A stretch of 64,000 nucleotides of DNA, taken from assembly GCA_947499565.1 (NCBI GenBank), contig CANMOV010000003.1, positions 663,981 to 727,980 of the forward strand, written 5' to 3'. Below the pieces are notes generated by a model. It was not told the DNA's origin. It saw only the letters and a program-made list of their open reading frames with translations, and searched no databases. The position numbers were made by a program, and so were the translations under genes. The stretch is from an uncultured Croceitalea sp. Its GTDB lineage: Bacteria > Bacteroidota > Bacteroidia > Flavobacteriales > Flavobacteriaceae. Positions 1 to 64,000 of the stretch are shown one piece after another. Every line of letters begins with the position of its first letter. Position 1 is the stretch's first letter.

Positions 1-82
1 TGTGGAAGAAGAAATCAAGGTATATCGTAATGATTTTTATGCTGGCTTCGCTCTTTTAGTAAGAAAGCTTTTTATGTTATAA
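1..82 (+). CDS. C-terminal end of an unidentified protein (5' end outside window)
   Basis: The frame beginning at base 2 is open from the window edge and ends at TAA 80-82. It gives about 26 residues rich in basic and aromatic side chains, ending in RKLFML. Two terminator-like hairpins follow, which supports a real gene end. Too little is visible to name a family. Confidence 0.55.
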   Translation, partial: VEEEIKVYRNDFYAGFALLVRKLFML

Positions 83-101
83 AACTCATTTCAATTGTTT
101 T

Positions 102-131
102 AAAAAAGGTCTGGTATTCCAGGCCTTTTTT
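102..131 (+). terminator. Rho-independent terminator of the upstream gene
   Basis: A run of A plus GGTCTGG pairs with CCAGGCC plus a run of six T around a TATT loop: 13 pairs with one G-T wobble. It lies 20 bp after the stop of the first gene. Confidence 0.8.
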
Positions 132-179
132 AATGGACTAAATTTAAAATAACAGCCCGTTTAAAAGGATTAAAAATAG

Positions 180-211
180 AAAAGGGCAGCATCATTGATG
201 CCGCCCTTTTT
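180..211 (+). terminator. Second tandem terminator hairpin
   Basis: AAAAGGGC pairs with GCCCTTTT, and inside it GCATC pairs with GATGC around an ATT loop, with one A/C mismatch between the two helices. It is followed by a T run. It lies between the upstream gene and the acetyltransferase, and could also stop transcription from the other strand. Confidence 0.7.
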
Positions 212-241
212 CATTATCCCTATTTACATTACATTAGATTC

Positions 242-757
242 ATGAAACTGAATTTTCAAAAATGCTGCGAGAAAGATGTAAAGGTACTTTCAAAAATTTC
301 TCGAGAAACTTTCATCGATGCTTTTGAAAAACAGAACAATCCAACTGATTTTAAGAATTACATTAGTAAAGCATTTTCATTTGAGACCATGTATAAAGAG
401 CTATGTAATACAGCCTCTCATTTTTTCTTTATTTATAAAGAAAAAGAACTTATTGGATATTTTAAATTGAATGAGTTTGATGCGCAAACCGAATTAAAAG
501 AGAAGAAAGGAATAGAATTGGAGCGCATTTATATTATAAGGGAACATCAGGGGAAAAGCCTTGGTAGAGAAGCCCTTTTAAAGGTTCTGGAAATGGCGAT
601 TAAAAAAGATAAGGAATATATTTGGCTCGGAGTATGGGAACGCAATTTAGATGCTATTCGGTTTTACCAAAGACATGGCTTTGTTAAATTTGATACACAT
701 CCATACTATATTGGTAGCGATAAGCAAACAGATTGGTTAATGAGAAAAGAATTATAA
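242..757 (+). CDS. GNAT-family N-acetyltransferase, PaiA-like
   Basis: A 171-residue protein with the GNAT fold order: the beta-4 strand IELERIYI at 91-98, the acetyl-CoA loop HQGKSLG at 102-108, and the motif-B segment NLDAIRFYQRHGF at 135-147. The tail IGSDKQTDWLM (157-167) resembles the end of PaiA, a spermidine/spermine acetyltransferase of Bacillus. Transfer of acetyl from acetyl-CoA to a small amine is therefore the best guess, but the substrate is not shown by the sequence. The next gene starts 1 bp after its stop, so the two are probably one transcript. Confidence 0.8.
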   Translation: MKLNFQKCCEKDVKVLSKISRETFIDAFEKQNNPTDFKNYISKAFSFETMYKELCNTASHFFFIYKEKELIGYFKLNEFDAQTELKEKKGIELERIYIIREHQGKSLGREALLKVLEMAIKKDKEYIWLGVWERNLDAIRFYQRHGFVKFDTHPYYIGSDKQTDWLMRKEL

Positions 758-758
758 T

Positions 759-1913
759 ATGAATAAATTAACTCTTAGTTGTATACTAGTAGTATTGAGC
801 ATCAATTTTAGTATTGGACAAGAATACTATTTCCCTAAGCGCAATGAAATATGGAAACAGGAGACAGCAGATAAATTTAATATCAATCAGACAAAGCTCA
901 ATGATGCTGTTCAGTTTGCAAAAGAAAACGAATACTCAGGTTCAAAAGACCTACGTATTGCAATTTTAAAGGGGTTTGAAAGAGAGCCTTTTCATGAAAT
1001 CTTAGGCCCTACGAAAAAACGGGGAGGTCCTGCAGGGATGATTTTAAAGAATGGCTATTTGGTAAGCTCTTGGGGCGATACTAAAAGGGTAGATATGACT
1101 TTTAGCGTAACTAAGAGTTTTCTTTCTACCGTTGCAGGTTTAGCGGTTGACCAAAATTTAATTGCGGATGTTAAGGATAAGGTTGGAACCTATATTTGGG
1201 ATGGCACCTTTAAAGGTGACCATAATTCCAAAATAACTTGGGAACATTTGTTACAACAAAATTCTGCTTGGTCAGGAGAGCTTTGGGGAGGAAAAGATTG
1301 GGCAGATAGACCACCAAGAGAGGGTGGGATAGACGATTGGAAGTTTGAAAAGCCAAAAGAGCCTGGGACTGTTATGGAATATAATGATGTCCGTGTTAAT
1401 GTTTTGGCGTATTCCTTAACTCATTTGTGGCGGCAGCCAGTACCAAAGGTTTTAAAAGAAAATTTAATGGATAAAATAGAAGCCTCAACAACTTGGCGCT
1501 GGCATGGATACAATCATGCTTGGACAGAAATTGATGGTATAAAAATGAAGTCCGTTACTGGTGGAGGGCATTCTGGAGCAGGACTGTTTATTTCTACCGA
1601 AGATATGGCTCGTTTTGGACTTTTATTTCTAAACGATGGCAGATGGAAAGACGAACAATTAATTAGTAAAGATTGGATTGCAAAAGCCATTGAACCTTCA
1701 ACACCAAACACTAACTATGGATATATGTGGTGGCTTAATAAAATAGGGAGTCGTCATTGGGAGGGTGTTTCGGAAAACATATATTATGCCGCTGGCTTTG
1801 GAGGCAATTTTATTGTAATAGATAAAGAGAATGATTTAGTCGTAGTCACCCGCTGGCTAGAACCTAATAAAATAGGAGCGTTTATGAGGAAAATAATACT
1901 TGCCGTAAAATAG
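759..1913 (+). CDS. Secreted serine hydrolase of the class C beta-lactamase fold
   Basis: 384 residues with a signal peptide (about 1-20, cut near SIG/Q). The SxxK nucleophile motif is SVTK at 116-119; a Tyr-containing second motif is YND at 208-210; HSGAG near 270 takes the place of the KTG box. This is the family that includes penicillin-binding esterases and class C beta-lactamases (Pfam Beta-lactamase). The Tyr motif differs from the usual YxN spacing, so esterase or peptidase activity is as likely as drug hydrolysis. It probably acts in the periplasm and is co-transcribed with the acetyltransferase. Confidence 0.85.
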   Translation: MNKLTLSCILVVLSINFSIGQEYYFPKRNEIWKQETADKFNINQTKLNDAVQFAKENEYSGSKDLRIAILKGFEREPFHEILGPTKKRGGPAGMILKNGYLVSSWGDTKRVDMTFSVTKSFLSTVAGLAVDQNLIADVKDKVGTYIWDGTFKGDHNSKITWEHLLQQNSAWSGELWGGKDWADRPPREGGIDDWKFEKPKEPGTVMEYNDVRVNVLAYSLTHLWRQPVPKVLKENLMDKIEASTTWRWHGYNHAWTEIDGIKMKSVTGGGHSGAGLFISTEDMARFGLLFLNDGRWKDEQLISKDWIAKAIEPSTPNTNYGYMWWLNKIGSRHWEGVSENIYYAAGFGGNFIVIDKENDLVVVTRWLEPNKIGAFMRKIILAVK

Positions 1914-1925
1914 CAAAATAGGTTG

Positions 1926-2264
1926 CTATAACTTCAATATATTATCCATAAATATAATATCCCCTTCGGCTTGCAATTTTTTTGCAATACTATTTTCGAA
2001 TGCTGTGTAAATCAAAAGTGAGATAGCTTTAGAATTTACTTTTGTAAGACTATTAGTCCTATAAATAACATCACGTATAGTTGAAAAGCTAACCTTACTT
2101 CTGATAGCGACATTGGCAAGATCATCTTTTGAAATATATCGTCGTAAGATTACAGATAACTTTTCGCTAATGGGCTTTCCATAATCCTCTTCGAGAAATA
2201 TATTCTCACTTTTAATAATCATACCGTAATTTTTTAGTACGCCCATACAATTGATTAAGAACAC
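1926..2264 (-). CDS. Small HTH-like protein divergent from the S24 repressor
   Basis: 112 residues, no named family recognised. The middle (about residues 45-90) reads like a phage-type helix-turn-helix: a DDLANVA helix, KVSFSTIRDVI as recognition helix, then a conserved-looking AISLLIYTA helix. The start is uncertain; internal Met at residues 7 and 15 are alternatives. Its 3' end lies 12 bp from the convergent serine hydrolase. It is transcribed away from the S24-type regulator across a 127-bp AT-rich spacer with overlapping dyads, an arrangement like a phage cI/cro switch. The function is inferred from context only. Confidence 0.55.
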   Translation of the reverse strand: MFLINCMGVLKNYGMIIKSENIFLEEDYGKPISEKLSVILRRYISKDDLANVAIRSKVSFSTIRDVIYRTNSLTKVNSKAISLLIYTAFENSIAKKLQAEGDIIFMDNILKL

Positions 2265-2292
2265 TTTATATATTAAAACAACAGAGCAATTC

Positions 2293-2335
2293 GTATTTAT
2301 CTATATTTGCTTGTAATCCAATTACAGATAAATAC
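2293..2335. promoter_or_regulatory. Overlapping inverted repeats, candidate operator
   Basis: Two dyads overlap. The outer pair is GTATTTATCT (2293-2302) and AGATAAATAC (2326-2335), an exact 10-bp match. The inner pair is TGTAAT (2312-2317) and ATTACA (2321-2326) with a 3-bp spacer. More ATTAC/GTAAT half-sites follow towards the repressor start. They sit in the divergent spacer of two DNA-binding proteins, so autoregulation is the natural reading. Confidence 0.55.
2302..2309 (+). promoter_or_regulatory. -7 box TATATTTG for the S24-type regulator
   Basis: An exact match to the Bacteroidota -7 consensus TAnnTTTG, about 83 bp before the regulator start and inside the dyads. No good -33 TTTG is visible. 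A repressor bound at the dyads would cover this box. Confidence 0.5.
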
Positions 2336-2391
2336 ATATTTATTACATAAATAATGTTAATACGTAATAATATTACACAATTTACAATATT

Positions 2392-3093
2392 ATGTTTATA
2401 TTAAAGCAATTAAGGCGTAAAAAAAATATTAGTCAAACAGATTTGGCAAAAGAAATTGGGGTGAGCTTGCGCACAATACAGCTTTATGAGAAGCGAGAAG
2501 CAAACATTCCAATCAAGAACTTAAATAAAATTGCTGCTTTTTTTGACCTAAGTATTGCAGAATTGTATTTGTATGAAGTTAATGAGGATGAATTAATGTA
2601 TTCTAAGAAAAGAGCGTTTTCCCGCTATGGGAATATCTTTTACCCATTGGAATATGGCAAGTTCCTAATTATGGCACCCCTACTTGCTGTTGAACAACAA
2701 AAGGAATTTGTAGCTAATGGTGCTAACAAGGATGGTTTAAAGGATACTTTTCAAATAGGTTTTATAGTAGACTTTATTGAAGATGGAGCCTATTTAGCCT
2801 TTGAAGTTAGTGGTGATTCTATGAATGACGGTACTTTGGAAGCTATTCCAAATAAAACTATTGTTTTAGGTTTGTTAGTTGATGCAAATGAAATGGATGC
2901 TGTATTGAACAAAATAGCTATTGTAGTATGTAGGGATAGGATTATCTGTAAACGAATTACAGGCTATAACGCCAAGAAAAAGACTATCTGCTGCGAAAGT
3001 TTAAACAAATCTCCTGAGTACAGTAATTTTGAAGTACAGATTTCTGATATAATTGAAGTATATCATATTATCAAAAAACAGATGACTGCTTAA
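2392..3093 (+). CDS. XRE-family regulator with S24 (LexA/CI-like) C-terminal domain
   Basis: 233 residues. Residues 1-60 form an XRE helix-turn-helix (SQTDLAKEIGVSLRTIQLYE at 14-33). Residues about 120-225 form an S24 peptidase fold with the probable catalytic Ser143 (VSGDSMNDG) and Lys187 (RIICKRI). An Ala-Gly self-cleavage site as in LexA or CI is not obvious, so induction by RecA is not certain. No prophage genes are near. Its 3' end overlaps the convergent aminotransferase by 4 bp. It probably represses itself and its divergent neighbour. Confidence 0.85.
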   Translation: MFILKQLRRKKNISQTDLAKEIGVSLRTIQLYEKREANIPIKNLNKIAAFFDLSIAELYLYEVNEDELMYSKKRAFSRYGNIFYPLEYGKFLIMAPLLAVEQQKEFVANGANKDGLKDTFQIGFIVDFIEDGAYLAFEVSGDSMNDGTLEAIPNKTIVLGLLVDANEMDAVLNKIAIVVCRDRIICKRITGYNAKKKTICCESLNKSPEYSNFEVQISDIIEVYHIIKKQMTA

Positions 3094-4235
3094 ATACTGT
3101 TAATTACTTCAGCAGCCTTATCCAGGGTTTCGATTGTTTTTGCAAAGCAGAACCGGAGTTGATGATTGTCCGCGTTGTTTAAGTTAAATACTGATAAAGG
3201 AATGCTAGCAATTTTATGCTCCCTGATTAGTCGTTTTGAAAATGCGATATCGTTTTCCGTTGTGATATTAGAATAATCAACCACCTGAAAATAAGTGCCC
3301 GCAGAAGGCCTAAATTTAAATCGAGAAGGTGCTATAGCTTTTAAAAAATAGTCTCGCTTTTCTTGATAAAAATTGTTTAGCTCCAAATAGTGAATCGGAT
3401 TTTTTAAATAGTTGGCAATACCTTTTTGCATGGGATGGTTAACACAGAACACATTATATTGATGCACTTTTTGAAACTCTTCCATTAAAGCTTTTGAACC
3501 AGCAACATAGCCTAACTTCCACCCAGTAACATGAAAGGTCTTTCCAAAAGAAGCGCATAGTAAACTGCGATTTGCCAAGTCTGGATATTTTGCTACACTT
3601 TCATGAGATTGCTTATCAAAGACAATATGTTCATAGACTTCATCGCTTAATAAAATGATATTAGTGTCTTTTAGTATTTTAGAAAGCTCGCGCATATCTG
3701 ATGGGGAGAAAATAGTCCCACTAGGGTTATGCGGGGTGTTTATAATGACCATTTTAGTTTTATCTGTGAGCTTGGATTTAAACTCCTCCCAATTTACTTT
3801 AAAACCTTTTCCTGCTAATTGTATCGGTACTATTTTCCCTCCAACCAGTTCAATAGCCGGTTCGTAACAATCATAAGCGGGTTTTAGGACAATTACTTCA
3901 TCATCAGTCCTTACAAAAGCTGCTATGGCTGTATAAATGGCTTGCGTTGCACCAGCGGTTATGGTAATTTCATGTTCTGGATGATAAGCTTTGTTATAAA
4001 GGGTTTCAATCTTTTCAGCGATAATCTCCCTGAGAGAATAAATGCCTTGCATTGGGGCATACTGGTTAAGACCATTTTTTATAGCCTCATCTACAAATTG
4101 CAATAACTTAGGATTCGCACCAAAATTTGGAAATCCCTGAGATAGGTTTACGGCGTTATATTCATTCGCCAATTTCCCCATTACAGTAAAAATTGTAGTG
4201 CCAACGTTTGGTAATTTAGAATTATGCTGAATCAT
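3090..4235 (-). CDS. PLP-dependent aminotransferase, methionine/kynurenine type (YbdL-like)
   Basis: 381 residues of the class I/II aminotransferase fold. Visible marks are the N-terminal substrate segment NLSQGFPNF (30-38), the PLP-phosphate contact NTPHNPSG (166-173), DEVYEH (198-203), the Schiff-base Lys232 in SFGK, and a carboxylate-binding Arg near 360 (QLRFCFAK). The motif set resembles E. coli YbdL (methionine aminotransferase) and kynurenine/glutamine transaminases; a 2-oxo-acid such as oxoglutarate would accept the amino group. It is cytosolic. It stands alone on the minus strand, with the broken gene 76 bp upstream. Confidence 0.85.
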   Translation of the reverse strand: MIQHNSKLPNVGTTIFTVMGKLANEYNAVNLSQGFPNFGANPKLLQFVDEAIKNGLNQYAPMQGIYSLREIIAEKIETLYNKAYHPEHEITITAGATQAIYTAIAAFVRTDDEVIVLKPAYDCYEPAIELVGGKIVPIQLAGKGFKVNWEEFKSKLTDKTKMVIINTPHNPSGTIFSPSDMRELSKILKDTNIILLSDEVYEHIVFDKQSHESVAKYPDLANRSLLCASFGKTFHVTGWKLGYVAGSKALMEEFQKVHQYNVFCVNHPMQKGIANYLKNPIHYLELNNFYQEKRDYFLKAIAPSRFKFRPSAGTYFQVVDYSNITTENDIAFSKRLIREHKIASIPLSVFNLNNADNHQLRFCFAKTIETLDKAAEVINSI

Positions 4236-4311
4236 GACTCTTAAAATGCTTTAAGACTGAATTTAAGCATTCCTTTGGTAAGAATATAATCTAGGATGTT
4301 GTATTTTAAAC

Positions 4312-4971
4312 TTAGTCGTATGCTTGATAAAGAACAACAAGATTATCGGAAAGATTATCTACATTAATGGTAAACCCATCAACATTAAAGGAGTTTAGCA
4401 CAGCAGTAGTAAGACCAAGAGAATTACCATTTTGATTACCGTAACGTATTCCAATACAATGAGAGCTAGATGCGTATCTAGAAATATCATTTATAGAATT
4501 TCCTGAGCCACCTACATAAATAGTTTGTTGTGTTATGGAACCTCCGTTATCTCTTGCAAAACCGTTGCCTGTCCCAAATGAGTTTGCAATTCCAGTATTA
4601 TTATTTCCAACAGCATTATCGGAATCTAGGTTTAATGATTCTACATTGGCATGTGCGACAAAGCTAATTTGTGAGGGTTGAAACGGAATACCAGAAATAG
4701 TTTGCGAGCCAGCAGCAGAAATTATAAATACACCCATATATACGTTTGGGGAATTGGTGTTGGCTACTTCTTCCCAGGAAGAACCATCAAACTTGTAAAT
4801 TTTATTAGTATCCGTAGCGTAAGCGATTGCTCCTTGTTGGGCAGTTGTGATGGCAGATATTTCTGTTAATGTCGCCGTAGGAAGCCCCATTACCCAACCA
4901 GCATCTAATTAAGCATTCATATTTCTTGAAATAAGGCACAGTATAGCTATGAGTAAGAGGGAATTTTTCAT
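4312..4971 (-). pseudogene. Secreted tail-fibre-like protein interrupted by one ochre codon
   Basis: Reading from ATG 4971-4969 gives a clean signal peptide (MKNSLLLIAILCLISRNMNA), then TAA at 4909-4911, and the same frame stays open for 198 more codons to the stop at 4312. The stop stands exactly where the common flavobacterial cleavage site NA/Q would put glutamine, so one C-to-T change (CAA to TAA) explains it. The mature part holds TDTNKIYKFDGSSWEEV, a short sequence common in Bacteroidota surface and phage-tail-like proteins, and IPFQPSQISFVAHAN, like a phage fibre domain. An ATG at 4890 could still give a 192-residue product without a signal. A sequencing error or read-through is possible. 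Confidence 0.75.
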
Positions 4972-5000
4972 AACGTTAAGATACTTAGTTAAAGTAAAAC

Positions 5001-5032
5001 AAAAAACCTATCAATTTATTGTTGATAGGTTT
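5001..5032 (-). terminator. Terminator of the sdhCAB operon
   Basis: On the minus strand AAACCTATCAA pairs with TTGATAGGTTT (11 bp, 7-nt loop), followed by a T run. It begins 27 bp after the sdhB stop. Confidence 0.85.
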
Positions 5033-5058
5033 AAGCTATTAGTTGTAAACTATTTTTC

Positions 5059-5805
5059 TTACCCTTTCATATTTGCAGCCAAATATTCACGATTCATACG
5101 AGCTATATTTTCTAAAGAAATCCCTTTAGGGCATTCAACTTCGCAGGCTCCAGTATTGGTACAATTACCAAAACCTTCTAAATCCATTTGGCGAACCATA
5201 TTTTGCACACGATCTGTAGCCTCAACTTGGCCTTGTGGTAATAAGGCAAACTGAGAAACTTTTGCTGAGGTAAAGAGCATTGCACTGGCATTTTTACAAG
5301 CTGCCACACATGCGCCACAACCAATACATGTAGCGGCATCCATAGCTGCATCAGCGTCATGTTTATCAATTGGGATGGCATTGGCATCAACTGTATTTCC
5401 AGAAGTATTTACAGATATAAAACCACCTGCTTGTTGTATACGATCAAAAGAACTTCTATCAACAATTAAATCTTTGATTACTGGAAAAGCTTTTGCTCTA
5501 AAAGGCTCTATAACTATAGTATCTCCATCATTGAATTTACGCATATGCAATTGACAGGTAGTCACTAGCCTATCTGGACCATGAGGTTCACCATTTATTT
5601 GCAAAGAACAAGTTCCGCAAATTCCTTCTCTACAATCGTGATCAAACTCGACGGGTTCTTCTCCTTTAGTAATTAATTCTTCATTTAAAATGTCTAACAT
5701 CTCTAAAAAAGACATATCGCCTTCTACACCATCAAGGGTGTATTCAACCATTTTACCTTTTGAGTTAGCATCTTTTTGTCTCCAAATTTTTAAATTTAAC
5801 TTCAT
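5059..5805 (-). CDS. sdhB: Succinate dehydrogenase iron-sulfur subunit
   Basis: 248 residues. It passes electrons from FAD in SdhA to the membrane quinone site. The [2Fe-2S] cysteines are in CREGICGTC (58, 63, 66) and near 84 (TTCQLH). The ferredoxin-type part has [11 protein letters not shown] (about 164-174) and [14 protein letters not shown] (about 217-230) for the [4Fe-4S] and [3Fe-4S] centres. The type matches the b558 succinate dehydrogenase/fumarate reductase of Bacteroidota. It is the last gene of the operon, starting 5 bp after sdhA, and a terminator follows. Its clusters are presumably made by the SUF system encoded at 27-34 kb. Confidence 0.97.
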
Positions 5806-5810
5806 AGCAA

Positions 5811-7814
5811 TTATTTATAGGAGCGTGTTTTTAATTCAATGTTTTCGTATTTCAAAGTTTCTTTATGAAGCTTGGCATCTTTAGGTTCTCCCTTATATTC
5901 CCAAGCAGAAACAAATTTGAAATTTTTATCGTCACGTAAAGCTTCACCTTCAGGAGTTTGGTATTCTTCTCGGAAATGTCCTCCACAAGATTCTTTTCTT
6001 GTTAAGGCATCTTTGGCGAATAACTCACCCAATTCTAAGAAGTCCGCAACACGACCTGCTTTTTCCAATTCTTGGTTTTTAGCATTACTATCTCCAGGAA
6101 TCTTAACATTTTCCCAGAAGTCTTTTCGCAGTTCAGAGATTTCAGCTATAGCTTCTTTTAGCTCTTTTTCATTACGAGACATTCCACATTTGTTCCACAT
6201 TATTTTACCTAACCGCTTATGGTAATAATCAACGGAATGTTCGCCTTTACCAGACATCAATTTTTCCATTCTATCTCGAACATCTTTTTCTGCAGCTTCA
6301 AACTCAGGACTATCTGTAGAAATAGGACCTGTTCTAATATCGTCAGATAAATAGTCTCCAATAGTATAAGGAAGTACAAAATAACCATCGGCTAAACCTT
6401 GCATTAATGCAGAAGCTCCCAATCTATTTGCGCCATGATCACTAAAGTTAGCTTCTCCAGCTGCATAACATCCTGGGATTGTTGTCTGTAAATTATAATC
6501 AACCCAAAGTCCACCCATGGTATAGTGTACTGCAGGGTAAATCATCATTGGCGTTTTATACGGATTTTCGTCTACGATTTTCTCGTACATCTGAAAAAGG
6601 TTTCCGTATTTAGCTTCTATGATTTCTTCTCCCAATTTTATTATAGTTGCTTCATCAGCACCTTTTATACCAGAAGTGAGCGCCTTTTCTTTTCCATAAC
6701 GTTTTATTGCAGCAGAGAAATCTAGGTAAACTGCCTCACCTGTTTTATTAACCCCAAAACCAGCATCACAGCGTTCTTTTGCAGCACGGGAAGCCACATC
6801 ACGAGGCACTAAGTTTCCAAAAGCAGGATACCTACGTTCCAAGTAATAATCACGTTCTTCTTCTGCAAGTTGTGTCGGTTTTAATTTTCCTTCTCGTATA
6901 GCTATGGCATCTTCTTTTCTTTTGGGAACCCAAATACGACCGTCATTACGCAAAGATTCTGACATCAACGTTAATTTGGATTGATGCTCGCCTGAAACTG
7001 GAATACAAGTAGGGTGAATTTGTGTGAAGCAAGGATTCGCCATAAAAGCGCCTCTTTTATGCGCTCTCCAAGCAGCCATCACATTACTTCCCATAGCATT
7101 AGTAGACAAGAAGAATACATTTCCATATCCACCAGTTGCTAAGACTACAGCATGTGCAGAGTGCCTTTGAATTTCACCAGAAACTAAATCACGTGCTATA
7201 ATACCACGAGCTTTTCCATCAACCAAAACTAAATCCATCATCTCATGACGATTCATAGATTTAATTTTGCCTCTATTTATTTGGCGATTCATTGCAGAAT
7301 AAGCACCCAACAATAGTTGCTGTCCAGTCTGTCCTTTGGCGTAAAAAGTTCTTGAAACTAATACGCCACCAAAAGAACGATTGTCTAAAAGACCTCCATA
7401 TTCACGAGCAAAAGGAACACCTTGAGCTACACATTGGTCAATAATATTAACAGATTCCTGTGCTAAACGATATACGTTTGCTTCTCTAGAGCGGTAATCA
7501 CCTCCTTTTATGGTATCGTAAAATAATCGGTATGGGCTATCGCCATCACCTTGGTAATTTTTTGCTGCGTTAATACCTCCTTGGGCCGCAATAGAATGTG
7601 CACGCCTAGGAGAATCTTGGTAGCAGAAAGTTTTAACGTTATAACCAAGTTCTGCCAAAGTAGCGGCTGCAGAACCACCTGCCAAACCAGTACCAACAAC
7701 GATAATATCTATATTTCGTTTGTTAGCAGGGTTAACTAGATTAATGTCGTTTTTATGTTTGGTCCATTTATCGGCCAATGGCCCTTCTGGAACTTTAGAA
7801 TCCAATACTCCCAT
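5811..7814 (-). CDS. sdhA: Succinate dehydrogenase flavoprotein subunit
   Basis: 667 residues, the usual length for the b558 type. The FAD Rossmann motif [12 protein letters not shown] is near 40-51. [12 protein letters not shown] near 73-84 carries the His that binds FAD covalently in this family. HPTC and the active-site arginine segment ([15 protein letters not shown]) are present. It oxidises succinate to fumarate in the TCA cycle on the inner face of the membrane. It lies 2 bp after sdhC. Confidence 0.97.
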
Positions 7815-7816
7815 AA

Positions 7817-8485
7817 TTAATGTGTTATTGGGTTAAGGTGGTGGTACAATGCAATAAAAGCAAAGCCCAATGGAATAACCACCGCAAAGATTTTAGCGAA
7901 TGTTTTTATGGCTGGAGTGTACTTATTATTTACTCCCATGCTCTGGAATGAGGATGCAAAACCATGCCATAAGTGAAGACTTAACAGCACAAAAGAAATT
8001 ACATAAATTACAGTTCTCCAAAATGGAGCAAATTTTTCTACAGTTTCCTCATAATAACGAGTTGGATCTTCTGGCAACACATCAACATACTTATAACTCA
8101 TTTCATGAACCCAAAAATCATAAAAATGCAAGCCTAGAAAAGCTAGAACTACAAGACCAGAATAAATCATATTTCTAGATACCCAAGGTGCATTAGCACT
8201 GCCTTTATATTTAACGTAACTTATTCCTCGGGCATTTCGGTTTTGTATCTCTAATATAAACCCCATCATAAAATGGATGATTACCCCGGCAATTAAAACT
8301 GGCTGTAATACATATTGAACTAAAGGATTGTATCCCATAAAATGGGACCAAGCATTAAAAGTTTCTGGGTCAATAACAGAGGTAATATTGATGGTAAAAT
8401 GCTGTGCTAAAAAGAACACAAGGAAGAGACCTGAAAGTGCCATCACAACTTTTCTGGCCAACGAAGATTTTATCAATCCACTCAT
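7817..8485 (-). CDS. sdhC: Succinate dehydrogenase cytochrome b558 subunit
   Basis: 222 residues from the Met at 8485 ([19 protein letters not shown]). A longer frame reaches 8533 but would start upstream of the promoter boxes at 8503-8534, so the shorter start is preferred. Five hydrophobic segments and several His ([28 protein letters not shown]) fit the di-haem b558 family, which anchors SdhAB and hands electrons to menaquinone. First gene of the operon. It needs haem from the hem genes at 46-58 kb. Confidence 0.92.
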
Positions 8486-8502
8486 CAGTGTTGGTTTTGA
8501 TA

Positions 8503-8534
8503 CAAATTTACGGTACAGTAGCGTTTTTAACAAG
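8503..8534 (-). promoter_or_regulatory. Promoter of sdhCAB
   Basis: On the minus strand the -7 box TAAATTTG (8510-8503) matches TAnnTTTG and a CTTG (8534-8531) sits 20 bp upstream as -33 box. The implied start of transcription is only about 10 nt before the chosen sdhC ATG. Confidence 0.7.
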
Positions 8535-8547
8535 TTTTCAAAAGCTT

Positions 8548-8570
8548 AACGCTTCTTATTTAGAAGCGTT
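8548..8570. repeat. Hairpin between sdhC and rimK
   Basis: AACGCTTCT and AGAAGCGTT (9 bp exact) around a TATTT loop, extendable as AGCTTA/TAAGCT with a 2-nt bulge. It sits just upstream of the sdh promoter. Neither side has a T run, so it is more likely a regulator site or DNA structure than a terminator. The rest of the spacer to rimK shows nothing clear. Confidence 0.5.
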
Positions 8571-8739
8571 ATAAGCTATTTGCGAAAACGTTTGATGTAG
8601 CCTTATAAAATTCCTTCTTTATGGGTAAAAGCTTCAACAAAATGCTAATGTTTTGTTTTTAAAATAACATGATGATAGTTAAAATTCTATTTTTTTGCCC
8701 GATATTGAAATCGTCATATTTAATTTTCTAGACCAAATT

Positions 8740-9630
8740 ATGGATATTGCCCTACTGTCGGTAAGTTTAAATGTTCATTCCACCAGAAGAATTGCCGAAG
8801 AAGCTGAGAAGCTAGGACACTATGTAGAACTTATTGACCACACCAAATGTTCCGTAAAGTTGGGTGATGGGAAACCGAAGATTTTTTTAGGAGAAGAAGA
8901 TGTCACCAATGAGTTTGATGCTATTATTCCACGTATTGGCACAAAGGTAACTAGACATGGCGCTGCTATTGTAAAACAATTTGAAATGAATGGTGTCTTT
9001 AGCACTGCACGTTCTTTAGGCATTACAAGGGCAAGAAACAAGGTGAGAACTTTGCAGATAATGGCAAGAAAAGGAATTCCAATTCCAGAGACCTTATTTT
9101 CAATTAATCCAGATAATATTGGGGAACAGATTCGTATTTTGGGTGGTGCCCCAGTAATCATAAAAATCCAAGAAGGAACCCAAGGAATGGGAGTGATATT
9201 GGCAGAAAGTAAAAAGTCTGCCAAGTCCATAATAGATACTTTTTATAAAATGGATACGAGTATTTTATTACAGCGTTATGTTGAGGAGGCAAATGGAGAA
9301 GACATTCGCATTATTGTTGTTGGGAACAAAGTAGTGGCTAGCATGAAACGTACAAGTGAGATAGATGAATTTAGATCTAACGTTCATAGAGGGGGCAATA
9401 CTGAAGCTGTAGAGATTACGCATAGGGAAAAATTTATAGCATTAAATGCGACAAAGTATCTAGGCTTAGGAGTCTCCGGAGTAGATTTAATGCGATCTAA
9501 AAATGGGCCAGTCCTTTTAGAGGTAAACGCCTCTCCTGGACTTAAGGGAATAGAGGGAGCAACAGGAGTTAACGTTGCAAAACATATTATTCAATTTGTT
9601 GAGAAGAATGCTTATAGAAGGCGAAAATAA
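8740..9630 (+). CDS. rimK: RimK-family ATP-grasp glutamate ligase
   Basis: 296 residues from ATG 8740 (MDIALLSVSLNVHSTRR); the longer frame begins with TTG and adds 15 residues with no family match. The length agrees with E. coli RimK (300), which adds glutamate to the C-terminus of ribosomal protein S6. The ATP-grasp core is seen in IIKIQEGTQGMGV, LLQRYVEEANGEDIRIIVVG and LLEVNASPGLKGIE. It acts in the cytosol. The 3' end overlaps the next gene by 23 bp, so the two are translated together. The true acceptor here could be another protein or a small molecule. Confidence 0.88.
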   Translation: MDIALLSVSLNVHSTRRIAEEAEKLGHYVELIDHTKCSVKLGDGKPKIFLGEEDVTNEFDAIIPRIGTKVTRHGAAIVKQFEMNGVFSTARSLGITRARNKVRTLQIMARKGIPIPETLFSINPDNIGEQIRILGGAPVIIKIQEGTQGMGVILAESKKSAKSIIDTFYKMDTSILLQRYVEEANGEDIRIIVVGNKVVASMKRTSEIDEFRSNVHRGGNTEAVEITHREKFIALNATKYLGLGVSGVDLMRSKNGPVLLEVNASPGLKGIEGATGVNVAKHIIQFVEKNAYRRRK

Positions 9631-10564
9631 GACCATAATAATTAATGGGGAGGAAATAAAACCAGGACAAAACAAACTGGTAAAAATTAATATTTCCCGA
9701 TTACCTACAGGAACTTTAATTGATATTCCCGTACATGTTTTTAATGCAAAAAAACCTGGTCCTACGGTTTTGCTACAGGCTGGTTTGCATGGCGATGAAA
9801 TAAATGGAGTAGAAACCTTAAGGCGAATGTTGGAGCATGGAGATTTCAATATTGAAAAAGGAGCGGTAATTGTTGTTCCAATCTTAAATATATTCGGATT
9901 TATTCATTTTTCTCGAGATGTTCCTGATGGGAAAGATGTAAACCGAAGCTTTCCTGGAACTAAAACAGGTTCGCTTGCCAGTAGAATGGCGTATCACTAT
10001 ACCAATGAGATTTTACCTCAAATAGATTTTGGAATAGATTTACATACAGGTGGTGGGCAACGCCATAATTATCCCCAAATAAGATACACTGCGGATGATG
10101 AGGTTAGCAAGGATCTAGCCGAGATTTTTAATGCTCCAATTTATTTCCCATCACGTTTAATTTCTGGCTCGTTTAGAAAAGCAGCTTTTAAAATGCAGAA
10201 ACCTATTATAGTTTACGAGGCGGGTGAAAGTATGCGTTTTGATGAATTTTCAATGGAAATTGCTATTGCTGGAATTAAAAATGTACTTGCCGGCTATGGA
10301 ATGTTGCAAATTCCCAAGCAAAAGAAAAGGGAAACCATTCATCTAGAATCTAGAAGATGGGTGAGAGCAGCTAGGGCAGGGATGTTTATTCCCGAAATTG
10401 AAAATGGCAACCCTATAACCAAGGGACAAACCTTAGGAGTAATTACAGATACCTTTGCAAAAAAGAGTAAAAAGATTTTATCTCCACTAGATGGTTATGT
10501 GTTCTGTATAAATCACCAAGCAGTAGTTAACCAAGGTGATGCACTCTTTCATATAGGAAGATAA
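9608..10564 (+). CDS. Zinc deacylase of the succinylglutamate desuccinylase/aspartoacylase family
   Basis: 318 residues from the Met at 9608 (MLIEGENKTII). Zinc ligands are visible as GLHGDEINGVE (His and Glu) and DLHTGG (His); the catalytic Glu is in YEAGES. After about residue 240 a biotinyl/lipoyl-like all-beta tail follows (ITKGQTLGVITD, LSPLDGYVF), as in AstE/AspA-type proteins. It hydrolyses an amide such as an N-acyl amino acid. The overlap with rimK makes it a likely partner, perhaps trimming or recycling the RimK product; that link is inference. Confidence 0.85.
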   Translation: MLIEGENKTIIINGEEIKPGQNKLVKINISRLPTGTLIDIPVHVFNAKKPGPTVLLQAGLHGDEINGVETLRRMLEHGDFNIEKGAVIVVPILNIFGFIHFSRDVPDGKDVNRSFPGTKTGSLASRMAYHYTNEILPQIDFGIDLHTGGGQRHNYPQIRYTADDEVSKDLAEIFNAPIYFPSRLISGSFRKAAFKMQKPIIVYEAGESMRFDEFSMEIAIAGIKNVLAGYGMLQIPKQKKRETIHLESRRWVRAARAGMFIPEIENGNPITKGQTLGVITDTFAKKSKKILSPLDGYVFCINHQAVVNQGDALFHIGR

Positions 10565-10571
10565 AAGGTAT

Positions 10572-11039
10572 TCAGAAAAAATCTTTTTTTTCGTTAGGTT
10601 CCTTATCCAATAATTTGTCAATTGTTAAACTCTGTTTTTCAAACAGAACCCATTCAATTGCTTCTTCAATATTGTTGGATTTTTTAATTTTTACTTTAGA
10701 AAACATTTTCTCTAAAAAAATATTGGTAACTGTATTAGACCTGTAGGTAACAATTGAATATGCATGTAGAGCATTTTTATATTCTCTATAAAACTTTAGC
10801 CAATCTGTGGGGACTAAAGAATAGCTATTTATGCGGTTTGATATATAAGCGACGGGAGCCTGATGGCCTAAAATTTCATGAGCAACTTTAATCACTACTT
10901 TGGCCATTTCCCAATCAAAAACTTCACCTTCATTTATTTCGGAAACAAAGAAATGGTCAAAAAAGTAAAAGGTGCCAAAATCAAAAGTGCGTACTTCTTT
11001 TATTTTATCGTAGTATGGAATGTCTACTATACTTTTCAT
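10572..11039 (-). CDS. Hypothetical protein, SpoIIAA/STAS-like in outline
   Basis: 155 residues, no signal peptide or membrane segment. The alternating strand/helix pattern (FGTFYFFDHFFVSEI; WEMAKVVIKVAHEIL; APVAYISNRINSYS; ALHAYSIVTYRSN) and length suggest a STAS-like fold often seen in short flavobacterial proteins, but I do not recognise a named family with confidence. It converges on the deacylase with 7 bp between stops and has no close partner on its own strand. Confidence 0.6.
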   Translation of the reverse strand: MKSIVDIPYYDKIKEVRTFDFGTFYFFDHFFVSEINEGEVFDWEMAKVVIKVAHEILGHQAPVAYISNRINSYSLVPTDWLKFYREYKNALHAYSIVTYRSNTVTNIFLEKMFSKVKIKKSNNIEEAIEWVLFEKQSLTIDKLLDKEPNEKKDFF

Positions 11040-11209
11040 TATGTAGTCTTAATATGATAATTACGCTACACTTTAAAAGTATAATAAGGATATATTCTCA
11101 TAAAATTCTTTCGTTTTTTTGTTCGCTATATTGGGTAAGTTACTTTTTTGGCATATTTGAAAAGCATGAACGCATGATTTAGCTAAAAAACCAGCATTTT
11201 ATATAAGTT

Positions 11210-11599
11210 TTAATTTTCCATATTCTTTAATTGAATCCCTAAAGCTTTGGTGGATAATTGCACTTCTATCAAGGAAAGAATTAGGGAAACCATTAAAAAA
11301 ACCAAACTAATTCCAAAAATGATGTTAGCCCAGACTTCGAGTTCTACATAAACTAAAAACATGGTTACCGCAGCTAATAGAAAACTTACAATAGCCGTTG
11401 CTTGCATATTTTTAATGATATCCAACCGCTTTCGTAATTGTTCTATTTGTTTTTTGAGTGGAGCAGTCGCGTCTTTGGAATATTGACTATGCAATTGCCG
11501 AATTAATGCAGCAATTGCTAAATAACGCGCATTATAGGCGAGCATCGTTAAAGAAATTGCTGGAAAAAGCAGCGCTGGAATGCTAAGGGTTAATTGCAT
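11210..11599 (-). CDS. DUF2721 membrane protein
   Basis: 129 residues. The start MQLTLSIPALLFPAISLTML with AYNARYLAIAALIRQLH is characteristic of the DUF2721 family. Three hydrophobic segments (about 5-25, 67-85, 90-112) flank a basic coiled-coil-like stretch (LKKQIEQLRKRLDIIKN). The function is unknown. It lies 7 bp after the zinc ribbon gene, third in a tight operon with the BNR protein. The 170 bp downstream to the next gene show no clear terminator. Confidence 0.8.
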   Translation of the reverse strand: MQLTLSIPALLFPAISLTMLAYNARYLAIAALIRQLHSQYSKDATAPLKKQIEQLRKRLDIIKNMQATAIVSFLLAAVTMFLVYVELEVWANIIFGISLVFLMVSLILSLIEVQLSTKALGIQLKNMEN

Positions 11600-11606
11600 T
11601 TAAAAA

Positions 11607-11849
11607 TTATTTTTTTTGATAATTTACCCAAAGCTCTTTATAATTTTCGACACTGAAATTTACATTTCCGCATGCACCACAAACAGTTGCTTTTAAAGGA
11701 TGTCTTTTAGTACCCTTAAAGAGTAAGGCGTCGGGGTTGCTAAAAGATTCTATTGCAAGTTCATGTTTTGCACCTGCATCTCCTTTGTCCACAACAGAAA
11801 GATTGTTCATTATTTTAGTTGAACCACAAATACTACAACTATTTTCCAT
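11607..11849 (-). CDS. Small zinc-ribbon protein
   Basis: 80 residues with paired knuckles CSICG (5-9) and CGACG (about 57-61), a classic zinc ribbon. A small alpha/beta stretch (ELAIESFSNPDALLFKGTKRHP) lies between them. No enzyme motif is seen. It lies 2 bp after the BNR gene and 7 bp before DUF2721, so it shares their transcript. Zinc binding is likely; what it touches is unknown. Confidence 0.75.
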   Translation of the reverse strand: MENSCSICGSTKIMNNLSVVDKGDAGAKHELAIESFSNPDALLFKGTKRHPLKATVCGACGNVNFSVENYKELWVNYQKK

Positions 11850-11851
11850 AT

Positions 11852-14701
11852 TTATTCTATCTCAAATTCAATATTTTCCTTTGCCCCGTTTCCAGAAATT
11901 TCAACGGTATATTTCCCTTTTGGCAAATAAGTTTTTCCATTTTTAGCTTCTGTCAATTTCATCTTATTCTTTTTAAGAAAGTTGCGTTTACCCTCTTTGG
12001 TAAAAGCAACATCGTAAGACAAAATATTCAGTCCTTTAGCAGCATCTATATCCGTAGCACTAACTTCAATCCCATCTAATGTTTTAACTGTTGCGGAACA
12101 TGTCCCTGGTTTTGAGCAATAAAAAGTAACATCCAATCCAGGTGTTTGGGGTTTGCCCCAACTGCTCCAACTATTACCCCATCGTTTAGAATGTTTTATA
12201 GTATCAACTCCAAAAACATACAAATCTTCAGCCATGATTCCAGAATTCATTTTTTGAAGCTTAGAGATATCCGCTTTATAAATACTGCGGCCATGAGTGC
12301 CAATTAGTAAATGTTTAGCCTCTGGTTGTATTACCAAATCATGAACAGCAACGTTTGGCATTCCATTCTGAAATAATTCCCAAGAACCTCCTTGGTCAAA
12401 AGAAACATAAAGTCCATTGTCCGTTCCTACAAAGAGTAAGTTTTCATTTTCTGGATCTTCTACTAAAGCATTAACTGGTGAAGTAGGGATGTTATTTGAG
12501 ATGTTTTTCCAAGTCTTTCCATAGTCATTACTCATATAAACGTAAGCAGTAAAATCATCAAAACGGTAGCCATTTAACGTAGCATAAACACGTTCTTTTT
12601 TATGTTTTGAAGCCGCAACTTCGCTCACCCATAAATTCTTTGGAAAAGAGGAAGAAACATTCTCCCAGCTGCCTCCTGCATTTTTAGAAACTTGTACTAG
12701 ACCATCATCACTACCTGTATATAGCAGCCCAAATTTAAAAGACGATTCTGAGATAGTAGTTAGTGTTCCGTAAGCTACATTTCCTGCTTTCTCCCCTTGC
12801 GTTAAATCCCCAGAAATTGCTTCCCAATCATCACCTTGATTTAAAGAACGGTGCAGTTTGTTTCCGCCCAAATACAAAATATCTTGATTGTGCGATGATA
12901 GCAAAATAGGAGTTTGCCAATTAAAACGATATGGAGCTTCACCTAATTCATGTTTTGGCTGGATAAGTTTTTGTTTTTCGTTTTCTAAATCCAATCGGTA
13001 GTAATTTCCAAATTGAAATCCCGTATAAACGATGTTTGAATTTCGATTATCAATTTGAACCTGCATACCATCTCCGCCCATTATCATTTCCCATGGATTC
13101 TGCCCAGATTGCTGCCAGCGGTTATTTTCTTCATTATTATGAGCGCCTTTCCAAACACCATTATCTTGTAAGCCGCCATATACGTTATAAGGTTTTTCGT
13201 TGTCTACATTTATGGCATAGAATTGACCAACGGTAGGGGAGTTGTTCTTCATCCAAGTTTCTCCATCGTCGTATGTGATATTAACACCACCATCATTCCC
13301 ATTGATTAGATGACCAGGTCTATTTGGATTAATCCATAGCGCATGATGATCTGCATGAACGTTTTCCTTTCCTATGGAGCTATAGCTATTTCCGCCATCG
13401 TTAGACATAATAAGTGGAACGCCAGCAAGATAAATTCTGTCTTTGTTTGATGGGTCTACGCGCACTTGGGCAAAATAATAGCCATAACTATAAAATAGAT
13501 CATCAATATAATCCTCATTTCTTTTTTTCCAAGTCTTTCCTGCATCATCACTTCTATAAACCTCAGCTCCAATAATAGGGGTATCAAATAAAGCGGCATT
13601 TGCATTTTCTAGATATTTAGCTAAATCGGCAGGTTTTACGGCACCATCTTTGACCATATTTTTTACATTCTCTGCCCGATACTTTTCCTGAAAGCCATTG
13701 GTTTTTAGATAAGTATTCAACTTTTTATTGTCCAAAGCTAAAAGTGCATCTTTGGTCATAGTTTTAAAGTCTTCTTTTTCCAATTCGTCAGATGCGTTCT
13801 TTGTCTTTTCTTTTGCTACTCTTCTATACTGGCTGTCGTGAACTGCATAGACCGTATCGTCATCAAAAACAGCTAGACCAATGCGACCAACGCCATCCCC
13901 AGTGGGGAAACCACTTTGTGCAGTAGATGATAACTTCCAAGTAGTTCCACCGTCTGTACTTTTATAAATGGCAGAACCTGGACCATTACCAGTAAAATTC
14001 CAAGCTTTTCTGTCTTTTTGCCAAGCTGCGGCATACTGAATATTAAAATTAGTTGGAGAACAAGCAATGTCAATTATTCCAGTTTCGTCGTTAATAAATA
14101 AGGTTTTGTTCCAAGACTTTCCACCATCGGTAGTTTTATAAACACCTCGCTCTTGGTTTTTAGAATAGAGATGACCGGTAACGCCAACAACAACTTCATT
14201 GGAATTATTTGGGTTTAGGATAATCCTACCAATATGGTGAGAATCTTTTAAGCCCATATTTTCCCATGATTTACCTTTGTCGGTTGATTTTAAAATTCCG
14301 ATACCTGCATATGAAGAGCGTGAAGAATTATTCTCTCCAGTGCCTACCCAAATGATTTGGTTTTTCCAGTCTATTGCAATTTCTCCAATGTTCTGGGTTC
14401 TGGAGTTGTCTAAAATTGGCTCAAAAGAAATTCCATTAGAAGTGGTATGCCATAAACCGCCTGAAGCATAGGCAACGTAGAACTCTGTTGGATTGTCTGG
14501 ATTTACCTCCAAATCTACAACGCGACCACTCATTACAGAAGGGCCAATGTTTTGTAATGGAATGTTTTTTACTATGGAGGTTTTGGTCATTTCAACCTTT
14601 TGATTTAAGGCTTTATCGACAACCTCTTCTGATGTAGGGTTTTGTTGTGAAAAACTAACTTGAATAAAAAGGAAAGAAAAAAGGAGTGCTAAAAATCTCA
14701 T
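11852..14701 (-). CDS. Secreted BNR/VPS10-type beta-propeller protein (glycosyl-hydrolase-like)
   Basis: 949 residues with a signal peptide (MRFLALLFSFLFIQVSFS/QQ). At least eight Asp-box motifs of the form SxDxGxxW are spread along it: STDKGKSW, TTDGGKSW, STDGGTTW, SDDAGKTW, SKNAGGSW, SNDYGKTW, SFDQGGSW and a YDDGETW variant. They mark two or more sortilin/sialidase-like propellers. Proteins of this kind are widespread in Bacteroidota, often called WD40/YVTN/BNR-like; enzymatic activity is unproven. No T9SS tail is evident; the last 100 residues look like a small beta domain. First gene of the operon with the zinc ribbon and DUF2721 genes. Confidence 0.88.
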   Translation of the reverse strand: MRFLALLFSFLFIQVSFSQQNPTSEEVVDKALNQKVEMTKTSIVKNIPLQNIGPSVMSGRVVDLEVNPDNPTEFYVAYASGGLWHTTSNGISFEPILDNSRTQNIGEIAIDWKNQIIWVGTGENNSSRSSYAGIGILKSTDKGKSWENMGLKDSHHIGRIILNPNNSNEVVVGVTGHLYSKNQERGVYKTTDGGKSWNKTLFINDETGIIDIACSPTNFNIQYAAAWQKDRKAWNFTGNGPGSAIYKSTDGGTTWKLSSTAQSGFPTGDGVGRIGLAVFDDDTVYAVHDSQYRRVAKEKTKNASDELEKEDFKTMTKDALLALDNKKLNTYLKTNGFQEKYRAENVKNMVKDGAVKPADLAKYLENANAALFDTPIIGAEVYRSDDAGKTWKKRNEDYIDDLFYSYGYYFAQVRVDPSNKDRIYLAGVPLIMSNDGGNSYSSIGKENVHADHHALWINPNRPGHLINGNDGGVNITYDDGETWMKNNSPTVGQFYAINVDNEKPYNVYGGLQDNGVWKGAHNNEENNRWQQSGQNPWEMIMGGDGMQVQIDNRNSNIVYTGFQFGNYYRLDLENEKQKLIQPKHELGEAPYRFNWQTPILLSSHNQDILYLGGNKLHRSLNQGDDWEAISGDLTQGEKAGNVAYGTLTTISESSFKFGLLYTGSDDGLVQVSKNAGGSWENVSSSFPKNLWVSEVAASKHKKERVYATLNGYRFDDFTAYVYMSNDYGKTWKNISNNIPTSPVNALVEDPENENLLFVGTDNGLYVSFDQGGSWELFQNGMPNVAVHDLVIQPEAKHLLIGTHGRSIYKADISKLQKMNSGIMAEDLYVFGVDTIKHSKRWGNSWSSWGKPQTPGLDVTFYCSKPGTCSATVKTLDGIEVSATDIDAAKGLNILSYDVAFTKEGKRNFLKKNKMKLTEAKNGKTYLPKGKYTVEISGNGAKENIEFEIE

Positions 14702-14878
14702 TTTGGGTTGGATTAAATTTGATGCGGAAGTTATGAATAACTAGTTACTACAACAAACTAATAGTAACTGAAAAAAGCATTTAAAATATTGAGAATATGA
14801 TAATTAAACACATAAAATTTTGTGAGTTTCATTAAAATACTGTTTATTTAGTGTCAAGTAACCATTAAAACTAAAAAC

Positions 14879-15160
14879 ATGGAAGAGTATTTGCCGTTAA
14901 TTATTCAGCTCGTTTCGGGAGCTGTAGGCGGAAACGTAGCTGGTAAATTATTGCCAAAACTTAATTTAGGAACTCTGGGGAATTCTATTTCTGGAATTTT
15001 AGGCGGAGGATTAGGAGGATATCTTTTAGGAATGCTTGGCTTAGCAGGTGACGGAGGAATGGATGTAGCCGGAATTCTTGGTAGCGTAGCCGGCGGTGGT
15101 GTTGGCGGCGGCGTAATAATGGCAATAATTGGCGCTATAAAAGGTGCAATGTCAAAATAA
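14879..15160 (+). CDS. Glycine-zipper membrane miniprotein
   Basis: 93 residues, about one third glycine, with repeated GxxxG/GGGxGG spacing (GGNVAGKLL, GGGLGGYLLG, GGGVGGGVIMAIIGAIKGA). An acidic start (MEEYLPL) and basic end (KGAMSK) flank two or three hydrophobic helices. Such zippers pack helices tightly in membranes; some are pore formers or structural proteins. No family name is certain. It stands alone between two divergent/convergent long genes and has its own strong terminator. Confidence 0.75.
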   Translation: MEEYLPLIIQLVSGAVGGNVAGKLLPKLNLGTLGNSISGILGGGLGGYLLGMLGLAGDGGMDVAGILGSVAGGGVGGGVIMAIIGAIKGAMSK

Positions 15161-15184
15161 CTAAATAACTGCCAACTTAAACTT

Positions 15185-15205
15185 GGGCCCCTTGGGCCCT
15201 TTTTT
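15185..15205 (+). terminator. Terminator of the miniprotein gene
   Basis: GGGCCC pairs with GGGCCC around a CTT loop, followed by six T. It begins 24 bp after the stop codon and touches the end of the convergent peptidase gene. Confidence 0.85.
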
Positions 15206-16919
15206 ATTTCTCTAATTCTAGAAGAATATTTTTCACATTAAGTGCCATTGCTGTTTTAGCATTGTTTATTTCCTCATGTAACTTTTTATCTTCACCGTAA
15301 CTCATATCGGAAACTGATTCAAAAGCTTTTTTATACCAATCTTCCCAAGCTAGTATAATTGCTTTTTCATCAGCGATATTAGCACCTTCTTTTATGGCGA
15401 CCTTACTTAATTCAAATTCATTAGAGAGTCTTTTATTACTAATTTTCACTAGATTTTCTAAAATACCACTTGCAGTTTTAGAATTGGAATTAACTAATTG
15501 CAAACCGCTAGCTAATGCTCCGACACCAACATTTTTTAAAGTTTCTTTGGATACTTTATCTATACGGTCATTGTCTGTATGATAGAATTGATCTGTAAAA
15601 TGCCAAAGTAATAATCCAGGGATATCCGCATCCAAAAAAGGCATATGATCACTTCCGCCCTCGAAAGGGTTCGTGTTTACCTCCCAATTTGCGAATGCAC
15701 CTTGCTTTTTGAAATTGGAAATAATAAAATCGTTTAGATAATGAGGTTTCATATCTTCTAATGCGAGCACATCGCCTCCCCATTCCGAATGTTTGTCTTT
15801 TCCTCGAGTCCAAATTGCACTTGGGTCTGGCATTTTTTCAATTAAGAAGGAACCTCCAGTGATTGCCGTATTTTCACCAACCATATCTAGGCTAATACCC
15901 CATTTGATGTCCGCTGCTCTTTTTTCGTCATCAGTTATATAGCGTCTTGTAGAAATAATTTCATCACCCCAAAGAAAAGTCATACTTCTATCTAGTGCAA
16001 TCTTATTATTAGTAATCAGGTTTGCTGCTATACTAGCCATTTCTAGCTGTGCTCCAACACCAGTGGCATTATCATTAGCACCAGGTTCTTGTATATGTGC
16101 ACTAAAAACGATACGTTCTTTAGGCATTTTACTGCCTTTAATATCCGCGATGATTGTTAGTTCTTCAGAAGCATAGATTTTTGTTTTAATGTTTACATGA
16201 ACTTTGTTTTCTCCTTTTTCCAAAGAAGCCTTTAATTTCTCTTTGGCATCAAAAGAAAGTGCAATACCCCAAAGTTTGCTTTCTAACTGCGGAGGCAAAC
16301 TTCTAAATTGGATTGAAGTGGTATTCTTTTCTGGTTGCAGATAGGAAGGGTTATTATAAGTGATAATACCTAACACTCCTTTGGCTAATAACTCTTTGTA
16401 AAAAGGCCAGATAGATTGTTCTACAAAAACTATTTTACCAGTTAAAGATGTAGCTTTTAAATCTTCTAGATTCGTTATGGAGACAACTTCGGCAGTAATA
16501 CCATCTCTTGGAGTGGATACAGAGTTAAGGTAGGTCATGTTACGGTTTGTCTCCGAAACCAATATTGGAACATCTTGCCCTGCTATTTTTAGGGATGCTG
16601 ATACAGGTTCCCAAGTAGGGTTTTTTAAAGGTCTTTTTTCGATACGATAGGTTAAAACATCGCTGGGATTTGCATCACTTTCCAAAACATAGCCCGCTTT
16701 TTTCAGGTGTTTTTCTATCCAATAAACACTTTCGTTAAAGCCAGTATTGCCAGCTACACGCCAATATTTTTCCACAAAAGCAGTAGTTTCATAGGCTAAG
16801 TCCCCTGTGAATTCTGTCCGCACTAAATCCAAATAATCATCACTACTAAGTACCTTTTTTTGTGGTTTGCATTGGAATAAAACAAGTAGTGTAAGTGAAA
16901 AACAGAATTTCCGAATCAT
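15204..16919 (-). CDS. M28-family zinc aminopeptidase with PA domain, lipoprotein
   Basis: 571 residues. The lipobox LFQC (14-17) indicates lipid anchoring. A PA-like insert lies around 130-220 (LTGKIVFVEQSIWPFYKELL...GIITYNNPS). The M28 metal site is seen in SAHIQEPGANDNATG (His, Asp), WGDE (Glu), SLDMVGEN (Asp) and GGSDHMPF (His). It would release amino acids from peptides in the cell envelope. The C-terminal 100 residues are helical. It converges on the miniprotein terminator. Confidence 0.88.
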   Translation of the reverse strand: MIRKFCFSLTLLVLFQCKPQKKVLSSDDYLDLVRTEFTGDLAYETTAFVEKYWRVAGNTGFNESVYWIEKHLKKAGYVLESDANPSDVLTYRIEKRPLKNPTWEPVSASLKIAGQDVPILVSETNRNMTYLNSVSTPRDGITAEVVSITNLEDLKATSLTGKIVFVEQSIWPFYKELLAKGVLGIITYNNPSYLQPEKNTTSIQFRSLPPQLESKLWGIALSFDAKEKLKASLEKGENKVHVNIKTKIYASEELTIIADIKGSKMPKERIVFSAHIQEPGANDNATGVGAQLEMASIAANLITNNKIALDRSMTFLWGDEIISTRRYITDDEKRAADIKWGISLDMVGENTAITGGSFLIEKMPDPSAIWTRGKDKHSEWGGDVLALEDMKPHYLNDFIISNFKKQGAFANWEVNTNPFEGGSDHMPFLDADIPGLLLWHFTDQFYHTDNDRIDKVSKETLKNVGVGALASGLQLVNSNSKTASGILENLVKISNKRLSNEFELSKVAIKEGANIADEKAIILAWEDWYKKAFESVSDMSYGEDKKLHEEINNAKTAMALNVKNILLELEK

Positions 16920-17011
16920 AATAGTAATTTTTGATTGATGCCTAATACAACCTTAGGTGTATTTTGGTTAAAATTCGTGAGTTTGAGGGATTTTTTATGT
17001 CAAAAACTGAA

Positions 17012-17097
17012 AAAATTGTATCGAAAACAGGAATTTATTAGCTACAAACCGTATTCTCGATACAATTTTCTTTCGAAAATCACTCGAATTGACGGTT
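17012..17097. repeat. REP-like palindromic element
   Basis: A 13-bp perfect inverted repeat (17012-17024 with 17057-17069, core ATTGTATCGA) is joined to a second hairpin, 17047-17097, where AACCGT pairs with ACGGTT, TCGA with TCGA and ATTTTC with GAAAAT around TTTC. It fills most of the 293-bp gap between the peptidase and pepP, which holds no gene. Its layout is that of an interspersed extragenic palindrome; other copies cannot be checked here. Confidence 0.6.
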
Positions 17098-17212
17098 ACC
17101 GTATAGTTCAATTTTAAAGATACGCTGCAGATTAAAGTAGTTAAATTATAGAAGCTGCAATTTCTACAATGTTGTAAAATGTATTTGTAATTTTAGCCAT
17201 CAAGATTTTTAT

Positions 17213-18505
17213 ATGAAGTATCATACTATTCCAAATACCCTATTTATAAAAAACCGCAAAAAATTTAGGGCACAAATGAAGCCAAAGAGTATTGCTGTTT
17301 TTAATTCTAATGATGTTTATCCTATTAGTGCAGATGCTACGATGCCCTTTGAGCAGCAGCGTGATATTTTTTACTTAAGTGGCGCAGATCAAGAAGAAAC
17401 GATTTTGATTTTGTTTCCGGATGCGCTGGATAAGAAACACCGTGAAGTACTTTTTGTGCGTGAAACAAATGAACATATTGCTATTTGGGAAGGTGAAAAA
17501 CTAACTAAAGAAAGAGCAACTGAAGTATCAGGTATACAAACTATTTACTGGCTATCAGATTTTGATAAAGTGTTTTTTGATTTGATGACTGAAGCAGATA
17601 CTGTTTACTTTAATACAAACGAACATTACCGGCAAGCAGTAGAAACACAAACAAGGGAAGACCGTTTTATTAAGAAATGCAAAGAAAATTTTCCTGCGCA
17701 TCAATGGGCAAAAAGCTTTCCTATTTTGCAGCAAATTAGAGGTGTAAAAGAACCGGAGGAACTGGATTTGATGCAAACCGCTTGTAATATTACCGAGAAA
17801 GGATTTAGAAGATTATTGGGCTTTATTAAACCAGGGGTATGGGAATACGAAATTGAGGCTGAACTATTACACGAGTTTATTAGAAACCGTTCTAAAGGAT
17901 TTGCCTACACACCAATTATAGCATCCGGGAATAATGCCAATGTGCTGCATTATATAGAGAACAATCAGCAATGTAAAGACGGCGATTTAATCCTAATGGA
18001 TGTCGCAGCCGAGTATGCGAATTACTCCAGTGATTTGACAAGGACAATTCCCGTAAATGGCAAGTTTACAAAACGCCAAGCAGCAGTTTATAATGCAGTA
18101 CTTCGAGTAAAAAATGAAGCTACAAAACTTTTAGTTCCCGGAACATTATGGGCAGAATACCATAAAGAATGCGGAAAACTCATGACCTCAGAATTGTTAG
18201 GTTTAGGCTTACTAGACAAAGCTGATGTGCAAAATGAAAATCCAGACTGGCCAGCCTATAAAAAGTATTTTATGCATGGCACTAGTCATCATATAGGCTT
18301 AAATACTCATGATTATGGCGAGCTCAAAACACCCATGAAAGCCAATATGGTTTTTACCGTAGAACCTGGAATTTATATACCTGAAGAAAAAATGGGTATT
18401 CGCATTGAAGATGATGTAGTCATCCAAGAAAAAGGAGCACCTTTTAACCTTATGGCCAATATTCCTATAGAAGTGGAGGAGCTAGAAGAATTAATGCACG
18501 CATAG
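17213..18505 (+). CDS. pepP: Xaa-Pro aminopeptidase (M24B)
   Basis: 430 residues, the normal length for aminopeptidase P. The N-terminal creatinase-like domain is about 1-170 and the pita-bread domain follows. Metal ligands are visible: Asp in LILMDVAAEY and SSDLTRT, His in GTSHHIGLNTHD, Glu in VEPGIYIPE and IRIEDDVV. It removes the first residue from peptides with proline second, using two Mn ions, in the cytosol. It is a single gene; a palindromic repeat follows 15 bp after its stop. Confidence 0.93.
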   Translation: MKYHTIPNTLFIKNRKKFRAQMKPKSIAVFNSNDVYPISADATMPFEQQRDIFYLSGADQEETILILFPDALDKKHREVLFVRETNEHIAIWEGEKLTKERATEVSGIQTIYWLSDFDKVFFDLMTEADTVYFNTNEHYRQAVETQTREDRFIKKCKENFPAHQWAKSFPILQQIRGVKEPEELDLMQTACNITEKGFRRLLGFIKPGVWEYEIEAELLHEFIRNRSKGFAYTPIIASGNNANVLHYIENNQQCKDGDLILMDVAAEYANYSSDLTRTIPVNGKFTKRQAAVYNAVLRVKNEATKLLVPGTLWAEYHKECGKLMTSELLGLGLLDKADVQNENPDWPAYKKYFMHGTSHHIGLNTHDYGELKTPMKANMVFTVEPGIYIPEEKMGIRIEDDVVIQEKGAPFNLMANIPIEVEELEELMHA

Positions 18506-18520
18506 CCTGTTTTGTAAGTT

Positions 18521-18597
18521 CTCAATCGCTTTGCTCATTTCAAAATGAGCAAAAGTTAAGGTTAGTCATTTCGAATGTATATGAGAAATCTACCTTT
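18521..18597. repeat. Left copy of the palindromic repeat bracketing AbiH
   Basis: About 77 bp beginning CTCAATCGCTTTGCTCAT and ending TGAGAAATCTACCTTT. It matches the right copy (19916-19992) in the same orientation over nearly its whole length except for a 10-11 nt middle. Inside it, CATTTCAAAATG and TCATTTCGAA mark its dyad character. The AbiH stop codon lies in its last bases. Confidence 0.75.
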
Positions 18598-19882
18598 CTT
18601 TTTTCTGAAAGCGTATGTTTTGAGGTAATGGTTCACAAAGTGATTTGTTTACTAGTTTTGCTCTCATCTCTTTTTTATCACTAAAATGCCTTGAGATATT
18701 TTGAATTATTTCTGTAAAGTTATCTGACCCATCCTCTCTTTTGTGGTAAAAGACTTTTATGGAACGACAATTTTCATGTTCGAATATTGTGTTCAAAAGT
18801 GTTCTATCCGAAAGGCCACAAGAATGCCCCATGATATAAACTTGAAATTTTTCAGAATCTATAAAATCAAGTAATTTTTTGTAATTCGAATTTTGAGAAT
18901 ATTTAAATGACTTAAAATTTTTTAAATATTCATTTTCATTCAAGTTTTCAATATACTTATAGTCCTTATCTATTTCATCTCCAAAACCAAAGTTTATTGA
19001 TTCTTCATCATCTTTTATGCTTCCATGAATATTTATAATTCTAGCATATCCTTTTTCATTATTTAAAACATGCCCATTGTAATAACTTACTGATGAGGTA
19101 TAATTAAAATTAAGGAACAGAGTATATGGGTGATTAAACCTAAGAATGTCATAGAAAAAGGAATCGGAATTGAGATACTCTTTGTAATCAGAATCTCCTT
19201 TTATTAAATCTTCATGGTCTTCTTGAGGAAATTCATGGAGAAAATCAGAATTTGGATTATTTTTTAAATCTAGATAATCCATCTTAAAATATTTTAAAAT
19301 TGAAAAAGCATTGTTTGGTTCTTTATCCAAAGATAATTGGCTTTCCACTTTGTTATTTAAATAGCTTATGAATAACTTTTTTATTTGATTAAACTCCTTA
19401 TTCAATTGAGCTACATATTTCCTATTATTAATAATTTGCTGTTTTTCAAAGTCATCTTTATTTCCAGTAAAGTGGGAAGCTCTTCTTTTCGATATACTTT
19501 TAAGTTCATTATAATACTCATTTTCAACATCAACCCAATTCTCTAATGCCTTTAAATTTAGATATTTAAAAAAATCGTTTTTGAATTTAAAGATTGGATG
19601 AAAATTGGAATTGTCTTTAAAAGAGCCATAATTTTTTCCATCATATCTATAACCATATTCCTCTGAATATTCTTTAAGTCTTTCTTGAAATTCTTTAAAA
19701 TTTTTATACTTACCATTAAGTAACTTGAAATAATCTGGATTTACATAGACTACCTTACCTATCAATTCGTTCTGAAAATTATTTTTCAAATTTTCCCAAA
19801 AAGAATCCATAAAGTGTGAATAAGAGGTGGGCAGTCCGTGAGCTAAATCAAAACCGTTTCCAATGATTACAAGTTTATTCAT
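18590..19882 (-). CDS. AbiH-family abortive-infection protein
   Basis: 430 residues. The start MNKLVIIGNGFDLAHGLPTS and the late motif YIMGHSCGLSDRTLLNTIF are hallmarks of AbiH (Pfam AbiH), first known from a lactococcal plasmid phage-resistance gene. The N-terminal GNGFD segment is like a nucleotide-binding loop; the biochemical activity is unknown. The gene is visibly richer in A+T than its neighbours: 13/60 G+C at 19381-19440 and 12/60 at 19561-19620, against 22/60 at 20221-20280 in brnQ. It lies between two direct copies of a palindromic repeat, pointing to recent acquisition. No partner gene is present. Confidence 0.85.
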   Translation of the reverse strand: MNKLVIIGNGFDLAHGLPTSYSHFMDSFWENLKNNFQNELIGKVVYVNPDYFKLLNGKYKNFKEFQERLKEYSEEYGYRYDGKNYGSFKDNSNFHPIFKFKNDFFKYLNLKALENWVDVENEYYNELKSISKRRASHFTGNKDDFEKQQIINNRKYVAQLNKEFNQIKKLFISYLNNKVESQLSLDKEPNNAFSILKYFKMDYLDLKNNPNSDFLHEFPQEDHEDLIKGDSDYKEYLNSDSFFYDILRFNHPYTLFLNFNYTSSVSYYNGHVLNNEKGYARIINIHGSIKDDEESINFGFGDEIDKDYKYIENLNENEYLKNFKSFKYSQNSNYKKLLDFIDSEKFQVYIMGHSCGLSDRTLLNTIFEHENCRSIKVFYHKREDGSDNFTEIIQNISRHFSDKKEMRAKLVNKSLCEPLPQNIRFQKKER

Positions 19883-19909
19883 ATAATAAAGTTAACTGAA
19901 AAAGTGATG

Positions 19910-19992
19910 AGATTTCTCAATCGCGTTGCTCATATCGAAATGACAAAAGAATATGAAAAGTTATTTCGAACATATGTGAGAAATCTAACTTT
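19910..19992. repeat. Right copy of the palindromic repeat bracketing AbiH
   Basis: Contains the 10-bp inverted repeat AGATTTCTCA (19910-19919) / TGAGAAATCT (19977-19986) and, inside, TCGAAATGA / TTATTTCGA. From 19916 it is a direct repeat of the left copy. It ends at the brnQ stop codon. Confidence 0.75.
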
Positions 19993-21268
19993 ATTTTGCT
20001 ATAGATTTCTTGGTGATATTCATAACAACAAAAGCCACAAGCGCAGGTAATACCCAACCCATTTGATACTCGCTAAGCGGAATCCATTTAGAAATACCTG
20101 AGATGGTCTCACCAAATCCAATGCTTCCTAAAAAATCTGGAATACTAAAGATAATAGTCGCAATAACTACCGCTCTAAAAACTTGCTTTGAAGCATAGGC
20201 ATCCGGGACCACATTTAATAGAATAAGGATAATGGTAATGGGGTATATAAACATAAGTGCTGGTACAGCAACTGCTATGATATAATGCACATCAAACTGT
20301 CCCATTAGAACGCCAAGCACGCAACCAATGATGGCTGTAATTAAGTAAGCGTTTTTCGAGTTTTTAAACTGTCCTTTTACAAAGTCTGCTGTTCCAGTAA
20401 CAATACCCACAGCTGTTGTAAAACAGGCAAGACTCACTAAAATACTAAGAAACAGATTAGCAGTGCTGCCCAAAGTTTTTAAACTTATTCCGCTTAATAA
20501 TCCTGTGCGATTAATATTAGCATCAAATTCTTGATGCATTAAGGCTCCAGTTATTATAAGCCCTGCATAGATTAAGAAAAGCCCTAAGCCCGCTAGCAAA
20601 CCACTTTTTGCAATAAGGGATTTTTTGGCTTCATAGGAACCTTCATCTTTTCTCAGATTAATTGAAATTATAATCACGCCACCTACAACCACAGCACCAA
20701 TTGCGTCAAAAGTTTGATAGCCTTCTAAAATTCCACTGGAAAAAGGACTAGAAAATTGATTTTCTCCAAAGTTAAAATCAAAATTAAAAAGTGCTGTTCC
20801 AACAATCGCTAGGAGAATTAAAATGATAGCAGGGGTTAATAACTTGCCAATAATGTCTAAAATTTTAGAACGATTTACCACAAATAAAAAGACCAATACA
20901 AAGTAGATAACACTTGTTAAAAGGGAGGAAGAATCAAAAAAGGGCTGTACACCCATTTCATGAGTTACAGACGCTGTTCTTGGTGAGGGCAAACTAATAG
21001 ATATTGCATAAACGATAAAACAATAAATTACACTAAAGGTTGGAGAAACTTTTTTGGCAAAGTCGAACATTCCCCCTTGTAATTTAGCATGAGCTAATAT
21101 TCCTAAAATAGGAATCAAAACAGCGGATATGCAAAACCCAAGTGCAACTAGCCACCAAGCGCTTCCCGCTTTAAAACCTAATTGAGGGGGCAGAATAAGA
21201 TTGCCTGCTCCAAAAAACAATGAAAAAAGCGCGAAAGCGACTACAACAGTGACTTTTTTACGATACAT
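19991..21268 (-). CDS. brnQ: Branched-chain amino acid transporter
   Basis: 425 residues with about 12 hydrophobic segments. The opening (VVAFALFSLFFGAGNLILPP) and SLPSPRTASVTHE are typical of the LIVCS family, which imports leucine, isoleucine and valine with sodium or protons across the inner membrane. Full length for the family. Its stop codon abuts the right AbiH-flanking repeat. The 220 bp upstream hold a small TCGATG/CATCGA dyad (21348-21364) but no clear promoter. Confidence 0.92.
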   Translation of the reverse strand: MYRKKVTVVVAFALFSLFFGAGNLILPPQLGFKAGSAWWLVALGFCISAVLIPILGILAHAKLQGGMFDFAKKVSPTFSVIYCFIVYAISISLPSPRTASVTHEMGVQPFFDSSSLLTSVIYFVLVFLFVVNRSKILDIIGKLLTPAIILILLAIVGTALFNFDFNFGENQFSSPFSSGILEGYQTFDAIGAVVVGGVIIISINLRKDEGSYEAKKSLIAKSGLLAGLGLFLIYAGLIITGALMHQEFDANINRTGLLSGISLKTLGSTANLFLSILVSLACFTTAVGIVTGTADFVKGQFKNSKNAYLITAIIGCVLGVLMGQFDVHYIIAVAVPALMFIYPITIILILLNVVPDAYASKQVFRAVVIATIIFSIPDFLGSIGFGETISGISKWIPLSEYQMGWVLPALVAFVVMNITKKSIAK

Positions 21269-21529
21269 GTGTCTAATTTATTTGTTAATATAAGTTAAAA
21301 TTGTATATTGTTTTCCGTGTTACTCATCGGTGATTTTTAACACTTAATCGATGCATTTCATCGAAAACTCGAATTCGTTAACCAAATACATATACTAAAA
21401 ACTAATATCTAACCGTTCGTTTACTTTAAGGTGATTTATTTACCCTATACCAAAACAACAAAAAAGTAAAATAATAACCATGCATTTTCGGTGCCCAAAT
21501 CGATATGCCAAATACAGCTGCCCCCGCTT

Positions 21530-21787
21530 ATGAAAAAAACTACTACCCCAGAAGGCAACAAATTCACTGGTATTTTTTGCAATCTTTTTGGTCACCATTA
21601 CACAGTTTCAAAAAGAGTTACCCAACATATAAAGGAGTATAAATGCCTGCACTGTCAGAAGCAAGTAACTACAGATGAACGCGGAAAACTTTCTGCATTA
21701 ACGCCAATAATGCAAGAAATAAACAAGACATTAGAAGAAATGTACCAAAAACGTAATCGCAAATCTGCACGCAGACAAGTGGCTTAA
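21530..21787 (+). CDS. Small zinc-knuckle protein
   Basis: 85 residues from ATG 21530 (MKKTTTPEGNKF); a longer frame would begin with GTG 21491. CNLFGHHY (about 17-24) followed by YKCLHCQKQV (about 36-45) could bind one zinc, an arrangement like the small DUF1660-type proteins. The end is strongly basic (KRNRKSARRQVA), suggesting nucleic acid contact. The stop overlaps the convergent thiL by 4 bp. The function is unknown. Confidence 0.65.
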   Translation: MKKTTTPEGNKFTGIFCNLFGHHYTVSKRVTQHIKEYKCLHCQKQVTTDERGKLSALTPIMQEINKTLEEMYQKRNRKSARRQVA

Positions 21788-22833
21788 GATGCATTAAAGC
21801 TATTCCAGCCTTGTGCTGTAATAGGTATCTTGGTGTTATTACGAGCAACTAAGTGTGCACCTTCACTTTGTTGAGTAATATGTCCAATAACAGTTAGGTT
21901 TGGATTTCCTTTAATTTTATCAAAATCACTTTGTGCTATAGTAAAGAGTAATTCATAATCTTCTCCTCCACTTAAAGCAATCATTGTACTATCCATTTTA
22001 AATTCTTCTGAAGCTGAAATTACTGTTGGATCTAGCGGAATTTTTTCTTCATATAAATTACAGCCAACATTACTTTCTTGGCAGAGATGCAAAATTTCAG
22101 AAGATAAACCATCACTAATATCAATCATAGATGTAGGTTTAACTTCTAATTTTTCCAGTATTTCAACAATATCTTTTCTGGCTTCGGGCTTTAATTGTCT
22201 TTCAATTAAATAGGAGTAGGGTTCTAAATCTGGTTGGCTTTGTGGGTTTACCTTAAATACTTCTTTTTCACGTTCTAAAATTTGAAGTCCCAAATAAGCT
22301 CCTCCTAAATCTCCGGTTACTACCAGCAAATCATTTTCTTTGGCCCCAGAGCGGTAAACTAATTTTTCTTCGTCAGCAATACCAATTGCCGTAACGCTTA
22401 TCAGCATTCCTTTGTTTGATGAAGTAGTATCACCACCTACTAAATCAACACCATAAACTTTACAAGCAGCAGCAACACCAGCATAAAATTCTTCTAAAGC
22501 TTCTAACGGAAATCGATTTGATACAGCTAAAGAAACTGTTATTTGTGTGGCTACGGAATTCATTGCGTAAATATCAGAGAGATTTACAACTACAGCTTTA
22601 TAACCAAGATGCTTCAAGGGCATATAGCTTAAGTCAAAATGCACTCCTTCTATTAACAAGTCCGTGGAAACTATAGTTTTTTGAGTTGCAAAATCTAAGA
22701 CTGCAGCATCGTCACCAATACCCTTTAAGGTGGATTTTTGTTTTAGCTCAAAATCTTTGGTAAGATGTTTTATTAGTCCAAATTCCCCTAGTTCTTCTAT
22801 TGAAGTTCGTTGTTCGTTTTTATCCGCTAGCAT
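21784..22833 (-). CDS. thiL: Thiamine-monophosphate kinase
   Basis: 349 residues. It phosphorylates thiamine phosphate to thiamine diphosphate with ATP. The PurM-like fold marks are GDDAAVLDF (about 42-50), STDLLIEGVHFD, VGGDTTSS and MIDISDGLSSEI (about 217-228), which carry the Mg/ATP aspartates. Slightly longer than E. coli ThiL (325), as usual in Bacteroidota. No thiamine synthesis genes are next to it, so its grouping here is not informative. Confidence 0.93.
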   Translation of the reverse strand: MLADKNEQRTSIEELGEFGLIKHLTKDFELKQKSTLKGIGDDAAVLDFATQKTIVSTDLLIEGVHFDLSYMPLKHLGYKAVVVNLSDIYAMNSVATQITVSLAVSNRFPLEALEEFYAGVAAACKVYGVDLVGGDTTSSNKGMLISVTAIGIADEEKLVYRSGAKENDLLVVTGDLGGAYLGLQILEREKEVFKVNPQSQPDLEPYSYLIERQLKPEARKDIVEILEKLEVKPTSMIDISDGLSSEILHLCQESNVGCNLYEEKIPLDPTVISASEEFKMDSTMIALSGGEDYELLFTIAQSDFDKIKGNPNLTVIGHITQQSEGAHLVARNNTKIPITAQGWNSFNAS

Positions 22834-22870
22834 TTTGCAAAAGTAAGGAGTTAACCTAACAATTAAGCAT

Positions 22871-22902
22871 AAAAAAACTGGAGTTAAAAAGGCTCCAGTT
22901 TT
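22871..22902 (-). terminator. Terminator of the Gfo/Idh/MocA oxidoreductase gene
   Basis: On the minus strand AAAACTGGAG pairs with CTCCAGTTTT (10 bp, 9-nt loop), followed by seven T. It lies 32 bp after the oxidoreductase stop and just upstream of thiL. Confidence 0.85.
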
Positions 22903-22934
22903 AATTTTAAATTATTTGAAATGAGTTGTAAAAA

Positions 22935-24392
22935 CTACCCTAAAGAGTATCCGTCTCTGTAAGTACGTTTTACATATTTATTAGCAGCATCAAAATTGGT
23001 TACCTTCATATTAGCAGCATCCCATAATAAACGTTTTCTGCCATAATATTGTTTTCCACCTCCCCAGAAACTCTGATTTTCCACCGTTGGGTCTACTTCA
23101 AAATAGGCTTTTAAGGCTAAGTTCCCGATAAGAATACTTTCTGTAAATGGTCCTGCATAATCAAAGGATGAGCTAGTTTCTGCATTACCATAACCTGCGA
23201 TACATGCATTTACCCATTGCAAATAATGCCCTTCTGGAACACGGGCTATAGTTTCTTCAACTTCAAATTGCTCATTAAGTGTTAAAGGGAGAAGCCTTGG
23301 GTTTGCACCATAACAATCAGCCATCAATTTTCCTTTTGTTCCAATGAATAAAACTCCACCATCCCAGTTTCCTAAAGCTTCACTATCCCCTAATTCATCT
23401 GGTCTTTCAGGTAGAAGACCACCATCCATCCATGTAACCTTAATGGATCCTTTTCCATCCGTTCTGGGATATTTTAAATGAATCTTACTTGAGTTTGGAA
23501 AACTTTTAGGGTATTCTGCATACTGGAAATTGCCACTGAAGGAATCGGAAACACTACATTCCACTTGATTTGGGTATAAAATGGGTAAAATTCTGTAAAC
23601 AGGATCCATAATATGGCAAGCCATATCACCTAAAGCACCTGTGCCAAAATCTGACCACCCTCTCCAATCAAAGGGTAGAAAAGCATCATTATAATCTCGC
23701 ATTGCTGCAGTTCCTAACCATAAATCCCAATTAAGACCTTTAGGAATTTTATCTTTTTTGGTAGGTGTTTGTAGCGCTTGTGGCCAAATAGCCCTATTTG
23801 TCCAACATTTTACGGTATGCACATCACCAATGATACCCGTATCATAAATCTCCTTCATTTTGCGCACGCCATCTCCAGAACCTCCCTGATTCCCCATTTG
23901 GGTAACAACCTTAAATTTTTTGGCAGCTTCAGTTAACATTCTAGCCTCCCAAATATCGTGAGTAAGTGGTTTTTGCAGATATACATGTTTCCCCATTGCC
24001 ATTGCTTGATAGGCTTGTACGGCATGATTATGATCTGGTGATGAAACAGAAACAGCATCTATATTCTTCCCTTCCTTTTCTAGCATTTCTCTAAAATCGT
24101 TGTAGTAGCTCGCTTTTGGAAAAGCCGCTCTAGATCTTACTGCCTGCCTATCGTCAACATCGCATAAAGAAACAATATTCACATTTGGGCTTTCTGCAAA
24201 AGAAGCAATATCGCTATGACCTTTTCCACCAACACCAATACCTGCAATATTAAGTTTGTCACTTGGTGCTATAAAGCCTTGGCCTCCTAATACATGCCTT
24301 GGAACAATCATAAATCCTGTAGCTGCTACTCCTGTATTTTTGAGAAATTTTCTTCTAGAATTTTTATGGAAAGGTTTCTTCTTCTTGGACAT
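22935..24392 (-). CDS. Tat-exported Gfo/Idh/MocA-family oxidoreductase
   Basis: 485 residues. A twin-arginine signal (NSRRKFLKNTGVAATGFMIV, about 11-30) sends it folded to the periplasm. The NAD(P) Rossmann loop is IAGIGVGGKGHSD (about 49-61). The family's usual EKP motif appears as YLQKPLTH, a variant frequent in secreted members from Bacteroidota and Planctomycetes. Members oxidise or rearrange sugars and inositols; some exported ones act on glycosides. No sugar operon is near, so the substrate is open. It has its own terminator. Confidence 0.88.
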   Translation of the reverse strand: MSKKKKPFHKNSRRKFLKNTGVAATGFMIVPRHVLGGQGFIAPSDKLNIAGIGVGGKGHSDIASFAESPNVNIVSLCDVDDRQAVRSRAAFPKASYYNDFREMLEKEGKNIDAVSVSSPDHNHAVQAYQAMAMGKHVYLQKPLTHDIWEARMLTEAAKKFKVVTQMGNQGGSGDGVRKMKEIYDTGIIGDVHTVKCWTNRAIWPQALQTPTKKDKIPKGLNWDLWLGTAAMRDYNDAFLPFDWRGWSDFGTGALGDMACHIMDPVYRILPILYPNQVECSVSDSFSGNFQYAEYPKSFPNSSKIHLKYPRTDGKGSIKVTWMDGGLLPERPDELGDSEALGNWDGGVLFIGTKGKLMADCYGANPRLLPLTLNEQFEVEETIARVPEGHYLQWVNACIAGYGNAETSSSFDYAGPFTESILIGNLALKAYFEVDPTVENQSFWGGGKQYYGRKRLLWDAANMKVTNFDAANKYVKRTYRDGYSLG

Positions 24393-24535
24393 AAGGAAAT
24401 ACTATTTTGAGATTAGTTGATTTTGACCTTCAAGGTAAATTAATTATTTGACTTTAAAAAAGACGACTTCTTAAACTTTTTATAGGCAAGTTTTGCATTT
24501 AGTATCTTTATGGTGTACTTAAAAGTTTCCCTGCT

Positions 24536-25789
24536 ATGAAACAGATATGCTTACTATTGTTATGTTATGTTTTTTTTGGATGTTCATCAAGCAGTGATGA
24601 TTCCCCAATGGTAAATAGTTCGGAGCCGGATACAGTAAACCCCGTTGACCCTATGGAACCGCAATCTGGCATTATACCTTGCGAAAATGGGATGGCTGGT
24701 GAATTCCCATGCAGTGGATATGATTTACTTGCAAGAGTTACGTTGACAGAACTATCGGCTGCTTCGGCAAATGATATTTGGGGTTGGACAGATACTACTA
24801 CTAATAATGAATATGCATTAGTAGGTTTAAATAATGGTACTGCCTTTGTTGATATTACCGATGATGAGAATCCAGTCTATTTAGGAAAATTGCCCTCTGC
24901 AAGTGGGCCTAGCCCATGGCGCGATGTTAAAATCTACCAAGATTATGCATTCATTGTGGCTGAAGCTCCGGGGCATGGGATGCAAATTTTTGATTTGACT
25001 AAACTCCGTAATGTTACTAATCCTCCCGAAAATTTTACCGCGGATCAGCGATATACAGGTATTGGAAATGCCCATAATGTGGTCATTAATGAAAGCATGG
25101 GTTTTGCTTACCCAGTTGGTACTGCTAGAAATGATGCATTTAACGGCGGAGTTCACTTTGTGGATATTCAGGACCCCATGAATCCTACAGGTGTTGGAGG
25201 GTATGGTGTTAATGGTTATTCCCATGATGCACAAGTAGTGTCCTATGCTGGACCTGATGCGGATTATTCAGGAAGAGAAATCTATATTGGTTCAAATGAA
25301 AACCAGATTGCCATTGTGGATATTACTGATAAAACAGCTCCATCAGAAATTTCAACCATAAGTTATAGTCAGTTAGGATACACGCATCAAGGATGGTTTA
25401 CTGAAGATCAGCGTTATTTTATTCTAGGTGATGAATTAGACGAGCGAGATTTTGGTTTTCGTTCTAGGACATTAGTATTTGATTTACAAGATTTGGATAA
25501 CCCAGTTTTACACACAACTTACACAGGTCCTACACCAGCAATAGACCACAATGGATATGTTCTTGGCAATGAATTTTTCCTTGCCAACTATACTGCTGGA
25601 CTACGAGTTTTAGACATCTCTCAGATAGGGAGCGAGGTAATTACGGAAAAAGCTTTTTTTGATACTTTCCCATCCAATGATGCTACAAGTTTTGATGGTG
25701 TATGGAGTGTTTACCCCTATTTAGAAAGTGGAAAGATTCTGATTAACGATATTGATTCAGGATTGTTTATTGTAAGAAAATCAAATTAA
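24536..25789 (+). CDS. Choice-of-anchor-B / LVIVD-repeat lipoprotein
   Basis: 417 residues with a lipobox (FFGC, 13-16) followed by a Ser/Asp/Pro-rich linker. The body has repeated beta-propeller blades with VDITD-type strands: FVDITDDENPVYLG, FDLTKLRNV, FVDIQDPMNPTG, IVDITDKTAPSE, FDLQDLDNPV and LDISQIG. This is the choice-of-anchor-B pattern (LVIVD repeats), typical of surface lipoproteins of marine bacteria; ligand unknown. A similar-sized repeat lipoprotein starts 17 bp after it, so they are probably one operon. Confidence 0.85.
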   Translation: MKQICLLLLCYVFFGCSSSSDDSPMVNSSEPDTVNPVDPMEPQSGIIPCENGMAGEFPCSGYDLLARVTLTELSAASANDIWGWTDTTTNNEYALVGLNNGTAFVDITDDENPVYLGKLPSASGPSPWRDVKIYQDYAFIVAEAPGHGMQIFDLTKLRNVTNPPENFTADQRYTGIGNAHNVVINESMGFAYPVGTARNDAFNGGVHFVDIQDPMNPTGVGGYGVNGYSHDAQVVSYAGPDADYSGREIYIGSNENQIAIVDITDKTAPSEISTISYSQLGYTHQGWFTEDQRYFILGDELDERDFGFRSRTLVFDLQDLDNPVLHTTYTGPTPAIDHNGYVLGNEFFLANYTAGLRVLDISQIGSEVITEKAFFDTFPSNDATSFDGVWSVYPYLESGKILINDIDSGLFIVRKSN

Positions 25790-25806
25790 CGGTAATCTTT
25801 TTAGCT

Positions 25807-27138
25807 ATGAAAAGGATTGTTTATTGTTTAGCGATACTCTTCGTATTCTCTTGTACAAAAGACAAATATCGCTTAGAAGATTTAGAAAGTGTTCAGCAAA
25901 TTGCTTGGGTAAAAAACTTTGGTGGCTCAGGCAATGAATCGCCAAGGTCTATCATTCAAACTTTAGATGGAGGATATGCAGTGGTGGGTTTTACAGATAG
26001 TACAGATGGGGATTTGGTAAGCAAAAACTTAAACGTTAATGACTATTGGTTATTAAAATTGGATGTAGATGGAAATATGCAATGGCAACGCACTTATGGA
26101 GGAAGTAAAGATGATCAAGGACAACAGGTAATTCAGACTTCAGATGGTGGGTATGCAATAACTGGTTATGCGATGAGCGATGACGGAGATGGAAGTAATA
26201 ATGAAGGTTTTCATGACAACTGGATATTAAGGTTAGATGCTTCTGGGGATATTTTATGGGAAAAAAGTTTTGGTTTTTCTGGCCATGATCATTCTTATGA
26301 TATTGTTGAAACTTTAGACGGAGGTCTATTCTTTTCAGGTTTTTTAGACGTAACTTCTTCAAATGGGGAAGGCAGTACTGGTAAATCTTCTGGTTTAACA
26401 AGACATGGTGTTGGTGAATTTTGGGGGACTCGGTTAGATGCAGATGGAAATATCTTATGGCGTAAGTTTTTTGGTGGATCTAATAATGATCGCTCTTTTG
26501 GGGTTATTAATGCGTATGATGGAGGGTTTATTCTATCAGGGGCTTCGGAAAGTGATGATTTTGATATTTCCAATTCTAAAGGCAGTTATGATTTTTGGGT
26601 AGTAAAAGTTGATAAGAACGGCAATTTTGAATGGGAGCAATCTTTTGGTGGTACTGGGATAGACCAATCTCATGATATTACAAAAACTGCAGATGGAAAT
26701 TATGTATTGGTAGGCAATACCTTTAGCTCAGACACCCAGGTTACTAAAAACAATGGAGAGTCTGATATTTGGTTGATAAAAATTAATGACGCCGGAGAAC
26801 TTATTTGGCAGCATAGCTATGGAGGGAGTAGTTTTGATGCTGCCCATTCCGTAAACCTAACTTCAAGTGGTGGCTTCCTAATTTCAGGGAATTCCAGAAG
26901 CTCGGATAAAGACGCATCTGTAAACCAAGGGGAGAACGACTTTTGGATGCTCACTGTTGATCAAAATGGAAAAATTTTGAGAGAATTTTCGCTTGGGGGT
27001 ACCGATTTGGACTTTGCTTACGATGCTATCCAAACAAGCGACGGCAGTATTATGTTGGTTGGCGAAACAGCCAGTAGTAACTTCCCAAAAATAGACCACA
27101 AAGGCGGGATGGATTTGGTAGTTCTAAAAATCAATTAG
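25807..27138 (+). CDS. Lipoprotein with seven propeller-like repeats
   Basis: 443 residues with a lipobox (VFSC, about 13-16). About seven repeats of 50-60 residues follow the pattern DGGY..xGxTxS.DGD...N.D.WLLKLDxDGNxxWQxxYGGSxxD, for example IQTLDGGYAVVGFTDS and VQTSDGGYAITGYAMS-like blades. This suggests a closed beta-propeller on the cell surface. The repeat type is common in Bacteroidota and usually lacks an assigned function. It is co-directional with the choice-of-anchor-B gene. Confidence 0.8.
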   Translation: MKRIVYCLAILFVFSCTKDKYRLEDLESVQQIAWVKNFGGSGNESPRSIIQTLDGGYAVVGFTDSTDGDLVSKNLNVNDYWLLKLDVDGNMQWQRTYGGSKDDQGQQVIQTSDGGYAITGYAMSDDGDGSNNEGFHDNWILRLDASGDILWEKSFGFSGHDHSYDIVETLDGGLFFSGFLDVTSSNGEGSTGKSSGLTRHGVGEFWGTRLDADGNILWRKFFGGSNNDRSFGVINAYDGGFILSGASESDDFDISNSKGSYDFWVVKVDKNGNFEWEQSFGGTGIDQSHDITKTADGNYVLVGNTFSSDTQVTKNNGESDIWLIKINDAGELIWQHSYGGSSFDAAHSVNLTSSGGFLISGNSRSSDKDASVNQGENDFWMLTVDQNGKILREFSLGGTDLDFAYDAIQTSDGSIMLVGETASSNFPKIDHKGGMDLVVLKIN

Positions 27139-27223
27139 ACAAGGCCTCTTTGTCATAGAAAACCCTTATCAAATTATTCGTTATTATAATGTTAGGAAAT
27201 AGGTAAAAACCCTACTTATAGCC

Positions 27224-27231
27224 TATATTTG
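27224..27231 (+). promoter_or_regulatory. -7 box TATATTTG of the suf operon
   Basis: An exact TAnnTTTG box 29 bp before the sufA-type start. A -33 TTTG is not evident, which may mean an activator is used. No clear regulator palindrome is seen. Confidence 0.55.
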
Positions 27232-27260
27232 TATGCTATTTAGATTAAATCTAGTTAATT

Positions 27261-27590
27261 ATGATTCAAGTATCAGAAACAGCAAAACAAAAAGTCATTA
27301 CGCTAATGACAGAGGGAGGCTTTGATGCTACTACAGATTACGTGCGAGTGGGTGTAAAAAGTGGAGGATGCAGTGGACTTTCCTATGAATTAGATTTTGA
27401 TAACAAAATGGAGGAAACCGATAAGGTTTTTGAGGATAATGATGTTAGAATTATTGTAGATAAAAAGAGCTTTTTATATCTAGTAGGAACTACTTTGGAG
27501 TATTCTGGCGGATTAAATGGGAAAGGTTTTGTATTTAACAATCCAAATGCGCAAAGAACTTGTGGTTGTGGAGAAAGCTTTTCATTATAA
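27261..27590 (+). CDS. sufA: A-type iron-sulfur carrier (SufA/IscA/ErpA family)
   Basis: 109 residues. The three conserved cysteines are present: one in KSGGCSGLSY and two in the terminal CGCGESF. A-type proteins hold an Fe-S cluster in transit from the SufBCD scaffold to clients. It is the first gene of the SUF cluster and lies 16 bp before sufB. Whether it is SufA or ErpA in role cannot be told from sequence; the symbol follows the context. Confidence 0.9.
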   Translation: MIQVSETAKQKVITLMTEGGFDATTDYVRVGVKSGGCSGLSYELDFDNKMEETDKVFEDNDVRIIVDKKSFLYLVGTTLEYSGGLNGKGFVFNNPNAQRTCGCGESFSL

Positions 27591-27606
27591 ATTGAGACAT
27601 TAGAAG

Positions 27607-29052
27607 ATGGCGTATACAGAAGATGATTTAAAAAAGGAATTAGAAACTCAAGAATACGAGTATGGTTTCTATACGAATATTGAGTCTGATACTTTTCCAA
27701 AAGGTTTAAATGAAGATATTGTTCGTGCAATTTCTAAAAAGAAGAACGAGCCAGAATGGATGACGGAATGGCGCTTAGATGCTTTTCGTATATGGGAAAG
27801 TATGAAAGAGCCGGAGTGGGCAAATGTGCGTTACGAAAAACCGGATTTTCAGGCAATCAGTTATTACTCTGCACCAAAAAAAGCAGACCCAAACAAAACT
27901 ATGGATGATGTAGATCCAGAGCTGTTGGAGATGTATAAAAAACTCGGCATTTCTGTAGATGAGCAAAAGCGATTGCAGAACGTTGCTGTAGATATTGTAG
28001 TGGACTCCGTTTCAGTAGCAACTACGTTTCAAAAGACCTTAGCTGAAAAGGGGATTATTTTTATGCCTATCTCAGAAGCAATCCAAGAACATCCAGAATT
28101 GGTAAAAAAATATATGGGGACAGTTGTTCCTAAAACAGATAACTTTTATGCGGCTCTAAATTCAGCCGTGTTTACAGATGGTTCTTTCTGCTACATTCCT
28201 AAAGGGGTAAAATGCCCTATGGAATTATCTACTTATTTTAGAATTAATGAGGGGGGTACTGGTCAGTTTGAACGCACCCTTGTAGTTGCTGATGAGAGTA
28301 GTTATGTAAGTTATTTAGAAGGATGCACAGCACCTTCACGTGATGAAAATCAATTACATGCCGCGGTGGTAGAATTGATTGCTATGGACGATGCCGAAAT
28401 AAAATATTCCACAGTACAAAACTGGTTCCCAGGGAATAAAGAGGGAAAAGGCGGCGTATACAATTTTGTGACTAAAAGAGGATTGTGTGAAAAGAATTCA
28501 AAGATTTCTTGGACGCAAGTAGAAACTGGTTCTGCTGTCACCTGGAAATATCCTTCTTGTATTTTAAAAGGGAACAATTCTGTAGGAGAGTTCTACTCAA
28601 TTGCTGTTACAAACAATTTTCAGCAAGCAGACACGGGTACCAAAATGATTCATTTAGGAAAAAATACTAAGAGTACTATTATTTCTAAAGGTATTTCAGC
28701 TGGGAAATCACAGAATAGCTACAGAGGATTAGTTCAGATAGGTTCAAGAGCAGAGAATGCACGTAATTTTTCACAATGTGATTCTTTGTTAATGGGCAAT
28801 GAATGTGGAGCGCACACTTTTCCATACATAGAAGCTAAAAATAAATCAGCTCAAATAGAACATGAAGCTACTACCAGTAAAATTGGAGAAGATCAAATTT
28901 TCTATTGTAACCAAAGAGGTATAGATACCGAAAAAGCCATTGCATTAATTGTAAATGGTTTTAGCAAAGAAGTTTTAAATAAGTTGCCAATGGAATTTGC
29001 GGTAGAAGCTCAGAAACTATTGGAAATAAGTCTTGAAGGTTCCGTAGGATAA
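27607..29052 (+). CDS. sufB: SUF scaffold subunit SufB
   Basis: 481 residues, full length. Family segments are [12 protein letters not shown] near the start, [27 protein letters not shown] in the middle, and [20 protein letters not shown] with the scaffold Cys near the end, followed by FYCNQRGID. SufB with SufC and SufD builds Fe-S clusters from sulfur delivered by SufSE. An unexpected metallo-hydrolase gene follows before sufC. Confidence 0.96.
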
Positions 29053-29067
29053 AAACACAGCTTGAAA

Positions 29068-29940
29068 ATGAAAAAACTAATATTCACTTTAGTATTCGCA
29101 ATTACTTTTATTTCGTGCAAAGAAGTTAAGAAGGAAGCGGAGGAAGCTATCGTAAAGTCAGAAAAGCCAGATGTAAAGCTATATACATTTAGCGGCGGAA
29201 CGGTTATGGTAAATAATTTAGAGTTGTTTTCTCAAGACACCACATATCAGGGTCAAAGTAAAGAATTTGCAGACCCGTTTTATGTTGTTAGCCATCCAAA
29301 AGGAAATTTAATGTGGGATGCAGGACTTCCAGAAGGGCTTATTGCTTCTCCGGAACCAATCACACCTCCAGGTGGAGCTTTTACTATTTCCAGAAAAGAT
29401 TCTGTTATAAATCAATTGAAAAGTATTGGAATGACCGTTGAAGATATTGATTATATCGCTTTATCACACAGCCATTTCGACCATAGTGGTCATGCTAATA
29501 CACTTAAGAATGCTACTTGGTTAGTCCAGGGTGCAGAATATGATATGATTACTAGTGATGAAATAAAGAATGGTGAAAACGCTGGACTATTTGAAGCAAT
29601 AAAAGAGCTGACCAATGTGAAAAAATTAGATGGAGATTTTGATGTTTTTGGTGATGGTAGTGTGCTCATAAAAGCAATGCCAGGTCATACGCCAGGGCAT
29701 CAAGTTTTGTATTTGGATTTAGCAGAAAACGGTCCAACACTTTTAACAGGAGACTTGTACCATTTATATGAGAATAGAGAACATAAACGAGTGCCTATTT
29801 TCAACTTTGATGTTGAACAAACACTAAAAAGCATGGATGCTTTTGAAGCTTTTGCAAAAGAAAAGAATGCTAAAGTTTACTTACAGCACCAAAAAGAAGA
29901 TTTCAATAAAATGCCAAAGGCGCCAAAATATTTAAATTAA
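29068..29940 (+). CDS. Metallo-beta-lactamase-fold lipoprotein, lactonase-like
   Basis: 290 residues from ATG 29068; the frame extends 6 bp upstream only through a TTG. A lipobox (FISC, about 14-17) marks an envelope lipoprotein. The metal site is LSHSHFDHSGH (HxHxDH), with further His in MPGHTPGHQV and the Asp of TGDLYHL. The domain layout resembles AHL lactonases (AiiA type). It lies 15 bp after sufB and 6 bp before sufC, so it is transcribed with SUF, although an exported hydrolase has no known part in Fe-S assembly. The substrate is unknown. Confidence 0.85.
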   Translation: MKKLIFTLVFAITFISCKEVKKEAEEAIVKSEKPDVKLYTFSGGTVMVNNLELFSQDTTYQGQSKEFADPFYVVSHPKGNLMWDAGLPEGLIASPEPITPPGGAFTISRKDSVINQLKSIGMTVEDIDYIALSHSHFDHSGHANTLKNATWLVQGAEYDMITSDEIKNGENAGLFEAIKELTNVKKLDGDFDVFGDGSVLIKAMPGHTPGHQVLYLDLAENGPTLLTGDLYHLYENREHKRVPIFNFDVEQTLKSMDAFEAFAKEKNAKVYLQHQKEDFNKMPKAPKYLN

Positions 29941-29946
29941 GAGACG

Positions 29947-30699
29947 ATGTTGAAAATCAATAATCTACATGCCCAAGTAGAGGACAAGGAGATATTAAGA
30001 GGAATAAACTTAGAAGTAAAAGCAGGTGAAGTCCATGCTATAATGGGACCTAATGGTTCTGGTAAAAGTACATTAGCATCCGTAATTGCTGGTAAAGAAG
30101 AGTTTGAGGTTACTGAAGGTTCTGTTGAATTGGATGGTGAAGATTTAGAAGAAGTAGCTCCAGAAGAAAGAGCACATAAAGGAGTATTTCTTTCTTTCCA
30201 ATACCCAGTAGAAATTCCAGGGGTTTCTGTAACCAACTTTATGAAAACTGCTATCAATGAATCTAGAAAGGCAAGAGGCTTAGAAGATATGCCTGCAAAA
30301 GATATGCTGAAGATGATTCGTGAAAAGTCTGAGCTTTTAGAAATAGACAGAAAGTTCTTATCTCGTTCTTTAAATGAAGGCTTTTCAGGAGGAGAGAAAA
30401 AGCGTAACGAGATTTTTCAAATGGCAATGTTAGAACCAAAAGTTGCTATTTTGGACGAAACAGATTCTGGTTTGGATATTGATGCTTTGCGAATTGTTGC
30501 CAATGGCGTTAACAAATTAAAGAGTAAAGAAAATGCTGTAATTGTGATTACACACTACCAAAGACTACTAGATTATATAGTCCCAGATTTTGTGCATGTT
30601 TTGCACAATGGAAAAATTGTAAAGTCTGGCGGGAAAGAATTGGCAATGGAGCTTGAAGAAAAGGGATACGATTGGATTAAGAACGAAGCGGTAGTTTAA
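29947..30699 (+). CDS. sufC: SUF ATPase SufC
   Basis: 250 residues of the ABC ATPase fold. Walker A is GPNGSGKST (about 35-43), the signature is FSGGEKKRNE (about 147-156), Walker B is VAILDETDSGLD (about 164-175) and the H-loop is VIVITHYQRLL. The DETDSGLD form is typical of SufC. It drives the SufBD scaffold in the cytosol. One base separates it from sufD. Confidence 0.97.
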   Translation: MLKINNLHAQVEDKEILRGINLEVKAGEVHAIMGPNGSGKSTLASVIAGKEEFEVTEGSVELDGEDLEEVAPEERAHKGVFLSFQYPVEIPGVSVTNFMKTAINESRKARGLEDMPAKDMLKMIREKSELLEIDRKFLSRSLNEGFSGGEKKRNEIFQMAMLEPKVAILDETDSGLDIDALRIVANGVNKLKSKENAVIVITHYQRLLDYIVPDFVHVLHNGKIVKSGGKELAMELEEKGYDWIKNEAVV

Positions 30700-30700
30700 A

Positions 30701-32017
30701 ATGGATTTAAAAGATAAATTGATTTCTTCCTTTATGGCTTTTGAGAATAATGTGGACGTAGAGCACCCAGTTCATGATATTCGTTCCGAAGCAATAAAGA
30801 ATTTTGAAACAAAAGGCTTTCCTAGTAAAAGGGAAGAGGCTTGGAAATACACATCCTTAAATAATCTTCAAAAGATAGATTTTAGTATTTTTCCAAAGCA
30901 AGAAAATACTTTAGAATACAAAGATGTTAAACGTTATTTTCTGCATGAGATAGATACCTACAAAATTGTTTTTATAGATGGTATTTACAGTTCTTTTTTA
31001 TCTGAAACCACGCATGATGGTGTAGATATTTGTTTGATGAGCTCGGCTTTAACGAAGCCCATGTACAAGCAGATTATTGATGTATACTTTAACAAAGTAG
31101 CTTCCAAAGATGAGTCCTTAACCACATTGAATACTGCATTTAGTAGGGAAGGGGCATACATTTATATTCCAAAGAATAAAATGCCTAAAAAACCTGTTGA
31201 AATTTTAAATTTTGCAACAGGGAATGAAGCTTCTTTGATGTTGCAACCACGTAATTTGGTTATTGTTGAGGAGAATGCCGAGGTGCAGATTATAGAACGT
31301 CATCAAAGCCTTACTACGAATGAAGTATTGACGAATTCAGTTACTGAGATTTTTGCTGCAGAAAGTGCTATCGTAGATTATTATAAAATTCAAAATGATG
31401 CAGCTAGTGCTTCTTTAATAGACAACACCTACATTAACCAAAAAGGTAAGAGTAATGTAAATGTGCACACCTTTTCTTTTGGTGGAAAACTAACCCGTAA
31501 TAACTTGAATTTCTATCAGAATGGAGAGTATATGGATTCTACCATGAAGGGGGTTACTATTTTAGGAGAGAAGCAACATGTGGACCATCATACTTTGGTA
31601 CATCATATTGAGCCTAATTGTGAGAGTCATCAAGATTACAAGGGTATTTATGGTGAGAATTCTACAGGGGTTTTTAATGGTAAGATTATCGTAGATAAGA
31701 TTGCACAAAAAACCAATGCCTTTCAGCAAAACAATAACATTTTAGTTAGTGACAAAGCAACCATAAATACAAAACCACAATTAGAAATTTTTGCAGATGA
31801 TGTAAAATGTTCGCATGGTTGTACCATTGGTCAGTTAGATGAAGATGCTTTGTTTTATTTGCAATCTCGAGGAATTCCTAAGAAAGAAGCAAGAGCACTT
31901 TTAATGTATGCATTTGCAAATAATGTCTTGGAGAGTGTGCGTATTCCTGAGTTGAAAGGCAGAATTAATAAATTGATTGCCAAAAAGCTTGGCGTTAATT
32001 TAGGGTTTGATTTATAA
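30701..32017 (+). CDS. sufD: SUF scaffold subunit SufD
   Basis: 438 residues. SufD marks include REEAWKYTSLNNL near the start, the right-handed beta-helix middle with LDNTYINQ-like strands, HHIEPNCESHQDYKGI, and the end CSHGCTIGQLDEDALFYLQS with SRGIPKKEAR. It pairs with SufB. It follows sufC with one base between and precedes sufS by 28 bp. Confidence 0.95.
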   Translation: MDLKDKLISSFMAFENNVDVEHPVHDIRSEAIKNFETKGFPSKREEAWKYTSLNNLQKIDFSIFPKQENTLEYKDVKRYFLHEIDTYKIVFIDGIYSSFLSETTHDGVDICLMSSALTKPMYKQIIDVYFNKVASKDESLTTLNTAFSREGAYIYIPKNKMPKKPVEILNFATGNEASLMLQPRNLVIVEENAEVQIIERHQSLTTNEVLTNSVTEIFAAESAIVDYYKIQNDAASASLIDNTYINQKGKSNVNVHTFSFGGKLTRNNLNFYQNGEYMDSTMKGVTILGEKQHVDHHTLVHHIEPNCESHQDYKGIYGENSTGVFNGKIIVDKIAQKTNAFQQNNNILVSDKATINTKPQLEIFADDVKCSHGCTIGQLDEDALFYLQSRGIPKKEARALLMYAFANNVLESVRIPELKGRINKLIAKKLGVNLGFDL

Positions 32018-32045
32018 TAACCTTCCACAGGTAAGAAGCTAAGAC

Positions 32046-33272
32046 ATGCCCAAGACATCTTTAGACGTAAATACTATTCGTAAAGACTTTCCTATTCTCA
32101 ATAGAGAAGTAAATGGAAAACCACTAGTCTATTTAGATAATGCTGCAACTTCACAGACACCGCAGCAGGTTATAGATGTGATTGTGGATTATTATCAAAA
32201 TTACAATGCAAATATCCATAGGGGGGTTCATGCTTTGTCTCAAGAGGCGACGGATAAGTATGAGGAGGCACGTATAAAGATTCAGAAACATTTTAATGCT
32301 GAAAAGTCCTATGAAATCATATTAACTTCTGGAACTACGCATAGTATAAATATTGTTGCTAATGGTTTTTCATCACTTATTAAAAAAGGGGATGAAATCT
32401 TGGTTTCGGCCATGGAACATCATTCTAACATTGTGCCTTGGCAAATGCTATGCGAACGAACGGGGGCTGAGTTAAAAGTAATTCCTATGAACCAGGATGG
32501 GGAGTTACTTATGGAAGTGTATTCAGAATTACTTTCAAACAAAACAAAACTTGTTTTTTGCAACCATATTTCTAATGCTTTAGGAACTATTAATCCTATT
32601 GAAGAAATTATAGAAAAAGCACATAAAGTTGGAGCTGCAGTTTTAATAGATGGCGCCCAAGCTGCACCCCATTTAGTAGCTGATGTACAAAAATTGGATG
32701 TAGATTTTTATACCATTTCCGCCCATAAAGTTTGCGGACCAACCGGTGTAGGAATGTTATATGGAAAAGAAGAGTGGCTTAAAAAATTGCCACCTTACCA
32801 AGGCGGCGGAGAGATGATTGCGGAGGTAACTTTTGAGAAAACCACCTATGCAGATTTGCCCCATAAGTTTGAGGCTGGTACGCCAAATATTTGCGGTGGA
32901 ATCGCTTTTGGAGCTGCATTGGATTATATGAATACCATTGGCTTTGAGAACATAGCTGCTTATGAGCATGAACTTTTAGTTTATGCCACTACAGAATTAC
33001 TGAAAATAGACAGCCTTAAAATCTATGGTACTGCACAGCAAAAGACTTCAGTAATTTCTTTTAATATTGATGGAGTACATCCCTATGATATTGGTAGTAT
33101 CCTAGATAAGTTAGGTATAGCAGTGCGAACGGGCCATCATTGTGCACAACCTATTATGGATTTCTATAAAATTCCCGGAACAGTCCGTGCCAGTTTTAGT
33201 TTTTATAATACTCAAGAAGAAGTAGATGCTTTATTAGCAGGAGTAAAACGAGCAAAAACTATGTTGCTTTAA
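32046..33272 (+). CDS. sufS: Cysteine desulfurase SufS
   Basis: 408 residues, PLP-dependent. It takes sulfur from cysteine and passes it to SufE. The Schiff-base Lys is in SAHKVCGPTGVG and the active-site Cys in RTGHHCAQP. MEHHSNIVPWQ and VLIDGAQAAPH are conserved. It is a group II desulfurase. The sufE promoter lies in the 70 bp after it, so the cluster is probably two transcripts. Confidence 0.97.
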   Translation: MPKTSLDVNTIRKDFPILNREVNGKPLVYLDNAATSQTPQQVIDVIVDYYQNYNANIHRGVHALSQEATDKYEEARIKIQKHFNAEKSYEIILTSGTTHSINIVANGFSSLIKKGDEILVSAMEHHSNIVPWQMLCERTGAELKVIPMNQDGELLMEVYSELLSNKTKLVFCNHISNALGTINPIEEIIEKAHKVGAAVLIDGAQAAPHLVADVQKLDVDFYTISAHKVCGPTGVGMLYGKEEWLKKLPPYQGGGEMIAEVTFEKTTYADLPHKFEAGTPNICGGIAFGAALDYMNTIGFENIAAYEHELLVYATTELLKIDSLKIYGTAQQKTSVISFNIDGVHPYDIGSILDKLGIAVRTGHHCAQPIMDFYKIPGTVRASFSFYNTQEEVDALLAGVKRAKTMLL

Positions 33273-33296
33273 AACTACTTAACATTTTGCCAATCT

Positions 33297-33328
33297 TTTG
33301 ATTAACACTTCTTTGAATCGTATTTTTG
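33297..33328 (+). promoter_or_regulatory. Promoter of sufE-sufT-DUF2480
   Basis: -33 box TTTG (33297-33300), 20 bp spacer, -7 box TATTTTTG (33321-33328). Both match the Bacteroidota consensus well. It lies 15 bp before the sufE ATG. Confidence 0.75.
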
Positions 33329-33342
33329 CACAAACAGAATAA

Positions 33343-33765
33343 ATGAATATTCAGGCTATACAAGAAGAAATCGTAGATGAGTTTTCCATGTTTGAGGATT
33401 GGATGCAACGCTATGAATATATGATAGATTTGGGTAAATCGCTACCCTTGATAGATCAGCAATATAAGACTGATGATAATATTATTAAAGGTTGCCAAAG
33501 TAAGGTTTGGGTGCATGCAGAATTAGATAATGATAAGCTAATTTTTACTGCAGATAGCGATGCTATTATAACAAAGGGGATTATTGCTATTCTTATTCGT
33601 GCTTTTAGCAATCAAAAACCCCAAGATATTATTGATGCAAATACCAATTTTATAGACGAGATTGGTTTAAAAGAACATTTATCCCCTACTAGGGCTAATG
33701 GTTTGGTGAGTATGATAAAACAATTGAAGCTTTATGCGATAGCTTACCAAACACAATTGAATTAA
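33343..33765 (+). CDS. sufE: Sulfur acceptor SufE
   Basis: 140 residues, the usual length. The acceptor Cys is in NIIKGCQSKVWV (about residue 51), and LPLIDQQYKTDDN precedes it. It takes persulfide from SufS and raises its activity. One base separates its stop from the sufT-type gene. Confidence 0.95.
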   Translation: MNIQAIQEEIVDEFSMFEDWMQRYEYMIDLGKSLPLIDQQYKTDDNIIKGCQSKVWVHAELDNDKLIFTADSDAIITKGIIAILIRAFSNQKPQDIIDANTNFIDEIGLKEHLSPTRANGLVSMIKQLKLYAIAYQTQLN

Positions 33766-33766
33766 A

Positions 33767-34096
33767 ATGAGCGAACAAGCTACAATAGATACAGCCGAAT
33801 TAGGTGAGAAAATAGTTAGGGTTTTAAAAACAATTTATGACCCAGAAATACCGGTAGACATTTATGAATTAGGATTAATATATGATGTCTTTATTAATGA
33901 AGATTACGATGCTAAAATTCTAATGACCTTGACATCTCCAAATTGCCCTGTTGCAGAATCGTTACCTGTGGAGATAGAAGAGAAAGTAAAGTCTTTAGAC
34001 GAATTAAAAGATGTTGAGGTTGAGATTACTTTTGATCCACCATGGACGCAAGAACTAATGAGTGAAGAGGCTAAATTAGAGCTCGGGCTATTATAA
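33767..34096 (+). CDS. sufT: MIP18/DUF59 Fe-S maturation protein (SufT type)
   Basis: 109 residues of the MIP18/PaaD-like fold: YDPEIPVDIYELGLIYDV (about 25-42), LTSPNCPVAESLP (about 64-76) with the reactive Cys, and FDPPWTQELMSEEAKLELG at the end. DUF59 proteins help hand Fe-S clusters to targets. Its place right after sufE supports a SUF role. The next gene starts 1 bp later. Confidence 0.9.
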   Translation: MSEQATIDTAELGEKIVRVLKTIYDPEIPVDIYELGLIYDVFINEDYDAKILMTLTSPNCPVAESLPVEIEEKVKSLDELKDVEVEITFDPPWTQELMSEEAKLELGLL

Positions 34097-34097
34097 T

Positions 34098-34604
34098 ATG
34101 AGTGATGAGATAATAAATAGAGTCGCCCAAAGCAAATTGGTTACTTTCGATTTAGAAGAACTATATCCAGAAGGTAAAAGAATCTTATTCGATATTAAGG
34201 ATTGGCTTTATGAAGAACTCATACTTAGAGAAAAAGAATTTAGAGCCTTTGTTGAAAATCACAATTGGGAACAATATCAAGATAATTATGTTGCTTTAAC
34301 CTGTTCCAGTGATGCTATTATTCCAGGTTGGGCGTATATGCTCGTTTCATCTAGGCTTAGTCCATATGCTAAAAAGGTAGTTTTAGGAAATTTAGAAGAG
34401 TTGGAATCTTCCATCTATCTACCTATCATTTCAAATCTAGATATTTCTTCATTTATAGATAAGCCGGTAATCATTAAAGGATGTTCTAATAAACCTGTTC
34501 CCCAAAATGCATACATAGCTGCAATAGCAAGAATACAAACAGTTGCAAAAAGCGTAATGTATGGTGAGGCTTGCTCTTCTGTCCCGCTATTTAAGAGAAA
34601 GTAA
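34098..34604 (+). CDS. DUF2480 protein linked to SUF
   Basis: 168 residues of DUF2480: VTFDLEELYPEGKRILFDIK near the start and a central LTCSSDAIIPGWAYMLVSS. Two Cys (LTCSS; KGCSNKP) are present. The family is nearly confined to Bacteroidota and sits regularly beside SUF genes. Soluble, no signal. Its exact role is unknown; a helper in Fe-S assembly is a fair guess from position. It shares the sufE promoter. Confidence 0.85.
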   Translation: MSDEIINRVAQSKLVTFDLEELYPEGKRILFDIKDWLYEELILREKEFRAFVENHNWEQYQDNYVALTCSSDAIIPGWAYMLVSSRLSPYAKKVVLGNLEELESSIYLPIISNLDISSFIDKPVIIKGCSNKPVPQNAYIAAIARIQTVAKSVMYGEACSSVPLFKRK

Positions 34605-34642
34605 AAAGTAAATTCGTTACCCAAAAAGAATGTGACAATTCT

Positions 34643-34650
34643 TACTTTTG
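34643..34650 (+). promoter_or_regulatory. -7 box TACTTTTG of the DUF3078 gene
   Basis: Matches TAnnTTTG, 28 bp before the start. A weak -33 region (TTCGTTAC) lies upstream. Confidence 0.55.
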
Positions 34651-34678
34651 CGTTTCTAATGAACATAAACACTACATT

Positions 34679-35617
34679 ATGAAAAAAACGATTTTAACCA
34701 TTGCAATGGTTTTTACTATTGTATTGGTAAACGCACAAACAAAAGAAGAGCTAGAAGCTCAAATTGCTGCTAAAAAAGATTCTATTGCAGCTTTAACAGG
34801 ACCAATACAAGGTCGTGTAGATGCATTACAGGCTCAAATAGATGGTATGCCTGGATGGAGAACAGGTGCTTTTGGGACTATTGGAGGTAGCTTATCCAAC
34901 TTTAATAATTGGTTTGCTCAGGGAACGCCAAACAATAGCTCGGGTAACATAGGCATTACGGGGAATGCTTTTGCTAACTTAAAAGAAGAGAAGTTTTTTT
35001 GGAATAATTCTTTAAATCTTAACTTGGGTTGGGTAAAATTGGATAATAAGGATATCGATACGGATTCTGAAGATTTTGAAGCACTTACAGATGTTTTTCA
35101 ACTTACCTCTTTATACGGTAGAAATATCAGCAAAAACTTTGCTGTTTCAGCTTTAGGAGAGTATAGAACCACGCTATTAAACAATTTTAATGATCCAGGA
35201 TATTTGGATTTAGGTATTGGTGGTACTTGGACTCCAATAGAAAATCTAATAGTGGTAATCCATCCTTTAAACTATAACTTTGTTTTTGCTGATAATGATG
35301 CCGTTTTTAATTCTTCTTTAGGTGCAAAAATTGTTGCAGATTACACACGCAAAATAGGAGCTGTAGCTTTTAAATCCAACCTATCCATTTTTTCAAGCTA
35401 TGAGAGTAGTAATCTAAGTAACTGGACTTGGACAAACAACTTTTCATATACTTTATGGAAAGGGATAGGAGTAGGTTTCGATTTTGGATTAAGAAATAAT
35501 AAACAAGAAGCTTTAAACTTTGCTCTTGCTCAAGATCCTGCAACAGCTACATCTTTTGATGATTTGGATAACGAACTACAATCTTTTTACACTATAGGAT
35601 TGAGCTATTCTTTCTAA
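34679..35617 (+). CDS. DUF3078 outer-membrane beta-barrel protein
   Basis: 312 residues with a signal peptide (about 1-20, cut at NAQ). A short coiled region (TKEELEAQIAAKKDSIAAL) leads into amphipathic strands with alternating aromatic residues and a terminal Phe (SFYTIGLSYSF), typical of outer-membrane barrels. It fits DUF3078, common in Bacteroidota, with unknown cargo. It has its own promoter and a perfect terminator, so it is a single gene. Confidence 0.85.
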   Translation: MKKTILTIAMVFTIVLVNAQTKEELEAQIAAKKDSIAALTGPIQGRVDALQAQIDGMPGWRTGAFGTIGGSLSNFNNWFAQGTPNNSSGNIGITGNAFANLKEEKFFWNNSLNLNLGWVKLDNKDIDTDSEDFEALTDVFQLTSLYGRNISKNFAVSALGEYRTTLLNNFNDPGYLDLGIGGTWTPIENLIVVIHPLNYNFVFADNDAVFNSSLGAKIVADYTRKIGAVAFKSNLSIFSSYESSNLSNWTWTNNFSYTLWKGIGVGFDFGLRNNKQEALNFALAQDPATATSFDDLDNELQSFYTIGLSYSF

Positions 35618-35637
35618 ACAGAAAAATGCATAAATCA

Positions 35638-35667
35638 AAAAAGCCCCAACATATGTTGGGGCTTTTT
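35638..35667 (+). terminator. Perfect terminator after DUF3078
   Basis: A 15-bp perfect palindrome: AAAAAGCCCCAACAT meets its complement, ending in five T. It would work in both directions, so it can also stop readthrough from hflX. The following 212 bp (35668-35879) hold no gene I can recognise. Confidence 0.9.
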
Positions 35668-35879
35668 AGTTAAGTAGGTATAAAAAATTGGGGCATTAAA
35701 GTTTTTAATGGTTGAATTGAAGTGAAAGATTTGGGAACAACACTAATAATTCAACACTTCAAATCTACGTTCAAAGAAATCGAATTAAAAAATATTGTTG
35801 TCAAATAATTGGAAAACGTGGTCTAAAAAATGAAGTGTTTTAAAAGATCGATGAACTACTTCTTTTTGTAAGAATTTCT

Positions 35880-37091
35880 CTAGTACTCATCTAAATTTTC
35901 CGGATAAAGAAAATTATTATAGGGGAAACGTGTTACGTGAATATCTCTAACTTCATTATAAACACGTTTTCTAAATTCATCTAAATTCTCTTTATTCAAG
36001 GCCGAAATAAAAAGAGCTCTGTTCCCAATTTTATTGTACCAAGTTTTCTTCCATTCTTCCAAAGTAAAATGGACACTGGTCTTTTCAGTTACTAAATCAT
36101 CATCATCAATAACATCTGGACTGTACTGATCAATTTTGTTAAAGACCATGATGGTCTTTTTGTCTGCACTTTTGATTTCATCAAGGATTTGGTTCACAGA
36201 TGCAATGTGCTCTTCAAAGTTAGGATGCGATATATCTACTACATGTAATAACAAGTCCGCTTCTCTAACTTCGTCCAAGGTGCTTTTAAAACTTTCTACC
36301 AATTGGGTTGGCAGTTTTCTTATAAATCCAACGGTATCGCTTAATAGAAAAGGAAGATTGCCTAGGACTACTTTTCTTACCGTAGTATCCAGGGTAGCAA
36401 AGAGTTTGTTTTCAGCAAACACATCGCTTTTGCTTATCACATTCATCAAAGTGGATTTACCAACATTGGTATATCCTATAAGTGCTACTCTAACCAACGA
36501 CCCTCTATTTCCTCGTTGGGTTTCCATTTGCCTATCAATCTTTAAGAGCTTCTTTTTTAGTAAAGAAATTCTATCACGGACAATTCGTCTGTCTGTTTCA
36601 ATCTCGGTTTCACCAGGGCCTCGCATGCCAATACCCCCTTTTTGTCGCTCTAAGTGGGTCCAAAGGCCTGTTAGTCTTGGTAGTAAATATTGGTATTGCG
36701 CCAGTTCCACTTGAGTGCGCGCATAGCTTGTTTGTGCGCGTTGTGCAAAGATGTCTAGAATTAGACTTGTGCGGTCAATAATCTTGCAGCGTAAAAGCTT
36801 TTCAATGTTTCGTTGTTGCGCTGGGCTAAGCTCGTCATCAAAAATTACAGAGCCAATATCATTTTTCTTCACATAGGATTCTACCTCTTCCATCTTCCCA
36901 CTTCCGATTAATGTTTTAGGATTGGGAATTTCCATACGTTGCACAAAACGTTTGGTTACTTCTCCACCGGCTGTGTAGGTCAAAAATTCTAACTCGTCTA
37001 AATACTCCGTTACTTTTTCTTCATTTTGAGATTTGTTAATAATCCCAATCAACACCGCTTTTTCGTAATCTATAGATTTTTTCTCTAGCAT
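35880..37091 (-). CDS. hflX: GTPase HflX
   Basis: 403 residues from ATG 37091 (MLEKKSIDYEKAVLIGI); five residues more are possible. The N-terminal HflX domain has FDDELSPAQQRNIE and RGPGETEIETDRR. The G motifs are GYTNVGKST (G1), DTVGFIRKLP (G3) and NKID (G4). HflX splits stalled or stressed 70S ribosomes. Full length. It converges on DUF3078 across a terminator. Confidence 0.95.
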   Translation of the reverse strand: MLEKKSIDYEKAVLIGIINKSQNEEKVTEYLDELEFLTYTAGGEVTKRFVQRMEIPNPKTLIGSGKMEEVESYVKKNDIGSVIFDDELSPAQQRNIEKLLRCKIIDRTSLILDIFAQRAQTSYARTQVELAQYQYLLPRLTGLWTHLERQKGGIGMRGPGETEIETDRRIVRDRISLLKKKLLKIDRQMETQRGNRGSLVRVALIGYTNVGKSTLMNVISKSDVFAENKLFATLDTTVRKVVLGNLPFLLSDTVGFIRKLPTQLVESFKSTLDEVREADLLLHVVDISHPNFEEHIASVNQILDEIKSADKKTIMVFNKIDQYSPDVIDDDDLVTEKTSVHFTLEEWKKTWYNKIGNRALFISALNKENLDEFRKRVYNEVRDIHVTRFPYNNFLYPENLDEY

Positions 37092-37267
37092 AAATAAAGT
37101 AAACAATCTCGAGATAAAATCGAGAAGTATTTGTTAAAACTAATATTTGATATCGAAATAAGTATTAACGCATTTAAATCTCGATTATCAGGTAAAGTGC
37201 AAAGCTAAGCAATGTTTGTTATAGCTTTTTTGTATTTTCAATTTCTTACCAAGCTAATTCAATACAA

Positions 37268-38038
37268 ATGGCAAAAAAATTCTTTGTAAAAAGAGCAGAA
37301 GTCTCTAATGAAGGTTTTAGGTATAGAGGTCTTACAAGTACACGATTAGAAAATTTAACAGATGCAATATTTGGCTTTGCCATTACCTTATTAGTAATCG
37401 CTTCTCAAGTACCAAAAACATATGTAGAGTTGCAAGCGTCTATGTATAGCTTTATTGGGTTCGTGTTTTGTATTATGCTATTGTTGGGGCTTTGGAATAA
37501 CCATAACAGTTTTTTCTTGCACTATGGGCTACAAGATAAGATTACAAAAACATTAAACTTTTTATTTCTCTTTGTCTTACTTTTTTATGTGTATCCATTA
37601 AAGTATTTGTTTTCTTACTTAGGAACTTCAATTTATGCAAGGATAATGCTTTCTTTAGGAGATAATTCTGAGGCTTTGCGATTAGTTATAGGAGATCTCC
37701 AAGGCGCAAGTATGGATTCTGCACAATGGAAAGATTTAATGATTCGGTTTGGTTTAGGACTGTTCTTCATGTACTTGTTTATGTTTTTAATGCACCTTAA
37801 TGCGCTAAAAAGAAAAGTAGCATTAGAATTGTCTTTGAGAGAAGTTTTTATTACCAAGACATTCATACAGGCGTTTGCTATTTTAATTGGAATTACCATA
37901 GTATCTATGTTAATTGTTATCCTATTTGGAGGTGAAAGTGCAGCTATTTCTGGATTTGCGTATTTGCTAGTTCCTGTTTTATTGCTAACCCATCGTAGCT
38001 ATAGAAATAAAAAAATGAAAAGCTTATTTGATGACTAA
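37268..38038 (+). CDS. TMEM175-family potassium channel-like protein
   Basis: 256 residues with six hydrophobic segments. The start of the first helix reads RLENLTDAIFGFAITLLV, the place of the family's RxxxFSD filter motif; here Phe-Ser is replaced by Leu-Thr. A second mark is LGLWNNHNSFF. Bacterial TMEM175 proteins form tetrameric K+ channels. Two of the segments are longer than usual, so an altered ion choice is possible. The next gene starts 23 bp later on the same strand. Confidence 0.75.
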   Translation: MAKKFFVKRAEVSNEGFRYRGLTSTRLENLTDAIFGFAITLLVIASQVPKTYVELQASMYSFIGFVFCIMLLLGLWNNHNSFFLHYGLQDKITKTLNFLFLFVLLFYVYPLKYLFSYLGTSIYARIMLSLGDNSEALRLVIGDLQGASMDSAQWKDLMIRFGLGLFFMYLFMFLMHLNALKRKVALELSLREVFITKTFIQAFAILIGITIVSMLIVILFGGESAAISGFAYLLVPVLLLTHRSYRNKKMKSLFDD

Positions 38039-38061
38039 GCTTGATAATATAAATAAAATAG

Positions 38062-39015
38062 ATGTCACAAAATAAAGATCAGTATACCGTAGCCTTTTAC
38101 AACTTGGAGAATTTTTTTGATACTGTAAATAATAAAGGGACGCTTGATGATGATTTTACACCAGACGGATTTAAAAGATGGGATGATAGAAAGTTTGGGA
38201 TTAAAGCAAAAAAAATGGCTAAAGCCATTGCTAAGATAGGCACAGATGACTCCAACAAGCCTCCTATATTAATAGGTATAGCAGAAGTTGAGAATAGCGA
38301 TGTGATAGCTACGCTACTTAAAAGTGGAGAATTAAAAGATATAGCCTATGATTATGTGCATTTTGATTCCCCTGACGAGCGCGGGATTGATACTGCACTA
38401 ATTTACCAGAAAGACTATTTTGAAATTATTGATGCCGAAACAATACCACTTCTAATCTCAAATGGAAATGGTGACAGAGACTTCACTAGAGATATATTAT
38501 ATGTTCACGGTAAACTAAATAAGGAGGAAGTGCATGTATTTGTTAACCACTGGCCGTCTAGAAGAGATGGTGAGGACGAAACATCATACAAAAGAATAGA
38601 AGCTGCAAAAACTATTCTTGGAAAATTGGAGGAATTATCAATTCACAAGGACATTTCCAATTGTATTATAATGGGAGATTTTAATGATGACCCAAACTCG
38701 GAAAGTATTAAAACTTTGATGGAATCTGGTAGATTTATTAATCCGATGCAACAAATGCTTTCGCCTAATACTGGGAGTGCTAATTATAGAGGTGAATGGA
38801 GCCTGTTTGACCAGATTTTAATATCGCATAGTTTTTTGAATTATGAAAAAGGTACTCATAGTTTTAAGAAGGCCGAAATCTATGCCCCAAATTTTCTAAA
38901 GGAATGGAAAGGCAAGTATAAAGGAAACCCATTTCGCACGTTTGCTGGTAAAAAATACTTAGGAGGGTATAGTGATCATTTTCCGGTCTATATTGTCCTC
39001 AAAAATAATTTGTAG
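38062..39015 (+). CDS. Endonuclease/exonuclease/phosphatase-family protein
   Basis: 317 residues. Fold marks are YTVAFYNLENFFDT (metal-binding Asn and Glu side), IGIAEVEN (Glu), VNHWPSRR, IIMGDFNDDPNS and SDHFPV. This family uses a divalent metal to cut phosphodiesters in nucleic acids or lipids. No signal peptide is seen, so it may be cytosolic, although relatives are often exported. The substrate is unknown. Confidence 0.85.
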   Translation: MSQNKDQYTVAFYNLENFFDTVNNKGTLDDDFTPDGFKRWDDRKFGIKAKKMAKAIAKIGTDDSNKPPILIGIAEVENSDVIATLLKSGELKDIAYDYVHFDSPDERGIDTALIYQKDYFEIIDAETIPLLISNGNGDRDFTRDILYVHGKLNKEEVHVFVNHWPSRRDGEDETSYKRIEAAKTILGKLEELSIHKDISNCIIMGDFNDDPNSESIKTLMESGRFINPMQQMLSPNTGSANYRGEWSLFDQILISHSFLNYEKGTHSFKKAEIYAPNFLKEWKGKYKGNPFRTFAGKKYLGGYSDHFPVYIVLKNNL

Positions 39016-39120
39016 GAATTTTTACCACGTTTTTTGTGTATTTCACAACAACACCCAGTTAAAAACCATGTATTTTGCCGAATTAATCATTTTTCATGAA
39101 GGGTAGGTAATATTTGAAAA

Positions 39121-39128
39121 TATATTTG
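39121..39128 (+). promoter_or_regulatory. -7 box TATATTTG of the subtilase gene
   Basis: An exact TAnnTTTG match 28 bp before the ATG. No convincing -33 box. Confidence 0.55.
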
Positions 39129-39156
39129 TAGTCCAATTCTTACTAAAATTATAGTC

Positions 39157-41355
39157 ATGGATTACAATAAAATTGTTGCCTCGACAAAAATTCAAATGCT
39201 TTTACTTGCTGCAATGCTAAGTTCCTCTATGGTCTTTGCGCAATCAAAAACCCAAAGCGATGCAATAACTGCTAGTTATAATAAGGATAAACTTAAAACA
39301 TTGATTGCAAGTTTTGAAGCCGACTTTAAACTTTCTTTAAAAAGAAAGGCTTTGTTATTAAAATCTGCTGACTTCCATTTTGCAACAAAATCTAAAGATG
39401 GTACTATAACTAAATTCAGTGATTTTGGCACTGATGGCACCCCTTTATTCTATGCTACATACAATATGCCAAGTAGTAAAGTGTATAGAGCTCATACATT
39501 ATATACAGGCGGACTTTTAGATTTAGGTCTTGATGGTTTAGATATGCAAGTTGGTGTTTGGGACGCAGGTATTGCGTTAACAACGCATCAAGAATTTGAT
39601 AATAGAGCAGTAAATGCAGATTCCAATGGAGGTGAGTTAGGTTCACATGCTACTATGGTAACAGGCGCAATGATTTCATCTGGCGTAAAACAAAACGCAA
39701 AAGGTGTTGCTTATAGAGCAACAGCGCTTAGCCATGATTGGACGAGAGATAAAATTGAAGTAGCGGAAGCTGCATCAAATGGGTTATTATTATCTAACCA
39801 TTCTTATGGTATAAACTCAAGTAGAGTTCCAGATTGGTATTTTGGATCATATATAAAAGTATCCCAAGATTGGGATAAGATTATGTATAATGCACCTTAT
39901 TATTTAATGGTAGTCGCTGCCGGCAACTCACAGAATAAACAGGATAATAGTACCCCAAGCTTTGGAAAAACCCAAGATGGGTTTGACTTGCTGCTGGGTT
40001 TTACAACTGCAAAAAATGGATTGGTAATTGCTGGTGCTGATGTAAAGATTGGTGGAGAAGGAGAATTAAAAGAAGCTTCAGTATCTGGTTATAGCAGTTT
40101 TGGTCCTATAGATGATAGCCGTATTAAACCGGATTTAGCCGGTGATGGCACATCAATTTATTCAACTTATTCCAGCAATAATCAGAGTTATAATAGCGCA
40201 ATGGGAACATCTATGGCTGCCCCAGGTGTTACGGGTTCTTTGTTGTTACTGCAAGAATATTATGGAGAACTAAATGGAGGGTATATGAGAGCAGCTACTT
40301 TAAAAGGGCTCGCTTTACATACTGCTGACGATGTTAAAGAAGCTGGTCCTGATTATAAAATGGGTTGGGGCGTACTTAATGCAAAAAGAGCTGCCGAAGT
40401 TTTGAGGAATAGAGAATATGCAACTATAGTTTCCGAAGAAAGCTTAATAAACGGACAATCAATTTCAATGACAGTAAAAGCAAACGGAATAGAACCGTTA
40501 AAGGCATCAATCTCCTGGACAGACCCAGAAGGTCAGTTTATAAATCAAGGTGATTTAAATAACACTACTGCAGCTTTGGTGAATGATTTAGATATCAGAA
40601 TAACTAAGAAGGGGAGCTCATATTTCCCATGGAAAATGAGTGCAGCAAATGCAGATGCAAAAGCTAGCAAAGGAGATAACCAAGTAGATCCTTTTGAGCG
40701 CATAGATATTTATGATGCTGAAGGAGAATACACTATTACGATAACCCATAAAGGAGCGCTTGCCAATGAGTTACAAGATTTTTCTTTAATAGTTTCAGGA
40801 ATTACATTAACGGAATGTGAGTTAATTGCTCCTACTGGTATTGAGCTTTACGAGGCTGATGAGCATAGTACATCTTGGTCTTGGGGTGCAATTGAGGAAA
40901 CATTATACGAAGTTGAATTTAAAGAAGCCAAAAACACCAATTGGAATACTGAATTAATATGGAATAGTAATATAGAGTTTTCAGATTTAGAAGAAGGAAA
41001 AACATATCACATACGTTTACGCTCTGTTTGTTCTTCAAATTTAAGTTCGGAGTTCAGTGAAATAATTGAGTTTGTATTTAATGGAGCTGCTACGCAAATG
41101 AAAAAAAATATTCCTTTTGTTTTTGAAGATGAATTACGTATTACTATTTATCCAAATCCTGTAATTTCTGAAATAACTATTGAAGCAGAAATCTCAGATG
41201 TGGCTACATATATGATTTCTACTTCTTCAGGTAATATTATTAAAAAGGGTAATGCGAATGAGGATATAAATGTTTCCAACCTTAAATCTGGCCTTTACAT
41301 TATTACAGTACAAGATTATTCTGGTGTTAAAAGCACTAAATTTTTTAAAAGCTAA
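39157..41355 (+). CDS. Secreted S8 subtilisin-like protease with T9SS sorting tail
   Basis: 732 residues. A signal peptide ends near 29 (SSSMVFA/Q). The catalytic triad is visible: Asp in VGVWDAGI, His in GSHATMV, Ser in GTSMAAPG. A jelly-roll P-domain-like part lies around 420-550 (SMTVKANGIEPLKASISWTD), then a fibronectin III-like domain (about 555-640), and a C-terminal T9SS signal beginning YPNPVISEITIE and ending near GLYIITV. It would be secreted by type IX and perhaps held on the surface. It overlaps the convergent VOC gene by 4 bp. Confidence 0.93.
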   Translation: MDYNKIVASTKIQMLLLAAMLSSSMVFAQSKTQSDAITASYNKDKLKTLIASFEADFKLSLKRKALLLKSADFHFATKSKDGTITKFSDFGTDGTPLFYATYNMPSSKVYRAHTLYTGGLLDLGLDGLDMQVGVWDAGIALTTHQEFDNRAVNADSNGGELGSHATMVTGAMISSGVKQNAKGVAYRATALSHDWTRDKIEVAEAASNGLLLSNHSYGINSSRVPDWYFGSYIKVSQDWDKIMYNAPYYLMVVAAGNSQNKQDNSTPSFGKTQDGFDLLLGFTTAKNGLVIAGADVKIGGEGELKEASVSGYSSFGPIDDSRIKPDLAGDGTSIYSTYSSNNQSYNSAMGTSMAAPGVTGSLLLLQEYYGELNGGYMRAATLKGLALHTADDVKEAGPDYKMGWGVLNAKRAAEVLRNREYATIVSEESLINGQSISMTVKANGIEPLKASISWTDPEGQFINQGDLNNTTAALVNDLDIRITKKGSSYFPWKMSAANADAKASKGDNQVDPFERIDIYDAEGEYTITITHKGALANELQDFSLIVSGITLTECELIAPTGIELYEADEHSTSWSWGAIEETLYEVEFKEAKNTNWNTELIWNSNIEFSDLEEGKTYHIRLRSVCSSNLSSEFSEIIEFVFNGAATQMKKNIPFVFEDELRITIYPNPVISEITIEAEISDVATYMISTSSGNIIKKGNANEDINVSNLKSGLYIITVQDYSGVKSTKFFKS

Positions 41356-41714
41356 ACATCCTCAACAATAAAAATCGCATTATTATTTAAGTCATAAAAT
41401 CCGAATTCATGGGTCCCCCAAGGGGTATTTAATTGAAGTTTTCCTTCTTTTACAGTGCCTCTTCCCATGAATTCTTTAAAAATAGGTTTAATATTTTTTG
41501 CAAATAGTTTAATGACGGAACCTCCCAACAATGGGTCTTCTTTGGTATCTGCATGCCATTGTAAATGAATAAAAAAATGCTCTCGTTTTAAGCATGCATA
41601 CATAGTATCTGCAGAAATAGTTTCGAACCCAGCATATTTTTTATACCATGCTATATCTCTTTTTATATCTTGAGATGGAAGAACTGGGGTTATATGCAGG
41701 AGTTCCGTTTTCAT
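41352..41714 (-). CDS. VOC-family (glyoxalase/bleomycin resistance) protein
   Basis: 120 residues, one beta-alpha-beta-beta-beta pair of the vicinal oxygen chelate fold: VLPSQDIKRDIAWYKKYAGF at the start and EFGFYDLNNNAIFIVEDV at the end, as in bleomycin-binding proteins. The substrate cannot be told; the protein is probably a homodimer. Its start overlaps the end of the exonuclease gene by 4 bp, so the two are coupled. Confidence 0.8.
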   Translation of the reverse strand: MKTELLHITPVLPSQDIKRDIAWYKKYAGFETISADTMYACLKREHFFIHLQWHADTKEDPLLGGSVIKLFAKNIKPIFKEFMGRGTVKEGKLQLNTPWGTHEFGFYDLNNNAIFIVEDV

Positions 41715-42424
41715 ATTTTCTTTATTTGATTATCGGTAAGTAAATCATCCCCGCGTAAGCGCAAGAAAACTTGTGCAGTAGTAACTACATCCAATTCGCA
41801 ATAGATGACAATCCTGTCCAAATCATTTTCATTATAAAACACATCTCTTACCATACTGCCATCCATATCATCTTTAGGGGATGGTATTCCCAATATATTG
41901 GCCATTAATTTTAATGATGTAAAATGCTTGTAGTCGCCAAATTTCCATAATTCCATGGTATCTAAGTGAGGAATCTCCCAAGGCTTTTTTCCAAATAGGT
42001 CTAGTTTATAGGGTAGTTTAATACCATGTATCAACATCCTTCTTGCTATATATGGAAAGTCAAACTCTTTACCGTTATGACCACAAAGCAAATGTTTAGC
42101 CTGGTTAAAGTGCTCTTGGAGCAATTTTTTAAAGTCTTTTAATAGGATTACTTCATCACCGTAAAAAGAAGTTACTCTAAAATTTTTGTCAGCACCCTTC
42201 TCTACAAAATACCCAACGGAAATGCAGATAATTTTTCCAAACTCCGCCCAAATTCCTGCCCTATCATAGAATTCTTCTGGAGTAAAATCTTCTTTCCTTT
42301 GGTATTTGGATTTTTGCTCCCAGAGCATTTTTTTTTCATCAGATAATTCATCAAAAGTCGCATTTTCCGGAACAGTTTCAATATCTAAAAACAGTATGTT
42401 TTCTAAATTAATTTTGTAAAGCAT
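41711..42424 (-). CDS. DnaQ-fold 3'-5' exonuclease (PolB-exo type)
   Basis: 237 residues. The acidic residues of the DEDD family are visible: LFLDIETVPE (D, E), LLCGHNGKEFDFPY (D) and VIYCELDVVTTAQVF (D). The spacing fits the predicted PolB-like exonuclease family (Pfam DNA_pol_B_exo2). It would trim DNA or RNA 3' ends; no polymerase domain is attached. It is the first gene of a two-gene unit with the VOC protein. Confidence 0.85.
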   Translation of the reverse strand: MLYKINLENILFLDIETVPENATFDELSDEKKMLWEQKSKYQRKEDFTPEEFYDRAGIWAEFGKIICISVGYFVEKGADKNFRVTSFYGDEVILLKDFKKLLQEHFNQAKHLLCGHNGKEFDFPYIARRMLIHGIKLPYKLDLFGKKPWEIPHLDTMELWKFGDYKHFTSLKLMANILGIPSPKDDMDGSMVRDVFYNENDLDRIVIYCELDVVTTAQVFLRLRGDDLLTDNQIKKI

Positions 42425-42504
42425 GGGGATTAAAATAGTAAAATGTCTTTAACTAAGCACCATTGAGCCTATTTATCGTATATTCATTGTTCAAATTTCT
42501 TGCT

Positions 42505-43614
42505 ATGAAATTGAAAGTACTTCTTTTAGCCGTAATGGCTACATGTGTTATAGGGTGTTCAAATGATGATAATTTCACTGAAGAACCCCAACAACTTCAA
42601 AAAGCGAGTTTTAAAGTAGTTGGAGAAGATGCCAGTTCTGTCTATTTGTTTTCTTTTGATGGAAATCTCGAAACCTCAACTACTGATAATTTAACTCAAG
42701 AAATTGGCGTACAGCCAAATTACTTAACCTTAAGACAACTAGATAACTTACTTTCTTTTTATTCTTTTTCTGAAGGAGTGTTTTCTTTGGTTCAAATAGA
42801 TATAGAAACGAATACAATAGCTAGTTTTGATGACTTCTATGCAAACGGTCCAGGAAGATCGGTAGTGTGGGGTACTAATAATTTAAACACTGTTTTCTTT
42901 GGATACTTTACCCCTGGGAATGCTCGAAATTTAGCTATTCAAAATGTAGAATTACCAAGTTTAGATAGCCAGGATTTTACAATAGATTTTAATATTGACA
43001 CCTTGTTCCAACCAATACAATTTAACGGCAAAATATTTTTGACGTACCGTGATAGTTTAGGTAATTATAAGGTGACATTTTATGATACAATAAGTAAGAC
43101 ACAAGGTCCAATTGTAAATTTTAATACTGTACCAGTAAGTATTTTAATAGATAACGCTGGGGATTTAGCAGTAGTAAAAAATGGTGTTGATGCTACTTTA
43201 GAGAAGTATGATAGTAATTCACTGGTCTTTTTAAGTAGTGAAGAACTTAATTTTAATTCAGGTTTTGTGCCTGGCCCTATTGATGGCGCTGTTCTCTCAG
43301 AAGATAGATTATACTATTCCAAGCCATTTGTTCAACCAGCAAGATTCTCTGCTGGTCCAGCAATTTTTGACTTAGTTACTCAGGAGAATATAGTTGTTGA
43401 CTTAGCTAGTATTGCAGATAAGCTAGAAGAGGAGTTAGAAGCTTCCATTATTCTCGTGGGGCAACGATTTAGTAAAGCGCAAAAAGTCTTTCTAGTTAGT
43501 TATGCGGTGGTTTCACAAGAAATAAAAGGAGGGGTAGCACAAATATCTATTGATGGTAACTTAATAAGCAATACAACCTTCCCCTTTCAACCTAATGTTA
43601 TTTTAGAAGACTAA
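42505..43614 (+). CDS. Unidentified lipoprotein
   Basis: 369 residues from ATG 42505 (MKLKVLLLAVMATC); the longer frame adds 14 residues that spoil the signal. The lipobox is VIGC (about 12-15), followed by SNDDNF. The rest is a chain of beta strands with recurrent VYLFSFDG / FFGYFTPG / LYYSKPF patterns, like a propeller. No family recognised. It converges on ogt with 4 bp overlap. Confidence 0.7.
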   Translation: MKLKVLLLAVMATCVIGCSNDDNFTEEPQQLQKASFKVVGEDASSVYLFSFDGNLETSTTDNLTQEIGVQPNYLTLRQLDNLLSFYSFSEGVFSLVQIDIETNTIASFDDFYANGPGRSVVWGTNNLNTVFFGYFTPGNARNLAIQNVELPSLDSQDFTIDFNIDTLFQPIQFNGKIFLTYRDSLGNYKVTFYDTISKTQGPIVNFNTVPVSILIDNAGDLAVVKNGVDATLEKYDSNSLVFLSSEELNFNSGFVPGPIDGAVLSEDRLYYSKPFVQPARFSAGPAIFDLVTQENIVVDLASIADKLEEELEASIILVGQRFSKAQKVFLVSYAVVSQEIKGGVAQISIDGNLISNTTFPFQPNVILED

Positions 43615-44081
43615 AACAGGCTTTGTTGTTTTACTGGGCTTTCATGCTCTAATAACCATTTTTTGCGATGTAAACCTCCAGCATAGCCAGTTAAATCACC
43701 ATTACTTCCAATAACACGATGGCAGGGCACAACTATCCACAACGGGTTTTTGCCATTTGCGGCGGCTACTGCACGAATGGCCTTTACATCACCTAAAGTT
43801 TTAGAAAGTTCTAAATAAGAAACTGTTTTTCCATACGGGATTTCTAGAAGAGCATCCCAAACTCTTTTTTGAAAGTCTGTTCCTTCTGGATTAAGTTTTA
43901 AATCGAAAGATTTTCGTTTTCCGTCCAAATATTCAGAAAATTGGTAAACGGCATCTTCTAATACTTCAGGAATAATAGCTGCTGGTTTTTCTCCATCAAA
44001 AACTATGATGGATGCTAATCCATTTTCATCCCCTTTGAATTCCGCATAACCTATAGGAGTTTGAACGTATGCTATTTCCAT
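43611..44081 (-). CDS. ogt: Methylated-DNA-protein cysteine methyltransferase
   Basis: 156 residues. The reactive Cys is in IVVPCHRVIG, and the DNA-binding helix region is FQKRVWDALLEIPYGKTVSY. It removes methyl from O6-methylguanine and is used up. The short N-terminal domain and length match Ogt. It overlaps the upstream CBS-protein stop by one base, so it is translated in series with it. Confidence 0.94.
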   Translation of the reverse strand: MEIAYVQTPIGYAEFKGDENGLASIIVFDGEKPAAIIPEVLEDAVYQFSEYLDGKRKSFDLKLNPEGTDFQKRVWDALLEIPYGKTVSYLELSKTLGDVKAIRAVAAANGKNPLWIVVPCHRVIGSNGDLTGYAGGLHRKKWLLEHESPVKQQSLF

Positions 44082-45202
44082 TATTCTACTTCGTTTGATC
44101 CTTCAATAATGCCAAGTCGCTTAGCTCTTGCTTCCCAGTTTTTTCTAGCTAACACCTGTAAATCTTCAACATGGTCACTCTCATCCATAATTTCTAAGCC
44201 AAGTAAGGTTTCTATTACGTCTTCCATGGTGACAATTCCACTAACCGAACCATATTCGTCTACCACCAATGAAATATGTTCTTTCTTTTCAACGAATTTT
44301 TCAAATAAGTCAGGGATTGGTTTATCTCGATTAGTAACTAAAATTTCTCTCTTAATAGTCCCAAGAGTTTTTCCTCCATTTTTATTTATGATGGCCTCTA
44401 ACAATTCATCCTTAAGGAAAAACCCTGTGATGTTATCAGCTCTATCTTTAAAAACAGGTATTCTGGAAAAACGAAACGGGCGGTTGTTGTCAAAAAATTC
44501 TTGGATTAGCGTATCCTCCGAAGCTATTTTCATTACGGTTCTTGGTGTCATCACATCTTTAGCCTCAATTTCATTAAATGTCAAAAGATTTCGTATTACT
44601 TTTGATTCTGACTCTTGAAAAACTCCTTCTTCTTCAGCAATATCTGTCATCGCCGTAAAATCTTCTTTGCTAAAAACGCTCCCATGATGTCCTTTACCGC
44701 CTACTAATTTTGTGAAGAGCTGCAGTATCCACAATAAACCAGTCCATTTCATAAAAAAGACCATAGCTTTTAGTGCTTTTGCAGTAAAGTTTGATAATTG
44801 TTTCCAGTAAGTTGCTCCAATAGTTTTTGGAATAATTTCAGAAGCAACCAAAATCAGAATTGTCATTATGGTAGAAACAACACCAACCATAAGGTCTTCT
44901 GTAAATTCTATCCCTAGAATAGATCTAGTGGTATTACCATATAATTCTACATAGGCTACTTTTGCTTGCACCCCAACCAAAATTGCACCAACCGTATGAG
45001 CAATTGTATTTAGGGTAAGAATAGCAATTAAAGGTTTGTCTACATCCTTTTTCATTTCTTCTAACGCAACTGCATAAGCTTTACCTTCTTGCTTTTTTAC
45101 ATTTAAAAAAGTTGGCGTAATGCTTAAAAGAACAGCTTCAAGAATAGAGCATAGAAATGAAAAGAAAATTGAAATTAAAGCATAAAAAATGAGGAGACCC
45201 AT
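44081..45202 (-). CDS. CNNM/HlyC-type membrane protein with CBS domains
   Basis: 373 residues. A DUF21/CNNM membrane domain is about 1-175, with four hydrophobic segments and ASEIIPKTIGATYW. Two CBS domains follow (about 205-335; VMTPRTVMKIA, GIVTMEDVIETLLG). It ends soon after the second CBS, so the FAD-like CorC_HlyC tail common in relatives is absent. Relatives export Mg2+ or act on divalent metals. It is upstream of and coupled to ogt. Confidence 0.88.
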   Translation of the reverse strand: MGLLIFYALISIFFSFLCSILEAVLLSITPTFLNVKKQEGKAYAVALEEMKKDVDKPLIAILTLNTIAHTVGAILVGVQAKVAYVELYGNTTRSILGIEFTEDLMVGVVSTIMTILILVASEIIPKTIGATYWKQLSNFTAKALKAMVFFMKWTGLLWILQLFTKLVGGKGHHGSVFSKEDFTAMTDIAEEEGVFQESESKVIRNLLTFNEIEAKDVMTPRTVMKIASEDTLIQEFFDNNRPFRFSRIPVFKDRADNITGFFLKDELLEAIINKNGGKTLGTIKREILVTNRDKPIPDLFEKFVEKKEHISLVVDEYGSVSGIVTMEDVIETLLGLEIMDESDHVEDLQVLARKNWEARAKRLGIIEGSNEVE

Positions 45203-45245
45203 AATAATATCTAGTTGATACTAAAGTAATGATTCGTTCTTAAAT

Positions 45246-46505
45246 TTACTGAATCACACTATAAAATATATCTTGAAGTGCAACTCTAATATTAAGTTCA
45301 TACAACTTTCGATGGCTTCTATTGGGATAGACTCGATTAGATAGAAAAATAAATACCAATTGGTTTTTTGCGTCTGCCCATACAAAAGTACCTGTAAATC
45401 CGGAGTGTCCAAAGCTATTTGGACTTGCTTTAGGGGAGGGATATGCTTGCGAACTCTGTAAAGAATCATTCCCTAAAAGCGGTTTATCAAAGCCAAGTCC
45501 TCTTCTATTTTCATTTTTTGTATAATGCGCTTTGGCAAATTCTTTTACTATAGGTTCAGAAATGTATCTTTTGCCATTTAAGGTGCCATAATTTTGATAC
45601 ATGAGCATTATCTTGCTTAAATCATCAGCTGTTCCAAACAAACCTGCATTGCCAGAAACACCGCCAAGCAAAGCAGCATTTTCATCGTGAACATATCCTT
45701 TTACTAAACTTTTTCTAAATAAGGTGTCTATTTCGGTTGGAACAATAGAATTTGGATATTCCTTTTCAGTTGGATTAAACCCTAAATTTTTGCAACCTAA
45801 AGGAGTATAAAATTCCTGTTGTAAATATTGTTCGTAGGACTTACCTGTAATATTAGAGATTATTTCTGGGAACAATAAAAAAGGCAAACCAGAATATATG
45901 TATTTTTTATCAGGAGAAACTTTAGAACGATTGATGATACGATATATCTTGTTTTTAAATCTATTCTTTATATAAATTCCATCATATGCTTTTTGATTAA
46001 ATCCGACTTCCGATTTTTTCTTGACAAACCTTTTTTTAAGTCTTCCATCCTTGCTAACATTATTTAAAAAAACGATATAAGGAACTAAACCCGCTTGGTG
46101 ACTTAAAATTTCCCTTAAAGTTAGCTGTTGCTTATCCTTCTTCTTTTTCCAAGGTTTCCAATAATTACTAAAAGGAGTATCTAAGTTCAATTTTCCTTCA
46201 TCTACCAGTTTCATCAAAGCAGGTAATGGTCCTATGATTTTAGTTACAGATGCTAAATCATAAACATCTGTTTTGGACACAGCTATTTTATTCTGATAGG
46301 TGTGAAAGCCATAGGTATGATGAAAAACAATACTGTCTTTATGAGCAACTAAAATTTGCGCTCCTGGAAACGCCTCTTGCTTAATGGCAAAAGCTATTAT
46401 AGAATCTACTTTTTTGGTTAGAACGCTGTCACTAAATGAATTTTGCGCCCAACAGCTTAGGCAAATAAGAAAACTAAACAAGGAGGTTAAATGGGAAGCT
46501 TTCAA
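45246..46505 (-). CDS. Serine hydrolase of the class C beta-lactamase fold
   Basis: 419 residues with an N-terminal signal (LICLSCWAQ: either signal peptidase I at AQ or a lipobox LSC). The SxxK motif is SVTK (in DLASVTKIIG, near 90), a Tyr motif is IYSGLPF near 205 and FGHSGFTGT is the third box. The pattern is close to surface peptidase-like proteins often placed next to a glycoside hydrolase 3 domain. It lies 22 bp after hemB on the same strand and may be co-transcribed. The substrate is unknown. Confidence 0.85.
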   Translation of the reverse strand: MKASHLTSLFSFLICLSCWAQNSFSDSVLTKKVDSIIAFAIKQEAFPGAQILVAHKDSIVFHHTYGFHTYQNKIAVSKTDVYDLASVTKIIGPLPALMKLVDEGKLNLDTPFSNYWKPWKKKKDKQQLTLREILSHQAGLVPYIVFLNNVSKDGRLKKRFVKKKSEVGFNQKAYDGIYIKNRFKNKIYRIINRSKVSPDKKYIYSGLPFLLFPEIISNITGKSYEQYLQQEFYTPLGCKNLGFNPTEKEYPNSIVPTEIDTLFRKSLVKGYVHDENAALLGGVSGNAGLFGTADDLSKIMLMYQNYGTLNGKRYISEPIVKEFAKAHYTKNENRRGLGFDKPLLGNDSLQSSQAYPSPKASPNSFGHSGFTGTFVWADAKNQLVFIFLSNRVYPNRSHRKLYELNIRVALQDIFYSVIQ

Positions 46506-46527
46506 GTATTAAAGAATAGTTGTTGAA

Positions 46528-47517
46528 CTATCCTAAGATACGTATAAAGTCTTTTGCAAAGTAGCTCGCTATAATATTAGCGCCAGCTCTTTTTATAGCC
46601 AAAAGTTGTTCCATCAGCACCGCATCATGGTCCAACCATCCCTTTTCGGCTGCTGCTTTAAGCATTGCGTATTCACCAGAAACTTGATACACGGCCACCG
46701 GAACATCTACCTCGTTTTTTACTTCACGAACAATATCTAAATAGCATAGCCCTGGTTTTACCATAACAATATCTGCACCCTCATCAATATCTTGCTGCAC
46801 TTCTTTTATAGCTTCAAACCGATTTGCGGAATCCATCTGGTAGGTCCTTTTATCCTTAGGCACATTTTTAATAGCTACAGGAGCAGAGTCTAGAGCATCT
46901 CTGAATGGACCGTAAAAGGCACTGGCATATTTAGCAGAATAACTCATGATTCCTGTATCCTGAAAACCTTCATCTTCCAAAGCTTCCCGGATAGTAAGTA
47001 TACGACCATCCATCATATCACTAGGGGCAACAAAATCTGCTCCAGCAGTTGCATGTGAGATACTCATTTCAGCTAGTACCTCGCAAGTTTCATCATTAAG
47101 AATTTGACCTTCAGCTACAATACCATCATGACCATAAGATGAAAATGGGTCTAGTGCTACATCTGTCATGACCAACATTTCTGGACAAGCATTCTTTACT
47201 GTTTTAATGGCACGTTGCATTAAACCATCTGGGTTTAAAGCTTCTGTTCCCTTGTTATCTTTTAAATTGTCATCAACTTTCACAAAAAGTAAAATGGCGC
47301 AAAGTCCCATCCCCCATAAATCCTTCACTTCTTTTTCAAGAACATCAAGACTCATTCGATAATAATTTGGCATTGATGCTATTTCTTCTTTTATGCCTTT
47401 GCCTTCTACTACAAAAAGAGGTACTAGAAAGTCGCTTGGTGTAATTATAGTTTCTCGAACTAAATGTCGGATAGCTTCTGAAGTTCTTAATCTTCTATTT
47501 CTAATGAGTGGGTACAT
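46528..47517 (-). CDS. hemB: Porphobilinogen synthase, Mg-type
   Basis: 329 residues. It joins two 5-aminolaevulinate to porphobilinogen. The Schiff-base lysines are in MSYSAKYASAFYGPFR and VMVKPGLCYLD. The metal site reads DVALDPFSSYGHDG, without the three cysteines of the zinc form, so it should be Mg-dependent. It follows the IVS-like unit, which separates it from phzF and the rest of the hem operon. Confidence 0.96.
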   Translation of the reverse strand: MYPLIRNRRLRTSEAIRHLVRETIITPSDFLVPLFVVEGKGIKEEIASMPNYYRMSLDVLEKEVKDLWGMGLCAILLFVKVDDNLKDNKGTEALNPDGLMQRAIKTVKNACPEMLVMTDVALDPFSSYGHDGIVAEGQILNDETCEVLAEMSISHATAGADFVAPSDMMDGRILTIREALEDEGFQDTGIMSYSAKYASAFYGPFRDALDSAPVAIKNVPKDKRTYQMDSANRFEAIKEVQQDIDEGADIVMVKPGLCYLDIVREVKNEVDVPVAVYQVSGEYAMLKAAAEKGWLDHDAVLMEQLLAIKRAGANIIASYFAKDFIRILG

Positions 47518-47521
47518 TTCT

Positions 47522-47938
47522 TTAGTTTTAAGTATAAAGCTTTAAGCTTTAAAGCGATTTTTTGATAGTTTTTATTAAAGCAGCTAACATTTTTTTAATT
47601 TCATCGATTTCCGATAGCAACAGATTTGACTTTTCTTCTTTGATAAAACCTAGCTCTTTTGATACTAAAATTAGATAATCTAATTCATATGCTGATCCTG
47701 ATGAAATATATAGAAAGCGAACAAGTTCTTTTTGGGTTTCTCTACCGCAACCCTCTGCAATATTTGTTGGGATTGATAACACGGCTCTATTTATTTACGA
47801 CACCAAGCCAAATAGCTCTGATTTAGGATATGTTTGAGTTAAAGAATAAATAGTAACAACAAGCTTATGCGAACGTTTCCAAACTTGGTAGTTTTTATAG
47901 TTGGTCATAATAACTTAAAGCTTTAAACTTATAACTAA
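47522..47938. mobile_element. IVS-like unit: four-helix-bundle gene between terminal inverted repeats
   Basis: A 25-nt sequence at 47522-47546 returns inverted at 47914-47938 with 23 of 25 identical (core TAAAGCTTTAAG; mismatches at positions 7 and 13). Between them lies only one reading frame, a four-helix-bundle (S23-type) gene. The unit fills the space from 4 bp past the hemB start to 4 bp before the phzF stop, in an otherwise tight hem operon. Terminal repeats around an S23 gene are known from intervening sequences in 23S rRNA; here no rRNA is near. No target duplication is clear. Confidence 0.55.
47549..47908 (-). pseudogene. Four-helix-bundle (S23/IVS-type) protein gene with in-frame ochre
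   Basis: From ATG 47908 the frame gives MTNYKNYQVWKRSHKLVVTI, reaches TAA at codon 38 (47797-47795), and continues open with INRAVLSIPTNIAEGCGRE to the stop at 47549; 119 codons in all. In relatives the segment is SQIxRAxxSIPxNIAEG, so the stop replaces Gln (CAA to TAA). The rest of the frame, including the SGSAYELDYLI helix, is intact. The family includes the protein of 23S rRNA intervening sequences and Avd of diversity-generating retroelements. A GTG at 47782 could still start a 77-residue fragment. Confidence 0.8.
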
Positions 47939-47941
47939 GAG

Positions 47942-48730
47942 CTACACCTCTATTTCTCCAATTAAATAAGGAACCGCTTTCCCTGAAATTTTAACGCGCT
48001 CTCCTAAATACTCGCAAACAAGGTCTCCACCTCTTTTAGAAAGTTGTTTGGCTGTCATTTCTGTTTTTCCAAAAACTTTAGACCAATAGGGAGTCATTGT
48101 AGTATGTGCAGAACCAGTAACGGGGTCTTCTGGGATACCGCATTGCGGAGCAAAAAAGCGAGATACAAAATCTACTTTATCCCCAGGTGCAGAAACGATT
48201 ATTCCACGGCAATCTAATTTGTCTAATAAAGTGAAATTTGGTTCTATCTGTTCAATTTCTTCCTGTGAATTGTAGATTAAAAGGTAGTCTGTCTTGCCTT
48301 TTATGGTACGTTCAGGTGTTAAACCTATAGCTTTATTAATCTCTGTATTTCCTTGAATAGCAACTATTTTGTCGGATGGAAAATCCATAACCATATAATT
48401 ATCATTGGCTTTTTGAACAAGAAGTTCACCACTGCGTGGAGAATAAAAACGAATGGTATTTTCTATATGGCCATGATAATTATAAAGCACATATGCTGAT
48501 GCTAAAGTGGCATGACCACATAAGTCAACTTCTGTTTCAGGGGTAAACCACCGCAGTTCATAAGTTGCATTTTTTTGTACAATGAAAGCAGTTTCCGCAA
48601 GGTTGTTCTCTTGCGCAATTTTTTGCATTAATTGTGTGTCTATCCATTCATCTAGAATGCAAACCGCTGCGGGATTTCCACCAAAAACATGGTCCGTAAA
48701 AGCATCTATCTGGTAAATCTTCAATTTCAT
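47942..48730 (-). CDS. PhzF-family isomerase
   Basis: 262 residues, two similar halves of the diaminopimelate-epimerase fold. Marks are GGNPAAVCIL (about 18-27), the catalytic Glu in NNLAETAFI (about 45), DLCGHATLAS (about 70-79) and CGIPEDPVTGSAH in the second half. PhzF isomerises a phenazine precursor in Pseudomonas; most homologues have unknown substrates, and no phenazine genes are present here. It is 16 bp after hemF, inside the haem operon. Confidence 0.88.
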   Translation of the reverse strand: MKLKIYQIDAFTDHVFGGNPAAVCILDEWIDTQLMQKIAQENNLAETAFIVQKNATYELRWFTPETEVDLCGHATLASAYVLYNYHGHIENTIRFYSPRSGELLVQKANDNYMVMDFPSDKIVAIQGNTEINKAIGLTPERTIKGKTDYLLIYNSQEEIEQIEPNFTLLDKLDCRGIIVSAPGDKVDFVSRFFAPQCGIPEDPVTGSAHTTMTPYWSKVFGKTEMTAKQLSKRGGDLVCEYLGERVKISGKAVPYLIGEIEV

Positions 48731-48746
48731 ATTATAAAACTAAGCA

Positions 48747-49649
48747 TTAAACCCATTCTTTTGGATTTTTAAGAACATTCACTAATTTTTCTTCCGCACT
48801 GCCTTTTTCAGGATGATAATCATATTTCCACTGTACATTAGGAGGTAAGCTCATTAAAATACTTTCAATACGCCCATTAGTTTTTAAGCCAAATAAGGTT
48901 CCTTTATCATGAACTAGGTTAAATTCTACATATCGACCACGTCTAATTTCTTGCCAATTACGTTGTGTTTTATTGTATTCCAGGTCTTTGCGTTTTGTAA
49001 CAATAGGAACATAACTTTCTAAAAAACTATCTCCAACAGCTGTAACAAAATCATACCAGTCCTCAATGCTTGTTTCATTATTAGTTTTACAATAATCAAA
49101 AAAGAGACCGCCAATGCCGCGTGCTTCGTTGCGATGAGCATTCCAGAAATAAGTATCGCAGCGTTCTTTATAGGTTTGATAAAAGTCTGGATTGTGTTTA
49201 TCACAGGCTTGCTTGCATACTTGATGAAAATGATGCGCATCGTCTTCAAAAAGATAATATGGGGTTAAATCTTGACCACCACCAAACCATTGGTCTACTA
49301 ATGTGCCGGCTTTGTCATACATTTCAAAATAGCGCCAATTAGCGTGAACAGTTGGGACCATTGGGTTTTTAGGATGCAGGACTAGGCTTAACCCACAGGC
49401 AAAAAAATCGGCATCTTTAACACCAAAATAGTTCTGCATACTTTCCGGTAAAGCACCATGAACGGCGGAAATGTTTACGCCTCCTTTTTCAAATACATTA
49501 CCGTTCTCGATAACTCGAGTTTTACCACCACCACCTTCAGGTCTTTTCCAGATGTCTTCTCGGAATTTTGCTTTACCATCTATTTCTTCCAATTTCGAAG
49601 TAATTGTATTCTGCAACTGTTCTATGTACTTGTAGAATTTATCTTTCAT
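48747..49649 (-). CDS. hemF: Oxygen-dependent coproporphyrinogen III oxidase
   Basis: 300 residues. Marks are KGGVNISAVHG, FGGGQDLTPYYLF, the RGIGGLFFDY segment, RRGRYVEFNLVHDKGT and GRIESILMSLPP near the end. It decarboxylates two propionates of coproporphyrinogen III, using O2. Full length. The oxygen-using form shows that haem is made aerobically. It is 2 bp after the DUF6973 gene. Confidence 0.96.
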   Translation of the reverse strand: MKDKFYKYIEQLQNTITSKLEEIDGKAKFREDIWKRPEGGGGKTRVIENGNVFEKGGVNISAVHGALPESMQNYFGVKDADFFACGLSLVLHPKNPMVPTVHANWRYFEMYDKAGTLVDQWFGGGQDLTPYYLFEDDAHHFHQVCKQACDKHNPDFYQTYKERCDTYFWNAHRNEARGIGGLFFDYCKTNNETSIEDWYDFVTAVGDSFLESYVPIVTKRKDLEYNKTQRNWQEIRRGRYVEFNLVHDKGTLFGLKTNGRIESILMSLPPNVQWKYDYHPEKGSAEEKLVNVLKNPKEWV

Positions 49650-49651
49650 AA

Positions 49652-50140
49652 TTATTCCGTTAAATGGACTAATGTGGATTGATGCTTTTTAAGCAATGTT
49701 TGTTTTGTAATTTTTATTGAATTTTTCGTCATTTCTAAAAGCAAAGCAATGACTACTTCAATTGGACTTTCTTTGCGTTCTATAAAAACTGTTCTCCCAA
49801 CTTTATTATTATGAAAATCCATTTTGCGGGCCATATCTCTATTCCTAAACGCATTTTCGTGCCAATCTGTAATATTTTTGGTCCACTTTATAAGTGTTTT
49901 GGTATTTCTAGACCATTTGGTACATTTTTTTGCTATTAAGTAGTTCCAAAAAGCATGTCTAAAGGCATTGGCGGGGGTATTTTTATAATGTAATCTTCCA
50001 AAGTATTCCGTAGAAATAGAAAGACATTCCTTAGTTGCATTTAGCGTTGGAAGAATAAAAAGAGGATTGCTAAAACCAAGCTTAAAGAGCTGCCAGAAAC
50101 TTTTAAAATTAATTCGCCTGAGTGTTTTAAAGAGATTCAT
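49652..50140 (-). CDS. DUF6973-like protein
   Basis: 162 residues, basic, no clear signal or membrane span. A conserved-looking core is TPANAFRHAFWNYLIAKKC and WHENAFRNRDMARKMDFHNN, with His and Asn/Asp spaced as in a metal or lipid hydrolase-like helical bundle; I believe it belongs to DUF6973. The function is unknown. It stands in the haem operon, 5 bp after the acetyltransferase and 2 bp before hemF. Confidence 0.65.
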   Translation of the reverse strand: MNLFKTLRRINFKSFWQLFKLGFSNPLFILPTLNATKECLSISTEYFGRLHYKNTPANAFRHAFWNYLIAKKCTKWSRNTKTLIKWTKNITDWHENAFRNRDMARKMDFHNNKVGRTVFIERKESPIEVVIALLLEMTKNSIKITKQTLLKKHQSTLVHLTE

Positions 50141-50145
50141 TTGAC

Positions 50146-50685
50146 TTAGCTTTTTCTATAAAGTTCATAAAGCTCCATATCAACGAATTCTCCATTTGGC
50201 ATTTGGTGCACTTTTGGCACTATTTTTTGCCAAATGAATTTATTTTTCTCCGCTACTTTTTTGCTGGCTATGTTAGTGTGATGAACAATTATTTGTAAGG
50301 TATTTAGATTTGCCTTATTAAAAGACCATCTTACAATCTTGTCTACCAGCTTTGTCATTAAACCTTTTCCTGCATACTCATAACCTATACAGTAGGCTAA
50401 CTCTCCTTGACCCTCTACTTTTTTTAATTCTTTTACATAAACAAGACCAATAATAGTCCTATCGGTATTTTCTTTTACAGTAAATAGAAATTCCTCCTTT
50501 GCATGGAACTCTTTTACTTTTTTAGCAACAAAAAGTTCGGATAAGGTGGGATTTAAATTTTCTCTTAAAGTCCCTGGAAAGAAATCTGCAAATCTATCTG
50601 CATTTGAAACCATAAAATTGCATAACCGCCAAGCATCTTTCTCTTGGATAGGGCTTATACTATAGTTTTCAAAATCAATTTGCAT
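50146..50685 (-). CDS. GNAT-family N-acetyltransferase, RimJ/RimL-like
   Basis: 179 residues. The start YSISPIQEKDAWRLCNF, the central ELAYCIGYEYAGKGLMTKLV (the acetyl-CoA loop is YAGKGLM, Q/RxxGxG/A type) and the late TNIASKKVAEKNKFIWQKI follow the RimJ/L pattern, enzymes that acetylate protein N-termini. The target is unknown. It is in the hem operon, 21 bp after hemE. Confidence 0.85.
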   Translation of the reverse strand: MQIDFENYSISPIQEKDAWRLCNFMVSNADRFADFFPGTLRENLNPTLSELFVAKKVKEFHAKEEFLFTVKENTDRTIIGLVYVKELKKVEGQGELAYCIGYEYAGKGLMTKLVDKIVRWSFNKANLNTLQIIVHHTNIASKKVAEKNKFIWQKIVPKVHQMPNGEFVDMELYELYRKS

Positions 50686-50706
50686 ACTGCTCCTCTTTAA
50701 AATATG

Positions 50707-51732
50707 CTACACGGTATATTCTTTTACTGCTTCTATAAAGGCTCCAGCATTTTCAATAGGAATATTTGGCAAAATACCATGACCTAAATTTACAATGTAA
50801 TTGTCCTTGCCAAATTCAGTAATCATTTGGTGTACCATCTTTTTGATTTCTGCAGGAGGAGATAGTAAACGGGATGGATCAAAATTACCTTGTAAGGTAA
50901 TTTTACCACCGCTCAAATAACGGGCGTTTCGAGCAGAACATGTCCAATCTACTCCAAGCGCAGAAGCACCGGATTTGGCCATATCATTTAATGCAAACCA
51001 ACAGCCTTTTCCAAAAACAATAACGGGAGCTTCATCTTTTAAAGCATCTATAATCTGTTGAATGTATTTAAATGAAAATTCTTGATAATCTGTTGGAGAT
51101 AACATACCGCCCCAGGAATCAAAAACTTGAACTGCATTTACTCCAGCTTTTACTTTCTCTTTTAAATAGGCAATTGTGGTGTCTGTAATCTTTTGTAATA
51201 ATTTATGAGCTGCCACGGGCTGCGTAAAACAGAAGCCTTTTGCCAAATCAAAGTTCTTACTACCTTGTCCTTGTACGCAATAGCATAAAATAGTCCATGG
51301 AGAGCCAGCAAAACCTATTAGGGGAATGTCATTATTTAGTTTTTCCTTGGTCATTTTAATGGCATCCATGACATAACCTAAAGTTTCTTGAATATCTGGA
51401 ACAATAACTTGCTCAACATCTTTAGATTCCCTAATTGGTTTAGGTAAGTAGGGACCAAAATTTGGCTTCATCTCAACATCTATATTCATTGCCTGGGGAA
51501 TTACCAAAATATCGCTGAAAAGTATTGCTGCATCCATTCCGTATCTTCTTATTGGTTGTACGGTAATTTCTGATGCTAGCTCAGGAGTTTGACAACGGGT
51601 AAAGAAATCATATTTCTTTTTTATTTCCATAAATTCTGGGAGATATCGCCCTGCTTGGCGCATCATCCACACCGGAGGTCTAGCTACAGTTTCTCCTTTT
51701 AAAGCTCTTAAGAATAAATCGTTCTTAATCAT
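50707..51732 (-). CDS. hemE: Uroporphyrinogen decarboxylase
   Basis: 341 residues. The signature [17 protein letters not shown] is at about 17-33, and GFAGSPWTI and VFGKGCWF lie further on. It turns uroporphyrinogen III to coproporphyrinogen III without a cofactor. Its start overlaps the hemD stop by 8 bp, so the two are translated together. Confidence 0.96.
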
Positions 51733-52390
51733 TACTTCTAAAATGTTTAATTGCTTGTACCAATACGTTTTCTATGGTTGGTTTATTTGCAATGATTACT
51801 TGGTTTGTATATTTTTTTACTTCTACTGCTGTAGTTTCGCCAATACAGAATGCCCAACTATTATTAAGTTGATTTTCTTCTACAAAACTTTGCACTCCGC
51901 TCGGACTAAAGAATAAAACCCCATCAAATACCCTACTGTACTCCTTGTAATTTAAATGTGTGTTATAACTGTGGACTTCTTTATACCGAATGTTATTTTT
52001 AATCAACATATCAAATAATTCTTGCCTTCTTAAGTTTCCCGAAAAAATCAAAAAAGAGCTTTTTTGATACTTTTTTTCGATATTTTGACCTAATTCTAAA
52101 GAGTTTTTCGCTATTTCTACAACTTTTAAGTCATTTTGTTCTAATAGGCTTTTTGTTTTTTCACCTACACAAAAAGCCTTTTCCTCTGTTAAATTTGACT
52201 TGCCCTTGTTCTTCAAAAAAGCATTAACCCCGTTTTGACTTGTAAACACGTAATAGTCAAAATTTTCATCAATTTCAAAAGGAAGGAACTCAATATGTAT
52301 AGCATTATATTCCACAAAGTTTTGATTTGCATTTAGTAGCAATTCTCTTTGTGAAGCTGACAATATTTTAGTGGATAGTATTGAGGCCAT
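51725..52390 (-). CDS. hemD: Uroporphyrinogen-III synthase
   Basis: 221 residues. HemD proteins share little sequence; support here is the [16 protein letters not shown] segment, the [13 protein letters not shown] and [11 protein letters not shown] segments of the second domain, the length, and the place between hemC and hemE. It closes hydroxymethylbilane with inversion of ring D. It overlaps hemC by 23 bp and hemE by 8 bp. Confidence 0.88.
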
Positions 52391-53288
52391 CTTTTATACT
52401 TTCCATTAATTTACGCCCGCCATTATCTAAAATTTGAGTTGCACACTGCTTCCCGAAATTTTTAAAATCCTTTATAGCGCACTCTTTTTTAACCTCAAGT
52501 TTTTCTTGCCCATCTAAGGAATGTAAGCAACCTATAAAATATACTTTTCGGTTTTTTATTCTTGCTAAAGCCCCAATAGGAGCCGTACAACCACCTTCAA
52601 GAGTTCGTAAAAAATCACGTTCAATAGTAGTGCAGACATCACTTTCATGATGGTTTAGTACTGCAATCTTTTCTAATGTTTCTTTGTTTTTTTCGAGCCC
52701 AACAATAAGCATAGCTCCTTGTGCTGGCGCAGGAACCATCCAATCCAATTCTATAGCATCTTTAGGAAGTAATTTAATACGCTCTAATCCGGCTTTTGCA
52801 AAAATCGCCCCATTCCATCCATTTTCAATAAGCTTTAAAAGACGGGTATTTACGTTGCCCCGCAAATCTACTACTTGGTGTTCTGGATAACGATGCAGCC
52901 ATTGGGCTTTTCTACGCAAACTGCCAGTTGCTATAGTACCTTTTCCTTCTAAAAAGTCTGTCCCTAAATGCACAAGAATATCCTTGGAAGTAGCTCGTTC
53001 TAAAACAGCTGCTTTAGCAATTCCTGTAGGTAATTGTGTTGGCACATCTTTCATGGAATGCACCGCAATATCAATATCACCTTTCAACAAGGCAACGTCT
53101 AGAGTTTTAGTAAATATGCCTGTAATACCTAATTCGTAAAGTGGTTTGTCTAATACTAAATCCCCGGTAGATTTTACAGGAACCAATTGGGTGTTTAGCC
53201 CTATATTATCCAATTTTTGTTGAACAGTAGTGGCTTGCCAGAGCGCCAATTCGCTATCGCGCGTGCCTATGCGAATCACCTTACTCAT
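52368..53288 (-). CDS. hemC: Hydroxymethylbilane synthase (porphobilinogen deaminase)
   Basis: 306 residues. Opening IGTRDSELALWQA (about 6-18), HSMKDVPT, TGSLRRKAQWL, and the cofactor Cys in LEGGCTAPIGA (about 235-245), which holds the dipyrromethane. It joins four porphobilinogens into the linear tetrapyrrole. It overlaps hemA by 4 bp and hemD by 23 bp. Confidence 0.96.
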   Translation of the reverse strand: MSKVIRIGTRDSELALWQATTVQQKLDNIGLNTQLVPVKSTGDLVLDKPLYELGITGIFTKTLDVALLKGDIDIAVHSMKDVPTQLPTGIAKAAVLERATSKDILVHLGTDFLEGKGTIATGSLRRKAQWLHRYPEHQVVDLRGNVNTRLLKLIENGWNGAIFAKAGLERIKLLPKDAIELDWMVPAPAQGAMLIVGLEKNKETLEKIAVLNHHESDVCTTIERDFLRTLEGGCTAPIGALARIKNRKVYFIGCLHSLDGQEKLEVKKECAIKDFKNFGKQCATQILDNGGRKLMESIKDGLNTIH

Positions 53289-54541
53289 TTAGAGTCTATT
53301 TTTAGTTGGAATACCTGTTCAATTAAAGCAAGGCTATCATCAGTATCTACTTCAGACTTTTTTAGATGATTAGCAAACTGCTTGGTAATTTTCTGAATAA
53401 TCCGTTCCGAAACCAATTCCGCTTGCTCTTGATTAAAATTGGTAAGTTTTTTGGAATGGAAATCCAATTCTTCCTCCTTCATTATCATTAGCTTTTCTTT
53501 TAAAGCATTGATGACGGGAGCAAATTTTCTAGTTTCCAACCACTTAACAAAATCGTTTTTAACTTCTTCAATTATGGCATTAGCTTTAGGAACATAAGCT
53601 TTCCTGTTAGCTAAAGTCTCATCTGTTATTTGCGATAATTGATCTAAGTGAACCAAGGTTACGTTGTCTAATTCTGTTACATCATCATGCACATTCTTAG
53701 GTACAGAAAGGTCTAGAATTAGTAAAGGTTTTTTTGAGTGTATTATTGATTTTGATACTGTTGGGAGCTGCGCTCCAGTTGCGACTACCAAAATGTCCGA
53801 CTTACGTATTTCCGTTTGTAAATCGCCATAATCTTTAACTACTAGTTGAAATTTGCCAGCAACTGCTACTGCTTTTTCCTTTGTTCTATTGATTAAAGTG
53901 ATATGTGTATTATCTGTGTGCTTTACTAAGTTTTCACAGGTGTTCCGACCAATTTTACCAGTACCAAAAAGCAAAATGTTCTTATCTGAAATATCCGAAA
54001 TAGTATTCAAAATATATTTAACCGAAGCAAAAGCAACTGAGGTTGCACCTGTTGAAAGCTGAGTTTCATTTTTAATACGTTTGCTGGCTTGGATAACAGA
54101 ATTGCACAAACGCTCTAAGAATGGATTAGACATCCCATGTTTTTTAGACCTATAAAAACTTTGCTTAATCTGACTAATAATCTCGAAATCACCTAGAATT
54201 TGACTATCTAAACCAGTACCAACACGAAACAAATGATTAAATGCATCATGGTTTTTATAAACGTAGGCTACTTCTTGGAACTCTTCAACAGTACCTTTTG
54301 TGTGTTTACAAAGCAACTGTATTAACTGGAAAGGGTGCTGGGCAAAACCGAATAGTTCGGTACGGTTACAAGTAGAAATGGCAAGTAGCCCTTCGATGCC
54401 TTCATTTTTAGCATCCAGCGTAATGGCATCAATTTTGGGAACATCTAAACTAAACTTGCCACGCACTTCGGCATCTGCTTTTTTATAGCTTAAGCCAATA
54501 GCGTAAAAAGAACTGTGTTTAGAAAGATGGTAATTCTTCAT
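53285..54541 (-). CDS. hemA: Glutamyl-tRNA reductase
   Basis: 418 residues from ATG 54541 (MKNYHLSKHSSFYAIGLSY). The longer frame to 54574 is rejected because a -7 box lies at 54567-54560. The catalytic Cys is in LLAISTCNRTEL, the NADPH loop is FGTGKIGRNT, and the C-terminal dimerisation helix is present. It makes glutamate-1-semialdehyde from Glu-tRNA, the first and usually controlled step of C5 haem synthesis. First gene of the operon. hemL is not in this window. Confidence 0.95.
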   Translation of the reverse strand: MKNYHLSKHSSFYAIGLSYKKADAEVRGKFSLDVPKIDAITLDAKNEGIEGLLAISTCNRTELFGFAQHPFQLIQLLCKHTKGTVEEFQEVAYVYKNHDAFNHLFRVGTGLDSQILGDFEIISQIKQSFYRSKKHGMSNPFLERLCNSVIQASKRIKNETQLSTGATSVAFASVKYILNTISDISDKNILLFGTGKIGRNTCENLVKHTDNTHITLINRTKEKAVAVAGKFQLVVKDYGDLQTEIRKSDILVVATGAQLPTVSKSIIHSKKPLLILDLSVPKNVHDDVTELDNVTLVHLDQLSQITDETLANRKAYVPKANAIIEEVKNDFVKWLETRKFAPVINALKEKLMIMKEEELDFHSKKLTNFNQEQAELVSERIIQKITKQFANHLKKSEVDTDDSLALIEQVFQLKIDSK

Positions 54542-54559
54542 TGAACTGTAACAGCGCTG

Positions 54560-54567
54560 CAAAAATA
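54560..54567 (-). promoter_or_regulatory. -7 box TATTTTTG of the hemA operon
   Basis: On the minus strand an exact TAnnTTTG box 18 bp before the hemA ATG. The -33 position lacks TTTG, which suggests help from an activator. Confidence 0.55.
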
Positions 54568-54654
54568 AACTCATATAAATCTAAAAAATAACGCTAGCGG
54601 TACTATAAATAACACCAAAAGAGATTTTAGATGCCTTCCAAGATTATTTTGTCC

Positions 54655-54671
54655 ATAAACACTGTGTTTAT
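54655..54671. promoter_or_regulatory. Perfect 17-bp palindrome between hemA and the AraC-type gene
   Basis: ATAAACACTGTGTTTAT: eight bases on each side of a central T, all paired. It lies about 88 bp upstream of the hemA -7 box and about 48 bp upstream of the AraC-gene -7 box, in the only spacer shared by the two units. A dimeric regulator site is the natural reading. Confidence 0.6.
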
Positions 54672-54695
54672 TGACAAAACATTTATTTTCTCTTA

Positions 54696-54727
54696 TTGTT
54701 TAGAGTAATTCTAAATAGCTATATTTG
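54696..54727 (+). promoter_or_regulatory. Promoter of the AraC-type regulator gene
   Basis: -33 TTG (54696-54698), 21 bp spacer, -7 box TATATTTG (54720-54727). It lies inside a longer open frame, which fixes the real start at ATG 54747. Confidence 0.7.
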
Positions 54728-54746
54728 TTGTTTAATAAAGAGAAAT

Positions 54747-55628
54747 ATGCAAGAAAATATCGCTAAAGGTTCATATGATGAAATTTTGATAGACCAAGAC
54801 TTCTATGTGCTTAAAATTCAGAATGATACAGAGCAGTTAAAGCAAATAAAGCGAGATATAGATAGTACTTTTATTCAGTTTCATTTTTCCCTAAAAGGAC
54901 ATGCTAAATTCTTGTTTAACGAAAGCAATTATGCTTTGGAAGTTTCAGAAGAAAATTCGCTTTTGCTTTATAATACTCAGAAAGACTTGCCGCTAAATGT
55001 AGTTTTAGAACCAAACTCTTGGCTGCTTTCTGTGGTAATGACCATTAGAAAGTTTCACTCTTTATTTTCCTCAGAAGCAGATTACATACCATTTTTAAGT
55101 GATGTTAATAGCGAAAAAAAATATTACTCCCAAGAAGTCTTAACACCAGGAATGGCAGTGGTTTTAAGCCAACTTATGAGCTACAGCTTACATCCATCTA
55201 TAAAAAGTTTATATGTAAAAGGCAAGGTATACGAATTAATCTCGTTGTATTTTAATAAGAGTGAGGATGCTAACTTAGAACAATGCCCTTTTTTGGCAGA
55301 TGAAGATAATGTTAGGCGTATACGACAAGCTAAAGAAATTATTATTTCAAGAATGTCTGAACCGCCTACTTTAGCTGAGCTTTCAGAAGAGATAGGGTTA
55401 AGCTTAAAGAAGTTGAAAGAAGGCTTTAAGCAAATTTACGGAGATTCTGTTTTTAGCTTCCTTTTTGATTATAAGATGGAATATGCTCGTAAAATGTTAG
55501 AAACGGGGCAGTATAATGTTAATGAAGTAGGATTAAAGATTGGATATAGTACAGCAAGTCATTTTATTTCATCGTTTAAAAAGAAATATGGAACCACCCC
55601 TAAAAAATATTTAACTTCAACCACTTAA
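54747..55628 (+). CDS. AraC-family regulator of the haem locus
   Basis: 293 residues from ATG 54747 (MQENIAKGSYDEIL). The N-terminal part (1-190) is a beta-rich sensing domain of the PchR-like kind, ending CPFLADEDNVRRIRQAKEII. Two helix-turn-helix units follow (about 195-290: PTLAELSEEIGLSLKKLKEG and NEVGLKIGYSTASHFISSFK). PchR-type proteins sense iron-siderophore; a haem or iron signal would suit this place. It is divergent from hemA across a perfect palindrome, with hemH nearby. Regulation of hem genes is inference. Confidence 0.85.
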   Translation: MQENIAKGSYDEILIDQDFYVLKIQNDTEQLKQIKRDIDSTFIQFHFSLKGHAKFLFNESNYALEVSEENSLLLYNTQKDLPLNVVLEPNSWLLSVVMTIRKFHSLFSSEADYIPFLSDVNSEKKYYSQEVLTPGMAVVLSQLMSYSLHPSIKSLYVKGKVYELISLYFNKSEDANLEQCPFLADEDNVRRIRQAKEIIISRMSEPPTLAELSEEIGLSLKKLKEGFKQIYGDSVFSFLFDYKMEYARKMLETGQYNVNEVGLKIGYSTASHFISSFKKKYGTTPKKYLTSTT

Positions 55629-55641
55629 ACACTTTATTAAA

Positions 55642-56397
55642 ATGAAATTCATCAAATCAATCATCATTATGCTTTTTAGCATATCAATTGCAGTAAGCGG
55701 ACAAGAAACAGAGGCTGAAACACCGCCTAAAAAACCAGATTTAGTATTGGTATTTACAAAAACCAAAGGCTATAGGCATGAGAGTATTGCAACGGGTGTA
55801 AAAGCCTTACGCGAAATGGGGCGAAAAAATAACTTTATAGTACTAAGAACAGAAAGTTCAGAAGACTTTAATACAGAAAATTTAGCTAATTATAGTCTAG
55901 TTGTTTTCTTAAGTACTACTATGGATGTTTTGGATGCAAGTGAACAAAACGCATTTGAAAAATACATCCAATCTGGTGGTAGCTTTTTAGGAATTCACGC
56001 CGCGTCTGATACGGAATATGATTGGCCTTGGTATGGAAAATTAGTAGGAGGTTATTTTGACAGTCATCCTAATGATCCAAATGTAAGAGAAGCTAAAATT
56101 GATGTTATATCCAAAGAACACAGTTCAACAGCCCACCTTAAAGACAGTTTTAAGCGTAGTGACGAATGGTACAACTTTAAGAATCTAAATCCAGATGTTA
56201 CTGTTTTAATGAAATTGGATGAAACAAGTTATAGTGGCGGTACTAATGGCGATGATCACCCGATAGCTTGGTATCATGAATATGACGGTGGTAGAGCATT
56301 TTACACCGGCGGTGGTCATACCAATGAGTCTTTCGCAGAACCAGATTTTAAACAACACCTTTTGGGTGCTATAGAATGGTGTTTAGGAAGAAATTAG
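55642..56397 (+). CDS. Secreted ThuA-domain protein
   Basis: 251 residues with a signal peptide (cut near VSGQ, about 20). The ThuA (glutamine-amidotransferase-like) fold is seen in LVLVFTKTKGYRHESIATG, IHAASDTEYDWPWYGKLVGG, DDHPIAWYHEYDGGRAFYT and GGHTNESF. ThuA proteins take part in trehalose or other glycoside metabolism, often with Gfo/Idh proteins; the active site is poorly known. It follows the AraC gene by 13 bp and overlaps the convergent DUF1460 gene by 15 bp. Confidence 0.88.
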   Translation: MKFIKSIIIMLFSISIAVSGQETEAETPPKKPDLVLVFTKTKGYRHESIATGVKALREMGRKNNFIVLRTESSEDFNTENLANYSLVVFLSTTMDVLDASEQNAFEKYIQSGGSFLGIHAASDTEYDWPWYGKLVGGYFDSHPNDPNVREAKIDVISKEHSSTAHLKDSFKRSDEWYNFKNLNPDVTVLMKLDETSYSGGTNGDDHPIAWYHEYDGGRAFYTGGGHTNESFAEPDFKQHLLGAIEWCLGRN

Positions 56398-57231
56398 GAG
56401 CGGCCTTGCTATAATAATTCCAATATTATTTTTTATGTTTTTAAGGTAATCTACTAAGGGTACTTTGGAGATTTTTACTTCGCCAGAACTTGAAGCGTGT
56501 AGTAAGTGAATTCTTCCATTGGGCTGCCTAATGGCAAAACCGGTATGCGTAACGTCCAGACCCTTTATAGCTGTCGCCAAAGCAATAATATCCCCAGATT
56601 TAATTTTCTTTTCTTGAGCTTTAATCAGGTTTTGAGGTAAATAACATAGGGTTTCTTTTGCAAGTTCTGCTTCCGTTTGTTGAATTCGCTTAAAATTTTT
56701 ATCATCTTTTAAATACGGATATAAATCTCTATGGGTTCCCATAAAATTAATTGGTTTTTCTAACATTACACCTCCTAAATCTGTGGTAATATCTTTTACT
56801 AAACCTATTTTCTCATTATCCCTAATCCAATCCGTAAAGTAATGTAAACGAGATGGATAGCCGTCTAAAACTCCATTTCTATACCGAATGGTTTCTAAAT
56901 TTTTAGTAAAATCATGGAATAACTTTTTTGGTGTCTTAAGAACTAAGGTAAAAGCCAAGACATTCTCTACAAAAGTGGTACAATCTAAGCCTCTAAGATT
57001 AATGACTAAAGATTCTGTAGTGCCAACTTCAAGAGTTTTTTCTAGATAGGGTATTCCCAAAAACGAAGTCCCAACTTTGGCAATACTATCACCCAAAGAA
57101 GCTGCCTTTAATTCTTTTAATGCTTCAATCTTAATATTATATAATGCTCTATCTGCTGGAGAACAAGTAATTTGGGCAGAAGCGAAATAGCAGGTAATTA
57201 CTAAAAGAGCAAAAATGTAGTTGCGAATCAT
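56383..57231 (-). CDS. DUF1460 NlpC/P60-type amidase-like protein
   Basis: 282 residues from Met 57231 (MIRNYIFALLV), with a signal peptide cut near SAQ. The probable catalytic Cys is in LRGLDCTTFVENVLAF and the His in DVTHTGFAIR, with PNGRIHLLHASSSG following; this is the N-acetylmuramoyl-L-alanine amidase-like fold of DUF1460. It would act on peptidoglycan fragments in the periplasm. It is a single gene, convergent with the ThuA gene. Confidence 0.88.
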   Translation of the reverse strand: MIRNYIFALLVITCYFASAQITCSPADRALYNIKIEALKELKAASLGDSIAKVGTSFLGIPYLEKTLEVGTTESLVINLRGLDCTTFVENVLAFTLVLKTPKKLFHDFTKNLETIRYRNGVLDGYPSRLHYFTDWIRDNEKIGLVKDITTDLGGVMLEKPINFMGTHRDLYPYLKDDKNFKRIQQTEAELAKETLCYLPQNLIKAQEKKIKSGDIIALATAIKGLDVTHTGFAIRQPNGRIHLLHASSSGEVKISKVPLVDYLKNIKNNIGIIIARPLLISS

Positions 57232-57365
57232 ACTACTAAAATACATTAAAACCTATGATTGACTTTTTCTATGCCATAATAACAAAACTTGTTCGCCCTT
57301 TTAAATAGATAATGAAGTAGCTGTTGTATTTTTAACACTTTAAAAGAATAACCAATTTCATCGCT

Positions 57366-58397
57366 ATGAAAGGAGTTTTATTGGTCAATTTAGGTTCGCC
57401 AGACAGTCCAACAGCAAAAGACGTTAAACCGTATCTGGATGAGTTTTTAATGGATGGTCGTGTAATTGACGTTCCCCCTTTGCTACGTAATCTATTGGTT
57501 CGCGGAATCATATTGCAAACAAGACCAAAAAAATCAGCAAAAGCATACTCAAAAATTTGGTGGGACGAAGGCTCACCATTAATAGTAATCTCTAAGCGTT
57601 TTGCAAAAAAAGTGAGAGCACACACAGATATGCCGGTTGCTTTAGGAATGCGTTATGGATCTATGAGTATTAAAGAAGGCTTACAAGAACTTAAAGACCA
57701 AGACGTAGATGAGGTCTTATTAGTGCCATTATATCCACACTATGCGATGTCATCTTATGAAACCGTAGTAGTTAAAGCTATGGAAGATCAGCAGGAGCAT
57801 TTCCCAGAAATGAAAATGACAACCATGCCTGCGTTTTATAGTAACGAAGACTATATAAAAGTACTATCTGAAAGTATTGCAGAGGGGTTAAAAGATTTTG
57901 AATACGACCATGTTTTATTTTCTTATCATGGGATACCAGAACGTCATATTCGCAAATCGGATCCCACAAAATTTCATTGTAAGATAGATGGTTCTTGCTG
58001 TAGTATAAATTCGGTGGCACACCATACATGTTACCGTCATCAATGCTATTATACTACAGAACTGGTAAAAGCATATTTAGGACTTCCTGAAGAAAAAGTG
58101 AGCTCTTCTTTCCAATCGAGATTAGCAGGTGACCCATGGTTAAAACCATATACAGATTATGAATTTGAGCGTTTTCCAAAAGAGGGAAAGAAAAGACTTG
58201 CCGTTATTACCCCAGCTTTTGTAAGTGATTGTTTAGAAACCTTGGAAGAAATTGCCATGGAAGGAAAAGAACAATTTGAAGATGCAGGAGGTGAACACTA
58301 CAAACATATTTCCTGTTTAAATGATAATGATGCCTGGGTTGAATTAATGGCAAAATGGATTAATGAATGGGAAGCTAAAGAAATTTTGCCCGTGTAA
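57366..58397 (+). CDS. hemH: Ferrochelatase with cysteine-rich insert
   Basis: 343 residues. It puts Fe2+ into protoporphyrin, the last haem step. Family marks are LLVNLGSPDSP (about 4-14), the catalytic His in LFSYHGIPERH, and TPAFVSDCLETLEEI (Glu). Between them FHCKIDGSCCSIN and HTCYRHQCYY hold five Cys, like the internal cluster-binding insert known in some bacterial ferrochelatases; a [2Fe-2S] cluster is possible. The stop shares one base with the next start (TAATG). Confidence 0.95.
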   Translation: MKGVLLVNLGSPDSPTAKDVKPYLDEFLMDGRVIDVPPLLRNLLVRGIILQTRPKKSAKAYSKIWWDEGSPLIVISKRFAKKVRAHTDMPVALGMRYGSMSIKEGLQELKDQDVDEVLLVPLYPHYAMSSYETVVVKAMEDQQEHFPEMKMTTMPAFYSNEDYIKVLSESIAEGLKDFEYDHVLFSYHGIPERHIRKSDPTKFHCKIDGSCCSINSVAHHTCYRHQCYYTTELVKAYLGLPEEKVSSSFQSRLAGDPWLKPYTDYEFERFPKEGKKRLAVITPAFVSDCLETLEEIAMEGKEQFEDAGGEHYKHISCLNDNDAWVELMAKWINEWEAKEILPV

Positions 58398-59779
58398 TGG
58401 CAAACGTATCTTCAGACGAGCTAGGAACAAGGCCTATTGGTAAACTTTTGGTAAAACAATCTGTACCTGCTGCCATAGGCATCCTGGTAATGTCTCTGAA
58501 TGTACTTATCGATTCAGTTTTTGTGGGAAAATGGATTGGCTCTATAGCAATTGCTGCTATTAGCGTAGTACTTCCAATTACCTTTTTTATTGCTGCTTTG
58601 GGAATGGCTATTGGTGTTGGTGGTTCCAGCATTATCTCTCGTGCTTTGGGAGCGGATAATCGTGAGAAAGCATTAAAAACTTTTGGAAATCAGATTACGC
58701 TAACTTTTGTAATGACCATAAGCATGGTTATTCTTGGTCTAATCTACGTAAATGACTTAATCCCAGTTTTTGGAGCTAAAGGAAGCATTTTTGAACCAGC
58801 AAAGATTTACTATATCATTATCTTATATGGTGTGCCGTTTTTGGCGTACACCATGATGGGAAACAATGTAATGCGTGCCGAGGGCAAACCTAAATTTGCC
58901 ATGAATGCAATGATTATCCCTTCTGTTGCAAATTTGTTTATGGACTATTTGCTCATTTACGTTTTTGATATGGGTATGGCTGGTGCAGCATGGGCGACCA
59001 CCACTGCTTATTTTATGTCTTTTAGCTACGTATTGTACTTTTTTCTTTCCAAAAATTCTGAGCTAAAGATTAACTGGGGTCATTTAGGATTTAATATGCC
59101 TATTTTAAAAGAGATAAGCTCTTTAGGTTTTGTAACCTTGGCTAGACAAGCTGTGGTCAGTTTTACGTATTTATTAATGAATAATATCCTCTTTAATTTA
59201 GGAGGAGAAGCAATGATTGCAGTTTATGCTATTATTGGTCGTGTTTTAATGTTCGCATTATTTCCAGTTTTTGGTATTACCCAAGGTTTTTTGCCTATTG
59301 CTGGGTATAATTATGGTGCCGAGAAATATGAAAGAGTAAAAGAATCTATTTATACTGCTATAAAATATGCTTCCGTATTAGGGAGTATTGTCTTTCTTGG
59401 TTTATTAATTTTCCCCGAAGCATTAACGGCACTTTTTTTAAGTAATAGAGCAGATTTGCCTATGGAAGATAAACTAGTAAATGCTTTTGTTCTAGAACGT
59501 ACTCCAAATGCTATAAGATGGGTATTTGCAGCTACACCTATTATTGCGTTACAACTAATAGGAGCGGCTTATTTTCAAGCAATAGGGAAAGCCATACCCG
59601 CCTTACTTTTAACCTTAACCAGACAAGGCTTCTTTTTTATCCCACTAATATTAATACTGCCATCTTATTTTGGAGAACTTGGTATTTGGATTTCATTCCC
59701 AATTGCTGATGTTTTAGCTACTATTGTTACTGGAATTTATTTGAGAAAAGAGGTTAAAACAAAACTTGAATTCACATAA
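58397..59779 (+). CDS. MATE-family efflux transporter
   Basis: 460 residues with 12 hydrophobic segments in two halves. Marks are LLVKQSVPAAIGILVMSLN (helix 1), VGGSSIISRALGADNREKA, the acidic/polar DYLLIYVFDMGMAGAAWATT and QGFLPIAGYNYGAEKYERVK in the second half. Pumps of this kind push out drugs or metabolites using Na+ or H+. It is coupled to hemH by the TAATG overlap, so export of a porphyrin-related compound is conceivable but unproven. Confidence 0.9.
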   Translation: MANVSSDELGTRPIGKLLVKQSVPAAIGILVMSLNVLIDSVFVGKWIGSIAIAAISVVLPITFFIAALGMAIGVGGSSIISRALGADNREKALKTFGNQITLTFVMTISMVILGLIYVNDLIPVFGAKGSIFEPAKIYYIIILYGVPFLAYTMMGNNVMRAEGKPKFAMNAMIIPSVANLFMDYLLIYVFDMGMAGAAWATTTAYFMSFSYVLYFFLSKNSELKINWGHLGFNMPILKEISSLGFVTLARQAVVSFTYLLMNNILFNLGGEAMIAVYAIIGRVLMFALFPVFGITQGFLPIAGYNYGAEKYERVKESIYTAIKYASVLGSIVFLGLLIFPEALTALFLSNRADLPMEDKLVNAFVLERTPNAIRWVFAATPIIALQLIGAAYFQAIGKAIPALLLTLTRQGFFFIPLILILPSYFGELGIWISFPIADVLATIVTGIYLRKEVKTKLEFT

Positions 59780-59787
59780 AGGAAGTT

Positions 59788-60213
59788 TTACTCTGTAATT
59801 TGAGCTGCAGCTTTGCTTATAATTTTCCATTCCCCCTTAAGTTTTTTTAATAGAAAAATATCCATAAATAATAAGTCACTCGATGGTATTCTAATTTCTG
59901 CTTCGGCAGAAGCAATATTATTCGCTATAGTTACATTCAATATTTTTCCATAGCGTCCGTTAAATTTTCCTCTTTCCCTTTTTTCAAACAATTTAGCATA
60001 TTCTTTAGGCGATAAAACCCATAGTTCTTGGTCCTTTTTTGATAAGTATAAAGGAGCATTTTCATAAAATGCCGATTCAATTAGTTTTGGATAACTGTAA
60101 GATGAACCTTGGATATACCTATTTAAAGTTTCTCTAACTTGTTGTTCTTCGGTCTGCGAAAACATAGAGATGGTTATTAATAGCATACCAGATAAGAGAA
60201 TGTACTTTTTCAT
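59788..60213 (-). CDS. Secreted NTF2-like protein
   Basis: 141 residues with a signal peptide (about 1-19, SMFSQ). QQVRETLNRYIQGSSYSYP, AFYENAPLYLSK and the end LLKKLKGEWKIISKAAAQ follow the NTF2/lumazine-binding-like pattern, a cone fold that can bind small ligands. No catalytic residues are sure. It lies 7 bp after the sugar dehydrogenase gene on the same strand and is probably co-transcribed. Confidence 0.75.
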   Translation of the reverse strand: MKKYILLSGMLLITISMFSQTEEQQVRETLNRYIQGSSYSYPKLIESAFYENAPLYLSKKDQELWVLSPKEYAKLFEKRERGKFNGRYGKILNVTIANNIASAEAEIRIPSSDLLFMDIFLLKKLKGEWKIISKAAAQITE

Positions 60214-60220
60214 GATAATT

Positions 60221-61375
60221 TTATTTTAGTATTGGTTTTATTCTAATGATTTTACCGTCTTCTTCGTCAGTGAGCAGGTATAGTTTGCCATCAGGGCTTT
60301 GTCTTACTTTTCTCGAACGCACGCGCTCATCTATAAAAAGTTCTTCAGCACTTTTAATAATATCACCTTCAATATGAAATCTCCATAAACTGCCTCTTGA
60401 GAGACCTGGGACAAAGAGATTATTTTTCCATTGCGGGAATTCATTTCCTGTATAAAAGCATAATCCGGTTGGCGCTACCGTATGTAACCAAAACCAAGTT
60501 GGAGGCGTTAAGGTAACTTCATCTAACCTAGGGGGCTTGTAATCTTTGCTTCGCAATTTTCCTGTTGTAGCATTTGGCCACCCGTAATTAGCACCAGCTT
60601 TTAGAACATTTAGCTCATCACCTTGTATTGTTCCATGTTCTGTAAACCATAGTTTATTGGTTTCTGGTTGTAAAGCAATACCCTGAGAATTTCGCAACCC
60701 AATCGCATAAAGACCAGGGACGGCTCCTTCACCAAATTTTGGATTGTCCTCTGGAATGCTCCCATCATCATTAAACCTAAAGATTTTACCTCTTTTGTCT
60801 TTTACATTTTGAGCAATTGGAATTGGCGGTTCGTCATGTTCCCAAAATAGACGTTCACCAACGGTAATGTATAGTTTTTTGTCTGCGCCAAAAACCATAC
60901 CTCCGCCATAATGATAGTTTTGTTTAGTGAAGGGTTCTGCAACAAATATGCTTTTAATTTGCGTTAAAGAATCACCTTCCAGCTTTGCTCTAATGAATTT
61001 TGTAGTTCTCCCATGCACCAGTTTTTTGGCGGCGTAAGAAAGATAGATGAATTGATTCTTTTTAAATTCAGGATGCGTGATGACTTCATACATTCCTGAA
61101 TTATCTCCAAAATGAACAATGCCAATACTATCCGTAAGGTCTTTTGGAAAGCCTTTAACCTTCTCTTTTGTTTTCGAGTTTAAGTTGACCAAAACAAGAT
61201 TACCATTCTTTTCTGTGACCAAGGCTTTTTCTTCAGATAGAAAGGCTATACTCCAAGGTTTATTAAGGCCGGTAATTAGTACTTCTTTTTCAGGTAAAGG
61301 AAGAACAGAAACTCTGGGTTCTTTTTTAATGCATCCACTACAAATTATTAATGAAAGCAAAAAGACAATTCGCAT
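60221..61375 (-). CDS. PQQ-dependent aldose sugar dehydrogenase-like lipoprotein
   Basis: 384 residues with a lipobox (CSGC, about 12-15). A six-bladed propeller: LNKPWSIAFLSEEKALVTEK at the start, NYHYGGGMVFGADKKLYITV, GLRNSQGIALQPETNKLWFT with EHGTIQGDELNVLKAGANYG, and KVRQSPDGKLYLLTDEEDG near the end, as in YliI/soluble glucose dehydrogenases. These oxidise aldoses with PQQ; PQQ synthesis genes are not in the window. Probably at the outer membrane. First gene of a pair with the NTF2-like gene. Confidence 0.88.
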   Translation of the reverse strand: MRIVFLLSLIICSGCIKKEPRVSVLPLPEKEVLITGLNKPWSIAFLSEEKALVTEKNGNLVLVNLNSKTKEKVKGFPKDLTDSIGIVHFGDNSGMYEVITHPEFKKNQFIYLSYAAKKLVHGRTTKFIRAKLEGDSLTQIKSIFVAEPFTKQNYHYGGGMVFGADKKLYITVGERLFWEHDEPPIPIAQNVKDKRGKIFRFNDDGSIPEDNPKFGEGAVPGLYAIGLRNSQGIALQPETNKLWFTEHGTIQGDELNVLKAGANYGWPNATTGKLRSKDYKPPRLDEVTLTPPTWFWLHTVAPTGLCFYTGNEFPQWKNNLFVPGLSRGSLWRFHIEGDIIKSAEELFIDERVRSRKVRQSPDGKLYLLTDEEDGKIIRIKPILK

Positions 61376-61461
61376 GACATAGTATTTGTCACAAATCTTG
61401 ATTTATTTTTATCAAAATGCTTTAATAAACATGAATCTTAAAACGATTTTAAAGGAATTTT

Positions 61462-62469
61462 TTAACCCATTTTCTTTCTATATAAAGAAGGAGTTTGCTT
61501 TGTGGCTGCTTTAAAAGCTAGGTTAAAAGAAGTTACATTGCCAAAGCCACAGTCATAAGCAACAGTTGCAATTTTTTCTTGCGAATAAGCGTCAGAAACC
61601 AACAACTTTTTTGCCCTTTCGATTCGAAATGAATTTACGAATTCCGAAAAGTTTTTCTCTTCATTTTCGTTTAGTGCCTGAGATAAATTTCTTGGAGAGA
61701 CCTTCAATTTTTCAGCAACTTTATCCAAGGTTAAACCGCTATCCAAGAATAATTCTTCGTCTTTAAAAAGATTTTTAATGGATTGTATCAAAGAAGATGC
61801 AGTCTTTACATCTAGCTGTGAATCTTGATATTTTAAAAGTGAAAAGGTATGCTTACGTAGCAACAAAAACGAGAATACATAAACCAACAAAGAAAAGAAA
61901 ATAGCTCCTCCAATATAAAAGGGAATAAGGCCAGCAAGATGGCCAATATAAAAACACCAAATTAAACTTGTTCCAATAATCAAATTCCTGTACCATCCGA
62001 TTAATTTGGAGTTTGAAGATTTTCTAGAATTAATTAAAAGTTTGATCGCAAGCAATAAATAGATTGCTAGATGAATAAACACAGCAATATAGATGGCATA
62101 AGATATAAAATCACCTCTATTGGGAATAATTGCCGCAGCAAAGAAGAAAAACAAAAATGGACTTAGATGAAAGTAGTTTGTTTGAGAAAAACTGCTTTTC
62201 TGCTGAAAGAGTGTTTTCCCGTAAAACCATAGCATTGGACCCACTAATAAAATGCCAGAAATGCCAATATTTCTTAACCATGGTTCAATGTCTAAGTAAA
62301 CATTTAGAACCGATTTTCCAATACGTATCGTAAGCCCTAGGATGAGAAAAGCTAGAAAAGCATTTCCTTTTTTATTCCCTTTTTTTAAGGTGAATAAATA
62401 GATTGATAGAAATAGTGCTTGCACAAGCCCCAGGCAACTAAGAACAAGTATAATACTATCTTTATCCAT
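61462..62469 (-). CDS. Membrane-bound AraC-type regulator
   Basis: 335 residues. Seven hydrophobic segments fill about 5-210 (LVLSCLGLVQALFLSIYLF; GISGILLVGPMLWFYG; YAIYIAVFIHLAIYLLL). The AraC helix-turn-helix pair follows (about 235-333: LTLDKVAEKLKVSPRNLSQ, KIATVAYDCGFGNVTSFNLA, TPSLYRKKMG). Such 7TM-AraC proteins are common in Bacteroidota and are thought to sense an envelope signal. The neighbouring sugar dehydrogenase and lactonase genes are possible targets. Confidence 0.88.
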   Translation of the reverse strand: MDKDSIILVLSCLGLVQALFLSIYLFTLKKGNKKGNAFLAFLILGLTIRIGKSVLNVYLDIEPWLRNIGISGILLVGPMLWFYGKTLFQQKSSFSQTNYFHLSPFLFFFFAAAIIPNRGDFISYAIYIAVFIHLAIYLLLAIKLLINSRKSSNSKLIGWYRNLIIGTSLIWCFYIGHLAGLIPFYIGGAIFFSLLVYVFSFLLLRKHTFSLLKYQDSQLDVKTASSLIQSIKNLFKDEELFLDSGLTLDKVAEKLKVSPRNLSQALNENEEKNFSEFVNSFRIERAKKLLVSDAYSQEKIATVAYDCGFGNVTSFNLAFKAATKQTPSLYRKKMG

Positions 62470-62540
62470 ACACTAAAAATATAAAGAAGAGTTTAAATAC
62501 AATTAACTTCTTATTTTTAACCAATATTGAACGAGAACAC

Positions 62541-63620
62541 ATGCGAAAATTTCTAATTCCAGTTTTACTTTTATTATTTGCTTACGGCTGTGCAGAAAAT
62601 CAGATACCAGTGGAGACACAAACTTTATTTATTGGGACTTATACAGATGGTTCATCTGAAGGAATTTATACTTTACAATTTAATCCTGAAACCGGCACTC
62701 TAGATTCGCTTGAGTTAAAAGCCAAGCTCCCTAACCCCTCTTTTTTGGCAATTTCCAAGGATAAAAAGAACCTTTTTGCAGTGCAAGAAACCGCTGATTT
62801 TGATTCCTTAGGTGGTGGAATCACTTCATTTTCACTACAAAATGATGAATTAAAGATTTTAAATAGTAAAGGTTCGGGAGGAGCACATCCGTGCCATGTT
62901 GCAGTTTCCAGCAACAATCAAATTGCGGTTTCAAATTATACAGGAGGGAATCTTGCTATTTTCGATTTAGGTGAAGATGGCAGTCTAGCGGAACGCCAAC
63001 TCATAGAACATAATGTAGATACGCTAAAAACCGCTCATGTACATAAAGCTCATTTTAATGAAGATGGTCTTTTTGTTGCAGACCTGGGATTAAGTGCTTT
63101 AAAACGATACGACAAACAACCTTATGGATGGGTGCCTGCGCATCAAAATACCATTGAGATGGGACAAGGTGCTGGATCTCGCCATTTCGTCTTTAGTGAG
63201 AATAAAGCGTATCTCTACGTGCTTAATGAGCTTAATGCTACAATTGTTGTTTTAAAAAGGGATGATGAAGGGAGTTACAACATAATACAAACAGCAGCTA
63301 CAAATGATGACCCAAAATGGTGTGCAGATATTCACCTGTCTAGTGATGGTAAGTTTTTATATAGTTCTAACCGCGGTAAGAATACCATAGTTATTTATAC
63401 TGTTGATGCCGAAAACGGAGAAATCACTTTTGTTGGCAACGAGTCTACGCGCGGAAATTCTCCTCGTAATTTCACCATAGACCCAACAGGAAAATTTGTG
63501 TTAGCGGGAAATCAAAAAAGCGATAATATTACCGTTTTTAGGAGAGATGCTGAAAAAGGCACTTTGGAATTTTTAAAAGAGTATAAGGTTCCAAGTCCGG
63601 TTTGTTTGGTGTTTCTATAA
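62541..63620 (+). CDS. Lactonase-family (YbhE/6-phosphogluconolactonase-like) lipoprotein
   Basis: 359 residues with a lipobox (AYGC, about 14-17). Seven-bladed propeller repeats: TLFIGTYTDGSSEGIYTLQF, FLAISKDKKNLFAVQE, GAHPCHVAVSSNNQ, VHKAHFNEDGLFVADLG, GSRHFVFSENKAYLYVLNE, DIHLSSDGKFLYSSNRG and RNFTIDPTGKFVLAGNQ. The family hydrolyses sugar lactones. Next to a sugar dehydrogenase, whose product would be an aldonolactone, this makes a believable oxidise-then-open pair in the envelope. Confidence 0.88.
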   Translation: MRKFLIPVLLLLFAYGCAENQIPVETQTLFIGTYTDGSSEGIYTLQFNPETGTLDSLELKAKLPNPSFLAISKDKKNLFAVQETADFDSLGGGITSFSLQNDELKILNSKGSGGAHPCHVAVSSNNQIAVSNYTGGNLAIFDLGEDGSLAERQLIEHNVDTLKTAHVHKAHFNEDGLFVADLGLSALKRYDKQPYGWVPAHQNTIEMGQGAGSRHFVFSENKAYLYVLNELNATIVVLKRDDEGSYNIIQTAATNDDPKWCADIHLSSDGKFLYSSNRGKNTIVIYTVDAENGEITFVGNESTRGNSPRNFTIDPTGKFVLAGNQKSDNITVFRRDAEKGTLEFLKEYKVPSPVCLVFL

Positions 63621-63645
63621 TGTCATTTTTAAGAGAGTGAAGAAT

Positions 63646-64000
63646 CTATTTTTCTTCATCTTTACAAAACGCATCTAGTTTTTCTTGAGCTACCTCAAAA
63701 CCTAGTAGTAGTGCTTTTTTCCATGCCTCACAAGCATCTTTATATTGTTTTAGGTTTTCTTTTGCATTTCCCCTATTATAATGAGCTTTGGCATAATTAG
63801 AATCTAATTTTATTGCTTTATTATAGTCTTTTATAGCCTTTTCGTGTTGATTTAGATTACTTTTTGCAACCCCTCTATTATTATAGATTTCTGCATCATT
63901 AGGATCTAGTTCTATTGCTTTGCTATAGTCTTTTATAGCCTTTTCGTGTTGATTTAGATTACTTTTTGCAACCCCTCTATTATTATAGATTTCTGCATCA
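63646..64000 (-). CDS. TPR-repeat protein, C-terminal part (5' end outside window)
   Basis: 117 residues to the stop at 63648-63646, open to the window edge. Three tetratricopeptide repeats of 34 residues are visible (YNNRGVAKSNLNQHEKAIKD occurs twice; then HYNRGNAKENLKQYKDACEA), then a capping helix WKKALLLGFEVAQEKLDAFC. It is a protein-interaction scaffold of unknown partner. Confidence 0.85.
   Translation of the reverse strand, partial: DAEIYNNRGVAKSNLNQHEKAIKDYSKAIELDPNDAEIYNNRGVAKSNLNQHEKAIKDYNKAIKLDSNYAKAHYNRGNAKENLKQYKDACEAWKKALLLGFEVAQEKLDAFCKDEEK
63822..64000. repeat. 102-bp tandem repeat inside the TPR gene
   Basis: Bases 63822-63898 recur without change at 63924-64000, an offset of 102 bp (34 codons, one TPR unit). 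The identity runs off the window edge, so more copies may lie beyond. Confidence 0.85.

Follow-up and report, generated by a model that had tools for sequence, protein, structure and literature searches.

A broken four-helix-bundle gene between heptameric inverted arms in a haem operon: a candidate decayed copy of a small mobile element

The window analysed here is a stretch of 64,000 nt from an uncultured Croceitalea sp. (contig CANMOV010000003.1, positions 663,981 to 727,980), in which hemF, hemE and hemD lie further upstream of a phzF-like gene and on the same strand as phzF and hemB. The 427 nt that separate the last phzF codon from the hemB ATG are filled by a single unit, whose only listed open reading frame of at least 60 aa is a gene of the 23S rRNA IVP/four-helix-bundle family (PF05635), set between two arms in inverted orientation. 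The features of the locus are the following.

46528..47517, minus strand: hemB (ALAD; PF00490), downstream of the element
47518..47551, minus strand: downstream degenerate heptamer arm (sense ..CTTAAAG CTTTATA CTTAAAA CTAAAG..), read from the sequence, overlapping the IVP stop codon and reaching as far as the hemB ATG
47522..47546, no strand assigned: left half of the 25-nt inverted repeat (repeat search)
47537-47552: period-7 array at the downstream arm (TRF)
47549..47908, minus strand: 23S_rRNA_IVP/four-helix-bundle gene (PF05635) with an in-frame stop (profile match and translation)
47795..47797, minus strand: in-frame TAA, codon 38 of the IVP gene (translation and sequence)
47909..47941, minus strand: upstream degenerate heptamer arm (sense CTCTTAG TTATAAG TTTAAAG CTTTAAG..), read from the sequence, from the phzF stop codon to the IVP ATG
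47914..47938, no strand assigned: right half of the 25-nt inverted repeat (repeat search)
47942..48730, minus strand: PhzF-like gene (PF02567), upstream of the element
48747..49649, minus strand: hemF (coproporphyrinogen III oxidase; PF01218), next upstream of phzF

The two 25-nt halves lie 367 nt apart and are complementary at 23 of 25 positions (92%). With three mismatches allowed at most, shuffled versions of the window yield an expectation of 0.00 for matches to the left arm, and in 20,000 random draws of paired 60-nt windows placed 380 nt apart the score of 40 was reached 12 times, every time on the phzF-hemB locus itself, the best inverted-arm score elsewhere in the window being 24. The inverted repeat first pointed out by the sequence-only reading is thus real, and its description of one short gene between the ends, in a unit that fills the phzF-hemB gap, holds as well. 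The 25-nt repeat turns out to be a portion of slightly longer arms made of degenerate 7-nt tandem units (on the hemB side, in sense, CTTAAAG CTTTATA CTTAAAA CTAAAG). The idea that the ends might be a terminal sequence common to many copies had to be abandoned, because element lineages have their own heptamer units; in this genome, no third copy of the 25-nt end was found at up to three mismatches. Apart from this locus, the window carries at 63791-64000 a 102-nt tandem repeat (2.1 copies, 94% matches) that reaches the window end.

The gene between the arms belongs to PF05635 with an E value of 1.2e-35 and 123.6 bits (cut-off 33.8) across one internal stop, and the portion after the stop still matches on its own (E 2.5e-21, 76.3 bits). 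Because of the in-frame TAA the window copy is broken: the proposal of a four-helix-bundle gene between the repeats stands as regards family membership, but the full protein is no longer encoded. In a scan of the eight relatives of set A1, which did not include the window gene, TIGR02436 was matched by all eight and the Avd model NF033474 by six, with a best E value of 3.3e-9; the first of the eight scored 30.7 bits against NF033474 (E 3e-7), below the cut-off of 80. The solved structures related by sequence at E 0.01 were 2gsc and 2rld only. Decay recurs across copies through stops, frameshifts and internal deletions. In-frame stops occur in 18 of the 150 listed PF05635 matches and in 9 of the 216 retained loci, the latter being an underestimate because most stop-flagged matches were passed over in selection. 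Among 11 ortholog pairs treated by simple counting, dS could be estimated in nine, with dN of 0.08-0.18 against dS of 0.58-2.05, and for the first 300 nt of the two hemB-site copies the values were 0.119 and 0.82. The low dN relative to dS indicates that the protein is usually kept.

The arms at phzF-hemB have counterparts at a large number of other loci. In all, 199 PF05635 matches were found in 41 of 59 genomes, of which 150 were listed and 136 fetched, mostly in order of score; in part of the fetching, some matches at contig ends and most of those flagged with stops were passed over. A further 80 loci are the best 80 of 584 and come from titled genome records of many phyla. The locus set is not random, and its related sequences are not independent. 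Seven PF05635 loci were found in this genome, with flanks that differ from locus to locus and own inverted-arm scores of 40 (phzF-hemB), 20-30 (five others) and 16 (at rnz); at L001 the own-arm score is only 20. For 96 loci in 35 genomes, the median inverted-arm score was 25 within a locus and 15 when arms were mispaired between loci. Scores of at least 28 were reached by 41 of 96 own inverted pairs, as against 5 of 96 own direct pairs, 2 of 288 mispaired ones, 1 of 85 mispaired within a genome and 0 of 94 far flanks. In the set of 80, the same threshold was reached by 39 own pairs and by 2 of 236 mispaired ones.

These arms also show a seven-nucleotide periodicity. Lag-7 identity was 0.45 in both flanks of the 96 loci, and no lag outside the 7-nt series exceeded 0.35; a period of seven scored best in 64% of 429 arms as against 5% of 420 controls. 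At least one heptamer arm was present in 153 of the 213 scorable loci out of 216 (81 with both arms), compared with 3 of 204 control pairs, while by the test used 60 of the 213 elements had none. Complementarity above the 99th percentile of mispaired arms was seen at 83 of 216 loci (9 of 1,073 mispaired), and 133 of 216 did not exceed it. The 98 most periodic tracts of the 429 arms yield an oriented consensus, A-W-M-A-C-T-N, with an information content of 2.35 against 1.93 (sd 0.055) in 15 column-shuffled sets. An explanation of the period through stop codons in three frames was tried and rejected: stops are enriched, but on both strands, so that their enrichment is probably a by-product of period 7.

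Elements of this kind are also carried by plasmids, for which 28 records were found and eight loci opened; heptamers were recognized by eye in seven of the eight and inverted arms scoring at least 22 in five, with neither heptamers nor clear arms at L341 and with arms in direct orientation at L339. In phages there was no match. In two cyanobacterial plasmids (L339 and L342) the IVP gene has cas6 on one side and cas4 on the other, within CRISPR loci; one neighbouring gene in L342 is annotated as type I-D. In a Nostoc edaphicum plasmid (L340) an antisense IVP element with GGAGTAG-type arms and a score of 63 lies between two ribonucleotide reductase subunit genes.

Comparison of junctions shows that the unit has been inserted. 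The hemB stretch was fetched from 29 relatives, six of which have phzF in that stretch, the other 23 being uninformative on this site. In one relative (G002) the orthologous element is present, its gene having lost 1 nt near the end; another (G005) retains a scar consisting of arm-like ends and the gene end only; and in the remaining four (G001, G006, G007 and G033) phzF and hemB are 9-53 nt apart with no element between them, in sequences too diverged to fix the insertion point. The comparison of hemB-phzF spacing thus gives empty sites in four of six relatives, a scar in one and the element in one. A cleaner junction exists in the same genome at rnz, where an intact element stands directly before the ATG and supplies the upstream gene with a new stop; in five relatives of the genus in which both neighbours can be aligned (G001, G002, G003, G004 and G006) the same junction is a 4-nt stop/start overlap with no element. 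This cleanest of insertions has arms scoring only 16, near the mispaired median of 15. No target duplication at rnz was obvious by eye, apart from a short ATTTA near both ends that may be due to chance, and the hemB site is too diverged for one to be read.

Other junctions repeat this pattern. At hemW, two IVP lineages with 24-33% identity occupy the junction in different relatives, a 146-nt remnant is left in this genome, and almost no gap exists in, for example, G034 and G012; in other genomes, gene-less scars were recognized by eye at hemW, rnz and metH. One assembly (G007) appears to contain two hemW junctions with different IVP lineages (L093 and L255), perhaps from mixed strains. In this genome an IVP element (L002; contig C2, 599551-599865) separates the two halves of a split MetH, but the element is rejected as the cause of the split because relatives without it are also split (e.g., G002, with a 21-nt gap). 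Some elements hold one junction across genera, as in the thiolase and acyl-CoA dehydrogenase groups, in a distribution that looks vertical. At 89 of 96 loci the IVP gene and its two neighbours all point the same way, as judged by a simple ORF rule. In three of the eight opened plasmid loci (L340, L341 and L344) the element is antisense to the genes on either side, so the prevailing direction is probably an outcome of selection.

Genes of this kind are entered in public records under the plain names four helix bundle or S23 protein, as would suit an ordinary operon gene that happens to lie among chance repeats; the repeat statistics and the element-free sites contradict this account, which we find scarcely credible. 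The earlier proposal of an inserted, free-standing relative of the rRNA intervening sequences (IVS) is sustained by the sites without the element, by the many other PF05635 loci and by the heptamers of the Coxiella 23S IVS, as given in the available text of PMC4990558. The unit has been inserted, with empty sites and a scar to compare, and its kind has recurring period-7 arms that match within copies and not between them. Hence we lean, with modest confidence, toward seeing in the phzF-hemB feature a small mobile element, now decayed, that is composed of a heptamer arm, an IVP gene and an inverted heptamer arm.

The behaviour of arms and genes in concert bears on how such a unit might travel. 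For protein pairs at least 60% identical that lie in different gene contexts, arm similarity was 20.8, compared with 15.3 (sd 0.39) after permutation, and none of 2,000 permutations reached the observed value, the 116 pairs being non-independent. Related proteins thus share arms across contexts, and arm, gene and arm therefore seem to move as a unit. Within ortholog groups, own pairing exceeded cross pairing in 72% of 188 comparisons (means 24.8 and 18.2), with cross pairing equal to or above own pairing in the argH, folD and thyA groups, and heptamer units change between orthologs. The closest copies within one genome share 64.5% protein identity among the 96 loci, and one listed pair reaches 72% (L214 and L248, in G036). 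No recent pair of copies was thus seen within a genome, which implies that movement is rare, old, or between genomes; no transposition event was observed among the loci compared. To our knowledge, no catalytic domain has been assigned to IVP.

Inverted ends, insertion and an Avd-like protein are also what one would expect if the gene were passively carried along by an ordinary transposon, or by a reverse transcriptase system like that of the diversity-generating retroelements (DGR), with the arms as its terminal repeats. We rate this as very unlikely, given that no terminal sequence is common to the copies, that there is no clear duplication at rnz, and that the reverse transcriptase profile PF00078 is found in only 16 of 59 genomes and is missing from the IVP-rich genomes G000 (this genome, 97% complete), G013, G014, G026 and G034. 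Other IVP-rich genomes (G004, G017 and G020) have one or two PF00078 matches each. A dependence of IVP elements on reverse transcriptase was accordingly rejected, several IVP-rich genomes being devoid of PF00078.

A different account operates at the level of RNA: the arms would be kept complementary for the sake of a stem cut by RNase III, which would free the IVP message and leave the operon mRNA in two working pieces. Such a stem had been put forward in the sequence-only reading, and the arms of the window element do pair in the predicted fold; the anticipated folding of the transcript with its ends paired survives to that extent, but the whole transcript folds no more stably than its shuffles (z -0.14). 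If pairing in RNA maintained the arms, G.U mismatches should outnumber A.C mismatches, and they do not: 90 G.U against 114 A.C were counted in 116 elements drawn from the 216 under stricter scoring (p 0.11), and 88 against 135 in 90 of the 96 loci under the earlier scoring (p 0.002), both by an uncalibrated test. The cut stem is therefore unsupported. The plasmid loci L340, L341 and L344, antisense to both neighbours, the direct arms of L339 and the existence of single arrays without a partner weigh in the same direction, and we consider this RNA-level account improbable.

The arms might instead be binding sites through which the IVP protein or another factor tunes the flanking operon, mobility being only ancient. 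This would agree with the presence of elements at one junction across several genera in the thiolase and acyl-CoA dehydrogenase groups, with the low dN against dS, with placement directly before start codons, and with the translational role that MacGregor proposed for TAACTGA heptamers preceding start codons (PMC4679880, in the text available). Set against it are the varied functions of the flanking genes, the gaps and scars at the same junctions in relatives, and units that change between orthologs, and on balance regulation of this sort appears unlikely.

The lack of a G.U excess, a fold no stabler than shuffles and the absence of reverse transcriptase from several IVP-rich genomes together favour ends that act in DNA, where we infer that they are recognized by the protein. 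In the mechanism that we propose, the four-helix-bundle IVP protein would recognize, as ends in DNA, the heptamer arrays that belong to its lineage and would keep the two arms together; enzymes of the host would meanwhile insert the unit, by copying or joining, at stop/start junctions, which would be harmless landing sites. Turnover of heptamers in the DNA, by gain, loss and copying from arm to arm, is in our proposal what could keep the arms of one copy matched as different copies drift apart. Once in a host operon, the arms would be a mere spacer, providing a stop for the upstream gene, as seen at rnz, and an A-rich leader for the downstream one.

On the best reading of these comparisons, the decayed copy at phzF-hemB belongs to an IVS-like element that is widespread and whose heptamer ends match each other. 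Units of this kind are found in many bacteria, with a repeat sequence particular to each copy, which suggests a family of mobile elements that has drawn little notice. A broader claim can be offered only tentatively, and we would not be surprised to see it fail: that the IVP/S23 genes of bacteria all belong to a single class of mobile elements, in which the ends are set by an oriented, self-matched array of heptamers (A-W-M-A-C-T-N) rather than by one constant sequence, and are read by the encoded protein. The rRNA IVS would then be members that landed in rRNA, and many unexplained heptameric repeats would be solo arms.

Arrays that might be solo arms were seen in several genomes. At L377-L394 (in G009, G018, G025, G026, G031, G034 and G051) there are arrays of up to about 20 heptamers, mostly single, and the stretches of roughly 1.4 kb fetched there contained no IVP match. 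G009 and G026 each have a unit that turns up at several sites, and in G026 it is also the unit of the IVP element L095; these recurring units point toward solo arms, as a lead rather than as proof. A strict heptamer pattern run over the relatives matched in 20 of 59 genomes, against 12 of 59 for a backward control (230 and 58 overlapping matches), and was used only as a lead because the backward control also matches. Heptamer arms would give the S23/IVP proteins a testable partner, namely their own repeats, as well as a unit of mobility; they may also explain the origin of heptameric repeats for which earlier authors settled on no role, and they would connect rRNA fragmentation, operon architecture and the DGR protein Avd.

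Among known systems, MITEs and insertion sequences resemble the element in being short, AT-rich and intergenic with inverted ends; they differ from it in that the ends of the element are not common to its copies and that no clear target duplication accompanies them. To Avd of the diversity-generating retroelements the likeness is a distant sequence relation through NF033474, consistent with the resemblance and suggested homology between PF05635 and Avd mentioned in the accessible part of PMC10053308; the difference lies in the score of 30.7 bits (an A1 member) against a cut-off of 80 and in a genome where no reverse transcriptase was found.

The heptameric simple repeats, as described in the available portions of the respective papers, comprise TAACTGA heptamers in Beggiatoaceae, Cyanobacteria and Bacteroidetes (PMC4679880) and Xanthomonas heptamers of the GGGAATC type, also present in Nostoc, with convergent pairs (PMC4692102). 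Like the arms, they are 7-nt tandem arrays, largely intergenic, and convergent pairs occur in Xanthomonas. TAACTGA is a rotation of ATAACTG, which fits A-W-M-A-C-T-N, while GGGAATC fits poorly. Both the TAACTGA and the Xanthomonas heptamers may be solo arms. The searchable text of PMC4679880 contains 'four helix', '23s' and 's23' zero times and that of PMC4692102 contains neither 's23' nor 'intervening', and in the mostly open-access literature on IVS, IVP and heptamers, as far as its texts were available, we found no paper tying heptamers to free-standing IVP genes.

The closest relatives are the IVS of 23S rRNA, which share with the window element the PF05635/TIGR02436 family, a similar size and complementary ends (23 of 25 positions in the window); the window element differs in lying between the protein genes phzF and hemB rather than in rRNA, and in being a broken copy. 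IVP open reading frames are likewise reported in rRNA insertions of CPR bacteria (PMC11270868, in the part available). According to the available text of PMC4990558, the function of S23/IVP proteins is not known and the Xanthomonas S23 protein is a homopentamer; the Coxiella 23S IVS, of 428 nt, encodes an S23p of the IVP family and has a 28-bp terminal stem and tandem heptamers upstream of the gene. The Coxiella heptamer, as printed there, has little in common with the consensus of the free-standing elements beyond a CT/AG core; even so, the heptamers of this IVS, so far as that source describes them, form the best bridge between elements in rRNA and free-standing elements such as the window locus, in which period-7 inverted arms with an own-arm score of 40 stand beside an IVP gene.
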